64,000 bases of DNA from Silvimonas iriomotensis (GTDB lineage: Bacteria; Pseudomonadota; Gammaproteobacteria; Burkholderiales; Chitinibacteraceae), in assembly GCF_014645535.1 (NCBI RefSeq), contig NZ_BMLX01000001.1, forward strand, positions 985,169 through 1,049,168, written 5' to 3'. A program made the position numbers and the translations under genes. Position 1 is the stretch's first letter. Every line of letters begins with the position of its first letter. The notes beneath the pieces are model-generated. The model did not search any database and was not told the DNA's origin. It worked only from the letters and a program-made list of their open reading frames with translations. Below, in pieces: positions 1 to 64,000 of the stretch.

Positions 1-1058
1 TCAAAGCGCACATTGGCGCGTTGCGCTTGCAACGGCAAGGCATCGGGCCCGTCTTTGACTTCGGCGTTCTGGCCCAGCAGGCTGAACATTTTTTCCATGT
101 CGGCCAGCGAATGCTTGATTTCGCGGTAAACAAACCCCAGGAAGTTGAGCGGCGCGTACAACTGCAGCAAGAAGGCATTCACCAGCACCAGATCACCCAG
201 CGTCATCTTGCCCGTCACCACTTCCTGCGCGGCCAGACCAACCAGCGCAGAAACGCCCAGCGCAATGATCCCGGCCTGCCCCGCGTTAAGAAACGACAGC
301 GACACCTGGTTTTTGACGGCGGCGGCTTCCCACTTCATCAGGCTCTTGTCGTAGCGGTCTGACTCCCAGCGCTCATTGCCGAAATATTTGACCGTCTCGT
401 AGTTCAACAGACTGTCGACCGCGCGGGTACTGGCTTCGGAATCCATATTGTTCATGGTGCGGCGGAACACCATGCGCCACTCGGTTACGCCCAGGGTGAA
501 GGCGATATAGATCACGATAGTGCCAAAGGTGATGGCGGCGAAATACCAGTCGTATTTCTTCAGCAAAACGCCGGCCACGAGGAAGATTTCCACTAGCGTC
601 GGCAAGATATTGAACAGCGTGAAATTGAGCAGGAACGCAATGCCCTTGGTGCCGCGATCAACATCCCGGCTCATGCCACCTGTCTGGCGTTCCAGATGAA
701 AGCGCAAAGACAACGCGTGCAGATGATCGAACACCTGCAACGCCACCCGCCGGATGGCGCCCTGGGTGACCTTGGCAAACACCGCGTCACGCATTTCGCC
801 AAAAACCGACGAACACAAGCGCAGCAAGCCATACGCACCGACCAGCGCCAGTGGCAGCACCAGCGGCCCCTTGCTGCCATCCAGATGATCAACAATGCCC
901 TTGAGCACCAGCGGCACGCCCACGTTGGCCACCTTGGCTGCAATCAGCAATACCATGGCCACGATCACGCGGGTTTTGTATTTGAGCAGATACGGCAGCA
1001 GCGTGCCGAGTGTTTGCCAGTCGTTACGGGGTACCGCAGGTTGCGAGTCGGGTTTCAT
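1..1058 (-). CDS. Atm1/HMT1-type ABC exporter, transmembrane half (partial)
   Basis: This is the N-terminal ~352 residues of a half-size ABC exporter (membrane domain fused to ATPase); the 3' part lies beyond the left edge. The start at 1058 opens with MKPDSQP and a short hydrophilic stretch, followed by several hydrophobic segments of a type-1 exporter membrane domain. The stretch SLRFHLERQTGGMSRDVDRG and the later NYETVKYFGNE are typical of the Atm1/HMT1 branch, which exports glutathione-linked or metal-related compounds. The visible part stops just where the nucleotide-binding domain begins, so no Walker motifs can be checked. MsbA-like lipid exporters are the main alternative, but the signature stretches favour Atm1. 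The exact substrate cannot be inferred here. Confidence 0.85.
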   Translation of the reverse strand, partial: MKPDSQPAVPRNDWQTLGTLLPYLLKYKTRVIVAMVLLIAAKVANVGVPLVLKGIVDHLDGSKGPLVLPLALVGAYGLLRLCSSVFGEMRDAVFAKVTQGAIRRVALQVFDHLHALSLRFHLERQTGGMSRDVDRGTKGIAFLLNFTLFNILPTLVEIFLVAGVLLKKYDWYFAAITFGTIVIYIAFTLGVTEWRMVFRRTMNNMDSEASTRAVDSLLNYETVKYFGNERWESDRYDKSLMKWEAAAVKNQVSLSFLNAGQAGIIALGVSALVGLAAQEVVTGKMTLGDLVLVNAFLLQLYAPLNFLGFVYREIKHSLADMEKMFSLLGQNAEVKDGPDALPLQAQRANVRF

Positions 1059-1145
1059 GGGTGTGGGCCGGGTTTGATCAGCACAACATATGGCCGAACC
1101 CGCACAAACACAAGGCGCGCAGCGCGCCGTCCACCCTCAATATGA

Positions 1146-1177
1146 CGATGGCCCGGCAAAAGGTTGCCGGGCCATCG
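1146..1177. terminator. Perfect 14-bp hairpin, possible terminator
   Basis: A perfect inverted repeat with 14-bp arms (CGATGGCCCGGCAA and its complement) and a 4-nt loop lies just past the stop of the small secreted peptide gene. There is no clear T-run on either side, so it may be a weak intrinsic terminator or a 3' stability hairpin. Confidence 0.55.
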
Positions 1178-1193
1178 CAGTCACGCAGCGTAT

Positions 1194-1418
1194 TTACTGG
1201 CTCGTCGTGCCGGACGAAGAGTCGGTGCCGGTTGCGGTCGGCTGGGTCAGGCCCAGATTATCGCTATTGGTTCTATCTTGCATGTGCGAGTAAAACGCGG
1301 GCGAATTATCCATTACCCCGTTGCGGTACGGATGTTCGCCGGTTGCGCCACCCGCCAGTGCGGAGCCGGCCACCAGGGCAGCGGCGAAGGTGCAGGCCGT
1401 AATGATTGCCTTTTTCAT
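1194..1418 (-). CDS. Small exported peptide of unknown function (74 aa)
   Basis: The start is supported by a purine-rich GGAGAT just upstream on the minus strand. Residues 1-22 form a classic Sec signal peptide (MKKAIITAC, then an Ala/Val-rich core ending SALA-GG), leaving a mature peptide of about 50 residues that is polar and rich in Ser, Thr and Gly. No Cys lies in the mature part and no domain is recognised. It stands alone between an ABC exporter gene and the terminator of a Rieske oxygenase. It is probably periplasmic or secreted; its function is unknown. Confidence 0.65.
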   Translation of the reverse strand: MKKAIITACTFAAALVAGSALAGGATGEHPYRNGVMDNSPAFYSHMQDRTNSDNLGLTQPTATGTDSSSGTTSQ

Positions 1419-1587
1419 GACGATCTCCTTTATGCTGTGACGTCAAATGCGTCCTTTATGAGGACACACTCACACCTTACCCCGCCGCCTTGCCCGTCAG
1501 TGCCGGTGTCTGCGCCATGGACATGCCAGACAGAGCATGATTCGGCGTCAGACAATGCCGATGCCGCCGTGCTCAGGGCAGCACCCC

Positions 1588-1618
1588 AAAAAGAAAACCC
1601 GCCAGAAGGCGGGTTTTC
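1588..1618 (-). terminator. Intrinsic terminator of the Rieske oxygenase gene
   Basis: GAAAACCCGCC-AGAA-GGCGGGTTTTC forms an 11-bp stem; on the minus strand it is followed by a run of five T. It lies about 30 bases past the stop codon of the oxygenase gene. Confidence 0.85.
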
Positions 1619-1645
1619 GGGCGGCGGTGCGGCGAATGCCGGCTG

Positions 1646-2749
1646 TTACATGCCCAGTTCGCGACGCAAGAAACGGTGAAAGTGCTGCATGCCGTCTTCC
1701 ATGGGCGACTGATACGGGCCCACTTCATTGCGACCGGCCGCATGCAACGCCTCACGGCCTTGTTCCATGCGACGGATGATTTCACCGTCTTCTACCGCGG
1801 TTTCCTGATACGCCGCCTGTTCAGCCTCGACAAACTCAGGCTCAAAGTAGGCGATATCTTCCGGGTAGTAGAACTCCACCACGTTTTTGTAACTGCGCGG
1901 GCCAGTCGGGATCAGGGTCGAGATCACCAGCGTGTGCGGATACCATTCCACCATCACGTTCGGGTAATACGTGAGCCAGATCGCGCCATACGGCGGCTGC
2001 TTGCCATTGTTGTAGCGCAGGACTTCTTCGTGCCACTTCTGGTACGTGCGTGAGCCTGGCTTGGCCAGTGCATTGTGCACGCCCACCGTCTGCACAGAAT
2101 ACCAGTCACCAAACTCCCACCTCAGGTCATCGCAAGTGACAAACTTGCCCAGACCGGGGTGGAACGGTTCAACGTGGTAGTCCTCCAGATAGACCTCAAT
2201 GAAGGTTTTCCAGTTGCCTTCATATTCGTCCACCGAGACGCTGTGGAACACGTAACTGGAGAAATCCAGATCTTTGGCGACCCCCAGATTCTTCAGGTCA
2301 CCTTCGATGTCGCGGCCATTTTTTTCAAACAACAGGCCGTTCCAGTTCACCAGTTCCGTTTCCGGCAGGTGCAGACAGGGATTGCCGTCAAAATGCGGCG
2401 CGCCCAGCAAATGACCGTCGTTGTTGTAGGTCCAGCGATGCAGCGGGCACACGGTATGCGAGCCATTGCCGCGACCTTCCAGCATCAGTGCCTGGCGGTG
2501 CCGGCAGACGTTGGAGAGCGCTTTGACGCTGGTGGCCGTACGTTTGAGATAGCGCGCGCCGTTAGTGTTTTCCAGAACGTGGTAATCACCCGTTTCCGGC
2601 ACCATCAGTTCATGACCAATGTACTTGGGGCCACGCTCAAACAGGAGTTCAAGCTCGCGCTGGTACAGGGTTTCGTCGAAGTATGCCGAGATCGGCAACT
2701 GAGAGGACATATCCAGCTGCAAGGACGCAGCCGTAGCCAGAATATTCAT
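1646..2749 (-). CDS. Rieske non-haem iron oxygenase, alpha-subunit type
   Basis: A 367-residue ring-hydroxylating oxygenase alpha-subunit homologue. The Rieske [2Fe-2S] ligands are visible as C82-x-H84 and C101-x2-H104. The mononuclear iron site follows in NWKTFIEVYLEDYHVEPFH, with H192 and H197, and a third acidic ligand is likely in the VEDGEI stretch near the C-terminus. The residue three before H192 is Glu (E189), where naphthalene dioxygenase has Asp; Glu is seen in the carnitine and glycine-betaine oxygenases. No ferredoxin or reductase gene is adjacent, so the electron donor and substrate are unknown. I chose the ATG at 2749 because AGGGGG lies 11 bases upstream; GTG at 2761 and ATG at 2710 are alternatives, and the latter would give a start that fits many homologues. 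Confidence 0.85.
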   Translation of the reverse strand: MNILATAASLQLDMSSQLPISAYFDETLYQRELELLFERGPKYIGHELMVPETGDYHVLENTNGARYLKRTATSVKALSNVCRHRQALMLEGRGNGSHTVCPLHRWTYNNDGHLLGAPHFDGNPCLHLPETELVNWNGLLFEKNGRDIEGDLKNLGVAKDLDFSSYVFHSVSVDEYEGNWKTFIEVYLEDYHVEPFHPGLGKFVTCDDLRWEFGDWYSVQTVGVHNALAKPGSRTYQKWHEEVLRYNNGKQPPYGAIWLTYYPNVMVEWYPHTLVISTLIPTGPRSYKNVVEFYYPEDIAYFEPEFVEAEQAAYQETAVEDGEIIRRMEQGREALHAAGRNEVGPYQSPMEDGMQHFHRFLRRELGM

Positions 2750-3113
2750 AATATCCCACACCCCCTGGGCTAGAAGGTCTAAGACGTCTTGCCACTTTGC
2801 TGACGCAAAGTGCGCAGCGGATGGGTGGGCAAGCCATCAAGCATTGAAAAATTCGGGGCAGACCACCCCGAGCCACAAGAGGGGCGATTCTGCCCGTAAC
2901 AGGGGTGTTACGCAAGTGTCATCGCGCCGAAAACGCAAGAAAAATCAGGAATTTGTTTAACGCAGAACAATCCCGACCGCGCGTCTGACATGACAACGTC
3001 AACCCCTGAGTGCATGCTTGTCGTGGCCAGACAGGTACAATGCGGCGTTTCCCCTGAATGCGCCGCAGCACAACGCACGGCGCAGGGCACTGATTTGAAG
3101 GAATAATCCGGAC
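2750..3113. other. 364-bp intergenic region with two perfect hairpins
   Basis: No gene is supported between the divergent oxygenase and DUF1456 genes. Two perfect hairpins lie in what would be the oxygenase 5' leader: CACTTTGC-TGAC-GCAAAGTG at 2793-2812 and CGTAACA-GGGG-TGTTACG at 2895-2912. A TACAAT at 3036-3041 could be a -10 element for the rightward gene, but no good -35 matches it. Confidence 0.5.
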
Positions 3114-3608
3114 ATGAACCACAACGATATCCTGCGCGGCGTGCGCTACATGCTGGATCTGAGCGAACCGCAACTGGCCGCCATTTTTGACCTGGGCGGC
3201 ATGAAGGTCACGCTGGACAAGGTTGCCTTGTGGCTGCTGAAAGAAGACGAGGCCGATTTCACCCCCTGCCCCGACCTGCCCATGGCGCACTTTCTGAACG
3301 GCCTTGTGATCTACCGCCGCGGCCGCGACGACACCCGCCCGCCGCAGCAGATTGAATCTTCAGTCACCAACAACATCGTGCTCAAGAAGTTGCGCGTGGC
3401 GTTTGAACTTAAAGAAGAAGACATGCACGCCGTACTCAAGCTGGCCGGCTTTGAAGTCTCCCGACCCGAGCTATCGGCACTGTTCCGCAAGGAGGGCCAG
3501 AAAAACTATCGCGCGTGTGGTGATCAGCTTTTGCGCAATTTCATGCGCGGGCTGACGCAATGGGTGCGCAATCAACCCCAGGCGGCCGCCCGACCGGCCG
3601 AGGATTGA
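3114..3608 (+). CDS. DUF1456 family protein (YehS-like)
   Basis: A 164-residue soluble protein with the two tandem ~65-residue repeats of the DUF1456/YehS family. Each opens with a helix: NDILRGVRYMLDLSEPQLAAIF in the first, NNIVLKKLRVAFELKEEDM in the second. Each repeat then continues into an FR/WLLKE-type motif and ends in a FLNGL or FMRGL helix. The cellular role of the family is unknown. GAAGGA lies upstream of the ATG. It is a single-gene unit with a terminator right after its stop. Confidence 0.9.
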   Translation: MNHNDILRGVRYMLDLSEPQLAAIFDLGGMKVTLDKVALWLLKEDEADFTPCPDLPMAHFLNGLVIYRRGRDDTRPPQQIESSVTNNIVLKKLRVAFELKEEDMHAVLKLAGFEVSRPELSALFRKEGQKNYRACGDQLLRNFMRGLTQWVRNQPQAAARPAED

Positions 3609-3630
3609 TAAATCCGCCTGCGGTAACAAC

Positions 3631-3661
3631 AAAAAAGCCCGTCGTCATGACGGGCTTTTTT
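3631..3661. terminator. Bidirectional intrinsic terminator
   Basis: A-run, GCCCGTC-GTCAT-GACGGGC stem, T-run. It separates the convergent DUF1456 and trhO genes and can act in both directions. Confidence 0.9.
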
Positions 3662-3675
3662 GTTGGCAAGTGCGT

Positions 3676-4623
3676 TCAGTCTTCCTCGCGCACCACTTTG
3701 CGCCCCAGCGGATTGGGCTGGTTGCGCTTTTTCGCCAGTTCAATCTGCTTCTGGCGTTCGCGGGCGCCAGCGCGGGTTTTCTCGCTCAGCGTATCCCAGC
3801 AGCGCGGGCAACTGATGCCGGGCACATAGTGCGCAGACTTGCGTTCCTCCACCGACACCGGCTCGCGGCAAGCGTGACACAGTTCGTAATCGCCCTCAGA
3901 CAAGTCGTGCCGCACGGTCACGCGATTGTCGAACACGAAGCACTCGCCTTTCCACAGCGACTCTTCTTCCGGCACGGTTTCCAGATACTTCAGAATACCG
4001 CCCTTGAGGTGATAGACCTCTTCAAAGCCCTCGCCCAGCATGTAGCTGGAGGCTTTCTCGCAGCGGATGCCGCCCGTGCAGAACATCGCGACTTTCTTGT
4101 GCTTTGCGGGGTCGAAATTGGCTTTGACGTAATCCGGAAACTCACCAAAGCTTTTGGTGGCCGGATCCATGGCGCGCTCAAACGTACCGACAGCCACTTC
4201 GTAATCGTTGCGGGTGTCGATGACCAGCACTTCCGGATCAGCAATGATGGCATTCCAGTCTTGCGGCTCAACGTAAGTGCCCACCTGCTTGTTCGGGTCC
4301 ACCCCCGGCACACCCAGCGTCACGATCTCTTTTTTGAGCTTGACCTTGGTGCGATAGAACGGCTGCTCGTCGCAGTACGACTCTTTGTGGTCAACATCCA
4401 CCATGCGCGGATCTTGCTTCAGCCACGCCAGCAGGCCATCAATCGCCTCACGCGTACCCGACACCGTGCCGTTGATGCCTTCCTCGGCCAGTAACAGCGT
4501 TCCCTTTACACCCAGCTCTTCCATGCACAGGCGCAAGGGCTCGCGCAGGGCTTCGTAATCAGTCAGGGTGACAAATTTGTATAGCGCAGCCACCACGATC
4601 GGCTGCGCGGTTTGTTCAGACAT
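3676..4623 (-). CDS. trhO: tRNA uridine(34) hydroxylase, rhodanese family
   Basis: A 315-residue member of the YceA/TrhO family. TrhO makes 5-hydroxyuridine at the wobble position of tRNAs using molecular oxygen. An N-terminal ferredoxin-like region ([16 protein letters not shown]) is followed by a rhodanese domain with the catalytic loop [11 protein letters not shown] (Cys near residue 182). A Cys-rich C-terminal part ([16 protein letters not shown]) and a basic tail follow. The reading frame stays open upstream to 4716, but the ATG at 4623 has GGAG at good spacing and fits the family start. It is followed by the shared terminator at 3631. Confidence 0.93.
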
Positions 4624-4867
4624 TGCAAAACTCCAGGTGGTCGCCCACGTAAAGGGCGGACCCGTTGAAAAAGCGGATGTTTTTTCCGCGAGCGCGCAAT
4701 TTACTCCTTGAATCAAAAGGATTCAATTCAATTTCAAAAAAAGAAAGCCTGTGCATTTCTGCGGATTTCACCCTGAGGTCCGTATTGTCTATTGCTGTTA
4801 TTTGGGTTGGATGACCGTGACGTTGGCCTGACGATTTGCCTTCTCCAACGCCGAAGGAAGCATCCTC

Positions 4868-5335
4868 ATGAAACAGCCCCTTTTGACCACGCTGGTTATC
4901 CTGGCTTTGAGTCTCTCTTCTACTGCATCCCTGGCCAAAGATGCCTCCGAAACAATTCGCTCTGGATTCGACGGCAGTGGAAAGGCATCCGTCACGTCGA
5001 TAGAGGGTCGCCCACTTGAAGCATCCGCAGAAAGTGTGGCTGGTGCGGCGCTGATTGTCATCGGACTGGCGATGGGCGCCGATGATGTCACCGAAGTATC
5101 GGTCCAGAATGCGAAAGATGGCAGCAAGGCCACATTTGCCATCTCCACTAAGGCCGTCCAGAAACTTGGCGTCGCTGTTGGCCAATCCATGACTGCAGTC
5201 TCCGAGGCCACCGGATATTCGCTGATGTATTCCGGACAGATTCTCGCCTTCGTACCCAACGCAGTTGGGGCTTCATTGCTCGAGCACACCCCTGTTTCGA
5301 ACGACACAAGCACGCCCGCAACTGCGGGGAAATAA
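4868..5335 (+). CDS. Exported protein of unknown function, paired with DUF2145 gene
   Basis: A 155-residue protein with a Sec signal peptide (residues 1-23, MKQPLLTTL to SLAKD). The mature part has a short hydrophobic segment (VAGAALIVIGLAMG) and then a Ser/Thr/Ala-rich domain with no recognised motif; it has no Cys. AAGGAAG precedes the ATG. Only 3 bases separate its stop from the DUF2145 gene, so the two form an operon and probably act together in the periplasm. By eye the pair is less GC-rich than the neighbouring genes. Function unknown. Confidence 0.75.
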   Translation: MKQPLLTTLVILALSLSSTASLAKDASETIRSGFDGSGKASVTSIEGRPLEASAESVAGAALIVIGLAMGADDVTEVSVQNAKDGSKATFAISTKAVQKLGVAVGQSMTAVSEATGYSLMYSGQILAFVPNAVGASLLEHTPVSNDTSTPATAGK

Positions 5336-5338
5336 CCC

Positions 5339-6163
5339 ATGCGATTGAACTTGCTCTATCGCTCAGTTGTTTCCGGCTTTATGGCAGCCCTACTGTGTGG
5401 CCAGTCCCTGGCTGGACAAACCTGCTCGGACAAGCCGGTTGACGGCACTGTACTTCGCAATGCCCTTGAAACCGGGCTTCAGCTTTCTAATGTGCTGGAT
5501 GAACTACAGCCTCGCGTCGCACTGATCGGGCGTGTTGGGCAGGATCTATCGGCGTATGGGCTTCGGTATTCGCACCTGGGGTTCGTGTCCCGTTCAGCAC
5601 CGGATCAACCATGGCGCGTCACCCATTTGCTGAACGACTGTGGCACGGCCACGTCCGGTCTGTGGCACGAGGGTCTGGGCAATTTTTTTCTGGATGACAT
5701 GTTCTCGTTTGATTCGTTGATCATGGTTCCGGACGAAAAAACGCAGCAAGCGGTATGGGCGCTGATTAATAACCCTGGCTCCATGAATCGCATGCATGAT
5801 CCGAGTTACAGCGTCGTGGCGTACCCCTTCTCAACTGCTCATCAGAACTCCAACCAATGGCCGCTGGAATTGATAGCTGAGGCCGTCGGCGGTGATCGCA
5901 TCAATACCCGTGATCGCGCGCAAGCCTGGCTCAAGGCCAACGGCTACCAGCCTGGTACGCTCGAAATTGGCATGTTCAAACGCTTGGGCGGACGCATGTT
6001 CAAGGCCAATATCGCGTTTGACGGACAACCGGGCGATCGCCGTGCGGCGGGGTTGATTGATGTCGTCACAGTAGAATCCATTCGCCAATTCATGAAATCC
6101 ATGAATATGGAGCAGACCGAACGCGAGGTTATCGCCAAGGGATTGGTTCAGACGGCGAACTAA
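5339..6163 (+). CDS. DUF2145 family exported protein
   Basis: A 274-residue protein with a signal peptide (about residues 1-25, ending SLAGQ). The mature sequence matches my memory of the DUF2145 family: YSHLGF near residues 77-82, LLNDCGT at 98-103, and a later QNSNQWPLELI helix near 169-179. The family has no established function. The YSHLGF segment followed later by a polar motif at a helix start resembles circularly permuted NlpC/P60-like folds, but no Cys sits at the usual nucleophile position, so an enzymatic role is only a guess. Cotranscribed with the preceding exported protein. Confidence 0.75.
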   Translation: MRLNLLYRSVVSGFMAALLCGQSLAGQTCSDKPVDGTVLRNALETGLQLSNVLDELQPRVALIGRVGQDLSAYGLRYSHLGFVSRSAPDQPWRVTHLLNDCGTATSGLWHEGLGNFFLDDMFSFDSLIMVPDEKTQQAVWALINNPGSMNRMHDPSYSVVAYPFSTAHQNSNQWPLELIAEAVGGDRINTRDRAQAWLKANGYQPGTLEIGMFKRLGGRMFKANIAFDGQPGDRRAAGLIDVVTVESIRQFMKSMNMEQTEREVIAKGLVQTAN

Positions 6164-6186
6164 TGCCCCTGTAGAGGAGCACCCAA

Positions 6187-6218
6187 TAAAAAAGCCGGCT
6201 ACATCAGCCGGCTTTTTC
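6187..6218. terminator. Bidirectional intrinsic terminator
   Basis: A-run, AGCCGGCT-ACATC-AGCCGGCT stem, T-run; shared by the convergent DUF2145 and acnB genes. Confidence 0.9.
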
Positions 6219-6236
6219 TTTCAGACCATCACCTGA

Positions 6237-8822
6237 TCAGACCGAAGCCTTTTCTGCTTCAGCCTGATAGCTTTCGATCTGGTTGAAGTTGAGGTAGCGA
6301 TACACTTCAACGCCCTTCTCGTTGATCACGCCCATGTCGGCCATGTATTCGGCCACGGTCGGCAGGCGACCCAGGCGCGAGGCGATGGCGGCCAGTTCGG
6401 CGGAGGACAGGAACACGTTGGTGTTCTTGCCCAGACGGTTCGGGAAATTGCGGGTCGAGGTCGAGACCACGGTTGCACCTTCACGCACTTGCGCCTGGTT
6501 ACCCATGCACAGCGAGCAGCCCGGCATTTCGGTGCGGGCACCGGCGGTGCCGAAGGTGCCGTAGTAGCCTTCTTCGGTCAGTTGCTGGGCGTCCATCTTG
6601 GTCGGCGGGGCGATCCACAGCTTGACCGGGATATCGCGCTTGCCTTCCAGCAGCTTGCCGGCGGCACGGAAGTGACCGATGTTGGTCATGCACGAGCCAA
6701 TGAACACTTCGTCGATCTTGGTGCCGGCCACTTCAGACAACACCTTCACGTCATCCGGGTCGTTCGGGCAGGCCAGGATCGGCTCTTTTACGTCGGCCAG
6801 ATCAATTTCGATCACGGCAGCGTATTCAGCGTCGGCATCCGGTTCAATCAGGTTCGGGTTGGCCAGCCAGGCTTCCATGGCCTTGATACGGCGACCCAGG
6901 GTCTTGGCATCGCCATAGCCGTTGGTGATCATGGATTTGAGCAGCACGATGTTCGAATTGAGGTATTCGATGATCGGGGCTTTATCCAGACGCACTGAGC
7001 AGCCCGCAGCGGAGCGCTCTGCCGAAGCATCGGTCAGTTCGAACGCTTGCTCAACTTTCAGATTCGGCAGGCCTTCGATTTCCAGAATGCGGCCCGAGAA
7101 GATGTTCTTCTTGCCGGCCTTGGCGACGGTCAACAGACCGGCCTTGATGGCGTACAGCGGAATGGCGTTCACGAGGTCACGCAGGGTGACGCCCGGTTGC
7201 AGTTCGCCCTTGAAGCGCACCAGCACGGATTCCGGCATGTCCAGTGGCATCACGCCAGTCGCGGCGCCAAACGCCACCAGACCAGAGCCAGCCGGGAAAG
7301 AAATACCGATCGGGAAACGGGTGTGGCTATCGCCACCGGTGCCGACGGTATCGGGCAGCAGCATGCGGTTCAGCCAGCTGTGGATCACGCCATCGCCCGG
7401 GCGCAGCGACACGCCGCCACGGTTGCGGATGAATTCCGGCAGTTCGTGGTGGGTCTTGACGTCAACCGGCTTCGGGTACGCTGCAGTGTGGCAGAACGAT
7501 TGCATGACCAGATCGGCGCTGAAACCCAGGCAAGCCAGGTCTTTCAGTTCGTCACGGGTCATCGGGCCGGTGGTGTCTTGCGAGCCGACCGAAGTCATGC
7601 GCGGTTCGCAGTACGTACCCGGACGCACGCCCTGGCCTTCCGGCAGGCCACATGCGCGGCCAACCATCTTCTGCGCCTGGGTGAAGCCCTTGGTCGATGC
7701 GGCCGGTGCTTGCGGCAGACGGAACAGCGCAGAGGCCGGCAGACCCAGTGCTTCACGTGCCTTGGCGGTCAGGCCACGGCCAATGATCAGGTTGATGCGG
7801 CCGCCAGCGCGCACTTCGTCAAACAGCACGTCAGACTTGACCTTGAATTCGGCCACGGCAGCGCCGTTTTTCAGGACCTTGCCTTCGTACGGACGCAGTT
7901 CGATCACGTCGCCCATATTCAGTTGCGAGACATCCACTTCAATCGGCAGCGCGCCGGAGTCTTCTTGCGTATTGAAGAAGATCGGGGCGATCTTGCCGCC
8001 GAGGCAGTAACCGCCAAAGCGCTTGTTCGGGACGAACGGGATATCTTCGCCCGTCCACCACAGCACGGAGTTGGTGGCGGATTTGCGGCTGGAGCCGGTG
8101 CCGACCACGTCGCCCACATAGGCCACCGGGTGACCCTTGGCGGCCAGGTCTTGCAAGAAAGCGATCGGGCCGCGCTTGCCGTCTTCTTCCGGCGTAATGC
8201 CATCACGGGTGTTCTTGAGCATGGCCAGCGCGTGCAGCGGGATATCCGGGCGCGACCAGGCATCCGGCGCCGGCGACAGATCATCGGTATTGGTTTCGCC
8301 AGTGACCTTGAATACGGTCAGCGTCACCGATTGCGGCACTTCCGGACGGCTGGTGAACCATTCGGCATCAGCCCAGCTCTGGATCACAGCCTTGGCGTTG
8401 GCATTGCCGGCATCGGCCAGCTCTTTCACGTCATGGAAGTAATCGAACATCAAGAGGGTCTTTTTCAGACCTTCTGCCGCCACGGTGCCGACTTCGGCAT
8501 CGCCCAGCAGGTCGATCATCGGCTTGATGTTGAAACCGCCCAGCATGGTGCCCAGCAGTTCAACAGCCTTGGCGCGGCTGATCAGTGCACAGGAATCCTT
8601 GCCCTGGGCCACGGCAGCCAGGAAAGCGGCCTTCACCTTGGCGGCATCATCCACGCCCGGCGGTACGCGATGCGTAATCAGGTCAACCAGAAAGGCTTCT
8701 TCGCCAGCAGGCGGGTTCTGAAGCAATGCGACCAGGTCAGCAGTTTGCTGAGCAGTCAGGGGCAACGGCGGAATGCCGAGCGCGGCGCGTTCTGCGACGT
8801 GCTGACGATAGGCTTCAAGCAT
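6237..8822 (-). CDS. acnB: Aconitate hydratase B
   Basis: An 861-residue AcnB, close to the usual ~865. It interconverts citrate and isocitrate in the TCA cycle, and in many proteobacteria also handles 2-methylisocitrate. The N-terminal HEAT-like domain unique to AcnB is present ([22 protein letters not shown]). The [4Fe-4S] ligands are C711 ([10 protein letters not shown]), C769 and C772 (GCSLCMGNQ), very near the E. coli positions. It stands alone, diverging from a LysR gene. The 162-bp gap between them must hold both promoters. Confidence 0.97.
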
Positions 8823-8964
8823 GGTGTTCTTCCTGATGGTAAGGGTGCCGCAAAAAACCGGACGGTACGGTTGCGCTCAGGAATTTCGCAGAGTCTGACA
8901 ACCGTTCTGCGTGGCAGAATACGCGCAATAACCCTGCGGTTCAAACGAGTAATCGCTACACGGC

Positions 8965-8983
8965 TTGTGAGATATACTCACAA
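8965..8983. promoter_or_regulatory. Perfect dyad abutting a LysR start codon
   Basis: TTGTGAG-ATATA-CTCACAA is a perfect 7-bp inverted repeat ending one base before the ATG at 8985. It occupies the place of the ribosome binding site, and no Shine-Dalgarno sequence is visible. It could be an operator for autoregulation or for the divergent acnB promoter. Confidence 0.5.
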
Positions 8984-8984
8984 C

Positions 8985-9866
8985 ATGAGCCAAGCCCTCC
9001 CGCCCCTGAACGCACTGCGCGCTTTCGAGTCTGCAGCCCGCCTGGAAAGCTTTTCCGCCGCCGCAAACGAGCTGTTTGTGACGCACGGCGCTGTGAGCAA
9101 GCAGATCAAGCAACTGGAAGAATGGCTGAATGTTCAGCTATTTGAGCGCGCCGGTGGTCGCGTCAAGCTGACCGACGCAGGCTGGCGCTATCTGGTGCAG
9201 GTACAAGACGGGCTGGATTTGATCTCCAGCGCCACTGCGCAACTGTTGCAGCCAGACCGCCAGCGCCGGCTGACCATCAACTCCACCCCTACTTTTGCCC
9301 TGCACTGGCTACTACCGCGCCTGGCGGGCTTCAGGGCGGCGCATCCGGACATTGATCTGCGCATCATGACGTCTGACCGGGACATCAGCCGGATCGACAC
9401 GCCATTTGATCTGGCGATCCGCCGCGGGCCGGGCGACTGGCCGGGCTTTGTCGCCAAGCCGTTTCTGGAAGAGCGCGAAGTCTTGCTGTGCAGCCCGATG
9501 CTGCTCAAACAGTTGCCCATCCAGCGCCCGGCAGACCTGGCGCGCCACACGCTGTTGTACGCCGACACGCGCCCGACCGCCTGGCAGCGCTGGCTGACCC
9601 TGGCCGGCGTACCAGATCTGAAGCCGGCGGCAACCTTGCAGTTCGATCACTTTCACTTCACCTTGCAAGCAGCCATGAACGGTTTGGGGGTAACGCTGGG
9701 TGCGCTGCCGATGATGCAGGCCGAGATCGACAGCGGAAAACTCGTCATCGCCCTGCCCGCACCCGTGGTGCCCGTGCGCGGTTTTTGCTGGATTGTGCCG
9801 CGGCTGATGATGAACGACCCAGGCATCAGCGCGTTCGGCCAGTGGCTGGAGGCAGTCGCGGCCTAG
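8985..9866 (+). CDS. LysR-family regulator, GcvA-like
   Basis: A 293-residue LysR-type regulator. The N-terminal winged helix-turn-helix (LNALRAFESAARLESFSAAANELFVTHGAVSKQIKQLE split over residues ~7-45) is of the GcvA/AmpR style, and a periplasmic-binding-protein-like effector domain follows. The gene diverges from acnB, so acnB or itself is the simplest target. The ATG at 8985 is set by the family start MSQALPPLNALRAF; no ribosome binding site precedes it and a perfect dyad ends one base before. Its stop overlaps the stop of the next, opposite LysR gene by four bases (CTAG). Confidence 0.92.
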   Translation: MSQALPPLNALRAFESAARLESFSAAANELFVTHGAVSKQIKQLEEWLNVQLFERAGGRVKLTDAGWRYLVQVQDGLDLISSATAQLLQPDRQRRLTINSTPTFALHWLLPRLAGFRAAHPDIDLRIMTSDRDISRIDTPFDLAIRRGPGDWPGFVAKPFLEEREVLLCSPMLLKQLPIQRPADLARHTLLYADTRPTAWQRWLTLAGVPDLKPAATLQFDHFHFTLQAAMNGLGVTLGALPMMQAEIDSGKLVIALPAPVVPVRGFCWIVPRLMMNDPGISAFGQWLEAVAA

Positions 9867-10777
9867 CCGGCCAGGTCTTCTGCCACCACCTGCATGATCT
9901 GTTCGCGCAGCCAACGCAAGGCCGGGTCGGCGTGATTGCGCGGATGCCAGCCCATCTCCATGGAGAACCCGGCGATTTCACACGGCGGCGCCAGCAAGGT
10001 AATGCGATCCTGCCAGGTGCGCGCCATGTGCAAGGGCACGGTCGAGATCAAGTCGCTATTGGCCAGCAGCGAGGGCACCAGCAAAAAACTGGGCACCGAC
10101 AGCGCAACATGCCGTTTACGCCCCAGTGCCGCCAGCGTGTCATCCACAATGCCGGAAAACTTGCCGCCAGACGGGGACGACAACAGGTGCGATGCCGCGC
10201 AGAACGCATCCAGATCAAGCGGTTTGCCGGCCAGTGGATGATCTTTGCGCATCACACAGACAAAGCTTTCCTTGTATAACTCGCGATGCTTGAGTTGCTC
10301 CGGCATGGACGGCTGCGAAGCCAGCACCAGATCAAGTTCGTTGCTACTGGTCATTTCCAGCAACAGATTGGGCGTGGGCTGCAGCAAGGACAGCCGGCAT
10401 GCCGGCGCGTACTGGCGCAGGCGGCGCAGCAAGCCTGGCACCACCACCGAATGCACCGCATCTGACGCACCAAGCCGCCAGGTGCGCGTGGCTGTTGTGG
10501 GATCAAACCCTTTTTGTTCTGCCACCAGCGCAATCAATTGCGCCAGATAGTCCCGCAGCGGTTCTTGCAACGCCAATGCCCGCGGTGTTGGCAACATGCC
10601 ACGTGGGCCACCCGGCACCAGCAAGGGATCATCAAACAAGGCCCGCAATTGTTTGAGCTGACTGGATAACGCAGGCTGCGACAAATTGAGCCGCCCCGCC
10701 GCGCGCGTGACATTGCACTCCGCCAGCAAGACATCCAGAGATTTAAGCAGGTTCAGATCAAGCCGGGCCAGTTGCAT
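9863..10777 (-). CDS. LysR-family regulator, NodD/LeuO-like
   Basis: A 304-residue LysR regulator of the NodD/LeuO-like branch: it starts LDLNLLKSLDVLLAECNVTRAA, with the helix-turn-helix LNLSQPALSSQLKQLR at about 31-46 and an effector domain behind. It is divergent from the SDR and quinone-reductase genes across a 123-bp gap that contains the direct repeat TTGAAT at 10797 and 10810. This arrangement usually means the regulator controls the divergent operon in response to a small molecule or redox-active compound. Confidence 0.92.
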   Translation of the reverse strand: MQLARLDLNLLKSLDVLLAECNVTRAAGRLNLSQPALSSQLKQLRALFDDPLLVPGGPRGMLPTPRALALQEPLRDYLAQLIALVAEQKGFDPTTATRTWRLGASDAVHSVVVPGLLRRLRQYAPACRLSLLQPTPNLLLEMTSSNELDLVLASQPSMPEQLKHRELYKESFVCVMRKDHPLAGKPLDLDAFCAASHLLSSPSGGKFSGIVDDTLAALGRKRHVALSVPSFLLVPSLLANSDLISTVPLHMARTWQDRITLLAPPCEIAGFSMEMGWHPRNHADPALRWLREQIMQVVAEDLAG

Positions 10778-10900
10778 CAGTTCACCAAACTATCCATTGA
10801 ATGAATACCTTGAATAACAATAATCCATTTCACGAATTCATGACCCGGTTTTATGCTGACATCACTTTCCCGAGACGCGGGAGAGACACCGGAGATCATC

Positions 10901-11617
10901 ATGAAAAATCTGCAAAATCAACGTGTTCTGATTATTGGCGGCAGCAATGGCATGGGTCTGGCTACGGCGCAACGCCTGGCCGCACTGGGCGCGGAAGTCA
11001 TCATCGCCGGGCGCAATCAGGCCCGGCTGGATGAGGCCCTGAAACACATCGACAGCAAGGCCGGCGCCTACACGGCGGATTTTTCTGACGAGGCCTCGCT
11101 CACCCGCCTCTTTACCAGACTGGGGCATGTGGATCACCTGATCATCACTGCATCCAGCAGTGCCGCCTGGGGCTCGATTCGCGATATCGACGGCGCGGCA
11201 CTGGCCAAGGCGTTTGAGCAAAAAGCGCTGGGCTACTGGCGCGCCATCCGCGCCGCGCTGCCGCACCTGCGCAAAGACGGCTCAATCACCCTGCTCTCTG
11301 GCGCGGCATCCCGCGTGGCGATTGCCGGCACCGCCGGCCTTGCCGCAGTCAATGGTGCGATCACGCAAATGGGTCAGGCGCTGGCCAAAGAACTGGCACC
11401 CATCCGCGTGAACGTCGTATCGCCAGGGCTGATCGACACGCCGGTTTATGACGATTTTTCGCCAGAAGCCAAAAGCGGCCTGTTTGAAAACATCACCAAA
11501 GGCTTGCACGTGGGCCGCGCGGGCACCTCTGAGGAAGTCGCCCAGGCCATTGAGTTTGTTGTCACCAACGGCTTTACCGCTGGCGCGCTGATTGATATCG
11601 ACGGCGGCGCCCGCTAA
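10901..11617 (+). CDS. Short-chain dehydrogenase-like protein lacking the Tyr-Lys pair
   Basis: A 238-residue SDR-fold protein. The nucleotide-binding glycine motif is GGSNGMG (residues 13-19), and Ser133 in LLSGAAS is at the catalytic serine position. At the usual YxxxK position the sequence is GLAAVNGA, so Tyr is replaced by Leu (~147) and Lys by Asn (~151). The strand SPGLIDTP and the C-terminal DIDGGAR fit the SDR family. I chose the ATG at 10901 because GGAG lies six bases upstream; the frame is open to 10853. It is the first gene of an operon with an NQO-like reductase, under a divergent LysR. Confidence 0.88.
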   Translation: MKNLQNQRVLIIGGSNGMGLATAQRLAALGAEVIIAGRNQARLDEALKHIDSKAGAYTADFSDEASLTRLFTRLGHVDHLIITASSSAAWGSIRDIDGAALAKAFEQKALGYWRAIRAALPHLRKDGSITLLSGAASRVAIAGTAGLAAVNGAITQMGQALAKELAPIRVNVVSPGLIDTPVYDDFSPEAKSGLFENITKGLHVGRAGTSEEVAQAIEFVVTNGFTAGALIDIDGGAR

Positions 11618-11665
11618 ACAACCGGCCCGCTTCTGCCAAAGCAAAGCATTGGCGGGCCGTTTGTT
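11617..11665 (+). terminator. Stem-loop between SDR and reductase genes
   Basis: AACAACCGGCCCGC (11617-11630) pairs with GCGGGCCGTTTGTT (11652-11665) with one mismatch across a 21-nt loop. The tail is only moderately T-rich, so it may be an attenuator or processing site within the operon. Confidence 0.5.
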
Positions 11666-11692
11666 CAAAGCATTGAAATGAAAGGCAATATC

Positions 11693-12361
11693 ATGAAAAT
11701 CCTGCTGGTTTACGCTCACCCTGAGCCCGATAGCTTTAACGGCGCCCTGCGCGACATCACCGTCAAAACCCTGACCGAACTGGGACATGAAGTTCAGGTA
11801 AGCGACCTGTACGCCATGCAGTTTGACCCGGTGTCCAGCCGCCGCAATTTTGAGACGGTCAAGAATCCGGATTTTCTCAAACTGCAATTTGAGGAAATGC
11901 ACGCCACAGAGCACGCCGGCTTTGCGCCGGACATCGCCACCGAGATCGCCAAACTGAAATGGGCCGATCTGATGATCTGGCAGTTTCCGCTGTGGTGGTT
12001 CAGCGTGCCGGCCATTCTTAAGGGTTGGGTGGATCGCGTGTTTGCCATGGGCAGCGTTTATGGTTACGGCCACATGTACGAAGACGGCATGCTGCGCGGC
12101 AAGCGGGCTTTGTTGTCGGTGACCACGGGAGCCGGGGCGGATGCCTACAAACCCGACGGGTCCAACGGCGACATCAACGGCGTACTGCGCCCGATCCAGC
12201 GCGGCATGCTGGAATTCGTCGGCTTTGATGTACTCAAGCCGCAGATTTACTACTCGGCCTCCAAAGTGGGCCAGGAGCAACGCCGGGCCTGGGTGCAGGA
12301 ATGGGTAGCGCGCCTGGCCAGCATTGAACAGGAAGAACCGGTCGGCGCTGGCCGCTATTGA
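11693..12361 (+). CDS. NAD(P)H-dependent quinone reductase, flavodoxin fold
   Basis: A 222-residue member of the NQO1/MdaB/KefF superfamily of FMN- or FAD-dependent NAD(P)H oxidoreductases. It has the N-terminal [19 protein letters not shown], the [22 protein letters not shown] stretch in two parts around residues 93-115, and a GYGHMYEDG loop typical of this family. These enzymes do two-electron reduction of quinones and other electrophiles. ATG 11693 has AAAGG upstream; 11678 is an in-frame alternative. It is the second gene after the SDR-like protein, so both probably belong to a LysR-controlled response to quinones or electrophiles. Confidence 0.9.
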
Positions 12362-12524
12362 TCACAGGGAACGACCGACGCTCGGCCATCCGGCCAGGGC
12401 GCATATCCGGGCTTGGGTTTTGCGGCAGCATGACCAAAGATGGTTTTGTAACCACGTCGAACCTGCAGTGCCAATGACGGTCGCATGCGTACTGGCTTGT
12501 GCCTGCTGCCCCGGGAGTTCCCTT

Positions 12525-15332
12525 ATGCCGCACGACCTGCATCACACGCTCAAAACCCTGAAAACGGCCGACGGCCAATCATTGCAGTATTACAGCCTGC
12601 CCGCCCTGGAAAGCGCCGGCGTCGGGCCGATCGGCCGCCTGCCGGTGTCGATCCGCATTGTGCTGGAATCCGTCCTGCGCAATTGCGATGACCAGAGAAT
12701 CACGACAGAACATGTCCGGCAACTGGCCAACTGGGGGCCGACAGCCCAGCGCACCGAAGAGATTCCATTTGTGGTGGCCCGGGTGGTGCTGCAGGATTTC
12801 ACCGGCGTACCGCTACTGGCCGACCTTGCCGCCATGCGCAACGTGGCCGACAAACTGGGCAAAGACCCCAAAGTGGTCGAGCCACTGGTGCCGGTCGATC
12901 TGGTGGTGGATCACTCGGTGCAAGTGGATTACTACGGCACGCCCGATGCGCTGCGCCTGAATATGGAGATGGAATTCAAGCGCAATACCGAGCGCTACCA
13001 GTTCATGAAATGGGGCATGCAGGCTTTTGACACGTTCAAGGTTGTGCCGCCCGGCATCGGCATCGTGCACCAGGTGAATCTGGAATACCTGTTCCGCGGC
13101 GTGCAGATCAAGAACGGTATGGTTTACCCGGATTCTCTGGTCGGCACCGACAGCCACACCACCATGATCAATGGCGTTGGCGTCGTGGGCTGGGGCGTGG
13201 GCGGCATCGAGGCCGAGGCCGGCATGCTGGGGCAACCGGTTTACTTCCTCACGCCGGATGTGATTGGCGTGGAGTTGTCCGGCAAGTTGCACGAAGGCGT
13301 GACCGCCACCGATCTGGTGCTGACTGTGACCGAGCTACTGCGCAAAGAAAAAGTGGTCGGCAAGTTTGTTGAGTTTTTTGGTGAAGGCACGGCCAGTTTG
13401 TCGGTAGTGGACCGCGCCACCATCGGCAATATGGCGCCGGAATATGGCGCGACCATGGGTTTTTTTCCGGTAGATGAAAAAACCATTGCCTACCTTAAAG
13501 GCACCGGCCGTACCGAGCAGGAAATCGCCACGTTTGAAGCCTATTTCAAGGCGCAGGGTTTGTTCGGCGTGCCGTCGCACGGGCAGATTGACTACACCCG
13601 CGTGGTCAAACTGAACCTGCACGACGTCACGCCCAGCCTGGCCGGCCCCAAGCGCCCGCAAGACCGGATTGCGCTGCCGGACATGAAGCAGAAATTTGAA
13701 TCGCTGTTTGTCGCGCCAGTGGCAGAAAACGGCTTTGGCAAGACAGCGGATGACCTCAAGCGCCGCATCGGCCTTGGTTTTGTGCCGGCCAGCCCGGCCG
13801 CCGACAATCTGCTGGATGAAGCAGGCTCTGCTGCCAACAAGGCAGAAATGATCGGCAACCATCCCACATCAAGCCGCGTCGTACCGCCCCACGCCCGCAC
13901 CGATCTGGGCAACGGTGATGTCTTGATCGCGGCCATCACCAGTTGCACCAACACTTCCAACCCCGGCGTTTTGCTGGCGGCCGGCCTGCTTGCCAAAAAA
14001 GCAGTCGAGAAAGGCCTGGGCGTTGATCCGCATATCAAGACCAGCCTTGCGCCCGGTTCCCGGGTCGTGACCGAGTACCTGAGCAAAGCCGGTTTGCTGG
14101 AGCCGCTGGCACAACTGGGCTTTGCGCTGGCCGGCTATGGCTGCACCACCTGTATTGGCAATGCGGGCGATCTGGCGCCCGAATTCAACGAGGCCATCAC
14201 CAAAAACGATGTCATTGCCGCTGCCGTGTTGTCGGGCAACCGCAATTTCGAGGCGCGCATTCACCCCAATATCCGCGCCAATTACCTGGCCAGCCCGCCG
14301 CTGGTGGTGGCCTTTGCCATCGCCGGGCGCGTCAATATTGATCTGACCCACGAGCCATTAGGCAATGGCAAAGACGGCAACCCGGTTTATCTGAAAGACA
14401 TCTGGCCGGACAGCGAAGAAATCGCCGCTTTGCTCAAATACGCGCTGGACCCGGACGTCTTCCGGCGCTTGTACAGCGATTTCACCAAAGACCTGGATTT
14501 GTGGAACGCCATTCCCGCGCCCAAAGGGCAAGTCTATAGCTGGCCTGATTCAAGCTACATTGCCCAACCGCCCTTTTTTGACGACTTTGCCATGCAGCCC
14601 GGCGCCATTGGCGAGGTCAAGGGCGCCCGGGCCCTGCTGATTCTGGGCGATTCGGTCACCACCGATCACATTAGCCCGGCGGGTTCGTTTGGCGAGAAAA
14701 CACCGGCGGGCCAGTATCTGGTTGCACGTGGCGTCAGCCGGCCAGACTTCAACAGCTATGGGTCGCGGCGCGGCAATCATGACGTGATGATTCGCGGCAC
14801 CTTTGCCAATGTGCGGGTCAAGAACCTGATGTTGCCACCCAAAGCAGACGGCAGCCGCGTCGAGGGCGGCTTCACGCTGCTGGATGGCCAGCAGACCACC
14901 GTCTATGACGCAGCCCGGCATTACCTGGCGCAACACATCCCGACCATGGTCTTTGCCGGGGAGGAATACGGCACGGGCTCAAGCCGGGACTGGGCCGCCA
15001 AAGGCACATTACTGCTGGGCGTGAAGGCAGTGGCGGCGAAGAGTTTCGAACGCATTCACCGCAGCAATCTGGTCGGCATGGGGGTACTGCCATTGCAGTT
15101 CAAGGGCGCGGACTCGGCGCAGAGTCTGCAACTCAAGGGCGATGAGACATTTGATGTGCTGGGCGTGGGCGACGGACTGAAACCACAGCAAGACCTGACA
15201 CTGCAAATCACCCGCGCCAATGGCAGCAAGGAAACGGTGAACGTACTGTGCCGCATTGATACGCCGATTGAAGTGGAGTACTACAAACACGGCGGCATTT
15301 TGCCGTATGTGTTGCGGGGTCTGCTGCAATAA
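12525..15332 (+). CDS. acnA: Aconitate hydratase A
   Basis: A 935-residue AcnA/IRP-type aconitase, a little longer than the usual ~890. The [4Fe-4S] ligands are C474 ([11 protein letters not shown]), C540 and C543 ([12 protein letters not shown]). The motif [25 protein letters not shown] identifies AcnA and not AcnD. I placed the start at 12525 ([13 protein letters not shown]) because GGGAG lies seven bases upstream and it fits the family. The frame is open further up to 12324, but that extension is Cys/Trp-rich and unlike AcnA. No prp genes are near, so a TCA or stress role is more likely than methylcitrate. Confidence 0.95.
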
Positions 15333-15358
15333 CAGCCAAGTCACACAAAGCCACCAGG

Positions 15359-15390
15359 AAAAAACACCACCTGTTTTGTGGTGTTTTTTC
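15359..15390 (+). terminator. Intrinsic terminator of acnA
   Basis: A-rich lead, ACACCAC-CTGTTTT-GTGGTGT stem and a six-T run, about 30 bases past the acnA stop. Confidence 0.88.
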
Positions 15391-15505
15391 TTTTCAAACA
15401 ACATAAACAAGTGCATTCAATATGTTGAATTTATTATATTTTTATAGATAACATCAGAATTTTTGCGGCAAGTCACACAATGTCGACCACCATCCTGTAA
15501 TGGCG

Positions 15506-16402
15506 TCACGGATTTTCAGTCGCCACTTGCGTCAATACTTCCAGAAACCGCGCCGCCGCAGGCGACAACGACCGATCCGGCCGGCGGTAAACCGAGATTT
15601 CCCGCGACAAGGCTGGCTCAACCAGTGCAATGCGCTGCAGCCCGAAAGCCCCTGCCAGCGGGGCAACATAATCCGGCGCAATCACCACACCCAGCCCGGC
15701 ACCGGCCAGACCCAGCCCGGACGTAACATAAGCCACCGTCCAGGCCGGCGCGAGCTGCAACCCCGGGTGTGCGCCCTGCAATTCAGGCAACAGGCGCGAC
15801 GAAAAGTCGCTCTCCATGATGATAAGCGGCCATTGCTGCAACTGCGCCCAACTGGTCTGGCCAGACCCGGCCAGCGGATGACCCGCCCGGCACCAGGCCG
15901 CAAACGGACTGCAGAACAAAGGCGTGCGGACCAGGTGCGCATCGTTCTTGCGATCCGGCCCGACGGCAAAATCCACCTCGCCACTGACCACCTGCTCCAG
16001 CATATCTTCCAGCAAGGTATCGACCAGTTTGAGTTGCACCTTGGGGTGATCTAGCTGATAACGGGCAATCACCGGCGCCAGCAAGGTACACGCCAGCACC
16101 TGCGGCGCACAGGCACGCACCTGCCCTTTTTCCAGCGTCGCCAGATCAGAGGCGCTGCGCACCGCGCTTTGCAAGTCGTCAAAAATTTGCCGGGCGGCGG
16201 GCAAAAACTCGGCGCCAGGTTGCGACAAGGCAACGCGGCGGGTTGTACGGTCAAACAGCTTGAAGCCGATTTCGGTTTCCAGGTCTTTTACCAGCAAGCT
16301 TAATGCCGACTGCGTCAGGCTGAGCTCGCGCGCGGCTTCGGTAAATCCGCCATGATGGGCAACCGCCAGAAACGCCCGCAATTGCCGCAAAGTGATATTC
16401 AT
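15506..16402 (-). CDS. LysR-family regulator divergent from tyrosine catabolism genes
   Basis: A 298-residue LysR regulator: MNITLRQLRAFLAVAHHGGFTEAARELSLTQSALS in the N-terminal part (helix-turn-helix ~18-37), then an effector-binding domain with HPKVQLKLVD. The ATG at 16402 fits the family start; the frame is open upstream to 16894 but runs through the divergent hpd gene. The 142-bp region shared with hpd holds a perfect 18-bp dyad (16428-16445) that fits a LysR box. It is therefore a good candidate regulator of the homogentisate operon. Confidence 0.92.
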   Translation of the reverse strand: MNITLRQLRAFLAVAHHGGFTEAARELSLTQSALSLLVKDLETEIGFKLFDRTTRRVALSQPGAEFLPAARQIFDDLQSAVRSASDLATLEKGQVRACAPQVLACTLLAPVIARYQLDHPKVQLKLVDTLLEDMLEQVVSGEVDFAVGPDRKNDAHLVRTPLFCSPFAAWCRAGHPLAGSGQTSWAQLQQWPLIIMESDFSSRLLPELQGAHPGLQLAPAWTVAYVTSGLGLAGAGLGVVIAPDYVAPLAGAFGLQRIALVEPALSREISVYRRPDRSLSPAAARFLEVLTQVATENP

Positions 16403-16427
16403 GAGTTTTTCTTGATAATTGATTGAA

Positions 16428-16445
16428 ATTATTCGTTTGAATAAT
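16428..16445. promoter_or_regulatory. LysR-type operator between the LysR gene and hpd
   Basis: ATTATTC-GTTT-GAATAAT is a perfect 7-bp inverted repeat that includes T-N11-A pairs, the loose LysR consensus. It lies 26 bases upstream of the LysR start and about 100 upstream of hpd, where an autoregulatory and activating site is expected. Confidence 0.6.
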
Positions 16446-16544
16446 AGACAGCCACAGGTTGAAATGAAACCCATACACGACCGGCACAGCGCAGCCACAA
16501 GCTGACGCTCAAAAACCGGCGCCAACCACCCTGGAGGCAAGACG

Positions 16545-17600
16545 ATGTGGGAAAACCCGCTGGGTACTGATGGTTTTGAATTTGTTGAATACGCATCCAG
16601 CAACCCGGCCGAACTGGCCGCGCTGTTTGAGCGGCTGGGCTTTACCGCCATTGCCCGGCACCGCCGCAAGAATGTCACCTTGTATCGCCAGGGCGACATC
16701 AATTTCATCCTGAACGCCGAACCGGCCAGCCAGGCCGCGCGCTTTACCGCCACCCACGGCCCCAGCGCCAACGCCTTTGCCTTGCGCGTCAAGGATGCGG
16801 CCTTTGCGGTGGAAGAACTCAGAAAGAAAGGCGCGAAGCTGGTTGAATCTGGCGCCGGCCCGATGGAATTGCAGATTCCGGCCATTGAAGGCATTGGCGG
16901 CGCACTGGTTTACCTGGTAGACCGTTACGGCCAGCAGACTATCTACGACGTGGATTTTCGGCCCATTGCCGGCGTGGATCAGCACCCGGCCGGCGTCGGA
17001 CTGACCGGCATCGACCACCTGACCCACAATGTCGAACGTGGCCACATGGATTTGTGGGCCAGTTTCTATGCGGATTACTTCAACTTCCGCGAGATCCGTT
17101 ATTTCGACATCAAGGGCAAATCAACCGGGCTGCACTCCCGCGCCATGACCAGCCCCTGTGGCCGTATCCGTATTCCGATCAATGAATCGGCCGACGATAA
17201 AAGCCAGATTGCGGAATACCTGCGACTACATCACGGCGAAGGCATTCAGCATATTGCGCTGGCGACATCCGACATTTACCGCGCCGTAGAGCAACTGCGT
17301 GAGAACGACGTGCGGTTTCTGGATACGCCCGACACGTATTACGAACAACTGCCCGGCCGCTTGCCGGATCACCACCAGGATACGGCGCGACTGCAGCGCA
17401 ATCGCATTCTGGTCGACGGCGAACCCATGGATAAAAGCGGCCACGAAGACCTGCTGTTGCAGATTTTCACCGACACCGTGATCGGGCCGCTGTTTTTCGA
17501 GATCATCCAGCGCAAGGGCAATGAAGGTTTTGGCGAGGGCAATTTCAAAGCGCTGTTCGATTCCATTGAAGAAGACCAGCGCCGCCGCGGCGTGATCTGA
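16545..17600 (+). CDS. hpd: 4-hydroxyphenylpyruvate dioxygenase
   Basis: A 351-residue Fe(II)-dependent enzyme that turns 4-hydroxyphenylpyruvate into homogentisate, the first ring-modifying step of tyrosine breakdown. Two VOC domains are present. The iron ligands are visible as H158 (GIDHLTHNV), H236 (GIQHIALAT) and E319 (PLFFEIIQR). GGAGGC lies upstream of the ATG. It is the first gene of hpd-hmgA-fahA-maiA, all tightly spaced. Its TGA overlaps the ATG of hmgA (TGATG), suggesting translational coupling. Confidence 0.96.
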
Positions 17601-18916
17601 TGGTCGCCACCATGACCGACACGCTGCACTACCAGGCCGGCTTTGGCAGTGAACTGCAAACCGAAGCCCTGCCCGGCGCGCTGCCGGCACACAACTCGCC
17701 GCAGCATTGCCCGTACGGCCTGTACGCCGAGCAGATTTCCGGCACGGCGTTTACCGCGCCGCGACACCAGAACCGCCGCAGCTGGCTGTACCGGATACGG
17801 CCCAGCGTCGGCCAGCCCTGCGCCGAGCCCTATGCGCAGCCGCGCTTTACCGCCAGCCTGCGCCCGGACACCCCACCAGAACCCATGCGCTGGGACCCGC
17901 CCCTCATACCCGCCACGCCCGTTGATTTTGTGGATGGCCTTGTCACCGTGGCCGGCAATGGCAGCGCCACGCTGCAGCACGGTTTTGCCATTCACTGGTA
18001 CGCCTGCAACCAGAGCATGAGCGAGCGCGTGTTTTGCAATGCCGACGCGGAAATGCTGATCGTGCCGCAGCACGGCGCGCTGCGGGTGGTGACAGAGCTG
18101 GGGTTGCTGGAGGTGGCACCGCAAGAAATCGTCGTCATCCCGCGCGGCATCCGCTTTTTGCTTGAGCTAACAGAAGACACCGCCCGCGGCTATGTGTGCG
18201 AGAACTTTGGCGCGCCGTTTCGCCTGCCTGATCTGGGGGTGATCGGCGCCAACGGTCTTGCTGCCGCGCGGGACTTCCTCTACCCCGTGGCGTGGTTTGA
18301 AGATCGCACTGCGCCGATCCAGTTGATCACGCGTTACCTTGGGCAGCTGTGGCAAGGCGTACTCCAGCGCTCGCCGTTTGATGTGGTGGCCTGGCACGGC
18401 AATCACGCCCCGTACAAATACGACTTGCGTCGTTTCAACACGCTGGGGTCGGTGAGCTTTGATCACCCGGACCCGTCAATTTTCCTGGTCCTGCAAGCGC
18501 CTTCAGACACGCCGGGCGTCGATCAGATCGACTTCGTGGTGTTTCCACCACGGGCACTGGTGGCGCAAGACACGTTCCGGCCACCCTGGTTTCACCGCAA
18601 TGTCGCCAGCGAGTTCATGGGGCTGATTCACGGCAGGTACGATGCCAAAGCCAGCGGATTTGTGCCCGGCGGCGCCAGCCTGCACCCGTGCATGACCGGT
18701 CACGGGCCGGATGCCGCCACGGTCGAGCGGGCATTGCAGGCCGATACGCACCAGACTGATTACCTCACCGACACCATGGCATTCATGTTTGAAACGCGCC
18801 TGCCCATGCTGCTGACCGATCACGCCCTGAACGGCCCGCAACGGCAACGCAATTACCTGGATTGCTGGGCAGATGTCCGCAGCCGGTTTGCCGGCCCCAC
18901 TCATCCGCAAGGCTAA
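17600..18916 (+). CDS. hmgA: Homogentisate 1,2-dioxygenase
   Basis: A 438-residue cupin-fold dioxygenase that opens the homogentisate ring to 4-maleylacetoacetate. The N-terminal [19 protein letters not shown] and the iron-site region ([14 protein letters not shown] with its His and Glu, later [11 protein letters not shown] with the third His) are intact. The ATG at 17600 overlaps the hpd stop; an in-frame ATG at 17612 (MTDTLHYQ) would also fit and cannot be excluded, since neither has a strong ribosome site. Confidence 0.96.
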
Positions 18917-18919
18917 GTC

Positions 18920-20239
18920 ATGCTCAATACCAACGAAACGCACGACCCGACCCTGCGCAGCTGGGTTGCCTCGGCCAATGGGCCACAAACGGATTTTCCG
19001 CTGCAGAACCTGCCATATGCCGTATTCCGGCGTGCCGGCGCAACCGAAGCATGGCGGATTGGCGTCGCCATTGGCGATCAGGTGCTTGATCTGACGCATG
19101 CGCTTTGCGTGGACGGCCTGCCTGAACTGAAAGACCCGGAACTCCAGAACGCCTGCCGACAAAGCACGCTGAATGCGCTGATGACCTTGGGTCAGCCTGC
19201 CTGGCATGCCTTGCGCCTGGCGTTATCCCGCGCGCTGCGCGCCGGCGCGCCCGCCGCTGCGGTACTGGCAGACGCGCTGGTGCCGCAGTCTGCGGTGGAA
19301 TACGCCCTGCCCGCACAGATTGGCGACTACACCGACTTTTACACGTCCATTCACCACGCCACGCATGTCGGCGCGCTGTTCCGCCCGGATAATCCGCTGC
19401 TGCCCAACTACAAATGGGTGCCGATCGGCTATCACGGCAGAGCCTCATCCATTGGCATATCCGGCCAGCAATTTGCCCGCCCGCTGGGGCAAACCCTGCC
19501 CGCTGGCGCAGCCACGCCGGAACTGGGCCCGGCCCGGCGCATGGATTACGAACTGGAGCTGGGTGTATTCATTGGCAAAGGTAACGCCGCCGGCCAGCGC
19601 ATTGCGCTGGATCGCGCGGACGAGCATGTCTTTGGTCTGTGCCTGTTGAATGACTGGTCGGCACGGGATATTCAGGCCTGGGAATACCAGCCGCTCGGCC
19701 CGTTTCTGGCCAAGAACTTCGCCACCACCATTTCGCCCTGGGTGGTGACACTGGAAGCGCTGGCGCCATTCCGGCAACCCTGGGCGCGCGCGGTGGATGA
19801 CCCGCAACCGCTGCCGTATCTGGACTCGCCCGCGCATCGGGATGCCGGCGCCATCGGCATTGCTTTGGAAGTGGCCATTTGTACGCCGCAGATGCGGCAA
19901 GCCGGCCTGCCGCCACAACGACTGGGGCAGTCGCAATTTGCGCAGTCGTACTGGAGCATTGCGCAGATGGTGGCGCACCACACGATCAATGGCTGCAATT
20001 TGCAGGCGGGTGATTTGCTGGGCAGCGGCACGCAATCCGGGCCACTGGCGCACGAGGCCGGCTCTTTGCTGGAGCTGACCCATGGCGGCAAGCAGCCAAT
20101 GACACTGGCCAACGGGGAAACGCGCACTTTCCTGCAAGACGGCGATGAGGTCATCCTGCGCGGGCGTTGCGCGGCGGATGGCGCAGTCAGCATTGGTTTT
20201 GGCCTGTGTAGTGGCACGCTGCTGCCAGCGCTTGACTGA
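18920..20239 (+). CDS. fahA: Fumarylacetoacetase
   Basis: A 439-residue fumarylacetoacetate hydrolase, which splits fumarylacetoacetate into fumarate and acetoacetate. The SH3-like N-terminal domain (SWVASANGPQTDFPLQNLPYAVF, over residues 14-36) leads into the catalytic FAH domain with DYTDFYTSIHHATHVG, ELELGVFIGKGN and LLNDWSARDIQAWEYQPLGPF stretches. These hold the metal-binding Asp/Glu and the catalytic His. It starts only 3 bases after the hmgA stop. In this operon it is the last step, although it is placed before the isomerase gene. Confidence 0.96.
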   Translation: MLNTNETHDPTLRSWVASANGPQTDFPLQNLPYAVFRRAGATEAWRIGVAIGDQVLDLTHALCVDGLPELKDPELQNACRQSTLNALMTLGQPAWHALRLALSRALRAGAPAAAVLADALVPQSAVEYALPAQIGDYTDFYTSIHHATHVGALFRPDNPLLPNYKWVPIGYHGRASSIGISGQQFARPLGQTLPAGAATPELGPARRMDYELELGVFIGKGNAAGQRIALDRADEHVFGLCLLNDWSARDIQAWEYQPLGPFLAKNFATTISPWVVTLEALAPFRQPWARAVDDPQPLPYLDSPAHRDAGAIGIALEVAICTPQMRQAGLPPQRLGQSQFAQSYWSIAQMVAHHTINGCNLQAGDLLGSGTQSGPLAHEAGSLLELTHGGKQPMTLANGETRTFLQDGDEVILRGRCAADGAVSIGFGLCSGTLLPALD

Positions 20240-20253
20240 AAACAGGTGCGATC

Positions 20254-20907
20254 ATGGCCGATGAACTGGTGCTTTATTCGTATTTCCGCAGCTCTGCCGC
20301 TTACCGCGTGCGCATTGCCTTGCACCTGAAAAACATGCCGTATCGCATTGAGCCGGTTCATTTATTGCGAAACGGCGGCGAGCAGCGCGCCAGTCATTAT
20401 CTGGCCGTCAATCCGGAAGGCCTGGTGCCCACGCTTCACCATGGCGCGGTCACGCTCACGCAGTCATTGGCGATCATCGAGTATCTGGAAGAGCTGGTGC
20501 CGACGCCGCCACTGCTGCCCGCCGCACCGGCAGACCGCGCATGGGTGCGCGCGCTGGCGCTGGCGGTGGCGTGTGATATTCATCCGGTAAACAACCTGCG
20601 CGTATTGCAATACCTGCAGGCCGAACTGGGTGCAACCGATGCGGCAAAGCAGGCCTGGTACCAGCATTGGGTGCAGCTTGGCCTGGCAGCGTTTGAGGCG
20701 CATCTGGCGCAGCGCCCGGCTTCACGGTTCTGCTTTGGCGATACGCCCACGCTGGCCGATTGCTGCCTGATCCCGCAGTTGTTCAACGCGCGCCGCTTTG
20801 GCTGCGATTTGACCCGCCTGCCGCGGATACTCGCCATTGAAGCACAGTGCCAGGCCTTGCCGGCGTTTGTTGCGGCGGCGCCAGAGCAACAGCCTGACGC
20901 CGCCTGA
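20254..20907 (+). CDS. maiA: Maleylacetoacetate isomerase (zeta-class GST)
   Basis: A 217-residue glutathione-dependent isomerase converting maleylacetoacetate to fumarylacetoacetate. The zeta-class signature SSAAYRVRIAL begins at residue 13, followed by NPEGLVPTL and the TQSLAIIEYLEE helix. It is the last gene of the tyrosine operon, 14 bases after fahA. Only three bases separate its stop from the stop of the convergent carboxylase gene and no intrinsic terminator is visible between them. Confidence 0.95.
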   Translation: MADELVLYSYFRSSAAYRVRIALHLKNMPYRIEPVHLLRNGGEQRASHYLAVNPEGLVPTLHHGAVTLTQSLAIIEYLEELVPTPPLLPAAPADRAWVRALALAVACDIHPVNNLRVLQYLQAELGATDAAKQAWYQHWVQLGLAAFEAHLAQRPASRFCFGDTPTLADCCLIPQLFNARRFGCDLTRLPRILAIEAQCQALPAFVAAAPEQQPDAA

Positions 20908-20910
20908 TGC

Positions 20911-23900
20911 CTAGGCCGGCACGGTTTCTTCCGGCTGGATCACCAGCAGATTCTGCCCGGCGCTGACCGGCGTGCCCGACTGGCACAATACCTTGAGTAC
21001 CTTGCCCGAGGCCGGCGCGGTGACGTTGATTTCCATCTTCATGGATTCAACCACCATGATCACATCGCCCGCGGCCACCACATCACCCTCTTTGACCGGC
21101 ACTTGCCAGACATTGCCCGCCACCTGACTGGGAATGCCGCGCGCGCCATCAGGCAACTCGTCTTCTTGCGCCGCACTGCTGCTGGCCTGCTCCATGCTGT
21201 AGTTGTTGGCGCCAGTGGCCTCCCAATGCGCGCGTTCGGCATCAAACGCGGCTTGCTGGGCGGTTTTGAAGGCGGCAATGCTGGCGGCGTTGTCTGCCAG
21301 AAAACGGTTGTAGTCGCCCAGTTTGAACTCGGTGTGCTCGATCTTGAGTTCAAACCGCCCTTGCAGAAAATCCTCGCGCAGCGTCAACAACTCTTCGCCG
21401 CTGACCGGGTAAAAACGGATCTGGTCGAAGAACCGCAACAGCCACGGCTTGCCGGGCACAAAGTCACGCGTGGTTTTGTGGCGATTCCACATCTGGATGG
21501 TCCGGCCGACAAACTGGTAGCCGCCGGGCCCTTCCATGCCGTACACGCACATATACGCGCCACCAATGCCCACCGCGTTTTCCGGCGTCCACGTGCGCGC
21601 CGGGTTGTACTTGGTGGTCACCAGGCGGTGGCGCGGGTCCAGCGGCGTGGCAACTGGCGCGCCCAGATACACATCACCCAGACCCATCACCAGATAACTG
21701 GCGTCAAACACAATCCGCTTTACGTCCTCAATACTGTCCAGCCCGTTGATGCGGCGAATGAACTCGATATTGCTGGGGCACCACGGTGCGTCCGGGCGCA
21801 CGGACTGCATGTATTTCTCGATCGCCAGGCGCGTTGCCGGGTCATCCCAACTGAGCGGCAGATGCACAATGCGTGACGGCACGGTCATGTCGTCAATCGC
21901 CGGCAAGGCGGCCTCGGCCTGCTGAACCTGCACCAGCAATTGCGCCAGCGGCAAGACACGGCTGTCGTAGTGAATCTGCAGCGAGCGGATGCCCGGCGTC
22001 AGGTCGATCACCCCGGTCAGTTGCGCGGCATCGAAACTGTTGTAGAGCGCCTGCACGCGGAAACGCAGGTCCAGATCCAGCACCAGCGGGCCGTATTCGA
22101 CCAGCAGGTATTTGTCGCCCGCCTGCCGGCACACCAGCGCCGGCCGCGCTGCGGTGGCCGGCAAACTCAGCACCACGGGCTCATCCTGGCTGGGGGTGAG
22201 TTCAACCGCCGCTGGTGCAGCCAATTGGTCGATAGATGCTTCCAGCGCCGCTTCCAGTGCTGCCGCATCCGCCTGACTGACGCGCTTGAAGCGCACGGTA
22301 TTGCCCGGGCGCAACTGCCCCATTTTCCACAACTCTGCCTGGACAATCACCGCCGGGCAGACAAAGCCACCCAGGCTTGGGCCATCCGGCCCCAGGATAA
22401 CGGGCATGTCGCCCGTGAAGTCGATGGCACCGATGGCGTAGGCGTTGTCATGAATATTGGACGGGTGCAGGCCGGCTTCGCCACCATCCGTACGTGCCCA
22501 GACCGGCTTGGGGCCAATCAGGCGCACGCCGGTACGGCTGGAGTTGTAATGCACCTCCCAGTCCGTGCTGAAAAACATGTCTACATCGGCTTCGGTGAAA
22601 AAATCCGGCGCGCCGTGCGGGCCGTACAGCACAGAGATTTCCCAATGGGCCGGATAGGCCGGCACCGCGCCGCCCTGCATATCTACCGGCTGACCGTGGG
22701 CCTTGCCCAGATGCAGCACATCACCCGCGCGCAGGGTACGGCCACCGTGACCACCAAACTGGCCCAGGGTAAAGGTGGATTTGCTGCCCAGATAATCCGG
22801 CACATCAAACCCGCCGGCCACTGCCAGATAACTGCGGCAACCGCCACCCTCGATAGCGCCGATGGCCAGCTGATCGCCCGCCCGGACAGGCACTGCCTGC
22901 CATTGCGGCAACGGCTGGCCATTGAGCGTGGCCCGCATGGCGGCGCCAGTCAGTGCGATGACGGTCGCGCTGTTAAAGCGCAAGGTCGGGCCGGTGACGG
23001 TCAGCTCCAGCGCGGCGGCGTCATCCGCATTGCCGACCAGCTTGTTGGCAAGGCGCATGGCGCGGCTATCCATGGGGCCGGACGGCGGCACGCCGATATG
23101 CCAGTAGCCGGTACGGCCGGGGTAATCCTGAATGCTGCTTTGCACGCCGGCATCCAGCACGTCGATGGTATGCGGCGCATAGGCGAACGTGGACAGATAA
23201 CGGGTGATCTGACGCCCCTGGGCAAAGGTGCTGTCGGCCAGAATCTGCCGCAGATACTCAAGATTGGTCTCGATGCCATCCAGCCGGGTTTGCGCCAGGG
23301 TGGCCTGCATGCGCGCCAGCGCCTCGGCCCGGTCCTGACCATGTGTGAGCACCTTGGCCAGTAGCGGATCATAAAACGCAGGCACATCCGTGCCCCGCTC
23401 TACCCAGCTATCAACGCGCGCGCCCTCGCCAAAACTGACTTCGGTCAACAGGCCGGCCGACGGCTGGAACTGCTTGTTGGCATCTTCGGCGTAGACCCGC
23501 ACCTGCATGGCCGCGCCTTGTGGTTGATGCTGGTAAGCGCCAAGGTCTGGCCCCTCGCCGGCTGCGGCTTGCAGCATCCATGCCACCAGATCAACACCGG
23601 TGACGAGTTCAGTGACGCCGTGCTCCACCTGCAAACGGGTGTTGACCTCCAGGAAATAGAACTCGCCAGAGCGCGTATCGAACACAAACTCGACGGTGCC
23701 GGCAGATTGATAACCCACCGAGGACACCAGCCGCACGGCGGTGTCGCACAAGTTTTTGCGCTGTTCCGCACTCAGATGCGGCGCGGGGGTTTCTTCAATC
23801 ACCTTCTGATTGCGGCGCTGGGTGGAGCAATCACGCTCGCCAAGATGAATAACCGTGCCATCGCTGCTGCCAAAAATCTGCACCTCAAGGTGACGGGCGT

Positions 23901-24510
23901 ATTCGACAAACTTCTCCAGATAGATACCGCCATCCTTGAAGTTGTTTTTCGAGAGCCGCTCTACCGTCTGCCAGGCTTCAGCCAGTTGGGTTTCATCCCG
24001 GCACAGTTGCATGCCAATGCCCCCGCCACCGGCCGTACTTTTAAGCATGACCGGGTAGCCGATTTGCGCTGCCGCAACCCGTGCTGCGGCGGCATCGGCC
24101 AGCAGGCCCGTGCCCGGCAGCAGCGGAATACCGTTTTGCTGCGCCAGTTCACGCGCGGTGTGTTTCAGGCCAAAGGCGCGCATATGGGCCGGCTTGGGGC
24201 CGATAAAAGCAATGCCGCTGGCGGCACAGGCCTCGGCAAAAGCGGCGTTCTCAGACAAAAAACCGTAGCCCGGATGAATGGCTTGCGCGCCAGACTGGCG
24301 GGCGGCGGCCAGGATGGTATCGGCCAACAGATAACTTTGCGCAGCCGGCGCCGGGCCGATGCAAATGGCTTCGTCGGCCATTTGCACGTGTTGCGCATGG
24401 CGGTCAGCCTCGGAATACACCGCGACAGAGGCAATGCCCAGTTTTTTGAGAGTACGGATGATGCGGCAAGCAATTTCGCCGCGATTGGCAATCAGAACCT
24501 TGCTGAACAT
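20911..24510 (-). CDS. uca: Biotin-dependent urea/guanidine carboxylase
   Basis: A 1199-residue single-chain carboxylase. Residues 1-450 are a biotin carboxylase ([24 protein letters not shown]-grasp with [10 protein letters not shown]). The middle (~455-1090) carries the KipI/KipA-like carboxyltransferase halves ([24 protein letters not shown] region, then [13 protein letters not shown]). The C-terminus is a biotinyl domain with the modified Lys1158 in ESMKMEIN. Classical urea carboxylase makes allophanate from urea. Here the operon leader has a guanidine-I riboswitch and the two associated DUF1989-type genes are upstream, so guanidine is the more likely substrate. The allophanate hydrolase domain or gene is absent. 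Confidence 0.93.
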
Positions 24511-24607
24511 GATGGCGCCCTTGACGGCGTGCGGGTCGTCCCGCGGAAAGGCGTGCAGCGCCGGGTCGTCCCGGTGTGCAAAAGTGACGGTGCGATGGCG
24601 GGCCGGA

Positions 24608-25288
24608 TCAATCCCAGATCAAGAGCCGGATCGGGGTCGGGTTCCACGCATTGCAGGGGTTGTTCAGTTGCGGGCAATTGGAGATCAACACCCAGACATC
24701 CATTTCGGCGCGCAATTCAACGTACTTGCCCGGGCCGGAAACGCCGTCATCAAACTTGAGTGCGCCCGCTTCAGTCACCGGGACATTCATGAAGAAATTG
24801 ATATTGGGCACCAGATCGCGCTTGGTCAGGCCGATATCAGCGTGCTGCATGGCCAGCAGATAGTTGTCGCGGCACGAATGCATGTACTTTTTTTGCAGGG
24901 CGTAGCGCACGGTGTTGCTTTCAGCCGCGCAGGCGCCGCCCAGCGTGTCGTGACGCCCGCAGGTGTCGGCCACAATGGTCAGCATCGGGTTGGCATCGCA
25001 CGAGTACAGCGTGGTGCCCGTGGTCAGGTAAATGCCGCCCTGCCGCAGCATGGTTTCGGTTGCGCTGTAGTGCTCGCTGATGTCATTGCCGTTGTAGAAC
25101 AGCACGTCTGCGGCCTGATTGCCTTCAAGATCCACAATGCGCAGCGTCTGGCCCTTTTTGACGGGATGCAGCCACGGCTCGCCCGCGGGCTGGTAGTGGT
25201 CAAGCGCGGCCCGGGCCGGGTCCAGCGTGCTTTCCTGAACGCGAAAGGCCGTGGCCGTGGTGGTGACTTCGTTGTCGATGACGGTCAT
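24608..25288 (-). CDS. Urea-carboxylase-associated protein 2 (carboxyguanidine deiminase subunit)
   Basis: A 226-residue protein of the DUF1989 family, known as urea carboxylase-associated protein 2. Members of this pair have been shown to form a carboxyguanidine deiminase (CgdAB) that converts carboxyguanidine to allophanate and ammonia. Seen here: [50 protein letters not shown] with conserved Cys and His residues, and [10 protein letters not shown]. It lies 15 bases after the sister gene and 97 bases before the carboxylase. Which subunit name applies is not decided from sequence alone. Confidence 0.9.
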
Positions 25289-25303
25289 ATCCTTCCCCTT
25301 CAG

Positions 25304-26110
25304 TCAGACCAGATATTGCATATCGGCGTTATGCAGCGCGCGGGCGTTTTCCGGGCGGAACTGGCGGCAAAAGTCATCTGCCGCCGCACTGCCGGAGCGC
25401 CATGCCACAAGGCCGGTTTTTGCCGGGGCGTAATCAGGACGCGGGTCCAGCGGATGCGGCGCGCTGGAGTACGCAATCAGCGTGTCCATATCAAACCGCA
25501 ACTCGACGTAATCCCCGGCCTTGCCGTGCCCTGGCACGAACACAAAACGCCCTTGCGGATCAACCACCACCTTGCTGAACAGATTGACCGGCGCGATCAA
25601 GTCACGCTTGGTCAGGCCGTATTTGCCAATTTCAATCAACAGCCCATCTTTGCCGTTGCGATACATGGCGTTGCGGGCAGACTCGAAATTGCGTTCGCCG
25701 TATTTGCGCTGGCAGGTTTCGGCATCAAGCACGGCGCCCAGCGGGTCATGCCAGCCCAGCGTATCGGCGGTGATGGAGGCCAGCGAGCGGCCCATGTCGC
25801 TCATCAATACGTGGCCACGGGTGTAATGGGCGGTGTGCTGCGCCTTGAGCGAGTCCGGCATGCTGTAGCGCTCCAGCTTTTCTTTGGCGCTGTACAACAC
25901 CAGCGAGACATTGGCCCCGGCCTCCAGCATGACAAAGCGCAGGCTGCTGCCACGCGGCATAACGCCAGACCAGTGCGCGCCGCCCGGCATGATCTCTGAC
26001 CACATGACTTTGTCCTGTGGTAGATCAGCGGCGAACTGGCGCCAGAACTCGGGCGTATCAACCGGGCTGGCAGAAGGCGGGTTGGCGGGTATGCGTGAAA
26101 AATCGGTCAT
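25304..26110 (-). CDS. Urea-carboxylase-associated protein 1 (carboxyguanidine deiminase subunit)
   Basis: A 268-residue DUF1989-related protein, the usual partner of the preceding family. Motifs include MPGGAHWSGVMPRGSSLRF, the HVLMSDMGRSLASIT region, DTLGWHDPLGAVLDAE and LFSKVVVDPQGRFVF. I start it at 26110 because AAGGAG sits five bases upstream; the frame is open six codons further. It probably forms a heteromer with its neighbour to remove one nitrogen of carboxyguanidine as ammonia. It is the fourth gene of the guanidine operon. Confidence 0.9.
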   Translation of the reverse strand: MTDFSRIPANPPSASPVDTPEFWRQFAADLPQDKVMWSEIMPGGAHWSGVMPRGSSLRFVMLEAGANVSLVLYSAKEKLERYSMPDSLKAQHTAHYTRGHVLMSDMGRSLASITADTLGWHDPLGAVLDAETCQRKYGERNFESARNAMYRNGKDGLLIEIGKYGLTKRDLIAPVNLFSKVVVDPQGRFVFVPGHGKAGDYVELRFDMDTLIAYSSAPHPLDPRPDYAPAKTGLVAWRSGSAAADDFCRQFRPENARALHNADMQYLV

Positions 26111-26131
26111 GCTCACTCCTTGCCACAAGCA

Positions 26132-26965
26132 TCAGGCGGTCGCGCCAGACAGTTTTTGTAGTTGTTCCAGATCCGTCTTCACTCCGGCGGTCTCCCGGAT
26201 GCGGTCCAGAATCTCGCGCTTCAGGCGCAGGAATTCAGGTGCCAGTTTCATGTCCTGATTGCGGGCAAACGGCAGCGGCACGTGGTACAGCGAGTCAATC
26301 CGGCCCGGGCGCGGCGCCATCAGCACCACCCGGTCGCCCAGGTAAATGGCCTCTTCCACGTCGTGCGTGACAAAGACGATGGTGACTTTCTCCAGCCGCC
26401 GCACGTGGCAGATCAGGTCGTGCATGACTTCACGTGTTTGCGCATCCAGCGCGCCGAAGGGTTCATCCATCAGCAAGATGCGCGGCTTGCTCATCAGCGC
26501 CCGCGCAATGGCCACGCGCTGCTGCATGCCGCCGGACAACTGCGCCGGATATTTGTCAGCCGCAGCGGTCAGCCCCATCAGGCTCAGCAAGGCGTCGGCG
26601 CGGCCGCTGGCTTGCTCGACATCTGCGCTGGTGCGGTTTTGCTGGTTTACCGCCAGCCGCCGGCTGAACTTGATGTTGTCCATGACATTCAGCCACGGGT
26701 ACAGACTGTAGTGCTGGAACACCATGGCGCGGTCTGCGCCCGGGCCATCAATCGCCCGGCCATCTACGGCAATCTGCCCGCTGGTGGGCGTTTCCAGCCC
26801 GCCAATCATGCGCAACAGGGTGGATTTGCCGCAGCCGGACGCGCCCACAAAGGTGATGAACTCGTTATCCCCGATATTAAGGTTGGCATCTTGCAGCGCC
26901 TGCACTGCCTGGGCGCCGCGACCAAAAACCTTGTTGACGCTGCGGATTTCAATTTTCTGTGTCAT
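26132..26965 (-). CDS. ABC transporter ATP-binding protein (guanidine operon)
   Basis: A 277-residue ATPase of the TauB/SsuB/NrtD group. Walker A is GASGCGKSTLLR, the signature LSGGMQQRVAIARAL, Walker B ILLMDEPFGALD, and the switch His lies in FVTHDVEEA. It energises uptake through the adjacent permease and binding protein. Family members import taurine, nitrate, sulfonates or related small compounds; operon context points to guanidine or a guanidine-like molecule. The permease stop and this start are only six bases apart. Confidence 0.94.
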   Translation of the reverse strand: MTQKIEIRSVNKVFGRGAQAVQALQDANLNIGDNEFITFVGASGCGKSTLLRMIGGLETPTSGQIAVDGRAIDGPGADRAMVFQHYSLYPWLNVMDNIKFSRRLAVNQQNRTSADVEQASGRADALLSLMGLTAAADKYPAQLSGGMQQRVAIARALMSKPRILLMDEPFGALDAQTREVMHDLICHVRRLEKVTIVFVTHDVEEAIYLGDRVVLMAPRPGRIDSLYHVPLPFARNQDMKLAPEFLRLKREILDRIRETAGVKTDLEQLQKLSGATA

Positions 26966-26971
26966 CGGTGT

Positions 26972-27817
26972 TTACCTCTTGGCCAGCCATGGAAACGCCA
27001 GGCGATGCACCAGACGGAACGCTTGATCGATCACCAGCCCCATGGCGCCGATCAGCAAAATGCCGCCGAAGATTTTGTCGGTCTGCAAAAAGCGCTGGGC
27101 CTTGAGAATGGCAAACCCCACGCCAGAGTTGGCGGCGACAAGTTCTGCCACCACAAGGTAAGTCCAGGCCCAGCCCATGGTGATGCGCAAGGTATCCAGC
27201 AAGGCTGGTCTGGCCGAGGGAATGATCACCAGCCGGATGATCTCGCTGCGGGTGGCGCCCATGGTTTGGGCGGCTTCGATCTGCGCATCCGGCACGCGGC
27301 GCACGTCTTCGGCCACCATCAGTACCATCTGGAAAAACGTGCCGATGAAAATCACCGCCACTTTGGCGCCTTCATCAATCCCCACCCACAGCATGACCAG
27401 CGGCACAAACGCCACGGCCGGCATGTAGCGGATAAAGTCGGTCAGCGGCTCCAGCAGTGCTTGTACCGGGCGGAACGTGCCGATCAGCAAACCCAGTGGC
27501 AGCGCCACCAGCAGCGACAGCGCCCAGCCGGCACAGACACGCCAGGCACTGATGGCCATATCGGCGCCCAGATTGTCATCGGTCCACCATTGACCCAGCC
27601 GCTCTGCCACCTGGGCCGGGCCCGGCAGGAACACCGGCGACACCCATTGCGTGGCGGCCAGCGCCCACCACAGTACGAGTGGCAACAACAGGCCAGCCAG
27701 GGCGATCAACGCATATTGCCGCCGGCCCAACTGACCGCGGATCGCCCAGAAAGTAGTGCGCCGGGGCGTGGCCGTGCTGGCCGCATTGCGCGCCGGAATG
27801 GTTTCTGGTGCAGACAT
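26972..27817 (-). CDS. ABC transporter permease (guanidine operon)
   Basis: A 281-residue inner-membrane permease of the TauC/SsuC type with about six hydrophobic segments and the EAA loop EAAQTMGATRSEIIRLVIIP that docks the ATPase. The ATG at 27817 has AGAGGGGG upstream; the open frame extends 22 codons further into the gap after the binding-protein gene but lacks a site there. It forms the channel for the substrate delivered by the preceding binding protein. Confidence 0.93.
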   Translation of the reverse strand: MSAPETIPARNAASTATPRRTTFWAIRGQLGRRQYALIALAGLLLPLVLWWALAATQWVSPVFLPGPAQVAERLGQWWTDDNLGADMAISAWRVCAGWALSLLVALPLGLLIGTFRPVQALLEPLTDFIRYMPAVAFVPLVMLWVGIDEGAKVAVIFIGTFFQMVLMVAEDVRRVPDAQIEAAQTMGATRSEIIRLVIIPSARPALLDTLRITMGWAWTYLVVAELVAANSGVGFAILKAQRFLQTDKIFGGILLIGAMGLVIDQAFRLVHRLAFPWLAKR

Positions 27818-27879
27818 GGGCGTTCCCCCTCTTGTGGTGTCAGACGGCGTAGGTGCGGGCGGCCAGCCCGCACCGTGCA

Positions 27880-28869
27880 TCACTTGGCGGCTTCCTTGAC
27901 CAGCGAGCCATCCAGGCCTTTGGCAAAGTCAGGCTTGCCATCAACCAGTTTGTTTTCCAGCAGGAATTTATTGATGGTCGGCGCCACGGCGGCCAGCGAA
28001 GTCGGGCTGGCCGGGTTGAAGGCGTCAGCGTTGTCCTTGGCGGTAAAGAAGCGAGTACCAGGCAAGAAGGCCTTGTATTCGTCCGGCTTCATGCTGACCA
28101 CTTTGGACATGATCTTCGAGGCTTCATCCGGATGGCTGCTGATGTAGGCCTGCGCGTCGTACCAGGCCTTGATCATGCCGACCAGTTCCTTGCGCTTGGT
28201 CTGGATGGCCTTGTCTTGCGCCACCAGCAAATCCGGAATCAGGCCCGGCATGTCTTTGGAGGTGAAGAGCGCGTGGCCCTTGCCGGAAGTCTGGATGGTG
28301 TTCACCCACGGGTTCCACACCACCGCCGCATCAACCCGGCCGGCCATGAATGCCGCTGCAGCATCGCCGGCGGACAAATTGGTCAGCTTCACGTCCTTGA
28401 GCGACATGCCGTGTTTTTCCAGCGCGGTCACCAGCACAAAGTGCGAGATGCTGTATTGCTCCAGCGCGATGGTCTTGCCTTTGAGATCAGCAAAAGACTT
28501 GATGCCTGGGCCAACCATCAGGGCGTCGTTGCCGAACGAGTTGTCGTTCACCAGCACCGCCTTGACCGGCACGCCCTTGGCCAGCGGTGCCATGGTGTCA
28601 GACCAGGTCTGGGAGTTGGCATCCAGCTGGCCGCTGGATAGCGCCGAAATGGAATCGGTGTAGTTGGCAAACCAGACGAGTTTCACGTCAGCGCCATATT
28701 TCTTGAAATAGCCGTTCTGTTCAGCCACGTACCAGGCTACCCAGCCCGGCCAGTCGGACACGCCGACCTTGACCTCGGCGCGGGCAATGGGCGACCAGGC
28801 GGAGAACATGACAAAAGAGATGGCAGCAAGACGACAGAGGGTACGGCGGACAGCTTGGCGGGCAAACAT
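27880..28869 (-). CDS. ABC substrate-binding protein, NMT1/TauA-like (guanidine operon)
   Basis: A 329-residue periplasmic binding protein with a Sec signal peptide (MFARQAVRRTLCRLAAISF, cleaved near ARA-E). The mature part has the NMT1/TauA pattern: KVGVSDWPGWVAWYVAEQNGYF in two parts, ISALSSGQLDA, FADLKGKTIALEQ and AAVVWNPWV. It is the first gene behind the guanidine-I riboswitch. The start at 28869 is set by GAGGAG eight bases upstream; longer in-frame starts would read through the riboswitch and are rejected. The ligand is inferred, not shown. Confidence 0.94.
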   Translation of the reverse strand: MFARQAVRRTLCRLAAISFVMFSAWSPIARAEVKVGVSDWPGWVAWYVAEQNGYFKKYGADVKLVWFANYTDSISALSSGQLDANSQTWSDTMAPLAKGVPVKAVLVNDNSFGNDALMVGPGIKSFADLKGKTIALEQYSISHFVLVTALEKHGMSLKDVKLTNLSAGDAAAAFMAGRVDAAVVWNPWVNTIQTSGKGHALFTSKDMPGLIPDLLVAQDKAIQTKRKELVGMIKAWYDAQAYISSHPDEASKIMSKVVSMKPDEYKAFLPGTRFFTAKDNADAFNPASPTSLAAVAPTINKFLLENKLVDGKPDFAKGLDGSLVKEAAK

Positions 28870-28942
28870 GGCAAGGCTCCTCTTGGACAATTCGGGTACG
28901 AGAGGCGGGCAGACCATGTGCACATACACTGTATCTGTCGCG

Positions 28943-29095
28943 ACCTCCCGGGCTTTTGTCCCGCCGTGGAGCCCCTGGCAACCAGGCAAAGCCGCGTTGC
29001 GGCTTGTCGGGCAGTCATCACCGTGTGATGGAGGGCCGGAAAGCTCTCGGACCAGTCATTCATCCCCGCAGGGACCGGAACCCTAGCTTTCCTGA
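28943..29095 (-). ncRNA. Guanidine-I (ykkC) riboswitch
   Basis: The minus strand carries the three hallmark conserved blocks of the guanidine-I aptamer in order and spacing: GCTAGGGTTCCGG (29087-29075), GACTGGTCCGAGAG (29057-29044) and ACGGCGGGACAAAAGCCCGG (from 29067 minus about 100, i.e. 28967 downward). Variable GC-rich hairpins lie between them (for example AAGCCGCAACGCGGCTT near 28988-29004). It sits 74 bases before the start of the binding-protein gene. A CCTCT at 28905-28901 can pair with the AGAGG of the Shine-Dalgarno at 28883-28879, so control of translation initiation is possible. Guanidine binding would turn the operon on. Confidence 0.94.
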
Positions 29096-29136
29096 AAGAC
29101 GATGCGAACATGTCGCACCTCTCGTGCTGTCATCTA

Positions 29137-29154
29137 ATGCAAGTGGCATGCCTG
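29137..29154 (-). promoter_or_regulatory. Sigma-54-like -24/-12 promoter of the guanidine operon
   Basis: The minus strand reads CAGGCATGCCACTTGCAT: GG (29152-29151), ten bases, GC (29140-29139), with GGCA and TTGCAT matching the conserved cores of the sigma-54 element. Transcription would start near 29127, about 30 bases before the riboswitch. A nitrogen-scavenging operon under RpoN is sensible, but the -24 half is imperfect. Confidence 0.5.
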
Positions 29155-29193
29155 CGCAGATCAAACGGCGCCGTTACCGTTGGTAAATCTGCG
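29155..29193. promoter_or_regulatory. Nested dyads upstream of the guanidine operon promoter
   Basis: CGCAGAT (29155-29161) is repeated inverted as ATCTGCG (29187-29193). Inside lie a perfect AACGGCGCCGTT (29164-29175) and TTACC-GTT-GGTAA (29174-29186). They sit just upstream of the sigma-54-like element, where an activator could bind, and also within the leader side of the divergent VOC gene. Confidence 0.35.
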
Positions 29194-29359
29194 TATTTGG
29201 CTGATAAATAAAGACAATTTGTTTTGGGCAATACCGGCAAAACAAAAAACCCGCCATGCCGCCGTATTTTGTCTAGCGTGTTTTTGGTGCAAGCAAAAAC
29301 AGAAATATCCCCTTTTTGGTGCATTCCGCCTGCACCCATCCCTTTTGCGGAGACAGATC

Positions 29360-29815
29360 ATGAGTGCAGTCAAACCCATTCCGGATGGCTACCAGGCCAT
29401 CACGCCCTACCTCATCAGCGATAACGCCGCCAAAGCGATCGACTTCTACAAAGCCGCGTTCAACGCCACCGAACGCATGCGCATGCCAGACCCCACCGGC
29501 AAGATTCGTCACGCAGAACTGGTTATCAACGGCGCGGTGGTGATGCTGGCCGATGAAAACCTGGAAAACGGCTGCCGCAGCCCGTTGCGCGTGGGCGGCT
29601 GTCCGCTGAGCATTGTGTTGTATGTGCCGGATGTCGATGCCACGGTCGCCCGGGCGGTGCAGTTGGGCGCCAGACTGACCCGGCCAGTGCAAGACCAGTT
29701 TTACGGTGACCGCTCAGGCTCTGTGGTTGATCCGGATGGTTATGACTGGCACCTGGCCACGCACGTTGAAGATGTATCTGAAGAAGAAATGAAGCGGCGC
29801 ATGGCCGCATTGTGA
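29360..29815 (+). CDS. VOC-family protein, PhnB/glyoxalase-like
   Basis: A 151-residue protein of the vicinal oxygen chelate fold, similar to PhnB-type proteins: it opens with IPDGYQAITPYLISDNAAKAIDFYKAAFNATE (in two parts, residues 7-38), continues with MRMPDPTGKIRHAEL, and ends with FYGDRSGSVVDPDGYDWHLATH. The ATG at 29360 has GCGGAG upstream; the frame is open to 29180 but that extension is Trp/Cys-rich and lies over the promoter region. It is a single gene divergent from the guanidine operon. Its substrate is unknown; it could be an antibiotic- or aldehyde-related enzyme, or not enzymatic. Confidence 0.88.
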   Translation: MSAVKPIPDGYQAITPYLISDNAAKAIDFYKAAFNATERMRMPDPTGKIRHAELVINGAVVMLADENLENGCRSPLRVGGCPLSIVLYVPDVDATVARAVQLGARLTRPVQDQFYGDRSGSVVDPDGYDWHLATHVEDVSEEEMKRRMAAL

Positions 29816-29960
29816 TGTGCGGCTCCGGCTTGAAGAAAACTCAATCCGGTCAGTCACTTGGCGCAAAATACTAAATATTTACGTTTGATTGGCCGCAACA
29901 TGTCACAGCCACAAAAGCACGAAATCCGGATGATGTATATCAAACAACCGGAGTGCTTCC

Positions 29961-30338
29961 ATGACGATCGACCTACGTGGCAGCGGTCCCGTGGCGAGCA
30001 TCATGCAGTCCGCCGCGATCCGCGCAAAACCCGGCGCACCACGAGCCGGCTTCAATCTCTCCCGCCACACCACCCCGCACGCGCCCGAGCAAGGCGATGA
30101 GCCGGACGACACCACTATGGATGTCGAAGCCCCGACGCCCACCGCTGCGCCCGTCATGCAGGTCATGCCGGAGCTATCCACGCAGGTGTGGCTGCGGCGG
30201 TTGCAGATAGAAAAGCGCATTGCACCGCAAAACGAAGACGGCGCACAAGGCCGCCCCGCTGCAACCCCCGCCAGCGTGTACGACCGGCGCAGCCTCACGC
30301 CGGCACCGGCCGGCGGCGGGTTTATCGAAAAAGGTTAA
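29961..30338 (+). CDS. Hypothetical Pro/Ala-rich protein
   Basis: A 125-residue protein without recognised domain. It begins MTIDLRGSGPVASIMQ, has a charged, Pro- and Thr-rich middle (PEQGDEPDDTTMDVEAPTPTAA) and a short possible helix WLRRLQIEKRIA near residues 77-88; it is likely largely disordered. GGAG lies eight bases before the ATG, which supports translation. Its stop lies within 4 bases of the stop of the convergent cupin gene. Function unknown, and a chance reading frame cannot be excluded. Confidence 0.5.
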   Translation: MTIDLRGSGPVASIMQSAAIRAKPGAPRAGFNLSRHTTPHAPEQGDEPDDTTMDVEAPTPTAAPVMQVMPELSTQVWLRRLQIEKRIAPQNEDGAQGRPAATPASVYDRRSLTPAPAGGGFIEKG

Positions 30339-30817
30339 GCGGCCACGCCCAGGTAGCGATCGCCAATTTGTGCGGTCGCGTACCAGCGCATCAGCTCAGC
30401 CACCCCGGCCTCACCCTCGGCTGGCGACCAGGTGGTGTAGTCCTCAGGCGCAATCGGCATGTACGGGCCGTGTTTGACCTCGAAAATCACCCCGCCCACG
30501 TCCAGCGACAGCACCGCGTGCCAGGTGCCGGCCGGCGTTTCCAGAATGGCCGATTCCTCGCCCAGAATGGCGCGATCAATCACCACGCCGGCTTCATCAA
30601 AATGCAGCACCAGAAAGCGCCCCTGCAGCGGGAACAGTAACTCCCAGGTGTGCGGATGACGGTGCGGGCGCACATAGGTGCCCGGTTCCATGGCAATGGC
30701 CAGGCGCTGAATGGGATCAGCCAGTTCCGGGTGCAGGTTGTAGTTGGCGCGCAGGCGCGGCGATGCAGCGGCGCTGGCGGCCAGCACGGCAAGTTGATGT
30801 CGGTCGATCTGTTTCAT
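30335..30817 (-). CDS. WbuC-family cupin metalloprotein
   Basis: A 160-residue cupin with the WbuC pattern: MKQIDRHQLAVL at the start, ANYNLHPELADPIQRLAIAMEPGTYVRPHRHP (split, residues ~24-55), WELLFPLQGRF, and ETPAGTWHAVLSL. The His residues in RPHRHPHTWE and TWHAV are the expected metal ligands. WbuC is often found in O-antigen clusters, but its reaction is not established and no such genes are near. The start at 30817 fits the family; a longer frame to 30883 passes through the terminator of the next gene. Confidence 0.88.
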   Translation of the reverse strand: MKQIDRHQLAVLAASAAASPRLRANYNLHPELADPIQRLAIAMEPGTYVRPHRHPHTWELLFPLQGRFLVLHFDEAGVVIDRAILGEESAILETPAGTWHAVLSLDVGGVIFEVKHGPYMPIAPEDYTTWSPAEGEAGVAELMRWYATAQIGDRYLGVAA

Positions 30818-30848
30818 AGGTTTTCTGTCCCTGGTGTTGTGCCACGGC

Positions 30849-30880
30849 AAAAAACAAACGGGCCTTGCTGACCCGTTTGT
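30849..30880 (-). terminator. Intrinsic terminator of the FecR-domain gene
   Basis: ACAAACGGG-CCTTGCTGA-CCCGTTTGT; on the minus strand a run of T follows. It separates the FecR-domain gene from wbuC, which must have its own promoter. Confidence 0.85.
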
Positions 30881-30901
30881 CATCTGCTGCGGGCTGGCCG
30901 C

Positions 30902-31843
30902 TTAGTCGCGGTTTTGTTTGTGTCCGGCACCTTGATGCGGGCGGCTGCGCTCACGCACCGGCGGCAAGGGTTTGCCTGGCTGCCACTTGTTGTACTGCGG
31001 ATGCGTCTGCATGGCCGCTTCCGGTGCGCCTTGTTTGCCGCGGGCTTCGTGCAGCGCCCGGCGCGATGTCTCTTCCGGATGCGCATCCAGATATCGCATC
31101 ACCTGGTCACGGCCACGGCTCAGCGATTGCGGGTTCAGCGTATAGCCGCCATGCACGCGCTTGTGGATGCCATCAAGTACGCCGTCGATCTTTTCCTTGA
31201 AATCAAAATTGGCAATGCTGGCCCACATGCTGTCCTGACGCGCTTTCATGCGGCGCGGCCGGGGCGCACTTTCGCCCGTGAACACATCCTGTTTGGGCGA
31301 AACATTGACGACGCCGCCATCCTTGCCACGAATCGTTGTGCCGCCTGTATGAACGGTATGGTATGTCCCTGGCGCCAGGCCTTGTTCATTGCCCGGCGGC
31401 ACGACATCCACATCATAGTCAGTACCACGGATGCCAATGGTGGCCGTCGGCGTGGTCAGCTGGTAGCTGTCATGGTTGAGCTTGCCAATGGCACCCGTCA
31501 CCGAACGCAAAGCGCCCTGCAGCAGCGACAGCCAGCTGCGGCCGTTTTGCGGATTGTCCGGGTCGTAAACGTAATCAATGATGCGCAGCTTGCCATTGGG
31601 GCGCAGCGTCAGGCTGGCACCGTCTTCCATCTTGAGCACCACCCAGCTGTTGGCGCTGGTGGCAATGACATCACCCTTGTTGATGTCGTCGCCCTTGTGC
31701 AGGACGTCGGTTTTGCCGTCCGGGTGCGCGGCGGTCACAAGCCCGCCCATGGCGGCCACCTGGCCGGATGCGGCCATTGCGCTGAGCGGCAGGCACGTCA
31801 GCAGCGCAGCCAGTAGCCAGCGCAGCAGACTTGAATTGATCAT
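30902..31843 (-). CDS. Exported FecR-domain protein
   Basis: A 313-residue protein with a Sec signal peptide (residues 1-24, LLRWLLAALLTCLPLSAMA). The FecR domain spans about 30-165: GGLVTAAHPDGKTDVLHKGDDINKGDVIAT (in parts), WVVLKMEDGASLTLRPNGKLRI, and TPTATIGIRGTDYDV, the hallmark of this periplasmic domain. The C-terminal third is basic, rich in Arg, Gln and Pro, with no known fold. There is no FecI sigma factor or TonB receptor beside it and no transmembrane anchor after the signal, so it is not a canonical anti-sigma FecR. Role unknown, perhaps envelope-associated. Confidence 0.85.
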   Translation of the reverse strand: MINSSLLRWLLAALLTCLPLSAMAASGQVAAMGGLVTAAHPDGKTDVLHKGDDINKGDVIATSANSWVVLKMEDGASLTLRPNGKLRIIDYVYDPDNPQNGRSWLSLLQGALRSVTGAIGKLNHDSYQLTTPTATIGIRGTDYDVDVVPPGNEQGLAPGTYHTVHTGGTTIRGKDGGVVNVSPKQDVFTGESAPRPRRMKARQDSMWASIANFDFKEKIDGVLDGIHKRVHGGYTLNPQSLSRGRDQVMRYLDAHPEETSRRALHEARGKQGAPEAAMQTHPQYNKWQPGKPLPPVRERSRPHQGAGHKQNRD

Positions 31844-32001
31844 GGTGCCTCCTCCGGTGAGGTCCGGATTATTGGTTCTGTAAACAGTCTGGCAGAGTGC
31901 GGGTCGACTGTTTGTAACAAGCGGATGCGGCAGATGCCGGTCTGTACGTGAATGGGGCCACCCTGCGGGTTATCAATCCGCCACGGGCATTGCGTTCATG
32001 A

Positions 32002-32331
32002 CTAGTGCACGCCGGACCGGGAAAACACGTTGATCACGGCGACCCCGGCGACAATCAGGCCAAGCCCGATTATCGCAGGCAGATCCAGCGCTTGCCGATA
32101 CACGAAATACCCAACCAGCGAGATCAGCACAATGCCGACCCCTGACCAGATGGCATAGACAATGCCAACCGGGATACTGCGCAGCGTCAGAGCCAGACAA
32201 TAAAATGCCACGGCATAGCCCAGGACCACTATGACGGAGGGCACCAGTTTCGAGAATCCGTCTGCCGCCTTCAACGCAGACGTCGCAATGACTTCCGCCA
32301 CAATGGCAATGGCCAGCCAGACCCAGTTCAT
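32002..32331 (-). CDS. Small multidrug resistance (SMR) efflux protein
   Basis: A 109-residue membrane protein with four hydrophobic segments, the size and shape of EmrE/Gdx proteins. The essential proton/substrate Glu is E13 in AIVAEVIATSALK, and the loop SIPVGIVYAIWSGVG matches the SMR signature. AAGGAG precedes the ATG at 32331. The family includes toxic-cation exporters and guanidinium exporters; the sequence here looks EmrE-like (SALKAADGFSKLVPS), and the substrate cannot be fixed from sequence. It is a single gene, 3 kb from the guanidine locus and without its own visible riboswitch. Confidence 0.93.
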   Translation of the reverse strand: MNWVWLAIAIVAEVIATSALKAADGFSKLVPSVIVVLGYAVAFYCLALTLRSIPVGIVYAIWSGVGIVLISLVGYFVYRQALDLPAIIGLGLIVAGVAVINVFSRSGVH

Positions 32332-32509
32332 TGTCCCGCTCCTTTTCCTGCGAAAAGCCGATTCCACCAATCGCCCTGATATTCGTCAAGACGCAAGTCT
32401 GGCAGGATTTGGCTTGACGCTTGCCGCCGGTATCAGACAAGCGCGCTAATTGCCTGGCGGGGCAAAGTGCCCTGCTACAATCGCTGTGTTGTCCCTTCCC
32501 GGTTTTCGC

Positions 32510-33409
32510 ATGCTCAAAGATCTGCTCTCGACCATTACTGACGTTGCCTTCCTGCGTGATCTGTTCATTTCGCTCGGATTGATCATCTTCCTCCTGTTCA
32601 TGCATTCCATGGTGCGGCGGGCCATCCTGCGTCGCAGCAAGCTGCAGCCGGAAGACAAACGCCGGCTGATGGTTTACTCGCGCAATGCCTCGCTGATCCT
32701 GTTTGTGCTGGGCACGGTGGTGATCTGGGGTCATGAGATCGAGGCGTTTGCCGTCTCGCTGGTTGCCATTGCCGCGGCCATTGTGATCGGCACCAAAGAA
32801 ATCATCATGTGTATCCTGGGCTCGATTTACCGCACGACCAGCCGCGCATTCGAAGTGGGCGACCGCATTGAGGTTGGCCAGATTCGCGGCCGGGTTATCG
32901 ACATGAATCTGTTGAACACCACGCTGATCGAATCTTCTGCAGCACTGCCCAACAAAGGCACCGTCGGGCGCGGCGTGGTAATTCCCAACTCCATGTTCCT
33001 GTCCACGCCGGTCTACAACGAAACCATGCTGGGCGCGTACGTACTGCAGAGCATTCACATTGCACTGAACCGCGGCGAAGACTGGCACCTGGCTGAGGCC
33101 GCCCTCTTGCAGGCAGGGGCTGCGGTCATTGAAGAATACGCCGCAGACCTGGCCATGCATGTGCGAGAACTGGAGCGCAATTACGCGGTGGATACACCGC
33201 CCACCGAGCCGCGGGTGCGGATTTCGCTGGATGACCGCGAGGCGGTCAACTTGCATTTGCAATTGCCAGTGCCGCTGGGACAGCGAGCGCGGATTGAACA
33301 ACGCGTGCTGCGCGAATACCTGGCAGCACTGCCGGCAGCGGGCGTTATTCCGGCCAATACCGGCAAAGAAGAGCCGGTTGCCGGCAAGCCCAGGGTGACG
33401 CCGCGCTGA
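32510..33409 (+). CDS. MscS-family mechanosensitive channel-like protein
   Basis: A 299-residue membrane protein. Two hydrophobic segments near the N-terminus (FISLGLIIFLLFMHS, ASLILFVLGTVVIW) precede the pore-lining region (AFAVSLVAIAAAIVIGTKEIIMCILG) and the MscS beta-domain (AFEVGDRIEVGQIRGRVIDMNLLNTTL, then VVIPNSMFLSTPVYN). A cytoplasmic C-terminal part follows. The start at 32510 (MLKDLLS) has only a weak ribosome site. It is probably involved in osmotic relief; its pore sequence differs from E. coli MscS, so gating is uncertain. Confidence 0.88.
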   Translation: MLKDLLSTITDVAFLRDLFISLGLIIFLLFMHSMVRRAILRRSKLQPEDKRRLMVYSRNASLILFVLGTVVIWGHEIEAFAVSLVAIAAAIVIGTKEIIMCILGSIYRTTSRAFEVGDRIEVGQIRGRVIDMNLLNTTLIESSAALPNKGTVGRGVVIPNSMFLSTPVYNETMLGAYVLQSIHIALNRGEDWHLAEAALLQAGAAVIEEYAADLAMHVRELERNYAVDTPPTEPRVRISLDDREAVNLHLQLPVPLGQRARIEQRVLREYLAALPAAGVIPANTGKEEPVAGKPRVTPR

Positions 33410-33485
33410 CCAGATCGGCGGCGTGGGCGGTCATTGTGCAAAAATGTAGTTTTGTTACCGACAAATTAAGAAAAATCTGTAAATT

Positions 33486-33515
33486 TTGTTGCGAGGCCTA
33501 CAAAACATCTATATA
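33486..33515 (+). promoter_or_regulatory. Candidate sigma-70 promoter of the RhlE-type helicase gene
   Basis: TTGTTG (33486-33491) and TATATA (33510-33515) are 18 bases apart in an AT-rich island. Transcription from here gives a ~155-base leader with a GC-rich GCCGGCCCTTTTGCAGCCGGC hairpin just before the start, in two pieces around 33635-33655. Confidence 0.55.
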
Positions 33516-33676
33516 GTCTTGCCCTTCGCCTCGGGACAACGTGGTCCCGCTTGAAATTTCATCGCCCCCTGACCTTTTGCCGCCCTGCGTTCGATGTTTG
33601 ATTGCGGTTGTCTTTTTGGTTAGGTCGATGCTCGCCGGCCCTTTTGCAGCCGGCCAACCGTAACCAGGAAACAATC

Positions 33677-35479
33677 ATGTCGCACGCAGCCCATGATCCG
33701 GCTCAGGATCAGGACACCTCTTTCTCGTCGCTCGGCCTTGCTACCGAAATTGTGCAAGAACTGACCTCGCAAGGTCTGCACAACCCCACTCCGGTACAAG
33801 CCGCCGCGATCCCCGTTTTGCTGGAAGGCCACGATCTGATGGCATCTGCCCAGACCGGCACCGGCAAGACCGCAGCCTTTTTGCTGCCCGCACTCAACCG
33901 TCTGGCACGCCCGCCCAAGCATCATGGCAAGGGTCCGCGCGTTCTGGTTCTGACCCCGACCCGCGAACTGGCCGAGCAAGTATCCAAAGTTGCCATGGCA
34001 TTCAGCCGCCGCATTCCGCGCTGCAAAGTGGTGAGCCTGGTCGGTGGTGTGCCGTACCCGATTCAACACAAGCAACTGGCACAGCCGGTTGAAATCGTCG
34101 TCGCTACCCCGGGCCGTCTGATGGACCTGATGCGCAGCGGCCGTATTGATTTCCGCCGTCTGGAACTGCTGGTGTTGGACGAAGCCGACCGCATGCTGGA
34201 CATGGGCTTCATTGACGACATCGAAGCCATCGTGGCCGAACTGCCGCAAGAGCGCCAGACCGCACTGTTCTCCGCCACGCTGTCGGAAACCGTGCAGGAC
34301 TTCGCCCGTCCGATGCTGCGCGATCCGCGCAAGGTAGAACTGGCCCCGCAAGGTCTGCCGACGGCCAACGTTGAGCAATCCGTACACTATGCCGACGGCT
34401 ACGAGCACAAGCTCAAGCTGACCGCCGCACTGGCCGAAGCTGCTGCCGGTACGCAATCGATCATCTTTACCGCCACCAAGGCTGATGCTGATGGCATCGC
34501 TGACTGGTTGCGTGTTGCCGGCCTGAAGGCTGATGCCATGCACGGTGACCTGCCGCAACGCAGCCGTCGCAAGGTGCTGGACAAGCTGCGCCGCGGCGAA
34601 ATCGACATGCTGGTTGCCACCGACGTGGCCGCCCGCGGTATCGACGTGGCCGGTATCGGCCAGGTGATCAACTTTGATCTGCCGCGCTTCTCTGAAGATT
34701 ACATCCACCGCATTGGCCGTACCGGCCGTGCTGGTCGCTCCGGTCGCGCCATTTCGCTGGTGACCCGTAACGACTTCGTGCTGCTGACCCGCATCAAGAA
34801 GCGTTATCAAGTCAACTTTGAAACCATGACCCTGGAAGGCCTGGAATCGCGCTTCCAGCCGAACCAGCGCCGCACCGACGACCGTCGTCCGAATGGCGGC
34901 CGCTCGTTTGGTGACCGTCCTCCGCGTCAAGGTGGCGATCGTCAAGGTTACGGTCAGCGCGACAGCGCCCCGCGTTTCAACAACGAAAACCGCGAACACG
35001 CACCGCGTGAAAACAACTACTTCCGCGATCGTCGTAACGGCAATCTGGAAGGCGGTCAGGAACGCAGCTTTGAAAACCGTCCGCGTCCGGAAGGTGGCTA
35101 TCGCAACAACCGTGACGGTCAGCGCGATGGTGGCTTCAACCGTGACAGCGCCCCGCGCGAAAACCGTTTCAACCGCGAAGGCGGTCACGGCGAGAAGCGT
35201 GATTTCGGCAACCGCGAAACCGGCAACCGTGAATACGCCCCGCGTGAAGGCGGTTTCAACCGCGACAGCGCTCCGCGTGAAAACCGTGGCGGCTATGGCA
35301 AGCGCGAAGGTGGTTACGGCGAGAAGCGTGACTTCGGCAATCGCGAAGGTGGTTTCAACCGTGACGGCGCCCGTCGTGAAGGTGGCTTTAACCAGCCGCG
35401 TCGCGATGACCGCTTTGGCGGCGACCGTCGCCCGCGCGGTGGCGATTTCTCCCGTCGTGGCGATCGCTCTGGCGAATAA
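33677..35479 (+). CDS. DEAD-box RNA helicase, RhlE-like, with repetitive RGN-rich tail
   Basis: A 600-residue helicase. The ~380-residue core has all the motifs: Q-motif NPTPVQAAAIP, ASAQTGTGKTAAF, PTRELAEQ, VLDEADRMLDMGF, LFSATL, ARGIDVAG and HRIGRTGRAGRSG. The remaining ~190 residues are a low-complexity, basic tail built from loose repeats such as REGGFNRDSAPREN and GEKRDFGNRE, probably an RNA-binding disordered region. AGGAAA precedes the ATG at 33677, after a long leader as is common for cold-inducible helicases. Likely roles are ribosome assembly or RNA decay; RhlE is the closest match. Confidence 0.93.
   Translation: MSHAAHDPAQDQDTSFSSLGLATEIVQELTSQGLHNPTPVQAAAIPVLLEGHDLMASAQTGTGKTAAFLLPALNRLARPPKHHGKGPRVLVLTPTRELAEQVSKVAMAFSRRIPRCKVVSLVGGVPYPIQHKQLAQPVEIVVATPGRLMDLMRSGRIDFRRLELLVLDEADRMLDMGFIDDIEAIVAELPQERQTALFSATLSETVQDFARPMLRDPRKVELAPQGLPTANVEQSVHYADGYEHKLKLTAALAEAAAGTQSIIFTATKADADGIADWLRVAGLKADAMHGDLPQRSRRKVLDKLRRGEIDMLVATDVAARGIDVAGIGQVINFDLPRFSEDYIHRIGRTGRAGRSGRAISLVTRNDFVLLTRIKKRYQVNFETMTLEGLESRFQPNQRRTDDRRPNGGRSFGDRPPRQGGDRQGYGQRDSAPRFNNENREHAPRENNYFRDRRNGNLEGGQERSFENRPRPEGGYRNNRDGQRDGGFNRDSAPRENRFNREGGHGEKRDFGNRETGNREYAPREGGFNRDSAPRENRGGYGKREGGYGEKRDFGNREGGFNRDGARREGGFNQPRRDDRFGGDRRPRGGDFSRRGDRSGE
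34910..35470 (+). repeat. Degenerate tandem repeats coding the helicase tail
   Basis: Short coding repeats recur, for example the units for GEKRDFGNRE (twice, near 35190 and 35320) and GGFNRDSAPREN (near 35130 and 35250). Such DNA can expand or contract by slippage. Confidence 0.65.
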
Positions 35480-35495
35480 GCCTGGCTGATACAGC

Positions 35496-35527
35496 ACAAC
35501 GCCTCCGCAAGGAGGCGTTGTTGTTTG
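35496..35527 (+). terminator. Intrinsic terminator of the helicase gene
   Basis: ACAACGCCTCC-GCAA-GGAGGCGTTGT, an 11-bp stem with a T/G-rich tail, between the convergent helicase and YkgJ genes. Confidence 0.8.
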
Positions 35528-35542
35528 TGGCGCCCAACAAAC

Positions 35543-35884
35543 TCATGACTCAAGTGGCGGCAAGCCATGGCGGGCGCGCGCCCGGTTACAGGCATCGCTG
35601 AACTGCCCTATTTCAGCCAGAGGCGCAAACTCCCGGCAAGGATTGGGCCGCTCCCGATACAAGCCGCAATGCACCGACTTGCCGATCTCGCCCACCAGCG
35701 CAATACAGCGCGGGCGCGCGTAATCGGTACCGCGCATGCGATACAGCGTACTGGTTTCGCGATCAGCCACACCATCAGGCACGGTGCCGCCTTCGCTTTC
35801 CAGTTCCGAGACATCAAAGGTGACGCGGAACGCTGCGCAACAAGCACCACAAGACAAACAAGGATTCATGTCGAACTGTTTCAT
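35543..35884 (-). CDS. YkgJ-family cysteine cluster protein
   Basis: A 113-residue protein with the CxxCxxCC-type cluster NPCLSCGACCAAFR at the N-terminus and two more Cys further on (HCGLYRERPNPCREF). The family is thought to bind zinc or an Fe-S cluster; its function is not known. Start at the ATG at 35884, with ATG at 35869 (MNPCLSCG) equally possible since neither has a clear ribosome site. Confidence 0.87.
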   Translation of the reverse strand: MKQFDMNPCLSCGACCAAFRVTFDVSELESEGGTVPDGVADRETSTLYRMRGTDYARPRCIALVGEIGKSVHCGLYRERPNPCREFAPLAEIGQFSDACNRARARHGLPPLES

Positions 35885-35965
35885 CAAACCGGGCAGTCAT
35901 TGTACTGACTTGCCGCGATGCCACGAAACAGGCAGACTGCGCCTCCCCGCAAGACGATACCTTTT

Positions 35966-36490
35966 ATGCTGCAACACCCGGATTCTGCACTTGTCGTTCG
36001 CCCCGCCACGTTGTTCGATCTGCCCGCCATTGATCTGATCCAGCGGCTTTGCTACCAGCCCGTGTTTCACGAACCCGTTGAAACCTTTGCGGCGCGCCTG
36101 CGCTTGTCGCCGGGTTCCAGCTGGGTGGCAGAAGCCGGCGGCCAGGTGCTGGGCTATTTCTTCACCCACCCCTGGACCGGCGAAGCCCCACCACCCTTGG
36201 GCAAAACGCTGGAACACCTGCCACAACATCAGGACACGCACTTTTTGCATGACCTGGCAGTACACCCGCATGCACGGGGCCGTGGCGTAGCGCCCAGACT
36301 GATTGAGGCCGCGCTGCACTGGGGCAAACAACGCGGACTCAAATTCACCCGCCTTGTTGCCGTAGCCGGCGCTGCGCCGTTCTGGCGCAAGTGGGGATTC
36401 AAGCCCGTTGCCGCCGCCCCTGCTTATGGCGACGATGCGGCACTGATGGCTTTGTCGGCAGAAAACCAGGCAATTACTACCAGGCCCTGA
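35966..36490 (+). CDS. GNAT-family N-acetyltransferase
   Basis: A 174-residue acetyltransferase. The acetyl-CoA site is FLHDLAVHPHARGRGVAPRLIEAAL (two pieces, residues ~93-118), with the R/Q-x-x-G-x-G/A loop as RGRGVA. APFWRKWGFKPV is the usual late motif. The ATG at 35966 gives the expected length; ATG 35918 is a longer alternative. The substrate is unknown. It is followed by a terminator. Confidence 0.87.
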   Translation: MLQHPDSALVVRPATLFDLPAIDLIQRLCYQPVFHEPVETFAARLRLSPGSSWVAEAGGQVLGYFFTHPWTGEAPPPLGKTLEHLPQHQDTHFLHDLAVHPHARGRGVAPRLIEAALHWGKQRGLKFTRLVAVAGAAPFWRKWGFKPVAAAPAYGDDAALMALSAENQAITTRP

Positions 36491-36539
36491 CACCACGGGG
36501 CGACCTATACTCCTTGAGTGCCGCAGCACAATGCGGCCG

Positions 36540-36572
36540 CAAAAAAAAGCCAGGCGCATGCCTGGCTTTATT
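36540..36572 (+). terminator. Intrinsic terminator after the GNAT gene
   Basis: A-run, GCCAGGC-GCAT-GCCTGGC stem, then TTTATT. It lies directly before rnk, which begins 25 bases later. Confidence 0.85.
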
Positions 36573-36596
36573 ACATTCAGAACAAGGAGAGTCGAA

Positions 36597-36989
36597 ATGA
36601 CCCGTCAACCCACACTGATGATTGCCCGTCCGGATCTGGAACGCCTGGAAACACTGATCGCCCGGCTGCCCGATGACCTGAGCGCGCTGGAAAACGAACT
36701 GGCCCGCGCGCAAGTCGTAGAGCCCGAAGCCATGCCGGATGACGTCATCGGCATGAACAGCACCGCCCACTTTGTGGATGACGCCACCGGGGCCAGCCAC
36801 ACCTTCACCCTCGTCTACCCGCAAGACACAGACATTGCCGCCGGCCGTATTTCCATTCTGGCGCCAGTAGGCAGCGCGCTGCTGGGCTTGTCGGTCGGGC
36901 AAACTATCGCCTGGCCGGCGCCGGGCGGGCGCACCTTGCAGCTAAGGGTATTGGCGGTGACGCGACAAGACCCCCGGAACGCGCGGTGA
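36597..36989 (+). CDS. rnk: Regulator of nucleoside diphosphate kinase (Rnk-like)
   Basis: A 130-residue protein related to the GreA/GreB C-terminal domain. The short N-terminal coiled region (PDLERLETLIARL) leads to an FKBP-like fold: MNSTAHFVDDATGASHTFTLVYPQDTD, ISILAPVGSALLGLSVGQTIAWPAPGG, in parts, the typical Rnk C-terminal pattern. AAGGAGAG lies just before the ATG at 36597. Rnk binds RNA polymerase and affects nucleotide and polyphosphate metabolism. The gene begins right after a terminator. Confidence 0.92.
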   Translation: MTRQPTLMIARPDLERLETLIARLPDDLSALENELARAQVVEPEAMPDDVIGMNSTAHFVDDATGASHTFTLVYPQDTDIAAGRISILAPVGSALLGLSVGQTIAWPAPGGRTLQLRVLAVTRQDPRNAR

Positions 36990-37037
36990 AGCGCTAGAAT
37001 TACGCGATATCCACTTTTGCGATCCAGGTCTTTTTGC

Positions 37038-38222
37038 ATGCTCAAGCGTAATCGCACCGCCCGCCGTGGCCGCAGCCCTGCCAACGAAGTCGAACTTATC
37101 CGCCTGGCCGAGGGCATGGCCGCCTCGACCAGCCGGCTGGAAGACAATTTCTGGCTGAGCCGGCTGACCACGCTGGTCGAGAAACTGCTGCAGGATCGTG
37201 ATGAAGACACGCTCACCAGCGCGCTGGACCAACTGGCCGAAGGCGACGCCGAGGCCTACACCGTTCTGGCCGACGCCATTGAGAGCACATGCGAATCAGT
37301 CAGGCTGACCGTGGACGGCAAAGCGTGGGACGCCCTGCTGTTCACCGCGCCGCTGCTGACCTGGTCGCGCTGGCAGATTGCCTCTGGCCCGATGAACGCC
37401 GACACCGTGCGCAATACGCAAACCCAATTGCGCGCCCATGTGTTCGCACGGGATGCCCGCATCGCCATTGCCGACTTCCTGTTCAGCCCGGATCAGTTGC
37501 CCCGCGGCTTTGTGCCGACGCTTGAATTGCTGCAGGCGCTGGCCAAGGCCGCCCAGGGCAGCGGCACGCTGAAACTGGATGCACGCACCCTGCCGGAAAC
37601 ACGCGCCTTCTTGTCTGACACGCGCTACGTGATTGGCGCCGTACTGGTGCCGGCGGGTGAGGCAATTTTCCGCTGGCAGGAAGACGACGGCGATCAGGAA
37701 GAAGCAGAGACCCAATGGCGTCGCCAAGGTGGCGCCGTGCTGCAACCCTTGCTGCCTGGCGCGGCGTCAGAGACCTTGTTGCCCGGCGCGTATCACGGCA
37801 CCTGGCGTGAGGCTGATCGCGCCTCGCGGGCGTATGCCTTGCGGGCGACGGTCTCGTTTTTGATGCTGACACTCAATATCACCGCCCGTGACCTGCAGGC
37901 CGTGATCGGCCCGTTTGCCGGCAAGCGGCTGGAAGAGTATCGCGTCGGTTTCTTGCGCCGTGGCGATGACAAGGTGATCCAGGGCGTGGTCTGGCCCTTG
38001 CTGGATGGCGAGGACGAACGCACGGACTGCGTGGCAGAAATCGAAGCGCAACTCAAAGACGCCGGCATCGTGGACATTCTGGTTCACGAGCACGATTTTC
38101 CGCTGGATTACTGTGATGACTGCGGCTCGCCGCTGTATCCCAATCCGGAAGGCGAAGTGTTGCATGCAGAGCCGCCGGAAGAAGCCGAAGCCCAGGCCGA
38201 AGCACCGCGACACCTGCACTGA
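37038..38222 (+). CDS. DUF2863 family protein
   Basis: A 394-residue protein matching the DUF2863 family found mainly in betaproteobacteria. It opens with basic residues (MLKRNRTARRGRS) and a helix LAEGMAASTSRLEDNFWLSRL. It ends with a possible metal-binding DYCDDCGSPLYPNPEGE and an acidic Glu/Ala tail. No signal peptide or membrane segment. The function is unknown. The start at 37038 fits family members. Confidence 0.85.
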   Translation: MLKRNRTARRGRSPANEVELIRLAEGMAASTSRLEDNFWLSRLTTLVEKLLQDRDEDTLTSALDQLAEGDAEAYTVLADAIESTCESVRLTVDGKAWDALLFTAPLLTWSRWQIASGPMNADTVRNTQTQLRAHVFARDARIAIADFLFSPDQLPRGFVPTLELLQALAKAAQGSGTLKLDARTLPETRAFLSDTRYVIGAVLVPAGEAIFRWQEDDGDQEEAETQWRRQGGAVLQPLLPGAASETLLPGAYHGTWREADRASRAYALRATVSFLMLTLNITARDLQAVIGPFAGKRLEEYRVGFLRRGDDKVIQGVVWPLLDGEDERTDCVAEIEAQLKDAGIVDILVHEHDFPLDYCDDCGSPLYPNPEGEVLHAEPPEEAEAQAEAPRHLH

Positions 38223-38232
38223 CCGGCAAGAC

Positions 38233-38266
38233 ACAAAAAAACGGCCTTCACGGCCGTTTTGTTTTT
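38233..38266. terminator. Bidirectional intrinsic terminator
   Basis: AAAACGGCC-TTCAC-GGCCGTTTT with A- and T-runs; shared by DUF2863 and the convergent VOC gene. Confidence 0.88.
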
Positions 38267-38283
38267 CCAGGGCCGGATCGGCC

Positions 38284-38679
38284 TCAGAGATAACTCGCCA
38301 CCTCAAGCAGATTGCCATCCGGATCACGAAAATACACCGACATGATCGGCCCGGCCGCACCCGTGCGCTGGATCGGCCCCGCTTCAATCAGCACACCCTG
38401 CGCCTTGAGGTGGGCAACCACGGCGTCTGGCGACAAGCCTGTGATCAGGCATACATCAATGGCGCCCGGCGTCGGCGCCTGCGCTTTGGGCTCAAACTCA
38501 TGGCCGCGCTGATGCAGGTTGAACTTCTGACGCCCGAACACCAGGGCTTTGCGCCCTTCGCCAAACGTTTCGACCTGCATGCCCAGTACGCGCTGATAAA
38601 AAGCGCAAGTCACCGCGATATCTGCCACGGTCAGCACCAGATGATCCAGCCGGTCGATCACCAGTGCCGGCATGTTCAT
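38284..38679 (-). CDS. VOC-family protein (glyoxalase/ring-cleavage-like)
   Basis: A 131-residue protein with a single VOC domain: IDRLDHLVLTVADIAVTCAFYQRVLGMQV (in parts), KFNLHQRG and VYFRDPDGNLLEV. The His and Glu that would bind metal are present. Its ATG overlaps the stop of ubiB (ATGA), so the two are translationally coupled. The reaction is unknown; YaeR- or fosfomycin-type enzymes are the nearest relatives. Confidence 0.9.
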   Translation of the reverse strand: MNMPALVIDRLDHLVLTVADIAVTCAFYQRVLGMQVETFGEGRKALVFGRQKFNLHQRGHEFEPKAQAPTPGAIDVCLITGLSPDAVVAHLKAQGVLIEAGPIQRTGAAGPIMSVYFRDPDGNLLEVASYL

Positions 38680-40361
38680 TGCTCTTCCTTACCTGAAACC
38701 CAGATCGAGAAAATCAGCCACAGCGTATTGAAAAAGGCGATGGCAAATCCGAGAAAACCGAAGGCGGGCAAGCCGAACAACATCGGGCCGGCCTTCACGG
38801 TGATCACAATCGAAGAACCAATAATCAGGCAGCCCGTGACGATACCCATGGTCAGCCGGTTGGCGCTTTTGGCCAGTTGCGTACCAAAGCGATCCAGCCG
38901 CTTGAGGTCCAGATCAACCCGGAAATTGCCGCGCCGCGCCTGCCGCACCAGCTTGGCGACATCCCGCGGCAGACCTGTGATCAGATCAAATGCATCCGCC
39001 AAGCCTTCTTTGGAACGCTTGTACAAGGCCTGGGGCTTGTAGCGATCGACCAGCACTTCGCGCACGAACGGGGTCAGTTGGGCAATCATCTGGAAATCAG
39101 GGTTAAGCTGCCGGCCCAGGCCTTCCAGCGTGATCAGCGCCTTGAACAGCAGTGTCAGATCTGCCGGCAGCGTAATCTCGTGCTCGCGCATGATGACGGC
39201 CACTTCGCTCAGCAGCACGCCAATCTGGATGTCTTTCAGCGGCAGATTCTCATAATTGAAGATGAAACCGGCGATATCGGCCGCCAGCAGTTCTTCATCA
39301 ACCACCGTGTCGCCAGTCCACTCCATCAGCACGTCCATAATGCCGTGCTCGTCGCGCCGCGCCAGCGCCGCCAGCAGATCGACAATCTGGTCACGGCGTT
39401 GATGTGGCAGGCGGCCGACCATGCCAAAGTCGAGGAAGGCAATGCGGTTGCCCGGCAGATATTTGACGTTGCCCGGGTGTGGATCGGCATGGAAATAGCC
39501 ATCAATCAGCACCATTTTCAGCACGGCGTCCGCCCCGCGCGCGGCCAGCAGCTTGCGATCGTAACCACCTTCCTCCAGCGCGGCCAGATCATTGCCGGCA
39601 AGACCACCTACCCAGCTTTGCACATTCAAAAATTCATTGGTGTATTCCCAGTGAATGCGCGGAATTTCAATCTCGGCGTGGTCAGAAAAGTTCTGCGCAA
39701 ACCGCTCCAGATTGCGTGCTTCGGCGGCCAGGCTCAGTTCACGGCGCAATGATTTGGCGAATTCATCGACAATCTTCACCGGCTGATAGCGGCGCGCTTC
39801 CGGAAACTCGAACTCCATCAGCGAGGCAATCTGCCGCAGGATTCGCAAATCAGAATCAATTTTGGCCACAATGCCCGGGCGGCGAATTTTCAGCACCACC
39901 TCTTCGCCCGTCACAAGGCGAGCGCGGTGCACCTGGGCAATCGAGGCTGATCCCACTGGCAGCGGGTCCAGCTCCAGAAAGATTTCGTGCGGGTCACGGC
40001 CCAGCACCAGCGTCAGCTCAGGCAGTAGCTCTTCAAACGGCACGGGCGGCACATGTGATTGCAGTTTTTCGAACTCTGCAATCCAGTCTGGCGTAAAGAC
40101 ATCCACCCGCGTTGCCAGCACCTGGCCCAGCTTGATGAAGGTCGGGCCCAGCTCCTCCAGCGCGCGGCGCACGCGCACGGGCGGGTCCAGTAACTCGATG
40201 CCATGTTCGCCGGGCAGGCGCAACAGGTCGCCGGCGCGCTCCAGACCTTTGGCCAGCCCCAGTCGCTGAACCAGATTGCCAAGGCCGTGGCGCATCAATA
40301 CCGAGATAATCTCCCGCACGCGCGGCAAGTCGCGCATGACGGTGAATGTTTCCTTGAGCAT
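38676..40361 (-). CDS. UbiB/AarF-family atypical kinase
   Basis: A 561-residue ABC1/ADCK-type protein. The invariant signature KLGQVLATR lies in GPTFIKLGQVLATRVDVF, an Ala-rich loop SASIAQVHRARL takes the place of the P-loop, and GYFHADPHPGNVKYLP with FLDFGMVGRL are the catalytic segments. Two C-terminal membrane helices (TMGIVTGCLIIGSSIVITV, GLPAFGFLGFAIAFF) anchor it. UbiB supports ubiquinone biosynthesis; this one is not next to ubi genes, so it may be a paralogue. It is coupled to the VOC gene. Confidence 0.9.
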   Translation of the reverse strand: MLKETFTVMRDLPRVREIISVLMRHGLGNLVQRLGLAKGLERAGDLLRLPGEHGIELLDPPVRVRRALEELGPTFIKLGQVLATRVDVFTPDWIAEFEKLQSHVPPVPFEELLPELTLVLGRDPHEIFLELDPLPVGSASIAQVHRARLVTGEEVVLKIRRPGIVAKIDSDLRILRQIASLMEFEFPEARRYQPVKIVDEFAKSLRRELSLAAEARNLERFAQNFSDHAEIEIPRIHWEYTNEFLNVQSWVGGLAGNDLAALEEGGYDRKLLAARGADAVLKMVLIDGYFHADPHPGNVKYLPGNRIAFLDFGMVGRLPHQRRDQIVDLLAALARRDEHGIMDVLMEWTGDTVVDEELLAADIAGFIFNYENLPLKDIQIGVLLSEVAVIMREHEITLPADLTLLFKALITLEGLGRQLNPDFQMIAQLTPFVREVLVDRYKPQALYKRSKEGLADAFDLITGLPRDVAKLVRQARRGNFRVDLDLKRLDRFGTQLAKSANRLTMGIVTGCLIIGSSIVITVKAGPMLFGLPAFGFLGFAIAFFNTLWLIFSIWVSGKEEQ

Positions 40362-40657
40362 GCTTGAGTGTGTTTCCCGCTATGTTGGCTATGCATGGTC
40401 AAGATAACCCATTTCGGGCACACAAGCTGTCTTGCCCTGCCGTTTTGTTTACTCGCATGTAATATTTTTGCCGGGATGGAACCAATGCAGGGCAATGGTC
40501 TCGAAAGGCGTTCCCTCTCTTTTTCTGACTGTTTTTCCTGTGATCCCCTCCTTTTTGTCAATCTTGTGTGAGCCTGTTGAAAACGTTTCCGCGGGCCTGG
40601 GCCGACGGCGAAATTCGTGCTTTACAGCATCAGGTCACACCGATACAGTTTGCCCCC

Positions 40658-41551
40658 ATGAAATGTAATCGGCTGATTTTCGCCCTCGTGTTGGGCTTTA
40701 CGTTTTACGGGGCGCAGGCAGACGACCTTCCCGCAACAGGCACCAGTGCGGCCTCAGAGCCGGCTGCGTCCAGCTGGCTGGGTGGTGGCAAAAGCAGCAA
40801 GTCCACCAAAGCGGCAGAGAAAGCCGCCGCAGAAAAAACCGCTGCTGAAAAACCTGCCGAAGCGGCCGACGACGGCGCACCCAACCCCGCCCAGCCTGCA
40901 CAGCAGTTGCTGCTGCAAGCCATGAGCCTGATCGGGGTCAAGTACAAATGGGGCGGTAAAACGCCGGAGTCCGGTCTGGACTGCAGCGGCTTTGTCCGTT
41001 ATGTATTCCAGAACGCACTCAATATCACGCTGCCGCACAATGCGCTGGGCATGAGCCAGTCTGGCAGGGATGTGGATCGCTCTGAACTCAAGCCCGGCGA
41101 TCTGGTGTTCTTCAATACGCTGCGCCGCAGGTTCTCTCACGTTGGCATTTATCTGGGCGACAACCGTTTCGTGCATTCGCCACGTACCGGCCGCGATATT
41201 GAAGTGGCCAACATGGGCGAGTCTTACTGGACCACCCGCTTTGACGGCGCCCGCCGCGTGACCGATGTCAGCGGTGAAGCACCCAGTCTGGCCAGCTTGC
41301 TGGCGGTGGCCGGTGCATCGCGCGTATCCAACCAGTCCGAGTCGGCCTCTGCTGCCGGCGTGAGCGTGCAGGACAACAGCGGCGGCAGTTGCCGCAAGGT
41401 TACCAAGGGCAAAGGCAAGCACAAACACGTCGAGACGGTCTGCGCCAAGCCCAAGGCTGGCAAGAGCACCGCTGCGGCGACCAAAACCAGCAGCAAGACG
41501 GCCAGCAAGAAAGCACCGGCGCGCAGCACCAGCAAGAAAAAAACGCGTTGA
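40658..41551 (+). CDS. NlpC/P60 (C40) cell-wall peptidase with Lys/Ala-rich flanks
   Basis: A 297-residue exported hydrolase. A signal peptide (residues 1-21, FALVLGFTFYGAQA) is followed by an Ala/Lys/Glu-rich linker, and then the NlpC/P60 domain (~83-200). The catalytic residues are C109 (GLDCSGFVRYV), H161 (SHVGIYLGD) and H173 (FVHSPRTG). The last ~70 residues are basic and Ser/Thr/Lys-rich, likely to bind anionic polymers. It cuts peptidoglycan stem peptides, probably as a D,L-endopeptidase. The signal peptide fixes the start at 40658; its upstream region with ubiB (296 bases) shows nothing clear. Confidence 0.93.
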   Translation: MKCNRLIFALVLGFTFYGAQADDLPATGTSAASEPAASSWLGGGKSSKSTKAAEKAAAEKTAAEKPAEAADDGAPNPAQPAQQLLLQAMSLIGVKYKWGGKTPESGLDCSGFVRYVFQNALNITLPHNALGMSQSGRDVDRSELKPGDLVFFNTLRRRFSHVGIYLGDNRFVHSPRTGRDIEVANMGESYWTTRFDGARRVTDVSGEAPSLASLLAVAGASRVSNQSESASAAGVSVQDNSGGSCRKVTKGKGKHKHVETVCAKPKAGKSTAAATKTSSKTASKKAPARSTSKKKTR

Positions 41552-41587
41552 TTACTCTCACCCTGCGGGGCTGACGCGCTACCCGAC

Positions 41588-41613
41588 AAAAAGCCCGCTT
41601 TTGCGGGCTTTTT
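41588..41613. terminator. Bidirectional intrinsic terminator
   Basis: AAAAAGCCCGC-TTTT-GCGGGCTTTTT, shared by the peptidase gene and the convergent arginine succinyltransferase gene. Confidence 0.92.
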
Positions 41614-41641
41614 GCATTTCCGGTCGCACTACAACGCGCAG

Positions 41642-42658
41642 TTACGGCGCCAGCCTGACTGCGCGCACGCTATCGCCATCGGCAATCTCCAGCCGCTGCA
41701 AGACATCGTCAGTCAGTGGCAGTGCGCCATCCAGTGGGTGCGTCATGGCCAGCACGCAGCGAAAATCCTGCAGCTTGCGGTTGCTGACCAGCCACGACTC
41801 GCCCTCTTGCGGCTGCGCCTTGACCGCCAGCGCCTTGTACACCTGGCTGTCACGCACCGCGCGGATATCGTGCAGCGCACTCTCCAGACTGGGGCCCGCA
41901 TCAAAAATATCCACGTAGCCGCGATAGCGAAAGCCCTCTGTTTCCAGCAGCTTGCGGGCCGGCCGCGTGGCCGGGTGCACTTCCGCGACGGCCGCCTGGG
42001 CTTCTTCCGACAACAGGCAGGTGTAGATCGGATAGCTGGGCATCAATTCGGCAATAAACGATTTATTGCCAACGTAAGAGAGAAAATCCGCGCGGGCGAA
42101 GTCCATTTTGAAGAAGTGCCGGCCAAGGCTCTCCCAGAATGGCGAACGGCCCGCGTCATCTGACACGCCGCGCATTTCTGCAATGACGCGCTCGGCAAAA
42201 CGGTGCGGGAACTCCGCCATGAACAGAAAGCGTGATTTGGACAACAAGCCGCCATTGCCGTTACCGCGATGCTCTGGCAGCAAGAACAGCGAGCACAATT
42301 CAGACGAGCCCGTCAGATCGGAACTCAGAAACAAGGTGGTCAGCTGCTTGTAGATATCCAGCTCACGCGAGGTATGCACCGTAAGGCCAACGCGATAGTT
42401 GTACCAGGTGTCACGCATGCCCACGGCCGATTCAATGCCTGACGTACCAACCAGTTGCCCGGTGGTTTCGTCCTCCAGCGCAAAGAAATAGCTGGCATCA
42501 CCCAGCCTGGGCTCGCCCGCGACGGCCGCCATGCTGGCCGCAATGCGCGATTGCAGGCGCTCTGCATTGGGTTGCAGGGTGGTGACGCCCACGCCGGCCT
42601 TGTTGGCCAGGTCAAACAGGCGGTGAAAGTCGCTGTGCCGCAAAAAGCGGATACGCAT
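41642..42658 (-). CDS. astA: Arginine N-succinyltransferase
   Basis: A 338-residue AstA/AruF-type enzyme that succinylates arginine, the first step of the ammonia-producing AST pathway. Characteristic stretches are MRIRFLRHSDFHRLFDLA, YNYRVGLTVHTSRELDIYK, SELCSLFLLPEHRGNGNGGLLSKSRFLFMAEF (in parts) and FLSYVGNKSFIAELMPSYPIY. The rest of the pathway (astB, astC, astD, astE) is not in the window, so it is a solitary copy. The start at 42658 is set by the conserved MRIR; the frame is open upstream but lacks similarity. Confidence 0.94.
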   Translation of the reverse strand: MRIRFLRHSDFHRLFDLANKAGVGVTTLQPNAERLQSRIAASMAAVAGEPRLGDASYFFALEDETTGQLVGTSGIESAVGMRDTWYNYRVGLTVHTSRELDIYKQLTTLFLSSDLTGSSELCSLFLLPEHRGNGNGGLLSKSRFLFMAEFPHRFAERVIAEMRGVSDDAGRSPFWESLGRHFFKMDFARADFLSYVGNKSFIAELMPSYPIYTCLLSEEAQAAVAEVHPATRPARKLLETEGFRYRGYVDIFDAGPSLESALHDIRAVRDSQVYKALAVKAQPQEGESWLVSNRKLQDFRCVLAMTHPLDGALPLTDDVLQRLEIADGDSVRAVRLAP

Positions 42659-42881
42659 GGTGTGTCCTTTGGGTCTGTCTTCAGGCACGTCGGATGCGGC
42701 CCGCATGGGTTGCCGGGGTTCTTGTGGAACGTGCGGCGCACAGTCAGATGCGGGCAGTTGAAGCAAATGCAAGACACTCTGCAGTCTGTGCTTTGCCGCC
42801 CACGATGAAGCTGCAACAATTGGCGCGCGGTCAGCCGTCCCCTTCCCAACGCATGCCAACCAGCCAGATCAAACACCCTTC

Positions 42882-43151
42882 ATGATCCATCTGATCACGG
42901 GTTTGACCATTCTGATCATTGTCGCCGCCCTCGCTTATCGCTGGGGGCCGTCGTTCCATCGCGACAGACTGCCCTCCAAGGCCGCCTATGCATTGCGCCA
43001 CGCCCGCCAGCTGCAGGGCGGTTTGCTGTGTTGCTATCTGTGCGGCCACACGCGCATTGCCTTGCATCCGGCGCGCAGCACCGCCACTTACTCGGTCTAC
43101 GCCTGCCAGCAGTGCGGTGCCTCGCTCTGGCGCGACAAGGCCGCGCGTTAG
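42882..43151 (+). CDS. Small membrane-anchored zinc-ribbon-like protein
   Basis: An 89-residue protein with one N-terminal hydrophobic helix (MIHLITGLTILIIVAALAYRWG) and then two Cys pairs, CYLCGH and CQQCGA, about 25 residues apart, as in a zinc ribbon. An extra Cys precedes the first pair. No family is recognised. Its stop overlaps the stop of the convergent NTF2-like gene. The ribosome site is weak, so this is a likely but not certain gene. Confidence 0.6.
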   Translation: MIHLITGLTILIIVAALAYRWGPSFHRDRLPSKAAYALRHARQLQGGLLCCYLCGHTRIALHPARSTATYSVYACQQCGASLWRDKAAR

Positions 43152-43531
43152 GCCAGTGCTTCAACCCAGTGCGCCCGGTTGGCGGGGGCGGCGTAGGGTT
43201 CTGGCCAGTACTCGACCAGTTTGCTGATGCGCTGGTCAGTGATAGTGAAAAACGAAACGGCGCGTGCCTGTTGTACGCCATCGGTAATCGAGACGTCGGT
43301 CACCACCTGATCGACACCTGCCACCAGCCGGTTCAATACAAACTGCCAGTGCCCGTGGGCGGGGTATTCCCGGTTCAGCCCGGCAAAATTGGCCCGCCCG
43401 CGAATCAGCTCGGATGATTGCGGCCACTCCACCACAAAGTCATCCGCCAGCACCGCGCCAACAGCATCAAAATCATTGGTCTGCATCAGTTGCCAGAATT
43501 CGCGTACCAGCGCTTCTGCACCCTGCATCAT
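43148..43531 (-). CDS. NTF2-like (SnoaL-type) protein
   Basis: A 127-residue protein of the NTF2/SnoaL fold: ALVREFWQLMQTNDFDAVGAVLADDFVVEWP at the N-terminus (parts), RGRANFAGLNREYP, and TDQRISKLVEYWPEPY at the C-terminus. Such proteins are small isomerases, hydratases or ligand binders; the substrate is unknown. It starts within the last codons of rmuC (overlap of four bases) and is probably cotranscribed with it. Confidence 0.85.
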   Translation of the reverse strand: MMQGAEALVREFWQLMQTNDFDAVGAVLADDFVVEWPQSSELIRGRANFAGLNREYPAHGHWQFVLNRLVAGVDQVVTDVSITDGVQQARAVSFFTITDQRISKLVEYWPEPYAAPANRAHWVEALA

Positions 43532-45051
43532 TCTTCGTCCTGCAAGGCTTCCTGCAGTTCCGGCAGGCTGGTCTGGCGCGGCATGGCACCTTGCTCCAGC
43601 AGCGGCTCATCCAGCCGCACCTGCTCGATCTCCTCAAAGCGGCGGGAGATTTTCTCGCTGGTAATGGCCACGTTCTGGGCGTCTTCATGCGCCTGGCGGA
43701 TGTGGGTGGCCAGTTTTTTCATGCGATCGTCAAAACGCGCGAACTCGGTACCCAGGCGCCCCAGCGCTTCTTTGATGATGTGCACCTGCTTGCGGGTTTC
43801 CACGTCCTTGATCACGGCGCGGGCGGTGTTAAGGACGGCCATCAGCGTGGTGGGCGAGACAATCCACACGCGCTGCTTCATGGCGTGATTCACCAGCTCG
43901 GCGTGATAGGCGTGGATTTCTGCAAACACGGCTTCAGCCGGAATAAACATCACCGCGCCATCAGCGGTTTCATTGGGGATGATGTACTTGTTGCTGATGT
44001 CATCAATGTGCTTTTTGATGTCGGCCCGGAATGCGCGTTGCGCGGCGTTGCGATCCTCGCCCGCTTCAAACATGCGGTGGTAGTTCTCCAGCGGGAACTT
44101 GGCATCCACCGCCACAAGGCCGGTCGGTTCCGGCAGTTTGAGCAAGCAATCCACCCGCGTGCCGTTGGAGAGCGTGGCTTGCATTTCGTATACCTGCGGC
44201 GGCAGCACGTTATGGACCAGGCTTTCCAGTTGCACTTCACCAAATGCGCCGCGTGAGCGCTTGTCGCCCAGCAGTTCTTGCAGGCTGACCACATTGGTGG
44301 TCAGGCCATCAATCTTTTTCTGGGCTTCATCAATGGTGGCCAGACGCGCCATGACGTTGGCGAAGGTCTCGTTAGTTTTCTTGAAGCCCTCATCCAGCCG
44401 CTCGTTCACCTTGCCGGAAATCTCGGCCAGGCGGGTATCTGCGGTTTGCGTCAGTTGCGCCACGGATTGCGTCAGTTGCGTACTGGTCAGGGCCAGCGCC
44501 TCACGCAACTGGTCCATCTCGCGTCGGGATTGTTCTGCCAGCATCTGCGCCAGCTTCACCAGCACTTCTTCACGCAGCGTGTCCTGTTTGGATTGCAGCG
44601 ACTCAGAGATCTCGGCCAATTGCCGCATGATCTGTTCGCGCGATTCCCCCTGGGCCGTCGTCAGCGCCAGACGCAGGGTAGAAAGTGACTCGGTCTGGGT
44701 GATCTGCAGGCGCTCCAGTGCGCTGCGCGTCTGGTTCAGTTCGCTGGATACGCCACTGCGCAGGCGATCAAACGCCTCGCCCATATTGGCGCGCAACTGC
44801 TCGCCCGATCGCGTAATGGCGGTATTGAGCAAACTGGCGTGCTGGGTCAGCGCGGTGTGTGTGGTCTCGGCCTGGCGCGCCAGACCCGTGTGGAACTGGT
44901 TCAGGATTTCCCGCTGACTGGCATTCAGTTCAGAGGCCAGCGCTTCTACTGCTTGTTCCTGCACTCGCGCCAGTTGCTGCAACCGGAACACGACCAGCAC
45001 ACCGGCCAGCAAGGCCACCAGGGTTGTTACGCCAAACAGTAGATCGATCAT
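43528..45051 (-). CDS. rmuC: DNA recombination protein RmuC
   Basis: A 507-residue RmuC homologue. An N-terminal membrane helix (LLFGVTTLVALLAGVLVVF) is followed by about 230 residues of predicted coiled coil (many Gln, Glu, Leu), then the nuclease-like RmuC domain with RSRGAFGEVQLESLVHNVLP, VDCLLKLPEPTGLVAVDAKFPLENY (in parts) and ANVAITSEKI-type ending. RmuC limits rearrangements at inverted repeats in E. coli. Coupled to the NTF2-like gene downstream and divergent from flgA. Confidence 0.93.
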   Translation of the reverse strand: MIDLLFGVTTLVALLAGVLVVFRLQQLARVQEQAVEALASELNASQREILNQFHTGLARQAETTHTALTQHASLLNTAITRSGEQLRANMGEAFDRLRSGVSSELNQTRSALERLQITQTESLSTLRLALTTAQGESREQIMRQLAEISESLQSKQDTLREEVLVKLAQMLAEQSRREMDQLREALALTSTQLTQSVAQLTQTADTRLAEISGKVNERLDEGFKKTNETFANVMARLATIDEAQKKIDGLTTNVVSLQELLGDKRSRGAFGEVQLESLVHNVLPPQVYEMQATLSNGTRVDCLLKLPEPTGLVAVDAKFPLENYHRMFEAGEDRNAAQRAFRADIKKHIDDISNKYIIPNETADGAVMFIPAEAVFAEIHAYHAELVNHAMKQRVWIVSPTTLMAVLNTARAVIKDVETRKQVHIIKEALGRLGTEFARFDDRMKKLATHIRQAHEDAQNVAITSEKISRRFEEIEQVRLDEPLLEQGAMPRQTSLPELQEALQDEE

Positions 45052-45182
45052 TACTTGTGTTACCCGTTTACAATTGGATTACCAGAACCTTGCACGCCGC
45101 CAAACCTGCAGTCGTGAGCGGATTGTAGGCAAGTCACGCCCCCTTCACCAGCGGGAACGGACACACGCCGTATGTCGCACGC

Positions 45183-45188
45183 TATAAT
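45183..45188 (+). promoter_or_regulatory. TATAAT element close to the flgA start
   Basis: A perfect TATAAT lies six bases before the flgA ATG at 45195. If used as a -10 box, transcription would start at or beside the ATG, giving a leaderless message. No good -35 is found 16-18 bases upstream. Confidence 0.35.
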
Positions 45189-45194
45189 CGTGCG

Positions 45195-45878
45195 ATGCGC
45201 ACCCTACTGGTTAGTTTCGGTTTCCTTCTGGCTGTGCCGGCCCTTGCGGCCGGGCAAGTCGATCTCGCCACCGTCCAGCGTAATGCCGCCTCCTGGCTGG
45301 ACCAGCAGTTGTCCCAGTATCAGGGCCAGAGCAGCTACAGCTTTGGCAAGCTCGACAGCCGCCTGCGGCTGGACGCCTGCAACGCCATGGATGTCAAAGC
45401 CGCACCGGGTTATCGCCTGGCCGGCAACAGCATGCTGCGGGTGACCTGTGTGGATGGCGCCACGTGGGCCGTCAACCTGCCGGTCAAGATCAGTGTGCAA
45501 GCCACGTATTATGTGGCCGCCAAACCCCTGGCCGCTGGCCACCAGCTGGCTGACGGTGACCTGGCCCCGCAACAGGGCGATCTGGGCCAGCTGCCAGGCA
45601 GCGTAATCCTTGATCCTGCCAATGCGCTGGGTCGTACGCTGTCCACCGCGGTGGCGGCTGGCGGCGCGGTTCGCTCGGAAATGTTGCGCGCCCCCATCAT
45701 CATCCAGCAGGGCCAGAAAGTGCGTGTGCTCATGCGCGTGGGCGAGATCGAAGTCAGCAACGACGGCTACGCCATGAACAACGCCAGCGAAGGGCAAAAC
45801 GTGCGCGTGCGCGTCGGTACATCCACCATTGTGCAAGGCATTGCCCGGGCAGATGGCGCGGTACTGGTTACCGAATAA
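45195..45878 (+). CDS. flgA: Flagellar P-ring assembly chaperone FlgA
   Basis: A 227-residue FlgA. A signal peptide (MRTLLVSFGFLLAVPALAAG) sends it to the periplasm, where FlgA assists FlgI assembly into the P-ring. The C-terminal SAF-like domain is clear: YYVAAKPLAAGHQLADGDLAPQQGDL (in parts), ALGRTLSTAVAAGGAVRSEMLRAP, IIQQGQKVRVLMRVGEIEVSNDGYAM. It is isolated here between rmuC and ribF; no other flagellar gene is in the window. No Shine-Dalgarno precedes the ATG. Confidence 0.92.
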   Translation: MRTLLVSFGFLLAVPALAAGQVDLATVQRNAASWLDQQLSQYQGQSSYSFGKLDSRLRLDACNAMDVKAAPGYRLAGNSMLRVTCVDGATWAVNLPVKISVQATYYVAAKPLAAGHQLADGDLAPQQGDLGQLPGSVILDPANALGRTLSTAVAAGGAVRSEMLRAPIIIQQGQKVRVLMRVGEIEVSNDGYAMNNASEGQNVRVRVGTSTIVQGIARADGAVLVTE

Positions 45879-45978
45879 ACGCGAATCTCCGCCCTTCACC
45901 GCGACCTTCTGCGCCCCGTCCTGACAAACAGGCCGCCAGGCGTTAAAATTGTCCGTTTTGAATGCCTTGCTGCGACCA

Positions 45979-46899
45979 ATGCGCATAATCCGTGGCGTTA
46001 ATGCCGCCGCCCTTCCGCCAACCGCACTGACTATCGGTAATTTCGATGGGCTGCATCTCGGGCATCGCGCCATGCTGGCCGAGTTGCGCCAGGAAGCGGC
46101 CAGCCGCGGGCTGGCCAGTGCCCTGCTGACTTTCGAGCCGCATCCGCGCGAGTTATTTACGCCGCAAACGGCGCCGACCCGGCTGACCAGTCTGCGTGAA
46201 AAAATGGAAATCCTGGCGGCAGAAGGTCTGGATTACGTCATTCTGCAGCGCTTTGATCGCCAGTTTGCCGGCATTGAAGCCACGGCATTTCGCGACAACA
46301 TCATTGCACAGCGCCTGAATGCGCGTTTCTTGCTGATCGGCCACGACTTCCGTTTTGGCAAACAGCGCGCAGGCGACTTTGAACTGTTGCAACAGAACCC
46401 GGCACTGACCGTGCGTTCAATCGACGCCGTCACGCTTGATGGCCAGCGTATTTCTTCCACTGCCGTGCGTGACGCGCTGGCTGCGGGCGATATGGATCTG
46501 GCCGCACGTTTGCTGGGCCGGCCGTATTCGATCTCTGGCCGCGTGGTGGGTGGCGACAAACTGGGCCGCGAGCTGGGTTTTCCGACCGCCAATATCCGCA
46601 TTCGGCACAATCGCCCGCCGACCATGGGCATTTTTGTGGTGGAGATCGAAGGACTGGAGCGCACTTATCAAGGCGTGGCCAGCCTGGGTGTACGGCCCAC
46701 GGTGAAAGGCGCTGGCGCTGCGCCGGTGCTGGAAGTATTCATTTTCGATTTCAAACGCCAGATTTACGGCGAGCATTTACGCGTCAATTTTCTGCATAAA
46801 TTGCGCGACGAACTCAAATTCAACGGTCTGGAAGCGCTTATCGCCCAGATCCACAAGGATTGCGACGATGCGCGTGACTGGTTTGCTGCCCGCCGTTGA
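45979..46899 (+). CDS. ribF: Bifunctional riboflavin kinase/FAD synthetase
   Basis: A 306-residue RibF that makes FMN and FAD. The N-terminal nucleotidyltransferase domain has ALTIGNFDGLHLGHRAML and LIGHDFRFGKQRAGDFELL, and ISSTAVRDAL; the C-terminal flavokinase domain has GRVVGGDKLGRELGFPTANI and VASLGVRPTV. The ATG at 45979 (MRIIRGV) fits the family; the open frame begins 10 codons earlier. It precedes ileS-lspA-ispH in the order common in proteobacteria. Confidence 0.96.
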   Translation: MRIIRGVNAAALPPTALTIGNFDGLHLGHRAMLAELRQEAASRGLASALLTFEPHPRELFTPQTAPTRLTSLREKMEILAAEGLDYVILQRFDRQFAGIEATAFRDNIIAQRLNARFLLIGHDFRFGKQRAGDFELLQQNPALTVRSIDAVTLDGQRISSTAVRDALAAGDMDLAARLLGRPYSISGRVVGGDKLGRELGFPTANIRIRHNRPPTMGIFVVEIEGLERTYQGVASLGVRPTVKGAGAAPVLEVFIFDFKRQIYGEHLRVNFLHKLRDELKFNGLEALIAQIHKDCDDARDWFAARR

Positions 46900-46999
46900 G
46901 ACGGGCGCCACCAACCCCATGTACATAGACTGACCCGTCGTCCACCGAACCCGTTTTCACAGATACCCATACCGCTACACGAGCCAGGATAGAGCAACC

Positions 47000-49867
47000 A
47001 TGAGTGACAAGCCGTCGAACAAGTACCCCGTTAACCTGCTCGACACCCCGTTCCCGATGCGTGGCGATCTGGCCAAGCGCGAGCCCGGCTTTCTGAAGGC
47101 ATGGCAAGACCAGCAGATTTATCAAAAACTGCGCGCCAGGTCCAAGGAACAGAACCGCCCCAAGTTCATCCTGCATGACGGCCCGCCCTACGCCAACGCC
47201 AAGATCCATCTGGGTCACGCGGTCAACAAGATCCTGAAGGACATCATCGTCAAGTCGCGCTCGCTGGCGGGCTTTGATGCGCCTTATGTGCCGGGCTGGG
47301 ACTGTCACGGCCTGCCGATCGAACACCAGATCGAAAAACTGGCCAAGGGCGACAAAACCGCCATCAAGAACAATCCGGATATCCACGCCCGCATCGTGGC
47401 GTATCGCAAGGAACACGGTCTGGATGAAAAATCCTACGACCTGCCGCCGGCGTTCATCCGCGAACTGTGCCGCCAGTATGCCGCCGCGCAGATCGAAATC
47501 CAGAAGGCCGACTTCATCCGCCTGGGCGTGATGGGCGACTGGGACCACCCCTACCGCACCATGGACTTCAAAACCGAAGCCGACATCGTGCGCACGCTGG
47601 GCAAGATCCACGCCAATGGCTATATGGTGAAAGGCCAGAAGCCGGTGCACTGGTGTGTGGACTGCGGCTCCGCGCTGGCTGAAGCTGAAGTTGAGTACGA
47701 AGACAAGACCTCTCCGGCCATCGACGTCGCCTTCAAGGTGCTCGATAGCGCAGCCGTCGCCAAGGCGTTTGATCTGCCGTCGCTGAATGGCAAAGACGCC
47801 TACGCCGTGATCTGGACGACCACACCGTGGACGCTGCCCGCCAACCAGGCGGTTGTGGTGCACCCGGAACTGACCTATGACCTGTTCGACACCCCCAAGG
47901 GTCTGTTGATCCTGGTGCGTGAACTGGCAGAAACCGCGCTCAAGCGTTACGGGTTTGAAGGCAGCAAGTCGGTCGGCCACGCCAAGGGCGCCGCGCTGGA
48001 GTTCCTGCCGCTACAACACCCGTTCTACGCGCGCCAGGGCAAGATCATTCTTGGTGATCACGTCACCACCGATGCCGGTACCGGCCTTGTGCACACCGCG
48101 CCGGCGCACGGTCTGGAAGACTGGCAAGTCGGCCTGAAGTACGACCTGCCCAAAGACAACCCGGTGGGCGACGATGGGCGCTACAAATCCAGCGTTGAGC
48201 GTTTTGCCGGCCTGACCGTATGGCAAGCCAACCCGCAAATCGTCGAGCTGCTGGCTGAAACCGGCACGCTGCTGGCCAACGAAAAACTGTTGCACAGCTA
48301 CCCGCATTGCTGGCGCCACAAAACACCGATCATCTTCCGCGCGACGGCCCAGTGGTTTATCGCCATGGAAAAAGCCGGTGCCGATGGCAAAACCCTGCGC
48401 GAAAAAGCCAACGCCGCCGTGGATGCCACCGAGTTTTTCCCGTCGTGGGGCCGTGCCCGCCTGGAAGCCATGATCGGCAATCGCCCGGACTGGTGTATCT
48501 CGCGCCAGCGTAACTGGGGCGTGCCGATGACCTTCTTCGTGCACAAGGAAACGGGCGAACTGCACCCGAACTCGCTCGAACTGCTGGAAGAAGCCGCCAA
48601 GCGCATCGAGAAAGAAGGCATCGAAGCCTGGTTCAAGCTGGATGCAGCTGAACTGCTGGGCGCGGACGCCGAGCATTACAACAAGCTGCGCGACACGCTG
48701 GATGTGTGGTTTGACTCCGGCTCGACCCACTACGCCGTGCTGCGCCAGCGCGAAGAACTGGCCTGGCCGGCCGATCTGTATCTGGAAGGCTCTGACCAGC
48801 ATCGTGGCTGGTTCCAGTCCTCCCTGCTGACTGGCTGCGCCACTGAAGGCCGCGCGCCGTACAAGCAACTGCTGACTCATGGCTTCACCGTGGACGAAAA
48901 CGGCCACAAGATGTCCAAGTCCAAGGGCAACGGGATCGAGCCGCAGGAAATCTTCAACACCCTGGGCGCCGACATGCTGCGCCTGTGGATCGCCAGCGCG
49001 GATTACTCCGGCGAGATGTCGCTGTCGCAAGAGATCCTCAAGCGCACTTCGGATGCTTACCGCCGCATCCGCAATACGCTGCGTTTCTTGCTGGCCAACA
49101 TCTCTGACTTCAAGGCAGCCGACGTGCTGGCCGTGGACGGGATGGTGGAACTGGACCGTTACGCCCTCGCCCGTTATCAGGCTTTCCAGGATCGTGTCAC
49201 GGCTCTGTACGACCGTTACGAGTTCCACTCTGCCGTGCAGGAAATCCACGGTTATTGCTCGGAGGAACTGGGTTCGTTCTACCTGGACATCATCAAGGAC
49301 CGCCTGTACACCATGAAGGCCGACAGCGCGGGCCGTCGCTCTGCGCAAACCGCCATCTGGCACATCACGCAAGGCCTGGTGCGCATCCTGGCGCCGATCC
49401 TGTCGTTTACCGCGCATGAAGTGTGGGAAACGCTGGGCAATGAAGACAATGTGTTCTTTGCCACGCTGCACAGCGCACCGCTGCCGGCAGATGCTGCAGC
49501 GCTGGAGCAACGCTTCGCACTGATCCGCGACGTGCGTGCGCAGGCACAGAAAGAAATCGAAGTGCAACGCGCCGAAGGCAAACTGGGCTCGTCGCTGCAA
49601 GCCGAAGTGACCGTGACCGCCACGGGCGACGTGTACGACGCCCTGGCCAGCCTGGGCGATGATCTGAAGTTTGTGCTGATTGTCTCCAAAGCCGAGCTGG
49701 CCCGTGGTGACGAAACCCGGATCGCGGTTGCCGCTTCGACCGAGCAAAAGTGCGAACGCTGCTGGCACTACACGCCGACGGTAGGCAGCCACGCCGATCA
49801 TCCGGGCCTGTGCGCACGTTGTGCGGACAACCTCTTTGGTGCCGGCGAGGTGCGCAAGCATGCGTAA
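47000..49867 (+). CDS. ileS: Isoleucyl-tRNA synthetase
   Basis: A 955-residue class I synthetase that charges tRNA-Ile. The HIGH motif is HLGH at residues 70-73, KMSKS is at 637-641, and the C-terminal zinc finger is CERCWHYTP...CARCADN near residues 913-945. The editing domain ([13 protein letters not shown], the WTTTPWTLP region) is intact. It is followed without gap by lspA, whose start lies inside its last codons. Confidence 0.97.
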
Positions 49868-50339
49868 GTGGTTAGTGGTTGCAGCGCTGGTGATCGTGAT
49901 CGACCAGATCACCAAGCTGCTCGTCCAGTCGCACTTCCAGTTTGGCGAGCTGTACGCCATTATTCCGGGTTGTTTCAGCCTGACCCTGACCTACAACCCG
50001 GGCGCGGCGTTCTCTTTCCTGGCGGATGCCGGCGGCTGGCAGCGTTACTTCTTTACCGCGCTGGCGCTGGGCGTATCGGCATTCATTGTCTTTACGCTGC
50101 GCAAGCATCATCAGCAAACGCGCTTTTCATTTGCGCTGGCGCTGATCATGGGTGGCGCCCTGGGTAATGTGATCGATCGCCTGGCTTATCACCATGTGAT
50201 TGATTTTATTCTTGTTTACTGGAAAAACTGGTACTACCCGGCGTTCAATGTGGCTGACTCGGCCATTTGTATCGGGGCTGCCTTGCTGGTGATTGATTCG
50301 ATCGCCCGCCCGCAGCACACCAGGGAGAAGACGCTGTGA
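49860..50339 (+). CDS. lspA: Lipoprotein signal peptidase
   Basis: A 159-residue signal peptidase II with four membrane helices. It cleaves prolipoproteins after lipidation. The two catalytic Asp lie in [11 protein letters not shown] and [11 protein letters not shown]. The start at 49860 overlaps the end of ileS by eight bases; a longer frame begins inside ileS. The stop overlaps the GTG start of ispH. The ileS-lspA-ispH order is widely conserved. Confidence 0.96.
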
Positions 50340-51265
50340 GCATGCAGATCATTCTGGCCAACCCGCGCGGCTTCTGTGCCGGCGTGGACCGCGCCATCGC
50401 CATCGTGGAACGTGCGCTGGAAAAATACGGCGCGCCCATTTATGTGCGTCATGAAGTGGTGCACAACAAATACGTGATCGAAGACCTGAAGAAAAAAGGC
50501 GCGATCTTCGTAGAAGAACTGGAAGACGTGCCGGCCGGCAACACGGTGATTTTCTCGGCCCACGGCGTATCGCAGGCGGTGCGCAAAGAAGCCGAAACCC
50601 GCGGCCTGACCGTGTACGACGCGACCTGCCCGCTGGTCACCAAGGTGCACCTGGAAGTCAAACGCCTGCGTGAGCAGGGTTTTGAAATCGTCATGATCGG
50701 CCACAAGGGTCACCCGGAAGTCGAGGGCACCATGGGCCAGTCTGATGCAGGCGGCATGTACTTGGTCGAAGACCCGGAAGACGTGGCGGCACTGAATGTC
50801 CGCGCGCCTGAGAAACTGGCCTACGTGACGCAAACCACGTTATCGGTAGACGACGCGCAAGTGGTCATCAATGCCCTGCGCGCCCGCTTCCCCGAGATCG
50901 TCGGTCCCAAGAAAGACGATATCTGCTACGCCACGCAAAACCGCCAGGATGCCGTGAAGCAACTGGCGCGGGATGTGGATGTGCTGATCGTGGTCGGCTC
51001 GCCCAACAGCTCCAACAGCAACCGCTTGCGCGAAGTTGGCACCACGCTGGGCATCGATGCCTATATGGTGGATAACGAAACCGAACTCAAGCAAGAATGG
51101 TTTGCCAACAAAGCCCGCGTGGGCCTGACGGCAGGTGCTTCTGCGCCGGAAATCCTGGTGCAGCAGGTGGTGCAGCGCATTCAGCAGTTCGGCGCGCAAT
51201 CCGTGGTGCCCATGGATGGCCTTGAGGAAAACATCGTGTTTTCCCTGCCCAAGGGTCTGGTTTGA
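50336..51265 (+). CDS. ispH: 4-hydroxy-3-methylbut-2-enyl diphosphate reductase
   Basis: A 309-residue Fe-S enzyme making IPP and DMAPP in the last step of the MEP pathway. The cluster Cys are C14 ([11 protein letters not shown]), C98 (DATCPLV) and C197 ([10 protein letters not shown]). The start is GTG at 50336, with GGGAGAAG at good distance, overlapping the lspA stop; the ATG at 50342 is too far from that site. Followed by a terminator. Confidence 0.96.
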
Positions 51266-51286
51266 CCGGACCTTGCACCGCCAGTT

Positions 51287-51314
51287 AAAAACGCCGCTTT
51301 TTGCGGCGTTTTTA
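51287..51314 (+). terminator. Intrinsic terminator of ispH
   Basis: AAAAACGCCGC-TTTTT-GCGGCGTTTTT, 20 bases after the ispH stop. Confidence 0.93.
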
Positions 51315-51400
51315 TTTGATTTAAAACAAGAAAAACCCCGCCGATTGCGCTGTAAGAATTTGTGCAAGCGTCATGTCGAGCCGCTACAATTGCGGTCACC

Positions 51401-53869
51401 ATGAATGACATTGCCAGCGCGCCCTGCTTTCATTGCGGCGAGCCCGTTCCCCGCAATCTGAATTACACCGTCGTCTACCGCGATATCCCCCGCCCGGTGT
51501 GCTGTGCGGGCTGCCAGTCCGTGGCCAGCAGCATTATCGACGCCGGCCTGGCCGACTATTACGAGCAACGCGAACAACCCGCCGATCGCGCCCAGCCCCT
51601 GCCTGCCGAATTGCAGGAACGCCTGCGCCTGTACGATGACCCAGCACTCCAGCAAGGCTTTGTGACGGGCGATGGCAGCAACGGGCGCGAAGCCGCCCTG
51701 CTGATTGAAGGCATCAGCTGCGCGGCCTGCATCTGGCTTAACGAACGCCAGATTGCCCGTGTGCCGGGCGTGCGCGAAGTCTCGATCAACTACACCACAC
51801 ACCGTGCCCGCGTACGCTGGGACAACAGCAAAACGCAGCTATCGGACATCCTCAAGGCGGTTGCCGATATTGGTTATCACGCCCAGCCCTACGACCGCGC
51901 CCGGCAAGAACTGGTGGCAGACAAAACGCGCAAGTCCGCCCTGTTCCGCCTGTGGGTGGCCGGACTGTCGATGATGCAGGTCATGATGTTCACGGTGCCG
52001 ATATACATCAATGGCATAGAGGATATCGCGCCGCAGTGGCTCAGGTTGCTGCAGTGGGCCGGCTTCATGCTGACGTTGCCGGTGGTGCTGTATTCGGCCT
52101 GGCCGTTTTATGTTTCCAGTTGGCGCGACGCGCGACGCGGTCGGGCCGGCATGGATTTGCCGGTCAGCATCGGTGTACTGGCCGCGTTTGCCGCCAGCAC
52201 TTGGACACTCATTGCCGGCCACGGCGAAGTCTATTTTGACTCCGTATCGATGTTTGTCTTTCTGCTATTGGGCGGCCGCTACCTGGAAAGCCGCGCGCGC
52301 CGCCGCGCGGGTGCTGCGCTGGATGATCTGGCCGGCATGTTGCCGGCGTTTGCCCATCGGCAAACCGCGCCTGATTACGCGCAGATCGAAGAAGTAGCGG
52401 TCATTCATCTGCGCCCGGATGACCGGGTTCTGGTCAAACCGGGTGAGATCATTCCGGTCGATGGCGTGGTATTGCAGGGCCAGAGCAGCGTAAATGAGGC
52501 CCTGCTCACCGGTGAAAGCGCACCGGTCAGCAAGGCGGAGCGACATGACGTCACTGCCGGTACCGTGAACCTGGATTCCCCGCTGATCATCAAGACCACC
52601 CACGTGGGCGAATCCACGCGTCTTGCCGGCATTGTGCGCTTGCTGGATGGCGCACTGGCAGAGAAGCCGCGCATTGCGCAGGTTGCCGACAAGATCTCCG
52701 GCCTGTTCGTCGCCGTACTACTGGGCGTTGCCTTGCTGACCTGGCTATTCTGGCAATGGCACGACCCCCAGCACGCCTTGCCGATCGCCATTGCCGTACT
52801 GGTGATTTCCTGCCCCTGCGCGCTATCGCTGGCCACGCCCGCGGCATTGACCGCAGCGACCGGTCATCTGGCGTTGCGCGGGCTGCTGGTGTCACGCGGA
52901 CACACACTGGAGACCATGACGGACGTGACCGATATCGTCTTTGATAAAACCGGCACCCTGACGCAAGGCCAGCCCAGACTGATCCACACCGCCGTCTGGT
53001 ATGGCGAGCCTGAACGCGCCGCCGGCATTGCCGCCGCACTGGAAGCGCATTCCGAACACCCGCTGGCGCACGCGCTCAGCCGTGAAACTGCGGTATTTGC
53101 CACGGATGTCACCAATCATCCTGGCGGCGGCCTCACCGGCATGATTGACGGCACCGGCTACACCATCGGCAAGCTGCAGTTTGTCGCGGCGCATTGCGCT
53201 GCGGCGCCACCGGGCGTGCCGGCAGACGCCCCTGCCGGCACTCACATCTGGCTGGCTTGCGCCACCAAATGGATCGCCTGTTTTACCCTGGCCGACTCAG
53301 TGCGCCCAGAGGCCGCAGGCGCCGTGCAGGCGCTGCAAAAACAGGGCTACACCGTGCATTTGCTCAGCGGCGACCATGAAGCGGCAGTGGCTGATCTTGC
53401 CGCAACGCTGGGCATAGCCAGCCACACCGCCAGCGCCACACCGGCGGGCAAACTCAAAGTCATGCAGCAACTGCAACGATCCGGCAAAAAGGTGATGATG
53501 ATTGGCGACGGCGTCAACGACGCGCCCGTGCTGGCACTGGCCCATGTCTCCGTCGCCATGGGCTCTGGCGTGGATATCGCGCAGGCCACTGGCGACGCCG
53601 TGCTCTACGACAGCAAACTGGATGTATTGCCCATGGCACTGGCGCTGGCCCGCAAAACCCGCAAGGTCATCCGGCAGAATCTGGCGTGGGCACTGGGTTA
53701 CAACCTTGTAGCACTGCCACTGGCCGTATGCGGTCTGGTGACCCCCTGGCTCGCCAGTCTGGGCATGGCCGCCAGTTCATTGCTGGTCGTGGGCAACGCC
53801 CTGCGCCTTGCCGCGCCAGGGCGTTTGAAACACAACAAAAAAACGACTGCGGATCAAGGGCTTGCCTGA
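51401..53869 (+). CDS. ccoI: cbb3 oxidase copper-loading P-type ATPase
   Basis: An 822-residue P1B-type copper ATPase of the CcoI/FixI group, needed to supply copper to cbb3 oxidase. The N-terminal Cys-rich zone (CFHCGEPVP, CCAGCQSV) is typical of CcoI; next comes a metal-binding domain (GISCAACIW), the transport motif CPC (residues 471-473), the phosphorylated D515 in DKTGTLTQG, and GDGVNDAPVL. Its TGA overlaps the ATG of ccoS. The start is fixed by the N-terminal Cys cluster. It precedes the oxidase genes, which is a less common order than downstream. Confidence 0.95.
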   Translation: MNDIASAPCFHCGEPVPRNLNYTVVYRDIPRPVCCAGCQSVASSIIDAGLADYYEQREQPADRAQPLPAELQERLRLYDDPALQQGFVTGDGSNGREAALLIEGISCAACIWLNERQIARVPGVREVSINYTTHRARVRWDNSKTQLSDILKAVADIGYHAQPYDRARQELVADKTRKSALFRLWVAGLSMMQVMMFTVPIYINGIEDIAPQWLRLLQWAGFMLTLPVVLYSAWPFYVSSWRDARRGRAGMDLPVSIGVLAAFAASTWTLIAGHGEVYFDSVSMFVFLLLGGRYLESRARRRAGAALDDLAGMLPAFAHRQTAPDYAQIEEVAVIHLRPDDRVLVKPGEIIPVDGVVLQGQSSVNEALLTGESAPVSKAERHDVTAGTVNLDSPLIIKTTHVGESTRLAGIVRLLDGALAEKPRIAQVADKISGLFVAVLLGVALLTWLFWQWHDPQHALPIAIAVLVISCPCALSLATPAALTAATGHLALRGLLVSRGHTLETMTDVTDIVFDKTGTLTQGQPRLIHTAVWYGEPERAAGIAAALEAHSEHPLAHALSRETAVFATDVTNHPGGGLTGMIDGTGYTIGKLQFVAAHCAAAPPGVPADAPAGTHIWLACATKWIACFTLADSVRPEAAGAVQALQKQGYTVHLLSGDHEAAVADLAATLGIASHTASATPAGKLKVMQQLQRSGKKVMMIGDGVNDAPVLALAHVSVAMGSGVDIAQATGDAVLYDSKLDVLPMALALARKTRKVIRQNLAWALGYNLVALPLAVCGLVTPWLASLGMAASSLLVVGNALRLAAPGRLKHNKKTTADQGLA

Positions 53870-54063
53870 TGGAGAGCTTATATTTGCTGATCCCGCTTTC
53901 CGTATTACTGGTTTTTCTGATTGGTGCGCTATTCTGGTGGAGTATGCGCAGCGGCCAATTCGATGATCTGGAAGGCCCGGCGCACCGGATTTTGCAGGAT
54001 GACGACTCCGCCCATGCCGTGTCGTCAAAAAAAGAGATAGAAACCCCAAAAACACCTGACTGA
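53869..54063 (+). CDS. ccoS: cbb3 oxidase maturation protein CcoS
   Basis: A 64-residue membrane protein. The N-terminal helix (LYLLIPLSVLLVFLIGALFWW) is followed by the signature SGQFDDLEGPAHRIL near residues 28-42 that defines CcoS; the tail is polar. It is required for cofactor insertion into the catalytic subunit. Its ATG overlaps the ccoI stop. Confidence 0.95.
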   Translation: MESLYLLIPLSVLLVFLIGALFWWSMRSGQFDDLEGPAHRILQDDDSAHAVSSKKEIETPKTPD

Positions 54064-54106
54064 CAGGTTACGGCACGTTAAGATATGCCCGAACCCATGG
54101 TGCAGT

Positions 54107-54120
54107 TTGATTTGCATCAA
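54107..54120 (+). promoter_or_regulatory. Perfect FNR/Anr box upstream of ccoN
   Basis: TTGAT-TTGC-ATCAA is an exact FNR consensus. A TAAATT at 54144-54149 sits at the place of a -10 box if the FNR site is centred at -41.5, the class II position. This implies low-oxygen activation of ccoNOQP. Confidence 0.9.
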
Positions 54121-54260
54121 AGCTGAGCTGCTGCTCGCCCGGCTAAATTCCCGACACAAGATTTATTCAGAATGCATATGCGGACTTGAGTCCGACCCCG
54201 ACCCCACGGGCATGCACGACAGATTTACTTTTGCTGTTTTGGAGCTTTTTCGGAGCGCTT

Positions 54261-55682
54261 ATGGAAAACCAGGCCACATACAATTACAAAGTGGTGCGGC
54301 AGTTTGCCATCATGACCGTCGTGTGGGGTATTGTCGGCATGCTGGTGGGGGTAGTGATTGCGGCTCAGCTTGCCTGGCCAGAACTCAATTTCGGACCCTA
54401 TTTTCACTTCGGTCGTCTACGTGCACTGCACACCAATGGCGTTATCTTTGCCTTTGGCGGCAGCGGCCTTTTTGCCACGTCTTATTACGTCGTCCAGCGT
54501 ACCTGTAATGTGCGCCTGATCAGCGACAAGCTCGCCGCCTTTACCTTCTGGGGCTGGCAGATCGTCATCCTTGCTGTCGTCATTACCTATCCGCTCGGTA
54601 TTACCTTCAACAAGGAATACGCCGAGATGGAATGGCCAATCAAAATCCTGATTGCCATTGTCTGGGTGACTTATGCCGTGGTCTTCTTTGGCACGATTGC
54701 CAAACGCAAGGTCAAGCACATTTATGTCGCCAACTGGTTTTATGGCGGTTTTATTCTGGCGGTCGCACTGCTGCATATCGTCAACAGTGCGTTTATTCCG
54801 GTCAGCTTGTGGAAGTCTTATTCGGTCTACGCCGGCGCGGTCGATGCCATGGTGCAATGGTGGTACGGCCATAACGCAGTGGGCTTTTTCCTCACCGCGG
54901 GCTTTCTTGGCATGATGTATTACTTCGTGCCCAAACAAGCCGGACGCCCGATCTATTCTTACCGCCTCTCGGTCGTGCACTTCTGGGCGCTGATCTTCAC
55001 CTATATGTGGGCCGGCCCTCACCACCTGCATTACACCGCCCTGCCGGACTGGACCCAGTCGCTGGGCATGATCTTCTCGCTGATCCTGCTGGCGCCAAGC
55101 TGGGGCGGCATGATCAACGGCATCATGACCTTGTCGGGCGCCTGGCACAAACTGCGTACCGACCCGATCCTGAAGTTCCTGATTACCGCGCTGTCGTTCT
55201 ACGGCATGTCCACGTTTGAAGGCCCGATGATGGCCATCAAGACGGTCAACGCCCTGTCGCATTACACAGACTGGACCATTGGCCACGTGCACTCCGGCGC
55301 ACTGGGCTGGGTGGCCATGATTACCATCGGCTCCACCTACTACCTGATCCCGCGCCTGTTCAACCGCGAACAGATGTGGTCCATCAAGCTGATCGAAGTG
55401 CACTTCTGGATCGCCACGCTGGGCACGGTGCTGTACATCGCCTCCATGTGGATTGCCGGTGTGACAGAAGGCCTGATGTGGCGCGCGGTCAACCCGGATG
55501 GCACGCTGACCTACGCGTTTATCGATGCGGTCAAGGCAACGCATCCGTATTACATCATCCGCTTCCTGGGTGGTGTGCTGTTCCTCTCCGGCATGGTGCT
55601 GATGCTGTACAACACGCTGCGCACAGCGTCCTCCGGTTCGCCGGTGAACGCGCAGATTCCTGCTGTGCCTGCACACGCCTGA
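54261..55682 (+). CDS. ccoN: cbb3 cytochrome c oxidase subunit I
   Basis: A 473-residue catalytic subunit with about 12 membrane helices. The haem and copper His are in [39 protein letters not shown] and [13 protein letters not shown]. It reduces O2 to water with high affinity. I start it at 54261 ([15 protein letters not shown]) because GGAG lies six bases before and this fits the family. It is the first gene after the FNR box. Confidence 0.97.
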
Positions 55683-55707
55683 CCAGCCAAGACGGAGATA
55701 AACAGAT

Positions 55708-56322
55708 ATGGAAAAAATTCAGAAGCTGATCGAGGAAAACGTCTTCTGGCTGATCTTGCTGACCATTCTGACCGTTAGCGTCGCCATGATGGTAGAGATC
55801 TTGCCGCTGGCGTTTGCCAAGTCCACGACCGAGCCGATCGAGGGCGTCAAACCCTACACCGCCTTGCAACTGGCCGGGCGTGATATCTACCTGCGTGAAG
55901 GCTGTTACAACTGCCATTCGCAAATGATCCGGCCGTTCCGTGCGGAAACCGAGCGCTATGGCCACTACTCCGTGGCCGGCGAATCTGTCTATGACCACCC
56001 TTTCCTGTGGGGTTCCAAGCGTACCGGGCCTGATCTGGCGCGTGTTGGCGGGCGTTACTCGGATGAATGGCATCGCGCCCACCTGATGAACCCGCGTGAC
56101 GTGGTGCCTGAATCCATCATGCCGGCGTTTCCGTGGCTGGCGGCCAACCGCGTGGACGGGGAAAGCCTGCCAGCCAAAATGCGTGCCCTGCGCAAGGTCG
56201 GTGTGCCTTACACCGACCAGGACATTGCCAGTGCCACCAAGGATGTAGAAGGCAAATCGGAGATGGAAGCGGTGATTGCCTATCTGCAAGGCCTGGGTCT
56301 GGCCTTGAAGAACAAGAGGTAA
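55708..56322 (+). CDS. ccoO: cbb3 oxidase subunit II (mono-haem c)
   Basis: A 204-residue membrane-anchored cytochrome. One N-terminal helix ([22 protein letters not shown]) precedes a single c-haem site, [13 protein letters not shown]. The axial Met is likely in [12 protein letters not shown]. It passes electrons from CcoP to CcoN. CGGAG precedes the ATG. Confidence 0.97.
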
Positions 56323-56327
56323 GACAT

Positions 56328-56498
56328 ATGGAATGGCAGGATTTGTTGCGCATCGGCGTCACCGTGCTGGGGTTTCTGTGCTTCGTCGCGCTCATCATCT
56401 GGGCGTTCAGCAAGAACACCCGGGCGGAGATGGAAGAAGCGGGCCGCGCGCCCCTCCTGGACGATGACCTGCCTCCGTCGTCGTCCAGACAAAACTAG
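56328..56498 (+). CDS. ccoQ: cbb3 oxidase subunit IV (CcoQ-like)
   Basis: A 56-residue protein with a single hydrophobic helix (VTVLGFLCFVALIIWAFS) and a charged tail (RAEMEEAGRAPLLDDD), between ccoO and ccoP as expected for CcoQ, which stabilises the complex. Confidence 0.92.
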   Translation: MEWQDLLRIGVTVLGFLCFVALIIWAFSKNTRAEMEEAGRAPLLDDDLPPSSSRQN

Positions 56499-56526
56499 AT
56501 AGACAGCTTACCGCGCGGAGTCATAA

Positions 56527-57447
56527 ATGAATGATTTCTATAGCAGTTTCTGGGGCGTTTACATCACTGTAATCGTCATTGTTTCCCTGATTGGCCTTGC
56601 GTTCCTGCTTAAAAGCCAGAGCGCAGTCAAAGTCAAAAAGGGCGAGAAAGTTGAAACCCTGGGTCATGTCTGGGATGGCGACCTGCAGGAGTACAACAAC
56701 CCGTTGCCAGGCTGGTGGGTGGGTCTGTTTGTACTGACCCTGGTGTTTGCGGTGGGTTATTTGGCGCTCTACCCTGGCATTGCCATTGGCAATCTGCGGA
56801 ACTGGAGTTCGGCCGGGCAATACAAGCAGGAAACCGCCCAGGCAGATGCCAAATATGGGCCGCTGTATGACCAGTTCCTGAAAATGCCGATTGAACAGGT
56901 TGCGCAGAACCCGCAGGCACAGGAAATCGGCAAGCGCCTGTTCCTGACCTACTGCCTGCAATGCCACGGTGCAGATGCCCGTGGCGCCAAGGGCTTTCCT
57001 AACCTGGTTCACCATGACTGGATGTATGGCGGCACGCCTGACCGCATTGTGCAAACCATCAGCAACGGCCGTCACGGCCAGATGCCCGCCTTTGGCGCAG
57101 CGTTTGGCGAAGAAAAGGTGCGCGATGTCGCCAACTACGTGCTGAAGATTTCCGGCAACAAGTTTGACGATGAACGCGCCGGGCGGGGCGAATCCACATT
57201 CAAGCAAGTCTGCGCTGCCTGTCATGGGCCAGATGGCCACGGCAATATCGATGTCGGCGCGCCCAATCTGACGCACCCGAGCGGCGTGTGGCTCTATGGC
57301 AAGTCAGAGACCACCATCATCGAGACCATCACCAACGGCCGCAATAACCAGATGCCGGCCTGGAAAGATTTTCTGGGTGACGCCAAGGTGCATGTACTGG
57401 CCGGCTATGTGTATGGCTTGTCCCATAACGCACAGAACGCCCAGTAA
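56527..57447 (+). CDS. ccoP: cbb3 oxidase subunit III (di-haem c)
   Basis: A 306-residue di-haem cytochrome. Two N-terminal helices (IVIVSLIGLAFLL, GLFVLTLVFAVGYLAL) flank the conserved DGDLQEYNNPLPGWW; two c-haem sites follow, YCLQCHGADARG and VCAACHGPDGHG, with axial Met residues in GQMPAFG and NQMPAWKD. It takes electrons from soluble carriers. Confidence 0.97.
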   Translation: MNDFYSSFWGVYITVIVIVSLIGLAFLLKSQSAVKVKKGEKVETLGHVWDGDLQEYNNPLPGWWVGLFVLTLVFAVGYLALYPGIAIGNLRNWSSAGQYKQETAQADAKYGPLYDQFLKMPIEQVAQNPQAQEIGKRLFLTYCLQCHGADARGAKGFPNLVHHDWMYGGTPDRIVQTISNGRHGQMPAFGAAFGEEKVRDVANYVLKISGNKFDDERAGRGESTFKQVCAACHGPDGHGNIDVGAPNLTHPSGVWLYGKSETTIIETITNGRNNQMPAWKDFLGDAKVHVLAGYVYGLSHNAQNAQ

Positions 57448-57575
57448 GCCCGGCGGGACGCGCGCTTTCATCTGCTAATGGCAACAACGACACGGGCGGG
57501 TATTCCGCCCGTGTCCGTTTCAAGACGCTGGCGATACGTGCCGCCTGTTTTGGGGCCGCAACAGGAATTGCGATC

Positions 57576-59024
57576 ATGAGCAAGAAGCTGCAGGACATTC
57601 CGGTCACAGTGGTAGAGGTCAATGATCAGGGTGAATACGAAGAAATCAGCCTGTACGCCAAACACAAGAAAATCTACCCGCGCTGGGTCAACGGCATTTA
57701 CAACAAATGGCGCATCTTCTTTGTCTTTGCCACGCAGCTTTTCTTCTATGGCATGCCATGGATCAATCTGAACGAGCGTCAGGCGCTGCTGTTTGATCTG
57801 GCCAACCGCAAGTTTTTTATCTTCAACCTGGTTTTTCTGCCGCAAGACTTTATTTACCTGACCGCCCTGCTGGTTTTGTGCGCTTTCGGCCTGTTTGCGT
57901 GGACCACGATTGGCGGGCGGCTCTGGTGCGGTTACTCCTGTCCGCAAACGGTCTACACCGAGATCTTCTTGTGGATAGAAAAATGGGTCGAAGGCGACCG
58001 TATGGCGCGGATCAAGCTCGATAGCGGCCCGCGCACTGCCCGCAAACTCCGGCTCAAGATCACCAAACACGCCCTCTGGATTGTCTTTGCGCTGTGGACC
58101 GGCTTCACCTTTGTGGGCTATTTCACGCCGATTCGTGATCTGTGGCACGAGACCATTACCTTCACCATTAGCCCGCTGGAAGGGTTCTGGGTGCTGTTTT
58201 ATGGCTTTGCCACCTACGGCAATGCTGGCTGGTTGCGTGAACAAGTCTGCAAGTACATGTGCCCGTACGCCCGCTTCCAGAGTGCCATGTTTGATGCCGA
58301 CACGCTGGTGGTCTCTTACGACCCTGAACGCGGTGAACAGCGCGGCAGCCGCAAGAAAGGCGCGGACTACAAGGCAGAAGGCCTGGGTGACTGCATAGAT
58401 TGCAAGATGTGCGTCCAGGTATGTCCGGTCGGCATCGATATCCGCGACGGCCTGCAGTATGAATGCATCGGCTGCGCGGCATGCATTGATGCCTGTGATG
58501 AGGTCATGGACAAGATGAGCTACCCGCGCGGGCTCATCCGTTACACCACGGAAAACGCCCTCAACCATGTTTATCCGGAGTCTAAATTCCTCTCGCGCCT
58601 CAAGCGGCCGCGCGTATTGATGTATGGTTTTATCCTGCTGGTGGTACTGGTGATCACCCTTGTCTCGCTGATTCGTCACCAGCCCGTCAAGGTCAATATC
58701 GCGCGTGATCGGGTAGCACTGGTGCGGGAGGCGGAAGATGGCCTGCTGGAAAACAGCTACCGTTTGCAGATCGAAAACGCGGACGAGAAAAACCATGTCT
58801 ACACCATCCGCGCCGAAGGTCTGGAGGGCATCAAGGTGCTGGTGGATGGCGGCAACGCGGTGTCGGTCAGCGCTACCGGGCAGGAAGACGTGGGCGTGCG
58901 CTTGCATGTCGATGCCCACAACGCCAAAGCAGGTAGTCACACCATCTATTTCATCATTACCGCCAAAGACGACCCGAAAATCGAAACTCGCGAAAAATCG
59001 AGTTTTATCGGGCAGAACCCCTGA
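57576..59024 (+). CDS. ccoG: cbb3 oxidase accessory protein CcoG (ferredoxin-type)
   Basis: A 482-residue membrane protein with about five helices and a cytoplasmic ferredoxin-like region holding CIDCKMCVQVCPVGIDIRDG and CIGCAACIDAC, sites for two [4Fe-4S] clusters. CcoG reduces Cu(II) to Cu(I) for oxidase assembly. The GYSCPQTVYTEIF motif and the C-terminal Ig-like domain are family traits. AGGAAT precedes the ATG. The 128-base gap after ccoP has no strong terminator. Confidence 0.95.
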   Translation: MSKKLQDIPVTVVEVNDQGEYEEISLYAKHKKIYPRWVNGIYNKWRIFFVFATQLFFYGMPWINLNERQALLFDLANRKFFIFNLVFLPQDFIYLTALLVLCAFGLFAWTTIGGRLWCGYSCPQTVYTEIFLWIEKWVEGDRMARIKLDSGPRTARKLRLKITKHALWIVFALWTGFTFVGYFTPIRDLWHETITFTISPLEGFWVLFYGFATYGNAGWLREQVCKYMCPYARFQSAMFDADTLVVSYDPERGEQRGSRKKGADYKAEGLGDCIDCKMCVQVCPVGIDIRDGLQYECIGCAACIDACDEVMDKMSYPRGLIRYTTENALNHVYPESKFLSRLKRPRVLMYGFILLVVLVITLVSLIRHQPVKVNIARDRVALVREAEDGLLENSYRLQIENADEKNHVYTIRAEGLEGIKVLVDGGNAVSVSATGQEDVGVRLHVDAHNAKAGSHTIYFIITAKDDPKIETREKSSFIGQNP

Positions 59025-59041
59025 CCTTTTAACCTGAGCCT

Positions 59042-59545
59042 ATGCAAACCCCGTCATCACCAGAGAAACGCCCCTGGTACAAACAGCCCTGGGCCTGGTT
59101 CATCCTGTTGTTGCCTGTGATTGCCATTGTTGGCTGCATCAATCTGATCTGGCTGGCCGGCAAGCATAGCGATGGCGTGGTGGCAGACGATTACACCAGA
59201 ACGGGTGATGAAGTGACCCAAGTACTGGCACGGGATCAAGCGGCGGCCAGGCTGGGCTTGCGTGCCACTGCCACCATTGACGCTCAAGGGTTGGCGCGGA
59301 TTGAACTCAACCAGCCGGTTGCCGGGCCACTGCAGCTGAAGCTATTGCACCCCACCGTGGCGCGGAATGATCAGGCCGCCAGCTTGAGCGATCAGGGCAA
59401 TCACCTGTGGCAAGGCCAACTGGCGCATCCGCCCGGTGCGGTCAGATGGGATGTGGAATTGTCTGACAACAAAAACACCTGGCGGCTACGTGGGCAAATG
59501 AAGCCGGGGCAAAGCGGCAAGCTGGTTCTGTCGCCCGCTACCTGA
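59042..59545 (+). CDS. fixH: FixH-family protein
   Basis: A 167-residue single-pass protein: PWYKQPWAWFILLLPVIAIVGCINLIW (in parts) is the membrane helix with the typical W-x-x-P before it, followed by DGVVADDYTRTGDEV and a beta-rich periplasmic domain. FixH proteins help assemble cbb3 oxidase. It follows ccoG by 17 bases and ends the operon. Confidence 0.92.
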   Translation: MQTPSSPEKRPWYKQPWAWFILLLPVIAIVGCINLIWLAGKHSDGVVADDYTRTGDEVTQVLARDQAAARLGLRATATIDAQGLARIELNQPVAGPLQLKLLHPTVARNDQAASLSDQGNHLWQGQLAHPPGAVRWDVELSDNKNTWRLRGQMKPGQSGKLVLSPAT

Positions 59546-59567
59546 CCCACTTCCGGGCTGCACCGGA

Positions 59568-59603
59568 CAAAACAAAACCCCGTCAGTGCGGGGTTTTGTT
59601 TTG
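59568..59603. terminator. Bidirectional intrinsic terminator
   Basis: AAAACAAAACCCCG-TCAGTG-CGGGGTTTTGTTTT, a 14-bp stem between fixH and the convergent second fixH-like gene. Confidence 0.93.
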
Positions 59604-59623
59604 TCTGCGATATCACCCGGCCA

Positions 59624-60166
59624 TCAGTTATCGGCGGGAGCGGCGGCGCGGCTGGTTGGCTGGATGCGGACAACATTGCCGCTGTGGGCATCCCATTCCC
59701 CTTCCATACGCCAGAGTTCTTCATTCTGAACCGTGACATGCCAGCGCGACGCTTTGGTCGGTTCAATGTTGGCAATGTAGCTATTGCCCTCGGTTTTGCT
59801 GAGTACAACATGCTGATCCAGCTTTTCCTGTGTCGGGTGGGCCAGATCAAGCTGCAGGACGGGCGGGAGCGGTTGTTTTTCCGGGTTGTCCAGGGTGAGC
59901 GCAACCTGCCCCCTGGTGACATCAATGGTCAACTGGCCATCCAGCCCCAACGCTCTGGCTTTTTCATCCTCATGCATGCGCTGGTTTACAGTCAGGCCAG
60001 CCTGATAGTAGTTCTGCGTAACAAGGTCATCCTGGCGCGAGAACGCCAGGTACACGCAAAACAAGCTGCCGACCACCACGCAAGCCGGCCCCAGCGCCAC
60101 CAGCCACGGACCAGGTTCGCGATACCAGGGTTTGCGTTGCTGCGTTTCCTGCGGGAGCCGTGCCAT
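59624..60166 (-). CDS. Second FixH-like protein
   Basis: A 180-residue paralogue of FixH on the opposite strand: PWYREPGPWLVALGPACVVVGSLFCVYLAF (two parts) is the membrane helix, then DDLVTQNYYQAGLTVNQRM, the exact counterpart of the DDYTRTGDEV region in fixH, and a beta-rich domain. AAGGAG lies before the ATG at 60166. It follows uppP by ten bases and may be cotranscribed with it. It could help the cbb3 oxidase or another metalloenzyme. Confidence 0.88.
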   Translation of the reverse strand: MARLPQETQQRKPWYREPGPWLVALGPACVVVGSLFCVYLAFSRQDDLVTQNYYQAGLTVNQRMHEDEKARALGLDGQLTIDVTRGQVALTLDNPEKQPLPPVLQLDLAHPTQEKLDQHVVLSKTEGNSYIANIEPTKASRWHVTVQNEELWRMEGEWDAHSGNVVRIQPTSRAAAPADN

Positions 60167-60176
60167 TGCGCACTCC

Positions 60177-61010
60177 TTATGCGAATTTGACCGCCAGACC
60201 CAAAACACCCAAGGCAATACAGTACCAGCCAAACGGGCTCAGCGCCTTGACTTCATGCGTCTTGAAGTAGCGCATCAAGGCCCACGTACTCAGATACGCA
60301 CAGACGCCCGCAATCAGCCCGCACAGCGCCATTTGCCCAAACGGCAACGGCCCGGCCTGGTGCATGGCCTTGGGCACTTCCAGTACGCTGGCGGCCAGGA
60401 TAATCGGCGTGGCCAGCAAGAAAGAAAAGCGTGCAGCGGCTTCGTAAGAGAGCCCTTGCGACAGACCGCCCAGCAAGGTGCTGCCCGAGCGTGAAATCCC
60501 CGGCACCAGCGCAAGGCTTTGCGCCAGGCCCACCTTCAGCGCGCCCGCAAAAGACAGGTCTTCCAGCTTGCCACCGCCACGGCTGCGCTTCACCGCCCGC
60601 TCGCCCGCAATCAGCATGATGCCGTTGAGCACCAGCACAGCCAGCACGATGGTGGTACTGCCAAACAGTAACTTGATCTTTTTTTCCAGCAACAGGCCCA
60701 ACAGGCCGGCGGGAATGGTGCCGACAATGGTCAGCCACAGCGGACGTGCCAGCGCGTTATTAGGGTTGCAGCCACCCTTGAAGAAGTCGCGAAAGAGTTC
60801 GATCCAGTCTTTGCGAAAGTACGCCAGCAACGCCAGGGCAGTACCCAGATGCAGCACCACCATGAACGGCAAGAACTGTTCGCTGCGCGTATCCATTTGC
60901 CAGTGCAGCAAATCAGGCACCACCACGCCATGCCCAAGACTACTGACCGGAAATAGCTCGCTGACCCCTTGCATGATTGCGAACAAAATACTTTCGAGCT
61001 GCAGCCCCAT
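60177..61010 (-). CDS. uppP: Undecaprenyl-diphosphate phosphatase
   Basis: A 277-residue membrane enzyme (UppP/BacA) with about eight helices that recycles the lipid carrier of cell-wall synthesis and gives bacitracin resistance. The two active motifs are MQGVSELFPVSSLGH and PGISRSGSTLLGG. The first differs from the common QGxTEFLPISSSGH by Val, Phe and Leu replacements seen in some proteobacterial members. The ATG at 61010 has AGGAG eight bases upstream. Confidence 0.94.
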   Translation of the reverse strand: MGLQLESILFAIMQGVSELFPVSSLGHGVVVPDLLHWQMDTRSEQFLPFMVVLHLGTALALLAYFRKDWIELFRDFFKGGCNPNNALARPLWLTIVGTIPAGLLGLLLEKKIKLLFGSTTIVLAVLVLNGIMLIAGERAVKRSRGGGKLEDLSFAGALKVGLAQSLALVPGISRSGSTLLGGLSQGLSYEAAARFSFLLATPIILAASVLEVPKAMHQAGPLPFGQMALCGLIAGVCAYLSTWALMRYFKTHEVKALSPFGWYCIALGVLGLAVKFA

Positions 61011-61063
61011 CAAGGCGTCTCCTGTTTACTGAATACTGAATGAGTTGAAACAACCCGGTAGTC

Positions 61064-61092
61064 AAAATAAAGGCCGGTTTACCCGGCCTTTG
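61064..61092 (-). terminator. Intrinsic terminator of dusC
   Basis: AAAGGCCGG-TTTAC-CCGGCCTTT; on the minus strand the stem is followed by ATTTTG, just after the dusC stop and before uppP. Confidence 0.8.
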
Positions 61093-61111
61093 CATTCATT
61101 TGCCATTGCGC

Positions 61112-62065
61112 TCACGCGTGAGCGACTTCTGCCTGCCGCATGGATTCAAGCATCAGCGCGACCAAATCACGCGCTTCTGGCAGTGCGCGGCCTTCAACAA
61201 AAACCGCGTCGGCCTGCGGATACTGACGGCGCATATAGCCCAGCCATTGCTTTACCCGGCCGCCCTGGTATTTTGGCAGGATTCGTGTTTCAACGTTATG
61301 CCAGAACACATGGACAAGCGGCGCGAGTTCATGCCACGCCAGGCCGGCCTTGCCCAGCACTTCCAGCGCCAGGCCCGGATTGGCCACCATGCCCCGGCCG
61401 ATCATCACGTCTTCGCAGCCAGATACCTCACGGCAACGGTGAAAATCCGCCGCGGTCCACACTTCGCCATTGGCGATCACCGGAATGCGCAATGCTTCGC
61501 GAATCGCCGGGAGTTTTTCCCAGTACGCGGGCGGGCGATAACCGTCGGTTTTGGTTCTGGCATGCACCACCAGTTCGGCCGAACCGCCGTTTTCCATGGC
61601 GTGCGCACACTCCAGGGTCAGGCTCTGGTCTTCGTAACCCAGGCGCATTTTGGTGGTCACCGGAATATGCGCCGGTACGGCTTGCCGTACTGCACGCACC
61701 ACGTCGTGAATCAGGTCAGGTGTCTTGAGCAGTAACGCGCCGCCGCCGTGACGGTTGACGGTTTTGGCCGGGCAGCCAAAGTTCAGATCAATCCCAGGCG
61801 GATTGAGCGAGGCCAGTCTTTCTGCGTTCTCTGCCATGCAGACCGGATCGGACCCGAGCAACTGCACGCGCACCGGCACCCCGCCAGGTGTCTTGCCACC
61901 CGTGAGCAGTTCCGGCACAGAGCGATAAAAGGTGCGCTTGGGCAGCAAACTGCCAGAGATGCGGATGAACTCGCTCACGCAGACATCAATCCCGCTGGAG
62001 CGGGTCAGTACATCACGCAGCACATGATCAAGCAGCCCCTCCATCGGGGCCAGATAGATACGCAA
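61112..62065 (-). CDS. dusC: tRNA-dihydrouridine(16) synthase
   Basis: A 317-residue FMN enzyme of the Dus family. MRIYLAPMEGLLDHVLRD opens the TIM barrel, C98 in NFGCPAKTVNRHGGGALLL is the catalytic Cys, and VHARTKTDGY and IANGEVW are FMN-contact regions. The short length and the SEFIRIS motif fit DusC, which reduces U16. It diverges from the LexA-like gene. Confidence 0.94.
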   Translation of the reverse strand: MRIYLAPMEGLLDHVLRDVLTRSSGIDVCVSEFIRISGSLLPKRTFYRSVPELLTGGKTPGGVPVRVQLLGSDPVCMAENAERLASLNPPGIDLNFGCPAKTVNRHGGGALLLKTPDLIHDVVRAVRQAVPAHIPVTTKMRLGYEDQSLTLECAHAMENGGSAELVVHARTKTDGYRPPAYWEKLPAIREALRIPVIANGEVWTAADFHRCREVSGCEDVMIGRGMVANPGLALEVLGKAGLAWHELAPLVHVFWHNVETRILPKYQGGRVKQWLGYMRRQYPQADAVFVEGRALPEARDLVALMLESMRQAEVAHA

Positions 62066-62168
62066 AACAGATCCAGCCTGAAAATCGGTAAGCCGCCATT
62101 GTACCGTGCGGCCCGCCGTTTGCCGCGCGCGGATTGATGCGCGGAGCCCTCACTCGGGCAGATCTTAT

Positions 62169-62174
62169 TTGACA
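62169..62174 (+). promoter_or_regulatory. -35 element of the lexA-like gene
   Basis: A perfect TTGACA; a weak -10 (CATAAC or TAACCT) lies at 62190-62197. The first LexA-like operator lies in the spacer, so bound repressor would block RNA polymerase. Confidence 0.5.
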
Positions 62175-62176
62175 CA

Positions 62177-62215
62177 GAACGTTCGTTCACATAACCTTCA
62201 GAGAACGAATGTTCT
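62177..62215. promoter_or_regulatory. Two LexA-like operators (GAAC-N4-GTTC)
   Basis: GAAC-GTTC-GTTC at 62177-62188 and AGAAC-GAAT-GTTCT at 62202-62215 are centred 26 bases apart, on one helix face or nearly so. They match the GAAC-N4-GTTC shape of LexA boxes known from Gram-positive bacteria and some other groups, and differ from the CTGT-N8-ACAG of E. coli. Autoregulation is inferred. Confidence 0.7.
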
Positions 62216-62226
62216 GTGAGCGCATC

Positions 62227-62814
62227 ATGGGCAACCCGAATCGCGATAACGAGTACCTCGGCAAGCTGCAAGACTATTACGCCGATTACCGCAGCCTGCC
62301 TTCTTACGCCGTTATTGGCGAGATGCTGGGCATGGCATCCAAATCTGCCGTCTCGGCCCTGGTCAAGCGCCTGATGCTGGCCGGCTTTATTGAAATGACG
62401 CCAGACAAGCGCCTGGCCCCCACCAAACGCTTCTTTGAGCGTGAACTGGCTGATTTCCCGGTGCCGGCAGGTTTGCCTGCGGCCGCCAACGATGCGATGA
62501 GCGAAGCGCTCTCCATTGATGACTACCTGATCAACCGCCCCTCTGCCACGATCACCATCCGCGTGCGGGGCGAGTCCATGATCGAGGCCGGCATTCACGA
62601 TGGCGACATTGCCATTGTCGAAAAACGCCCGGCAGCGCGCGTGGGCGATATCGTGGTCGCCATTATTGATGGCGAATACACGCTCAAGGAACTGGGCCGC
62701 GACAAGCAAGGTTTTCTGCTGTTGCCGCGCAACCCGGAATTCCAGCCCATTCGCCCGCGAGAGGGTCTGGAGATTTACGGCGTGCTGGTTGGCCTTGTGC
62801 GCAAGTACCGCTAA
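62227..62814 (+). CDS. lexA: LexA-family SOS repressor
   Basis: A 195-residue S24-type repressor. The N-terminal winged helix (LPSYAVIGEMLGMASKSAVSALVKRLMLAGFIE, in parts, ~24-56) binds DNA; the autocleavage domain has Ser117 (GESMIEAGIHDGD) and Lys154 (DGEYTLKEL), and an Ala81-Gly82 site as the likely scissile bond. The N-terminal part is unlike the E. coli type (no MKALTARQQEV), so it is a divergent LexA or a LexA-like regulator. ATG 62227 is chosen because the earlier ATG at 62209 falls inside an operator. Confidence 0.88.
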   Translation: MGNPNRDNEYLGKLQDYYADYRSLPSYAVIGEMLGMASKSAVSALVKRLMLAGFIEMTPDKRLAPTKRFFERELADFPVPAGLPAAANDAMSEALSIDDYLINRPSATITIRVRGESMIEAGIHDGDIAIVEKRPAARVGDIVVAIIDGEYTLKELGRDKQGFLLLPRNPEFQPIRPREGLEIYGVLVGLVRKYR

Positions 62815-62839
62815 ACGCGCCCTGCCCCGAACGCCATCA

Positions 62840-62873
62840 AACAAAACCCCGGTTCAGCCGGGGTTTTGTTTTG
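62840..62873 (+). terminator. Intrinsic terminator of the lexA-like gene
   Basis: AACAAAACCCCGG-TTCAG-CCGGGGTTTTGTT, almost the same arms as the terminator at 59568. Confidence 0.92.
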
Positions 62874-63022
62874 CCCATACTGAACAACGCTGGCCCCAAA
62901 GCCGGGGCATGCCGCACAATAGCGTGATATACCGCCGGGCTTGAATGTGCGCGTGGCGGGCGCATCTATCCCGTCTACCCTGCGTCGCCCTTCCCGGTGG
63001 CCTGAACTTATCGGACAAGTGC

Positions 63023-63850
63023 ATGAGCGAAGCTGAATTTTCGCCGCTTGGCAAAGCGGTCAGTTACAAAACCGAATACGACCCCACGTTGCTGTTTCCC
63101 ATTCCGCGCCAAGGCAAGCGTGATGAGATCGGCGTGGGCGCCACCCTGCCCTTTATGGGCGTGGATATCTGGAATGCCTATGAGCTGAGCTGGCTTAACA
63201 GTCGGGGCAAGCCGGAAGTGGCCATTGCCACCTTCCTGATCCCGGCCGAGAGCCCGAATATCGTCGAGTCCAAGTCATTCAAGCTGTACCTGAACAGTTT
63301 TAACCAGACCAGACTGGCCGGATTTGAAGCATTGCAGTCTTTGCTGCAGGCTGATCTGAGCGCAGCCACCGGCGCGCCCGTGATGGTTCAACTGTTTGCG
63401 CCGGCCGCTTTTGCCGCGCAAAAGATGGGCGATCTGAAAGGCTATTGCATTGACAATCTGGATATTGAAATCGACCAGTACGAGCCCACGCCGGGCCTGC
63501 TCAAGTGCGATGAATCCGATAGCCCGGTGGAAGAAACGCTCACGTCCAATCTGTTGAAGTCCAACTGCCTGGTGACCGGGCAACCGGACTGGGCCAGCGT
63601 GCAGATCCACTATGTGGGCGCGCCGATCAACCGTGAAAGCCTGTTGCGCTATCTGGTGTCGTTCCGCAATCACAACGAGTTTCATGAACAATGTGTCGAG
63701 CGCATCTTTGTTGACATCATGCGTGAATGCAAACCCATGAAACTGGCTGTATATGCCCGCTACACGCGACGCGGCGGGCTGGACATCAACCCGTACCGCT
63801 GTAATTTCAGCGGCCCGCAACCGACCAATATCAGGACGGCCCGGCAATAA
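63023..63850 (+). CDS. queF: NADPH-dependent 7-cyano-7-deazaguanine reductase
   Basis: A 275-residue QueF of the long bimodular type; it reduces preQ0 to preQ1 for queuosine synthesis. C182 ([11 protein letters not shown]) forms the thioimide and D189 is the proton donor; the NADPH motif is [19 protein letters not shown] 63023 ([10 protein letters not shown]) fits the family. The 150 bases upstream show no clear preQ1 riboswitch. Confidence 0.95.
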
Positions 63851-63917
63851 ACCGGAACGTCCGCAACAACACCACGCGCAAGACGCGTGAATGACCTATC
63901 CCACAAGGAGAAACAGA

Positions 63918-64000
63918 ATGACCACAGAAGTTGCAGTACTGGCCGGTGGCTGCTTCTGGTGCATGGAAGCCGTGTTCCAGCGTCTGCGCGGCGTCACTGC
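63918..64000 (+). CDS. msrA: Peptide methionine sulfoxide reductase MsrA (partial)
   Basis: The first 27 residues of MsrA, cut by the right edge. The catalytic Cys12 lies in [12 protein letters not shown], the family hallmark. AAGGAG lies seven bases before the ATG. The enzyme repairs oxidised methionine. Confidence 0.93.

Follow-up and report, generated by a model that had tools for sequence, protein, structure and literature searches.

The locus examined here raises two questions: which substrate is served by a six-gene operon whose protein profiles carry the name of urea, and how the RNA leader at its head would respond to that substrate. We analyzed a 64,000-nucleotide stretch of the Silvimonas iriomotensis genome (the window; features described below lie on its minus strand unless another strand is given). 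The original prediction for this DNA had placed a guanidine-I (ykkC) aptamer at 29095-28943, 74 bases before a binding-protein gene, had re-read the operon from urea to guanidine use, and had suggested translational control through a CCTCT motif able to pair with the Shine-Dalgarno sequence. Our main reading, to which we assign a probability of roughly two in three, is that a guanidine-assimilation operon is controlled by a guanidine-I riboswitch whose platform consists of three strands and operates by strand exchange. The aptamer, a guanidine-II riboswitch, an Asp signature in the carboxylase, sigma-54- and NtrC-like motifs, partner specificity between two leader strands (E1 and E3) and local pairing of the aptamer tail (E2) with E3 were computed; from these we infer the promoter use, ligand response, folding order and translational output of the platform.

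A covariance-model search with the guanidine-I family (RF00442; cmscan against Rfam 15) places the aptamer at 29097-28943 with a score of 68.4 bits, above the gathering score of 63 (E 4.8e-10), so that the predicted span was correct to 2 nt. The match covers model positions 1-107 of 107, and the conserved blocks CUAGGGUUCCG, CUGGUCCGAGAG and ACGG-GGGA-AAAAGCCCGGGAG are all present in the alignment. Guanidine-I is the only Rfam family above its gathering score at this site, and the site is the sole guanidine-I match at E of at most 0.001 in the 4.59-Mb genome. The modest score is probably attributable to an enlarged P2, which measures 56 nt compared with 10 nt in the model; the three other Silvimonas genomes searched score 64.0-66.7 bits. 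Large variable insertions are seen in Silvimonas aptamers, within P2 in the window (28970-29040), G041 and S. terrae, and within the P1 arm in G043 (L174), where P2 is short. Between the aptamer end at 28943 and the ATG of the binding-protein gene at 28869 lie 73 nt, in keeping with the distance first given. The presence of a guanidine-I aptamer in front of an operon for guanidine import and breakdown is thus confirmed, and the riboswitch is predicted to bind its ligand and to raise expression when guanidine is present.

Upstream of the aptamer we identified a putative promoter, which had been overlooked. A sigma-54 -24/-12 box, GGCATGCCACTTGC (GG-N10-GC), is found at 29139-29152 and is aligned in the other three Silvimonas genomes and in G046; RpoN is encoded in the genome. 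Silvimonas leaders carry the box some 66 nt upstream of the aptamer core, and conserved sequence follows just past the expected start. Boxes were identified by GG-N10-GC in a TGGCA/TTGC context, which we take to be the sigma-54 consensus, using a matrix hand-weighted from that consensus with a threshold score of 8.9. Among 77 unique leaders collected by regular expression across the loci of this analysis, 71 reach this score, and 63 of the 77 have the start of the box 55-95 nt upstream of the core; when 1919 windows of 200 nt were drawn at random from these loci, 7.3% contained a match of that score at any position. The six leaders below threshold come from L068 and L075, the latter twice (two Pseudanabaena loci), L070 (Campylobacterales), L113 and L164. 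Farther upstream lie two TGCACCA repeats (29323-29317 and 29291-29285), which we call enhancer half-sites on the basis of what we take to be the NtrC consensus. This repeat pair, 30-32 nt apart and at -239 to -184 from the aptamer core, is kept in all six genomes examined. A full NtrC-like palindrome is absent from the window, which carries the two repeats instead; across the 77 leaders, 24 have TGCAC-N7-GTGCA upstream when up to one mismatch is tolerated and 52 when up to two are, whereas mononucleotide shuffles predict 0.6 and 8.2, respectively. These motifs make it probable that a sigma-54 nitrogen-starvation promoter with NtrC-like sites drives the operon.

Transcription from this promoter would start at 29127, 12 nt downstream of the box, and would depend on RpoN and NtrC. 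The RNA would then open with strand E1, CACGAGAGG (predicted transcript +2 to +10, 29118-29126), which pairs with E3, CCUCUCG (28899-28905), a strand located between the aptamer and the Shine-Dalgarno sequence and containing the CCTCT of the original prediction. In duplex and ensemble calculations E3 is the common partner of E1 and of E2, GGGAGG (28944-28949), the aptamer tail, which competes with E1 for E3 in local folds. Between E1 and the aptamer, inspection by eye suggests a possible small hairpin, UGCGA/UCGCA (29103-29117), kept with changes in G046 and G060. Across leaders E1 and E3 change together: CGAGAGG/CCUCUCG is found alongside GAGAGGGCG/CGCCCUCUC, GAGGGUGC/GCACCCUC, GCGAGAGAA/UUCUCUCGC and GAGAGUACA/UGUACUCUC.

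We measured partner specificity in 46 cluster representatives of the 71 box-bearing leaders, the 6 of 77 below the box threshold being left out. The promoter box alone defined the E1 segment (start -2 to +20), whose partner was sought in the 70 nt following the aptamer. Own partners average -20.98 kcal/mol and swapped partners -17.06, and none of 20,000 permutations reaches the own-partner mean; for three control segments, own minus swapped is -0.7, -0.1 and +0.4. The own-versus-swapped difference peaks at the predicted start (+0, -3.58), with signal spanning +0 to +15, and on the downstream side 10-30 nt after the aptamer (-3.73), while outside windows overlapping the peaks it stays between -0.8 and +1.03. 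Two results count against: at unrelated offsets, too, own and swapped partners can differ by as much as -0.8 kcal/mol, most markedly at -48 (50 of 5000 permutations), and individually 26 of the 46 leaders beat 95% of shuffled E1 segments. The specificity recurs with the same windows in independent, held-out leaders obtained by searching 369 genomes across the class (-16.03 own, -13.10 swapped; 6 of 20,000 permutations; n=19). In that set, no leader was found by regular expression in 3 of 27 loci (L248, L250, L253) and L255 gave no new core; 21 of 23 leaders carry a sigma-54-like box, 2 fall below threshold, and the 21 were then reduced to 19.

Of the 92 leaders that carry a box, 8 have it 31-39 nt upstream of the core, too close for E1 to fit (L035, L052, L053, L067, L073, L240, L254 and L257, with Azospirillum and Hyphomicrobium among them). 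The E1 strand is therefore not universal, and the platform must differ there. A search of these eight for an alternative upstream partner of E3 ranked the own sequence first of 92 in one leader and 9th to 79th in the other seven. They were kept in the main pairing tests; when they are removed, own and swapped means are -21.79 and -17.65 (n=43) and, for the held-out set, -17.31 and -13.76 (n=16), each with 0 of 20,000 permutations.

The aptamer tail also finds its partner downstream. When the stretch that begins at the tail and ends shortly after E3 is folded locally, at least three of the five GGGAG bases of E2 pair downstream in 44 of 46 leaders and in 19 of 19 held-out leaders, from which it follows that E1 mimics the aptamer's own tail. 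The same hairpin takes at least four of the nine bases of the P3 strand GGGAYAAAA in 37 of the 46. Co-variation of GGGAYAAAA with the leader was considered and set aside, since it runs in the right direction but is weak: among the 46 representatives TTGTC occurs in 8 of 22 C-type leaders, and T-type leaders have TTATC in 1 and TTGTC in 3 of 24; among all 71 the counts are 12 of 32 for TTGTC in the C type, and 6 (TTATC) and 5 (TTGTC) of 39 in the T type.

We propose that, under nitrogen limitation, NtrC and sigma-54 would start transcription at about 29127, giving an RNA that begins with E1. During synthesis E3, just past the aptamer, would be free to choose between E1 and the tail E2. With guanidine bound, E2 would be kept in the aptamer and E3 parked on E1, and the Shine-Dalgarno sequence would be free (on). 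Without guanidine, the 3' half of the aptamer would refold into a long hairpin, CGGGAGG:CCUCUCG, GGACAA:UUGUCC and GGCUCC:GGAGCC, that would hold the Shine-Dalgarno sequence (off). In the predicted ligand-free fold, GGACAA is the 5' strand of P3 (28956-28961) and pairs with UUGUCC at 28890-28885, and GGCUCC is the 3' side of P2 (28968-28973) and pairs with GGAGCC of the Shine-Dalgarno region AAGAGGAGCC (28875-28884; assigned from sequence and fold). Farther along the operon, a guanidine-II riboswitch would separately gate the carboxylase.

We computed ensemble folds of the window leader. The folding model contains neither ligand nor tertiary energy, and a locked aptamer served as the stand-in for ligand. 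In the growing RNA, E1:E3 holds 4.3-5.6 of 7 pairs when the transcript ends just past E3. Free RNA ending at the Shine-Dalgarno sequence already has 6.97 of 7 E2:E3 pairs with 1.2 Shine-Dalgarno:GGCUCC pairs, and at ligand-free full length these values are 6.97 and 5.4. Once the aptamer is locked, E1:E3 holds 6.84-6.94 of 7 pairs until the Shine-Dalgarno sequence emerges. However, the locked full-length RNA counts against a clean switch, as E3 forms 4.0 pairs with the Shine-Dalgarno sequence and E1:E3 retains 1.9 of 7, and the aptamer with E1:E3 (-95.9 kcal/mol) is less stable than the aptamer with E3 on the Shine-Dalgarno sequence (-100.2 kcal/mol).

The same strands could work at the level of transcription, with E2:E3 as an intrinsic or Rho-assisted terminator, E1:E3 as the antiterminator and translation uninvolved. 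A transcriptional on-switch is the published view (PMC12186494, PMC12508155, in the portions cited here), and in some relatives the long hairpin is followed by U-rich sequence in a terminator-like arrangement: the L106/L023 leader of a Sideroxydans MAG forms AAAGCCCGGGAGG:CCUCCCGGGCUUU and then GUUAUUUU, and L108 and L116 resemble it with small differences. At least five T occur among the nine bases after E3 in 20 of 46 leaders, compared with 11.7% of control windows that lie further downstream and partly in coding sequence, and some of these T pair with the aptamer's AAAA. Against a terminator here, the window has 3 T in the nine bases after E3, and a U-tract is lacking at that position in the window and its genus; its off mechanism would therefore be unlike that of some relatives, or Rho-linked. 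We regard purely transcriptional control of this operon as possible but somewhat improbable. It is unlikely that E1:E3 plays no part in switching and instead clamps the 5' end permanently, protecting the mRNA or insulating the aptamer. The position of E1 at the predicted 5' end of the tested leaders would suit such a clamp, but the tail pairs downstream in nearly all local folds (the 44 of 46 and 19 of 19 given above), so that E1:E3 and E2:E3 compete.

Direct sequestration of the Shine-Dalgarno sequence by CCTCT, relieved by guanidine, was the mechanism first suggested, and as the main mechanism we reject it as quite improbable. Its motifs stand: CCTCT and AGAGG are both present in the window leader, AGAGG can pair with CCUCU in the window, in G041 and in S. 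terrae, and the locked full-length ensemble contains the E3:Shine-Dalgarno pairs described above. The pairing itself is not conserved even within the genus, since CCAAGAGGAG of the window is replaced by CCACCAGGAG in G043 and by UCUCAGGAGC in G046, and the pairing is lost in both while CCTCTCG, CGAGAGG and GGGAGG remain intact. Moreover, it arises with the aptamer locked and is absent from the free fold, so that it predicts an operon switched off by ligand, opposite to the on-switch as which guanidine-I is usually described (PMC12186494, in the part consulted). Control at the level of translation is still plausible if, instead, the ligand-free Shine-Dalgarno GGAGCC pairs with the aptamer's own GGCUCC, as modeled in the strand-exchange reading.

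The genes downstream of the leader were then compared with protein profiles. The operon begins with an ABC substrate-binding protein (27880-28869; SsuA family over cut-off), followed by an ABC permease (26972-27883; no equivalog cut-off reached in the profile search) and an ABC ATPase (26132-26965; none over cut-off among the best 25 of 189 families). Next come two DUF1989 subunits beside the carboxylase, the arrangement expected of CgdA/CgdB, encoded by carboxyguanidine deiminase subunit genes of TIGR03425/UAAP1 (25304-26128; 326.9 bits, cut-off 205.95) and TIGR03424/UAAP2 (24608-25288; 340.2 bits, cut-off 284.7). The last gene (20911-24510, ATG at 24510) encodes a 1199-aa carboxylase of TIGR02712 (1907.5 bits), a profile named urea carboxylase; the protein shares 87% identity with its Silvimonas terrae counterpart. 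The binding protein scores 164.7 bits against the TIGR03427 'urea' binding protein, below the cut-off of 333.9, and the ABC system is probably a guanidine importer. On the plus strand, hmgA and the genes for fumarylacetoacetase and maiA (homogentisate degradation; 17600-20907) converge on the carboxylase gene.

Guanidine carboxylases are characterized by two Asp residues, at the positions numbered 1330 and 1584 in K. lactis (PMC11410670, in the part cited). Asp697 and Asp946 of the window carboxylase align with these positions, at which the K. lactis enzyme has Asn1330 and Asp1584; the first Asp is present, by motif match, in 81 of 81 carboxylases (the window's and its 80 nearest relatives). 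Both Asp residues support the assignment of this 'urea carboxylase' as a guanidine carboxylase and of the operon to guanidine, and here the original prediction was right. It had overlooked that the operon contains no allophanate hydrolase. This gene is found on contig 4 beside a carboxylase paralogue with Asn at the first site (L089, C4:85087-88707; the Asp-type gene is L090, C1:1006103-1009675, under guanidine riboswitches), and the 17 kb around the paralogue yield no Rfam match over gathering, guanidine riboswitches included. The genome thus appears to hold one guanidine carboxylase and one urea carboxylase, a ready-made pair in which to test how guanidine and urea are told apart, and the guanidine pathway would have to borrow allophanate hydrolase from the other locus. 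That the operon uses urea, as the profile names say, and carries its riboswitches incidentally is highly improbable in view of the two Asp residues and of this second carboxylase. At the contig 4 locus a strong sigma-54-like box, TGGCACGCCCCTTGCT (L097, 7190-7205), begins 33 nt ahead of the longest open frame for allophanate hydrolase, and a urtB-type urea transporter gene is nearby.

A guanidine-II (mini-ykkC) riboswitch within the operon had also escaped the original prediction. It lies at 24577-24531, ends 20 nt before the carboxylase ATG, and shows the two GG-ACGA-CC hairpins of RF01068 (44.6 bits, gathering score 32). An anti-Shine-Dalgarno in its linker, to be released on ligand binding, was considered: by eye, the linker GCCUUU could pair with AAGGGC in the window, but this element is not conserved in the S. 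terrae linker, and the pairing does not form in the MFE fold of the window stretch. Guanidine-I with guanidine-II about 4.4 kb downstream is found in all four Silvimonas genomes searched, the window's included, and G046 and G060, of the same family, also carry both. Of 81 carboxylase loci, 66 had at least 6 kb of upstream sequence. In 25 of these 66, a guanidine-I pattern occurs no more than 9 kb, and a guanidine-II pattern no more than 260 nt, upstream of the carboxylase; a further 21 have guanidine-I without guanidine-II, 9 have only guanidine-II, and 11 lack both. Pattern matching may miss copies. Elsewhere in the genome a second guanidine-II (L002, 1501-1545) precedes an SMR exporter gene (1566-1895) whose best profile is SugE (109.9 bits, below the cut-off of 126). 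Six genomes, two of them Pseudanabaena, have a divergent pair of guanidine-I riboswitches, one on each strand and separated by a few hundred bases (G143 C9, G209 C5, G216 C5, G265 C5, G284 C35 and G537 C40).

Beyond Silvimonas, we think the chances slightly better than even that most beta- and gammaproteobacterial guanidine-I riboswitches share this platform and depend for full function on an RNA started by sigma-54, which would make them a gate for nitrogen limitation and guanidine together. The first 10-20 nt of the sigma-54 transcript would act as a co-changing mimic of the GGGAG tail in the aptamer, mimic and tail would compete for one downstream strand, and full switching would be confined to transcripts that begin at the nitrogen-starvation promoter. 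A third strand fixed by the promoter across many leaders would explain the switching of proteobacterial guanidine-I versions and couple a riboswitch to one specific sigma factor; the platform also predicts that the switch fails if the transcription start is moved. In the literature searched, to which the founding guanidine-I papers do not belong, we found no mention of a 5'-end strand or of NtrC or sigma-54 in connection with guanidine-I. The three-strand platform looks undescribed; an earlier description is possible.

Nothing is unusual about the aptamer, the operon or the layout with two riboswitches, all of which are already known. In Vreelandella boliviensis (PMC12508155, cited in part) a guanidine-I riboswitch likewise heads the operon and a guanidine-II riboswitch lies between cgdB and the carboxylase, together with an ABC importer and cgdA/B; both RNAs were probed in-line, and the operon's proteins rise on guanidine. 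That operon includes allophanate hydrolase and methylguanidine genes, unlike the window operon, and the cited portions of the account mention neither a 5'-end strand nor a sigma-54 promoter. According to the part of PMC12186494 used here, Raoultella, Erwinia and Klebsiella similarly have guanidine-I for import and deiminase and guanidine-II for the carboxylase, with allophanate hydrolase following the carboxylase, whereas in the window genome it is on another contig. Nitrogen control has precedents in partly cited sources. Urea carboxylase mRNA is lower (-6.0 fold) in a B. cenocepacia ntrC mutant; the NtrC regulon of that species holds urea-carboxylase-type genes, not necessarily of the guanidine type, and lists related transporter and aminomethyltransferase genes without a fold value (PMC5491218); a survey of sigma-54 regulons predicts sigma-54 control of COG3665 genes (PMC12316311). 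Neither is linked to guanidine: the word occurs 0 times in both texts, and 'riboswitch' occurs 0 times in PMC5491218 and once, in a reference, in PMC12316311. A structural parallel is the PRPP aptamer (ykkC subtype 2), in which sequences 5' and 3' of the ykkC fold likewise pair together, as a P0 helix that the excerpted source describes as absent from the guanidine aptamer (PMC6031431). P0 closes the PRPP aptamer and extends its pocket, whereas E1:E3 lies outside the guanidine aptamer and competes with its tail.
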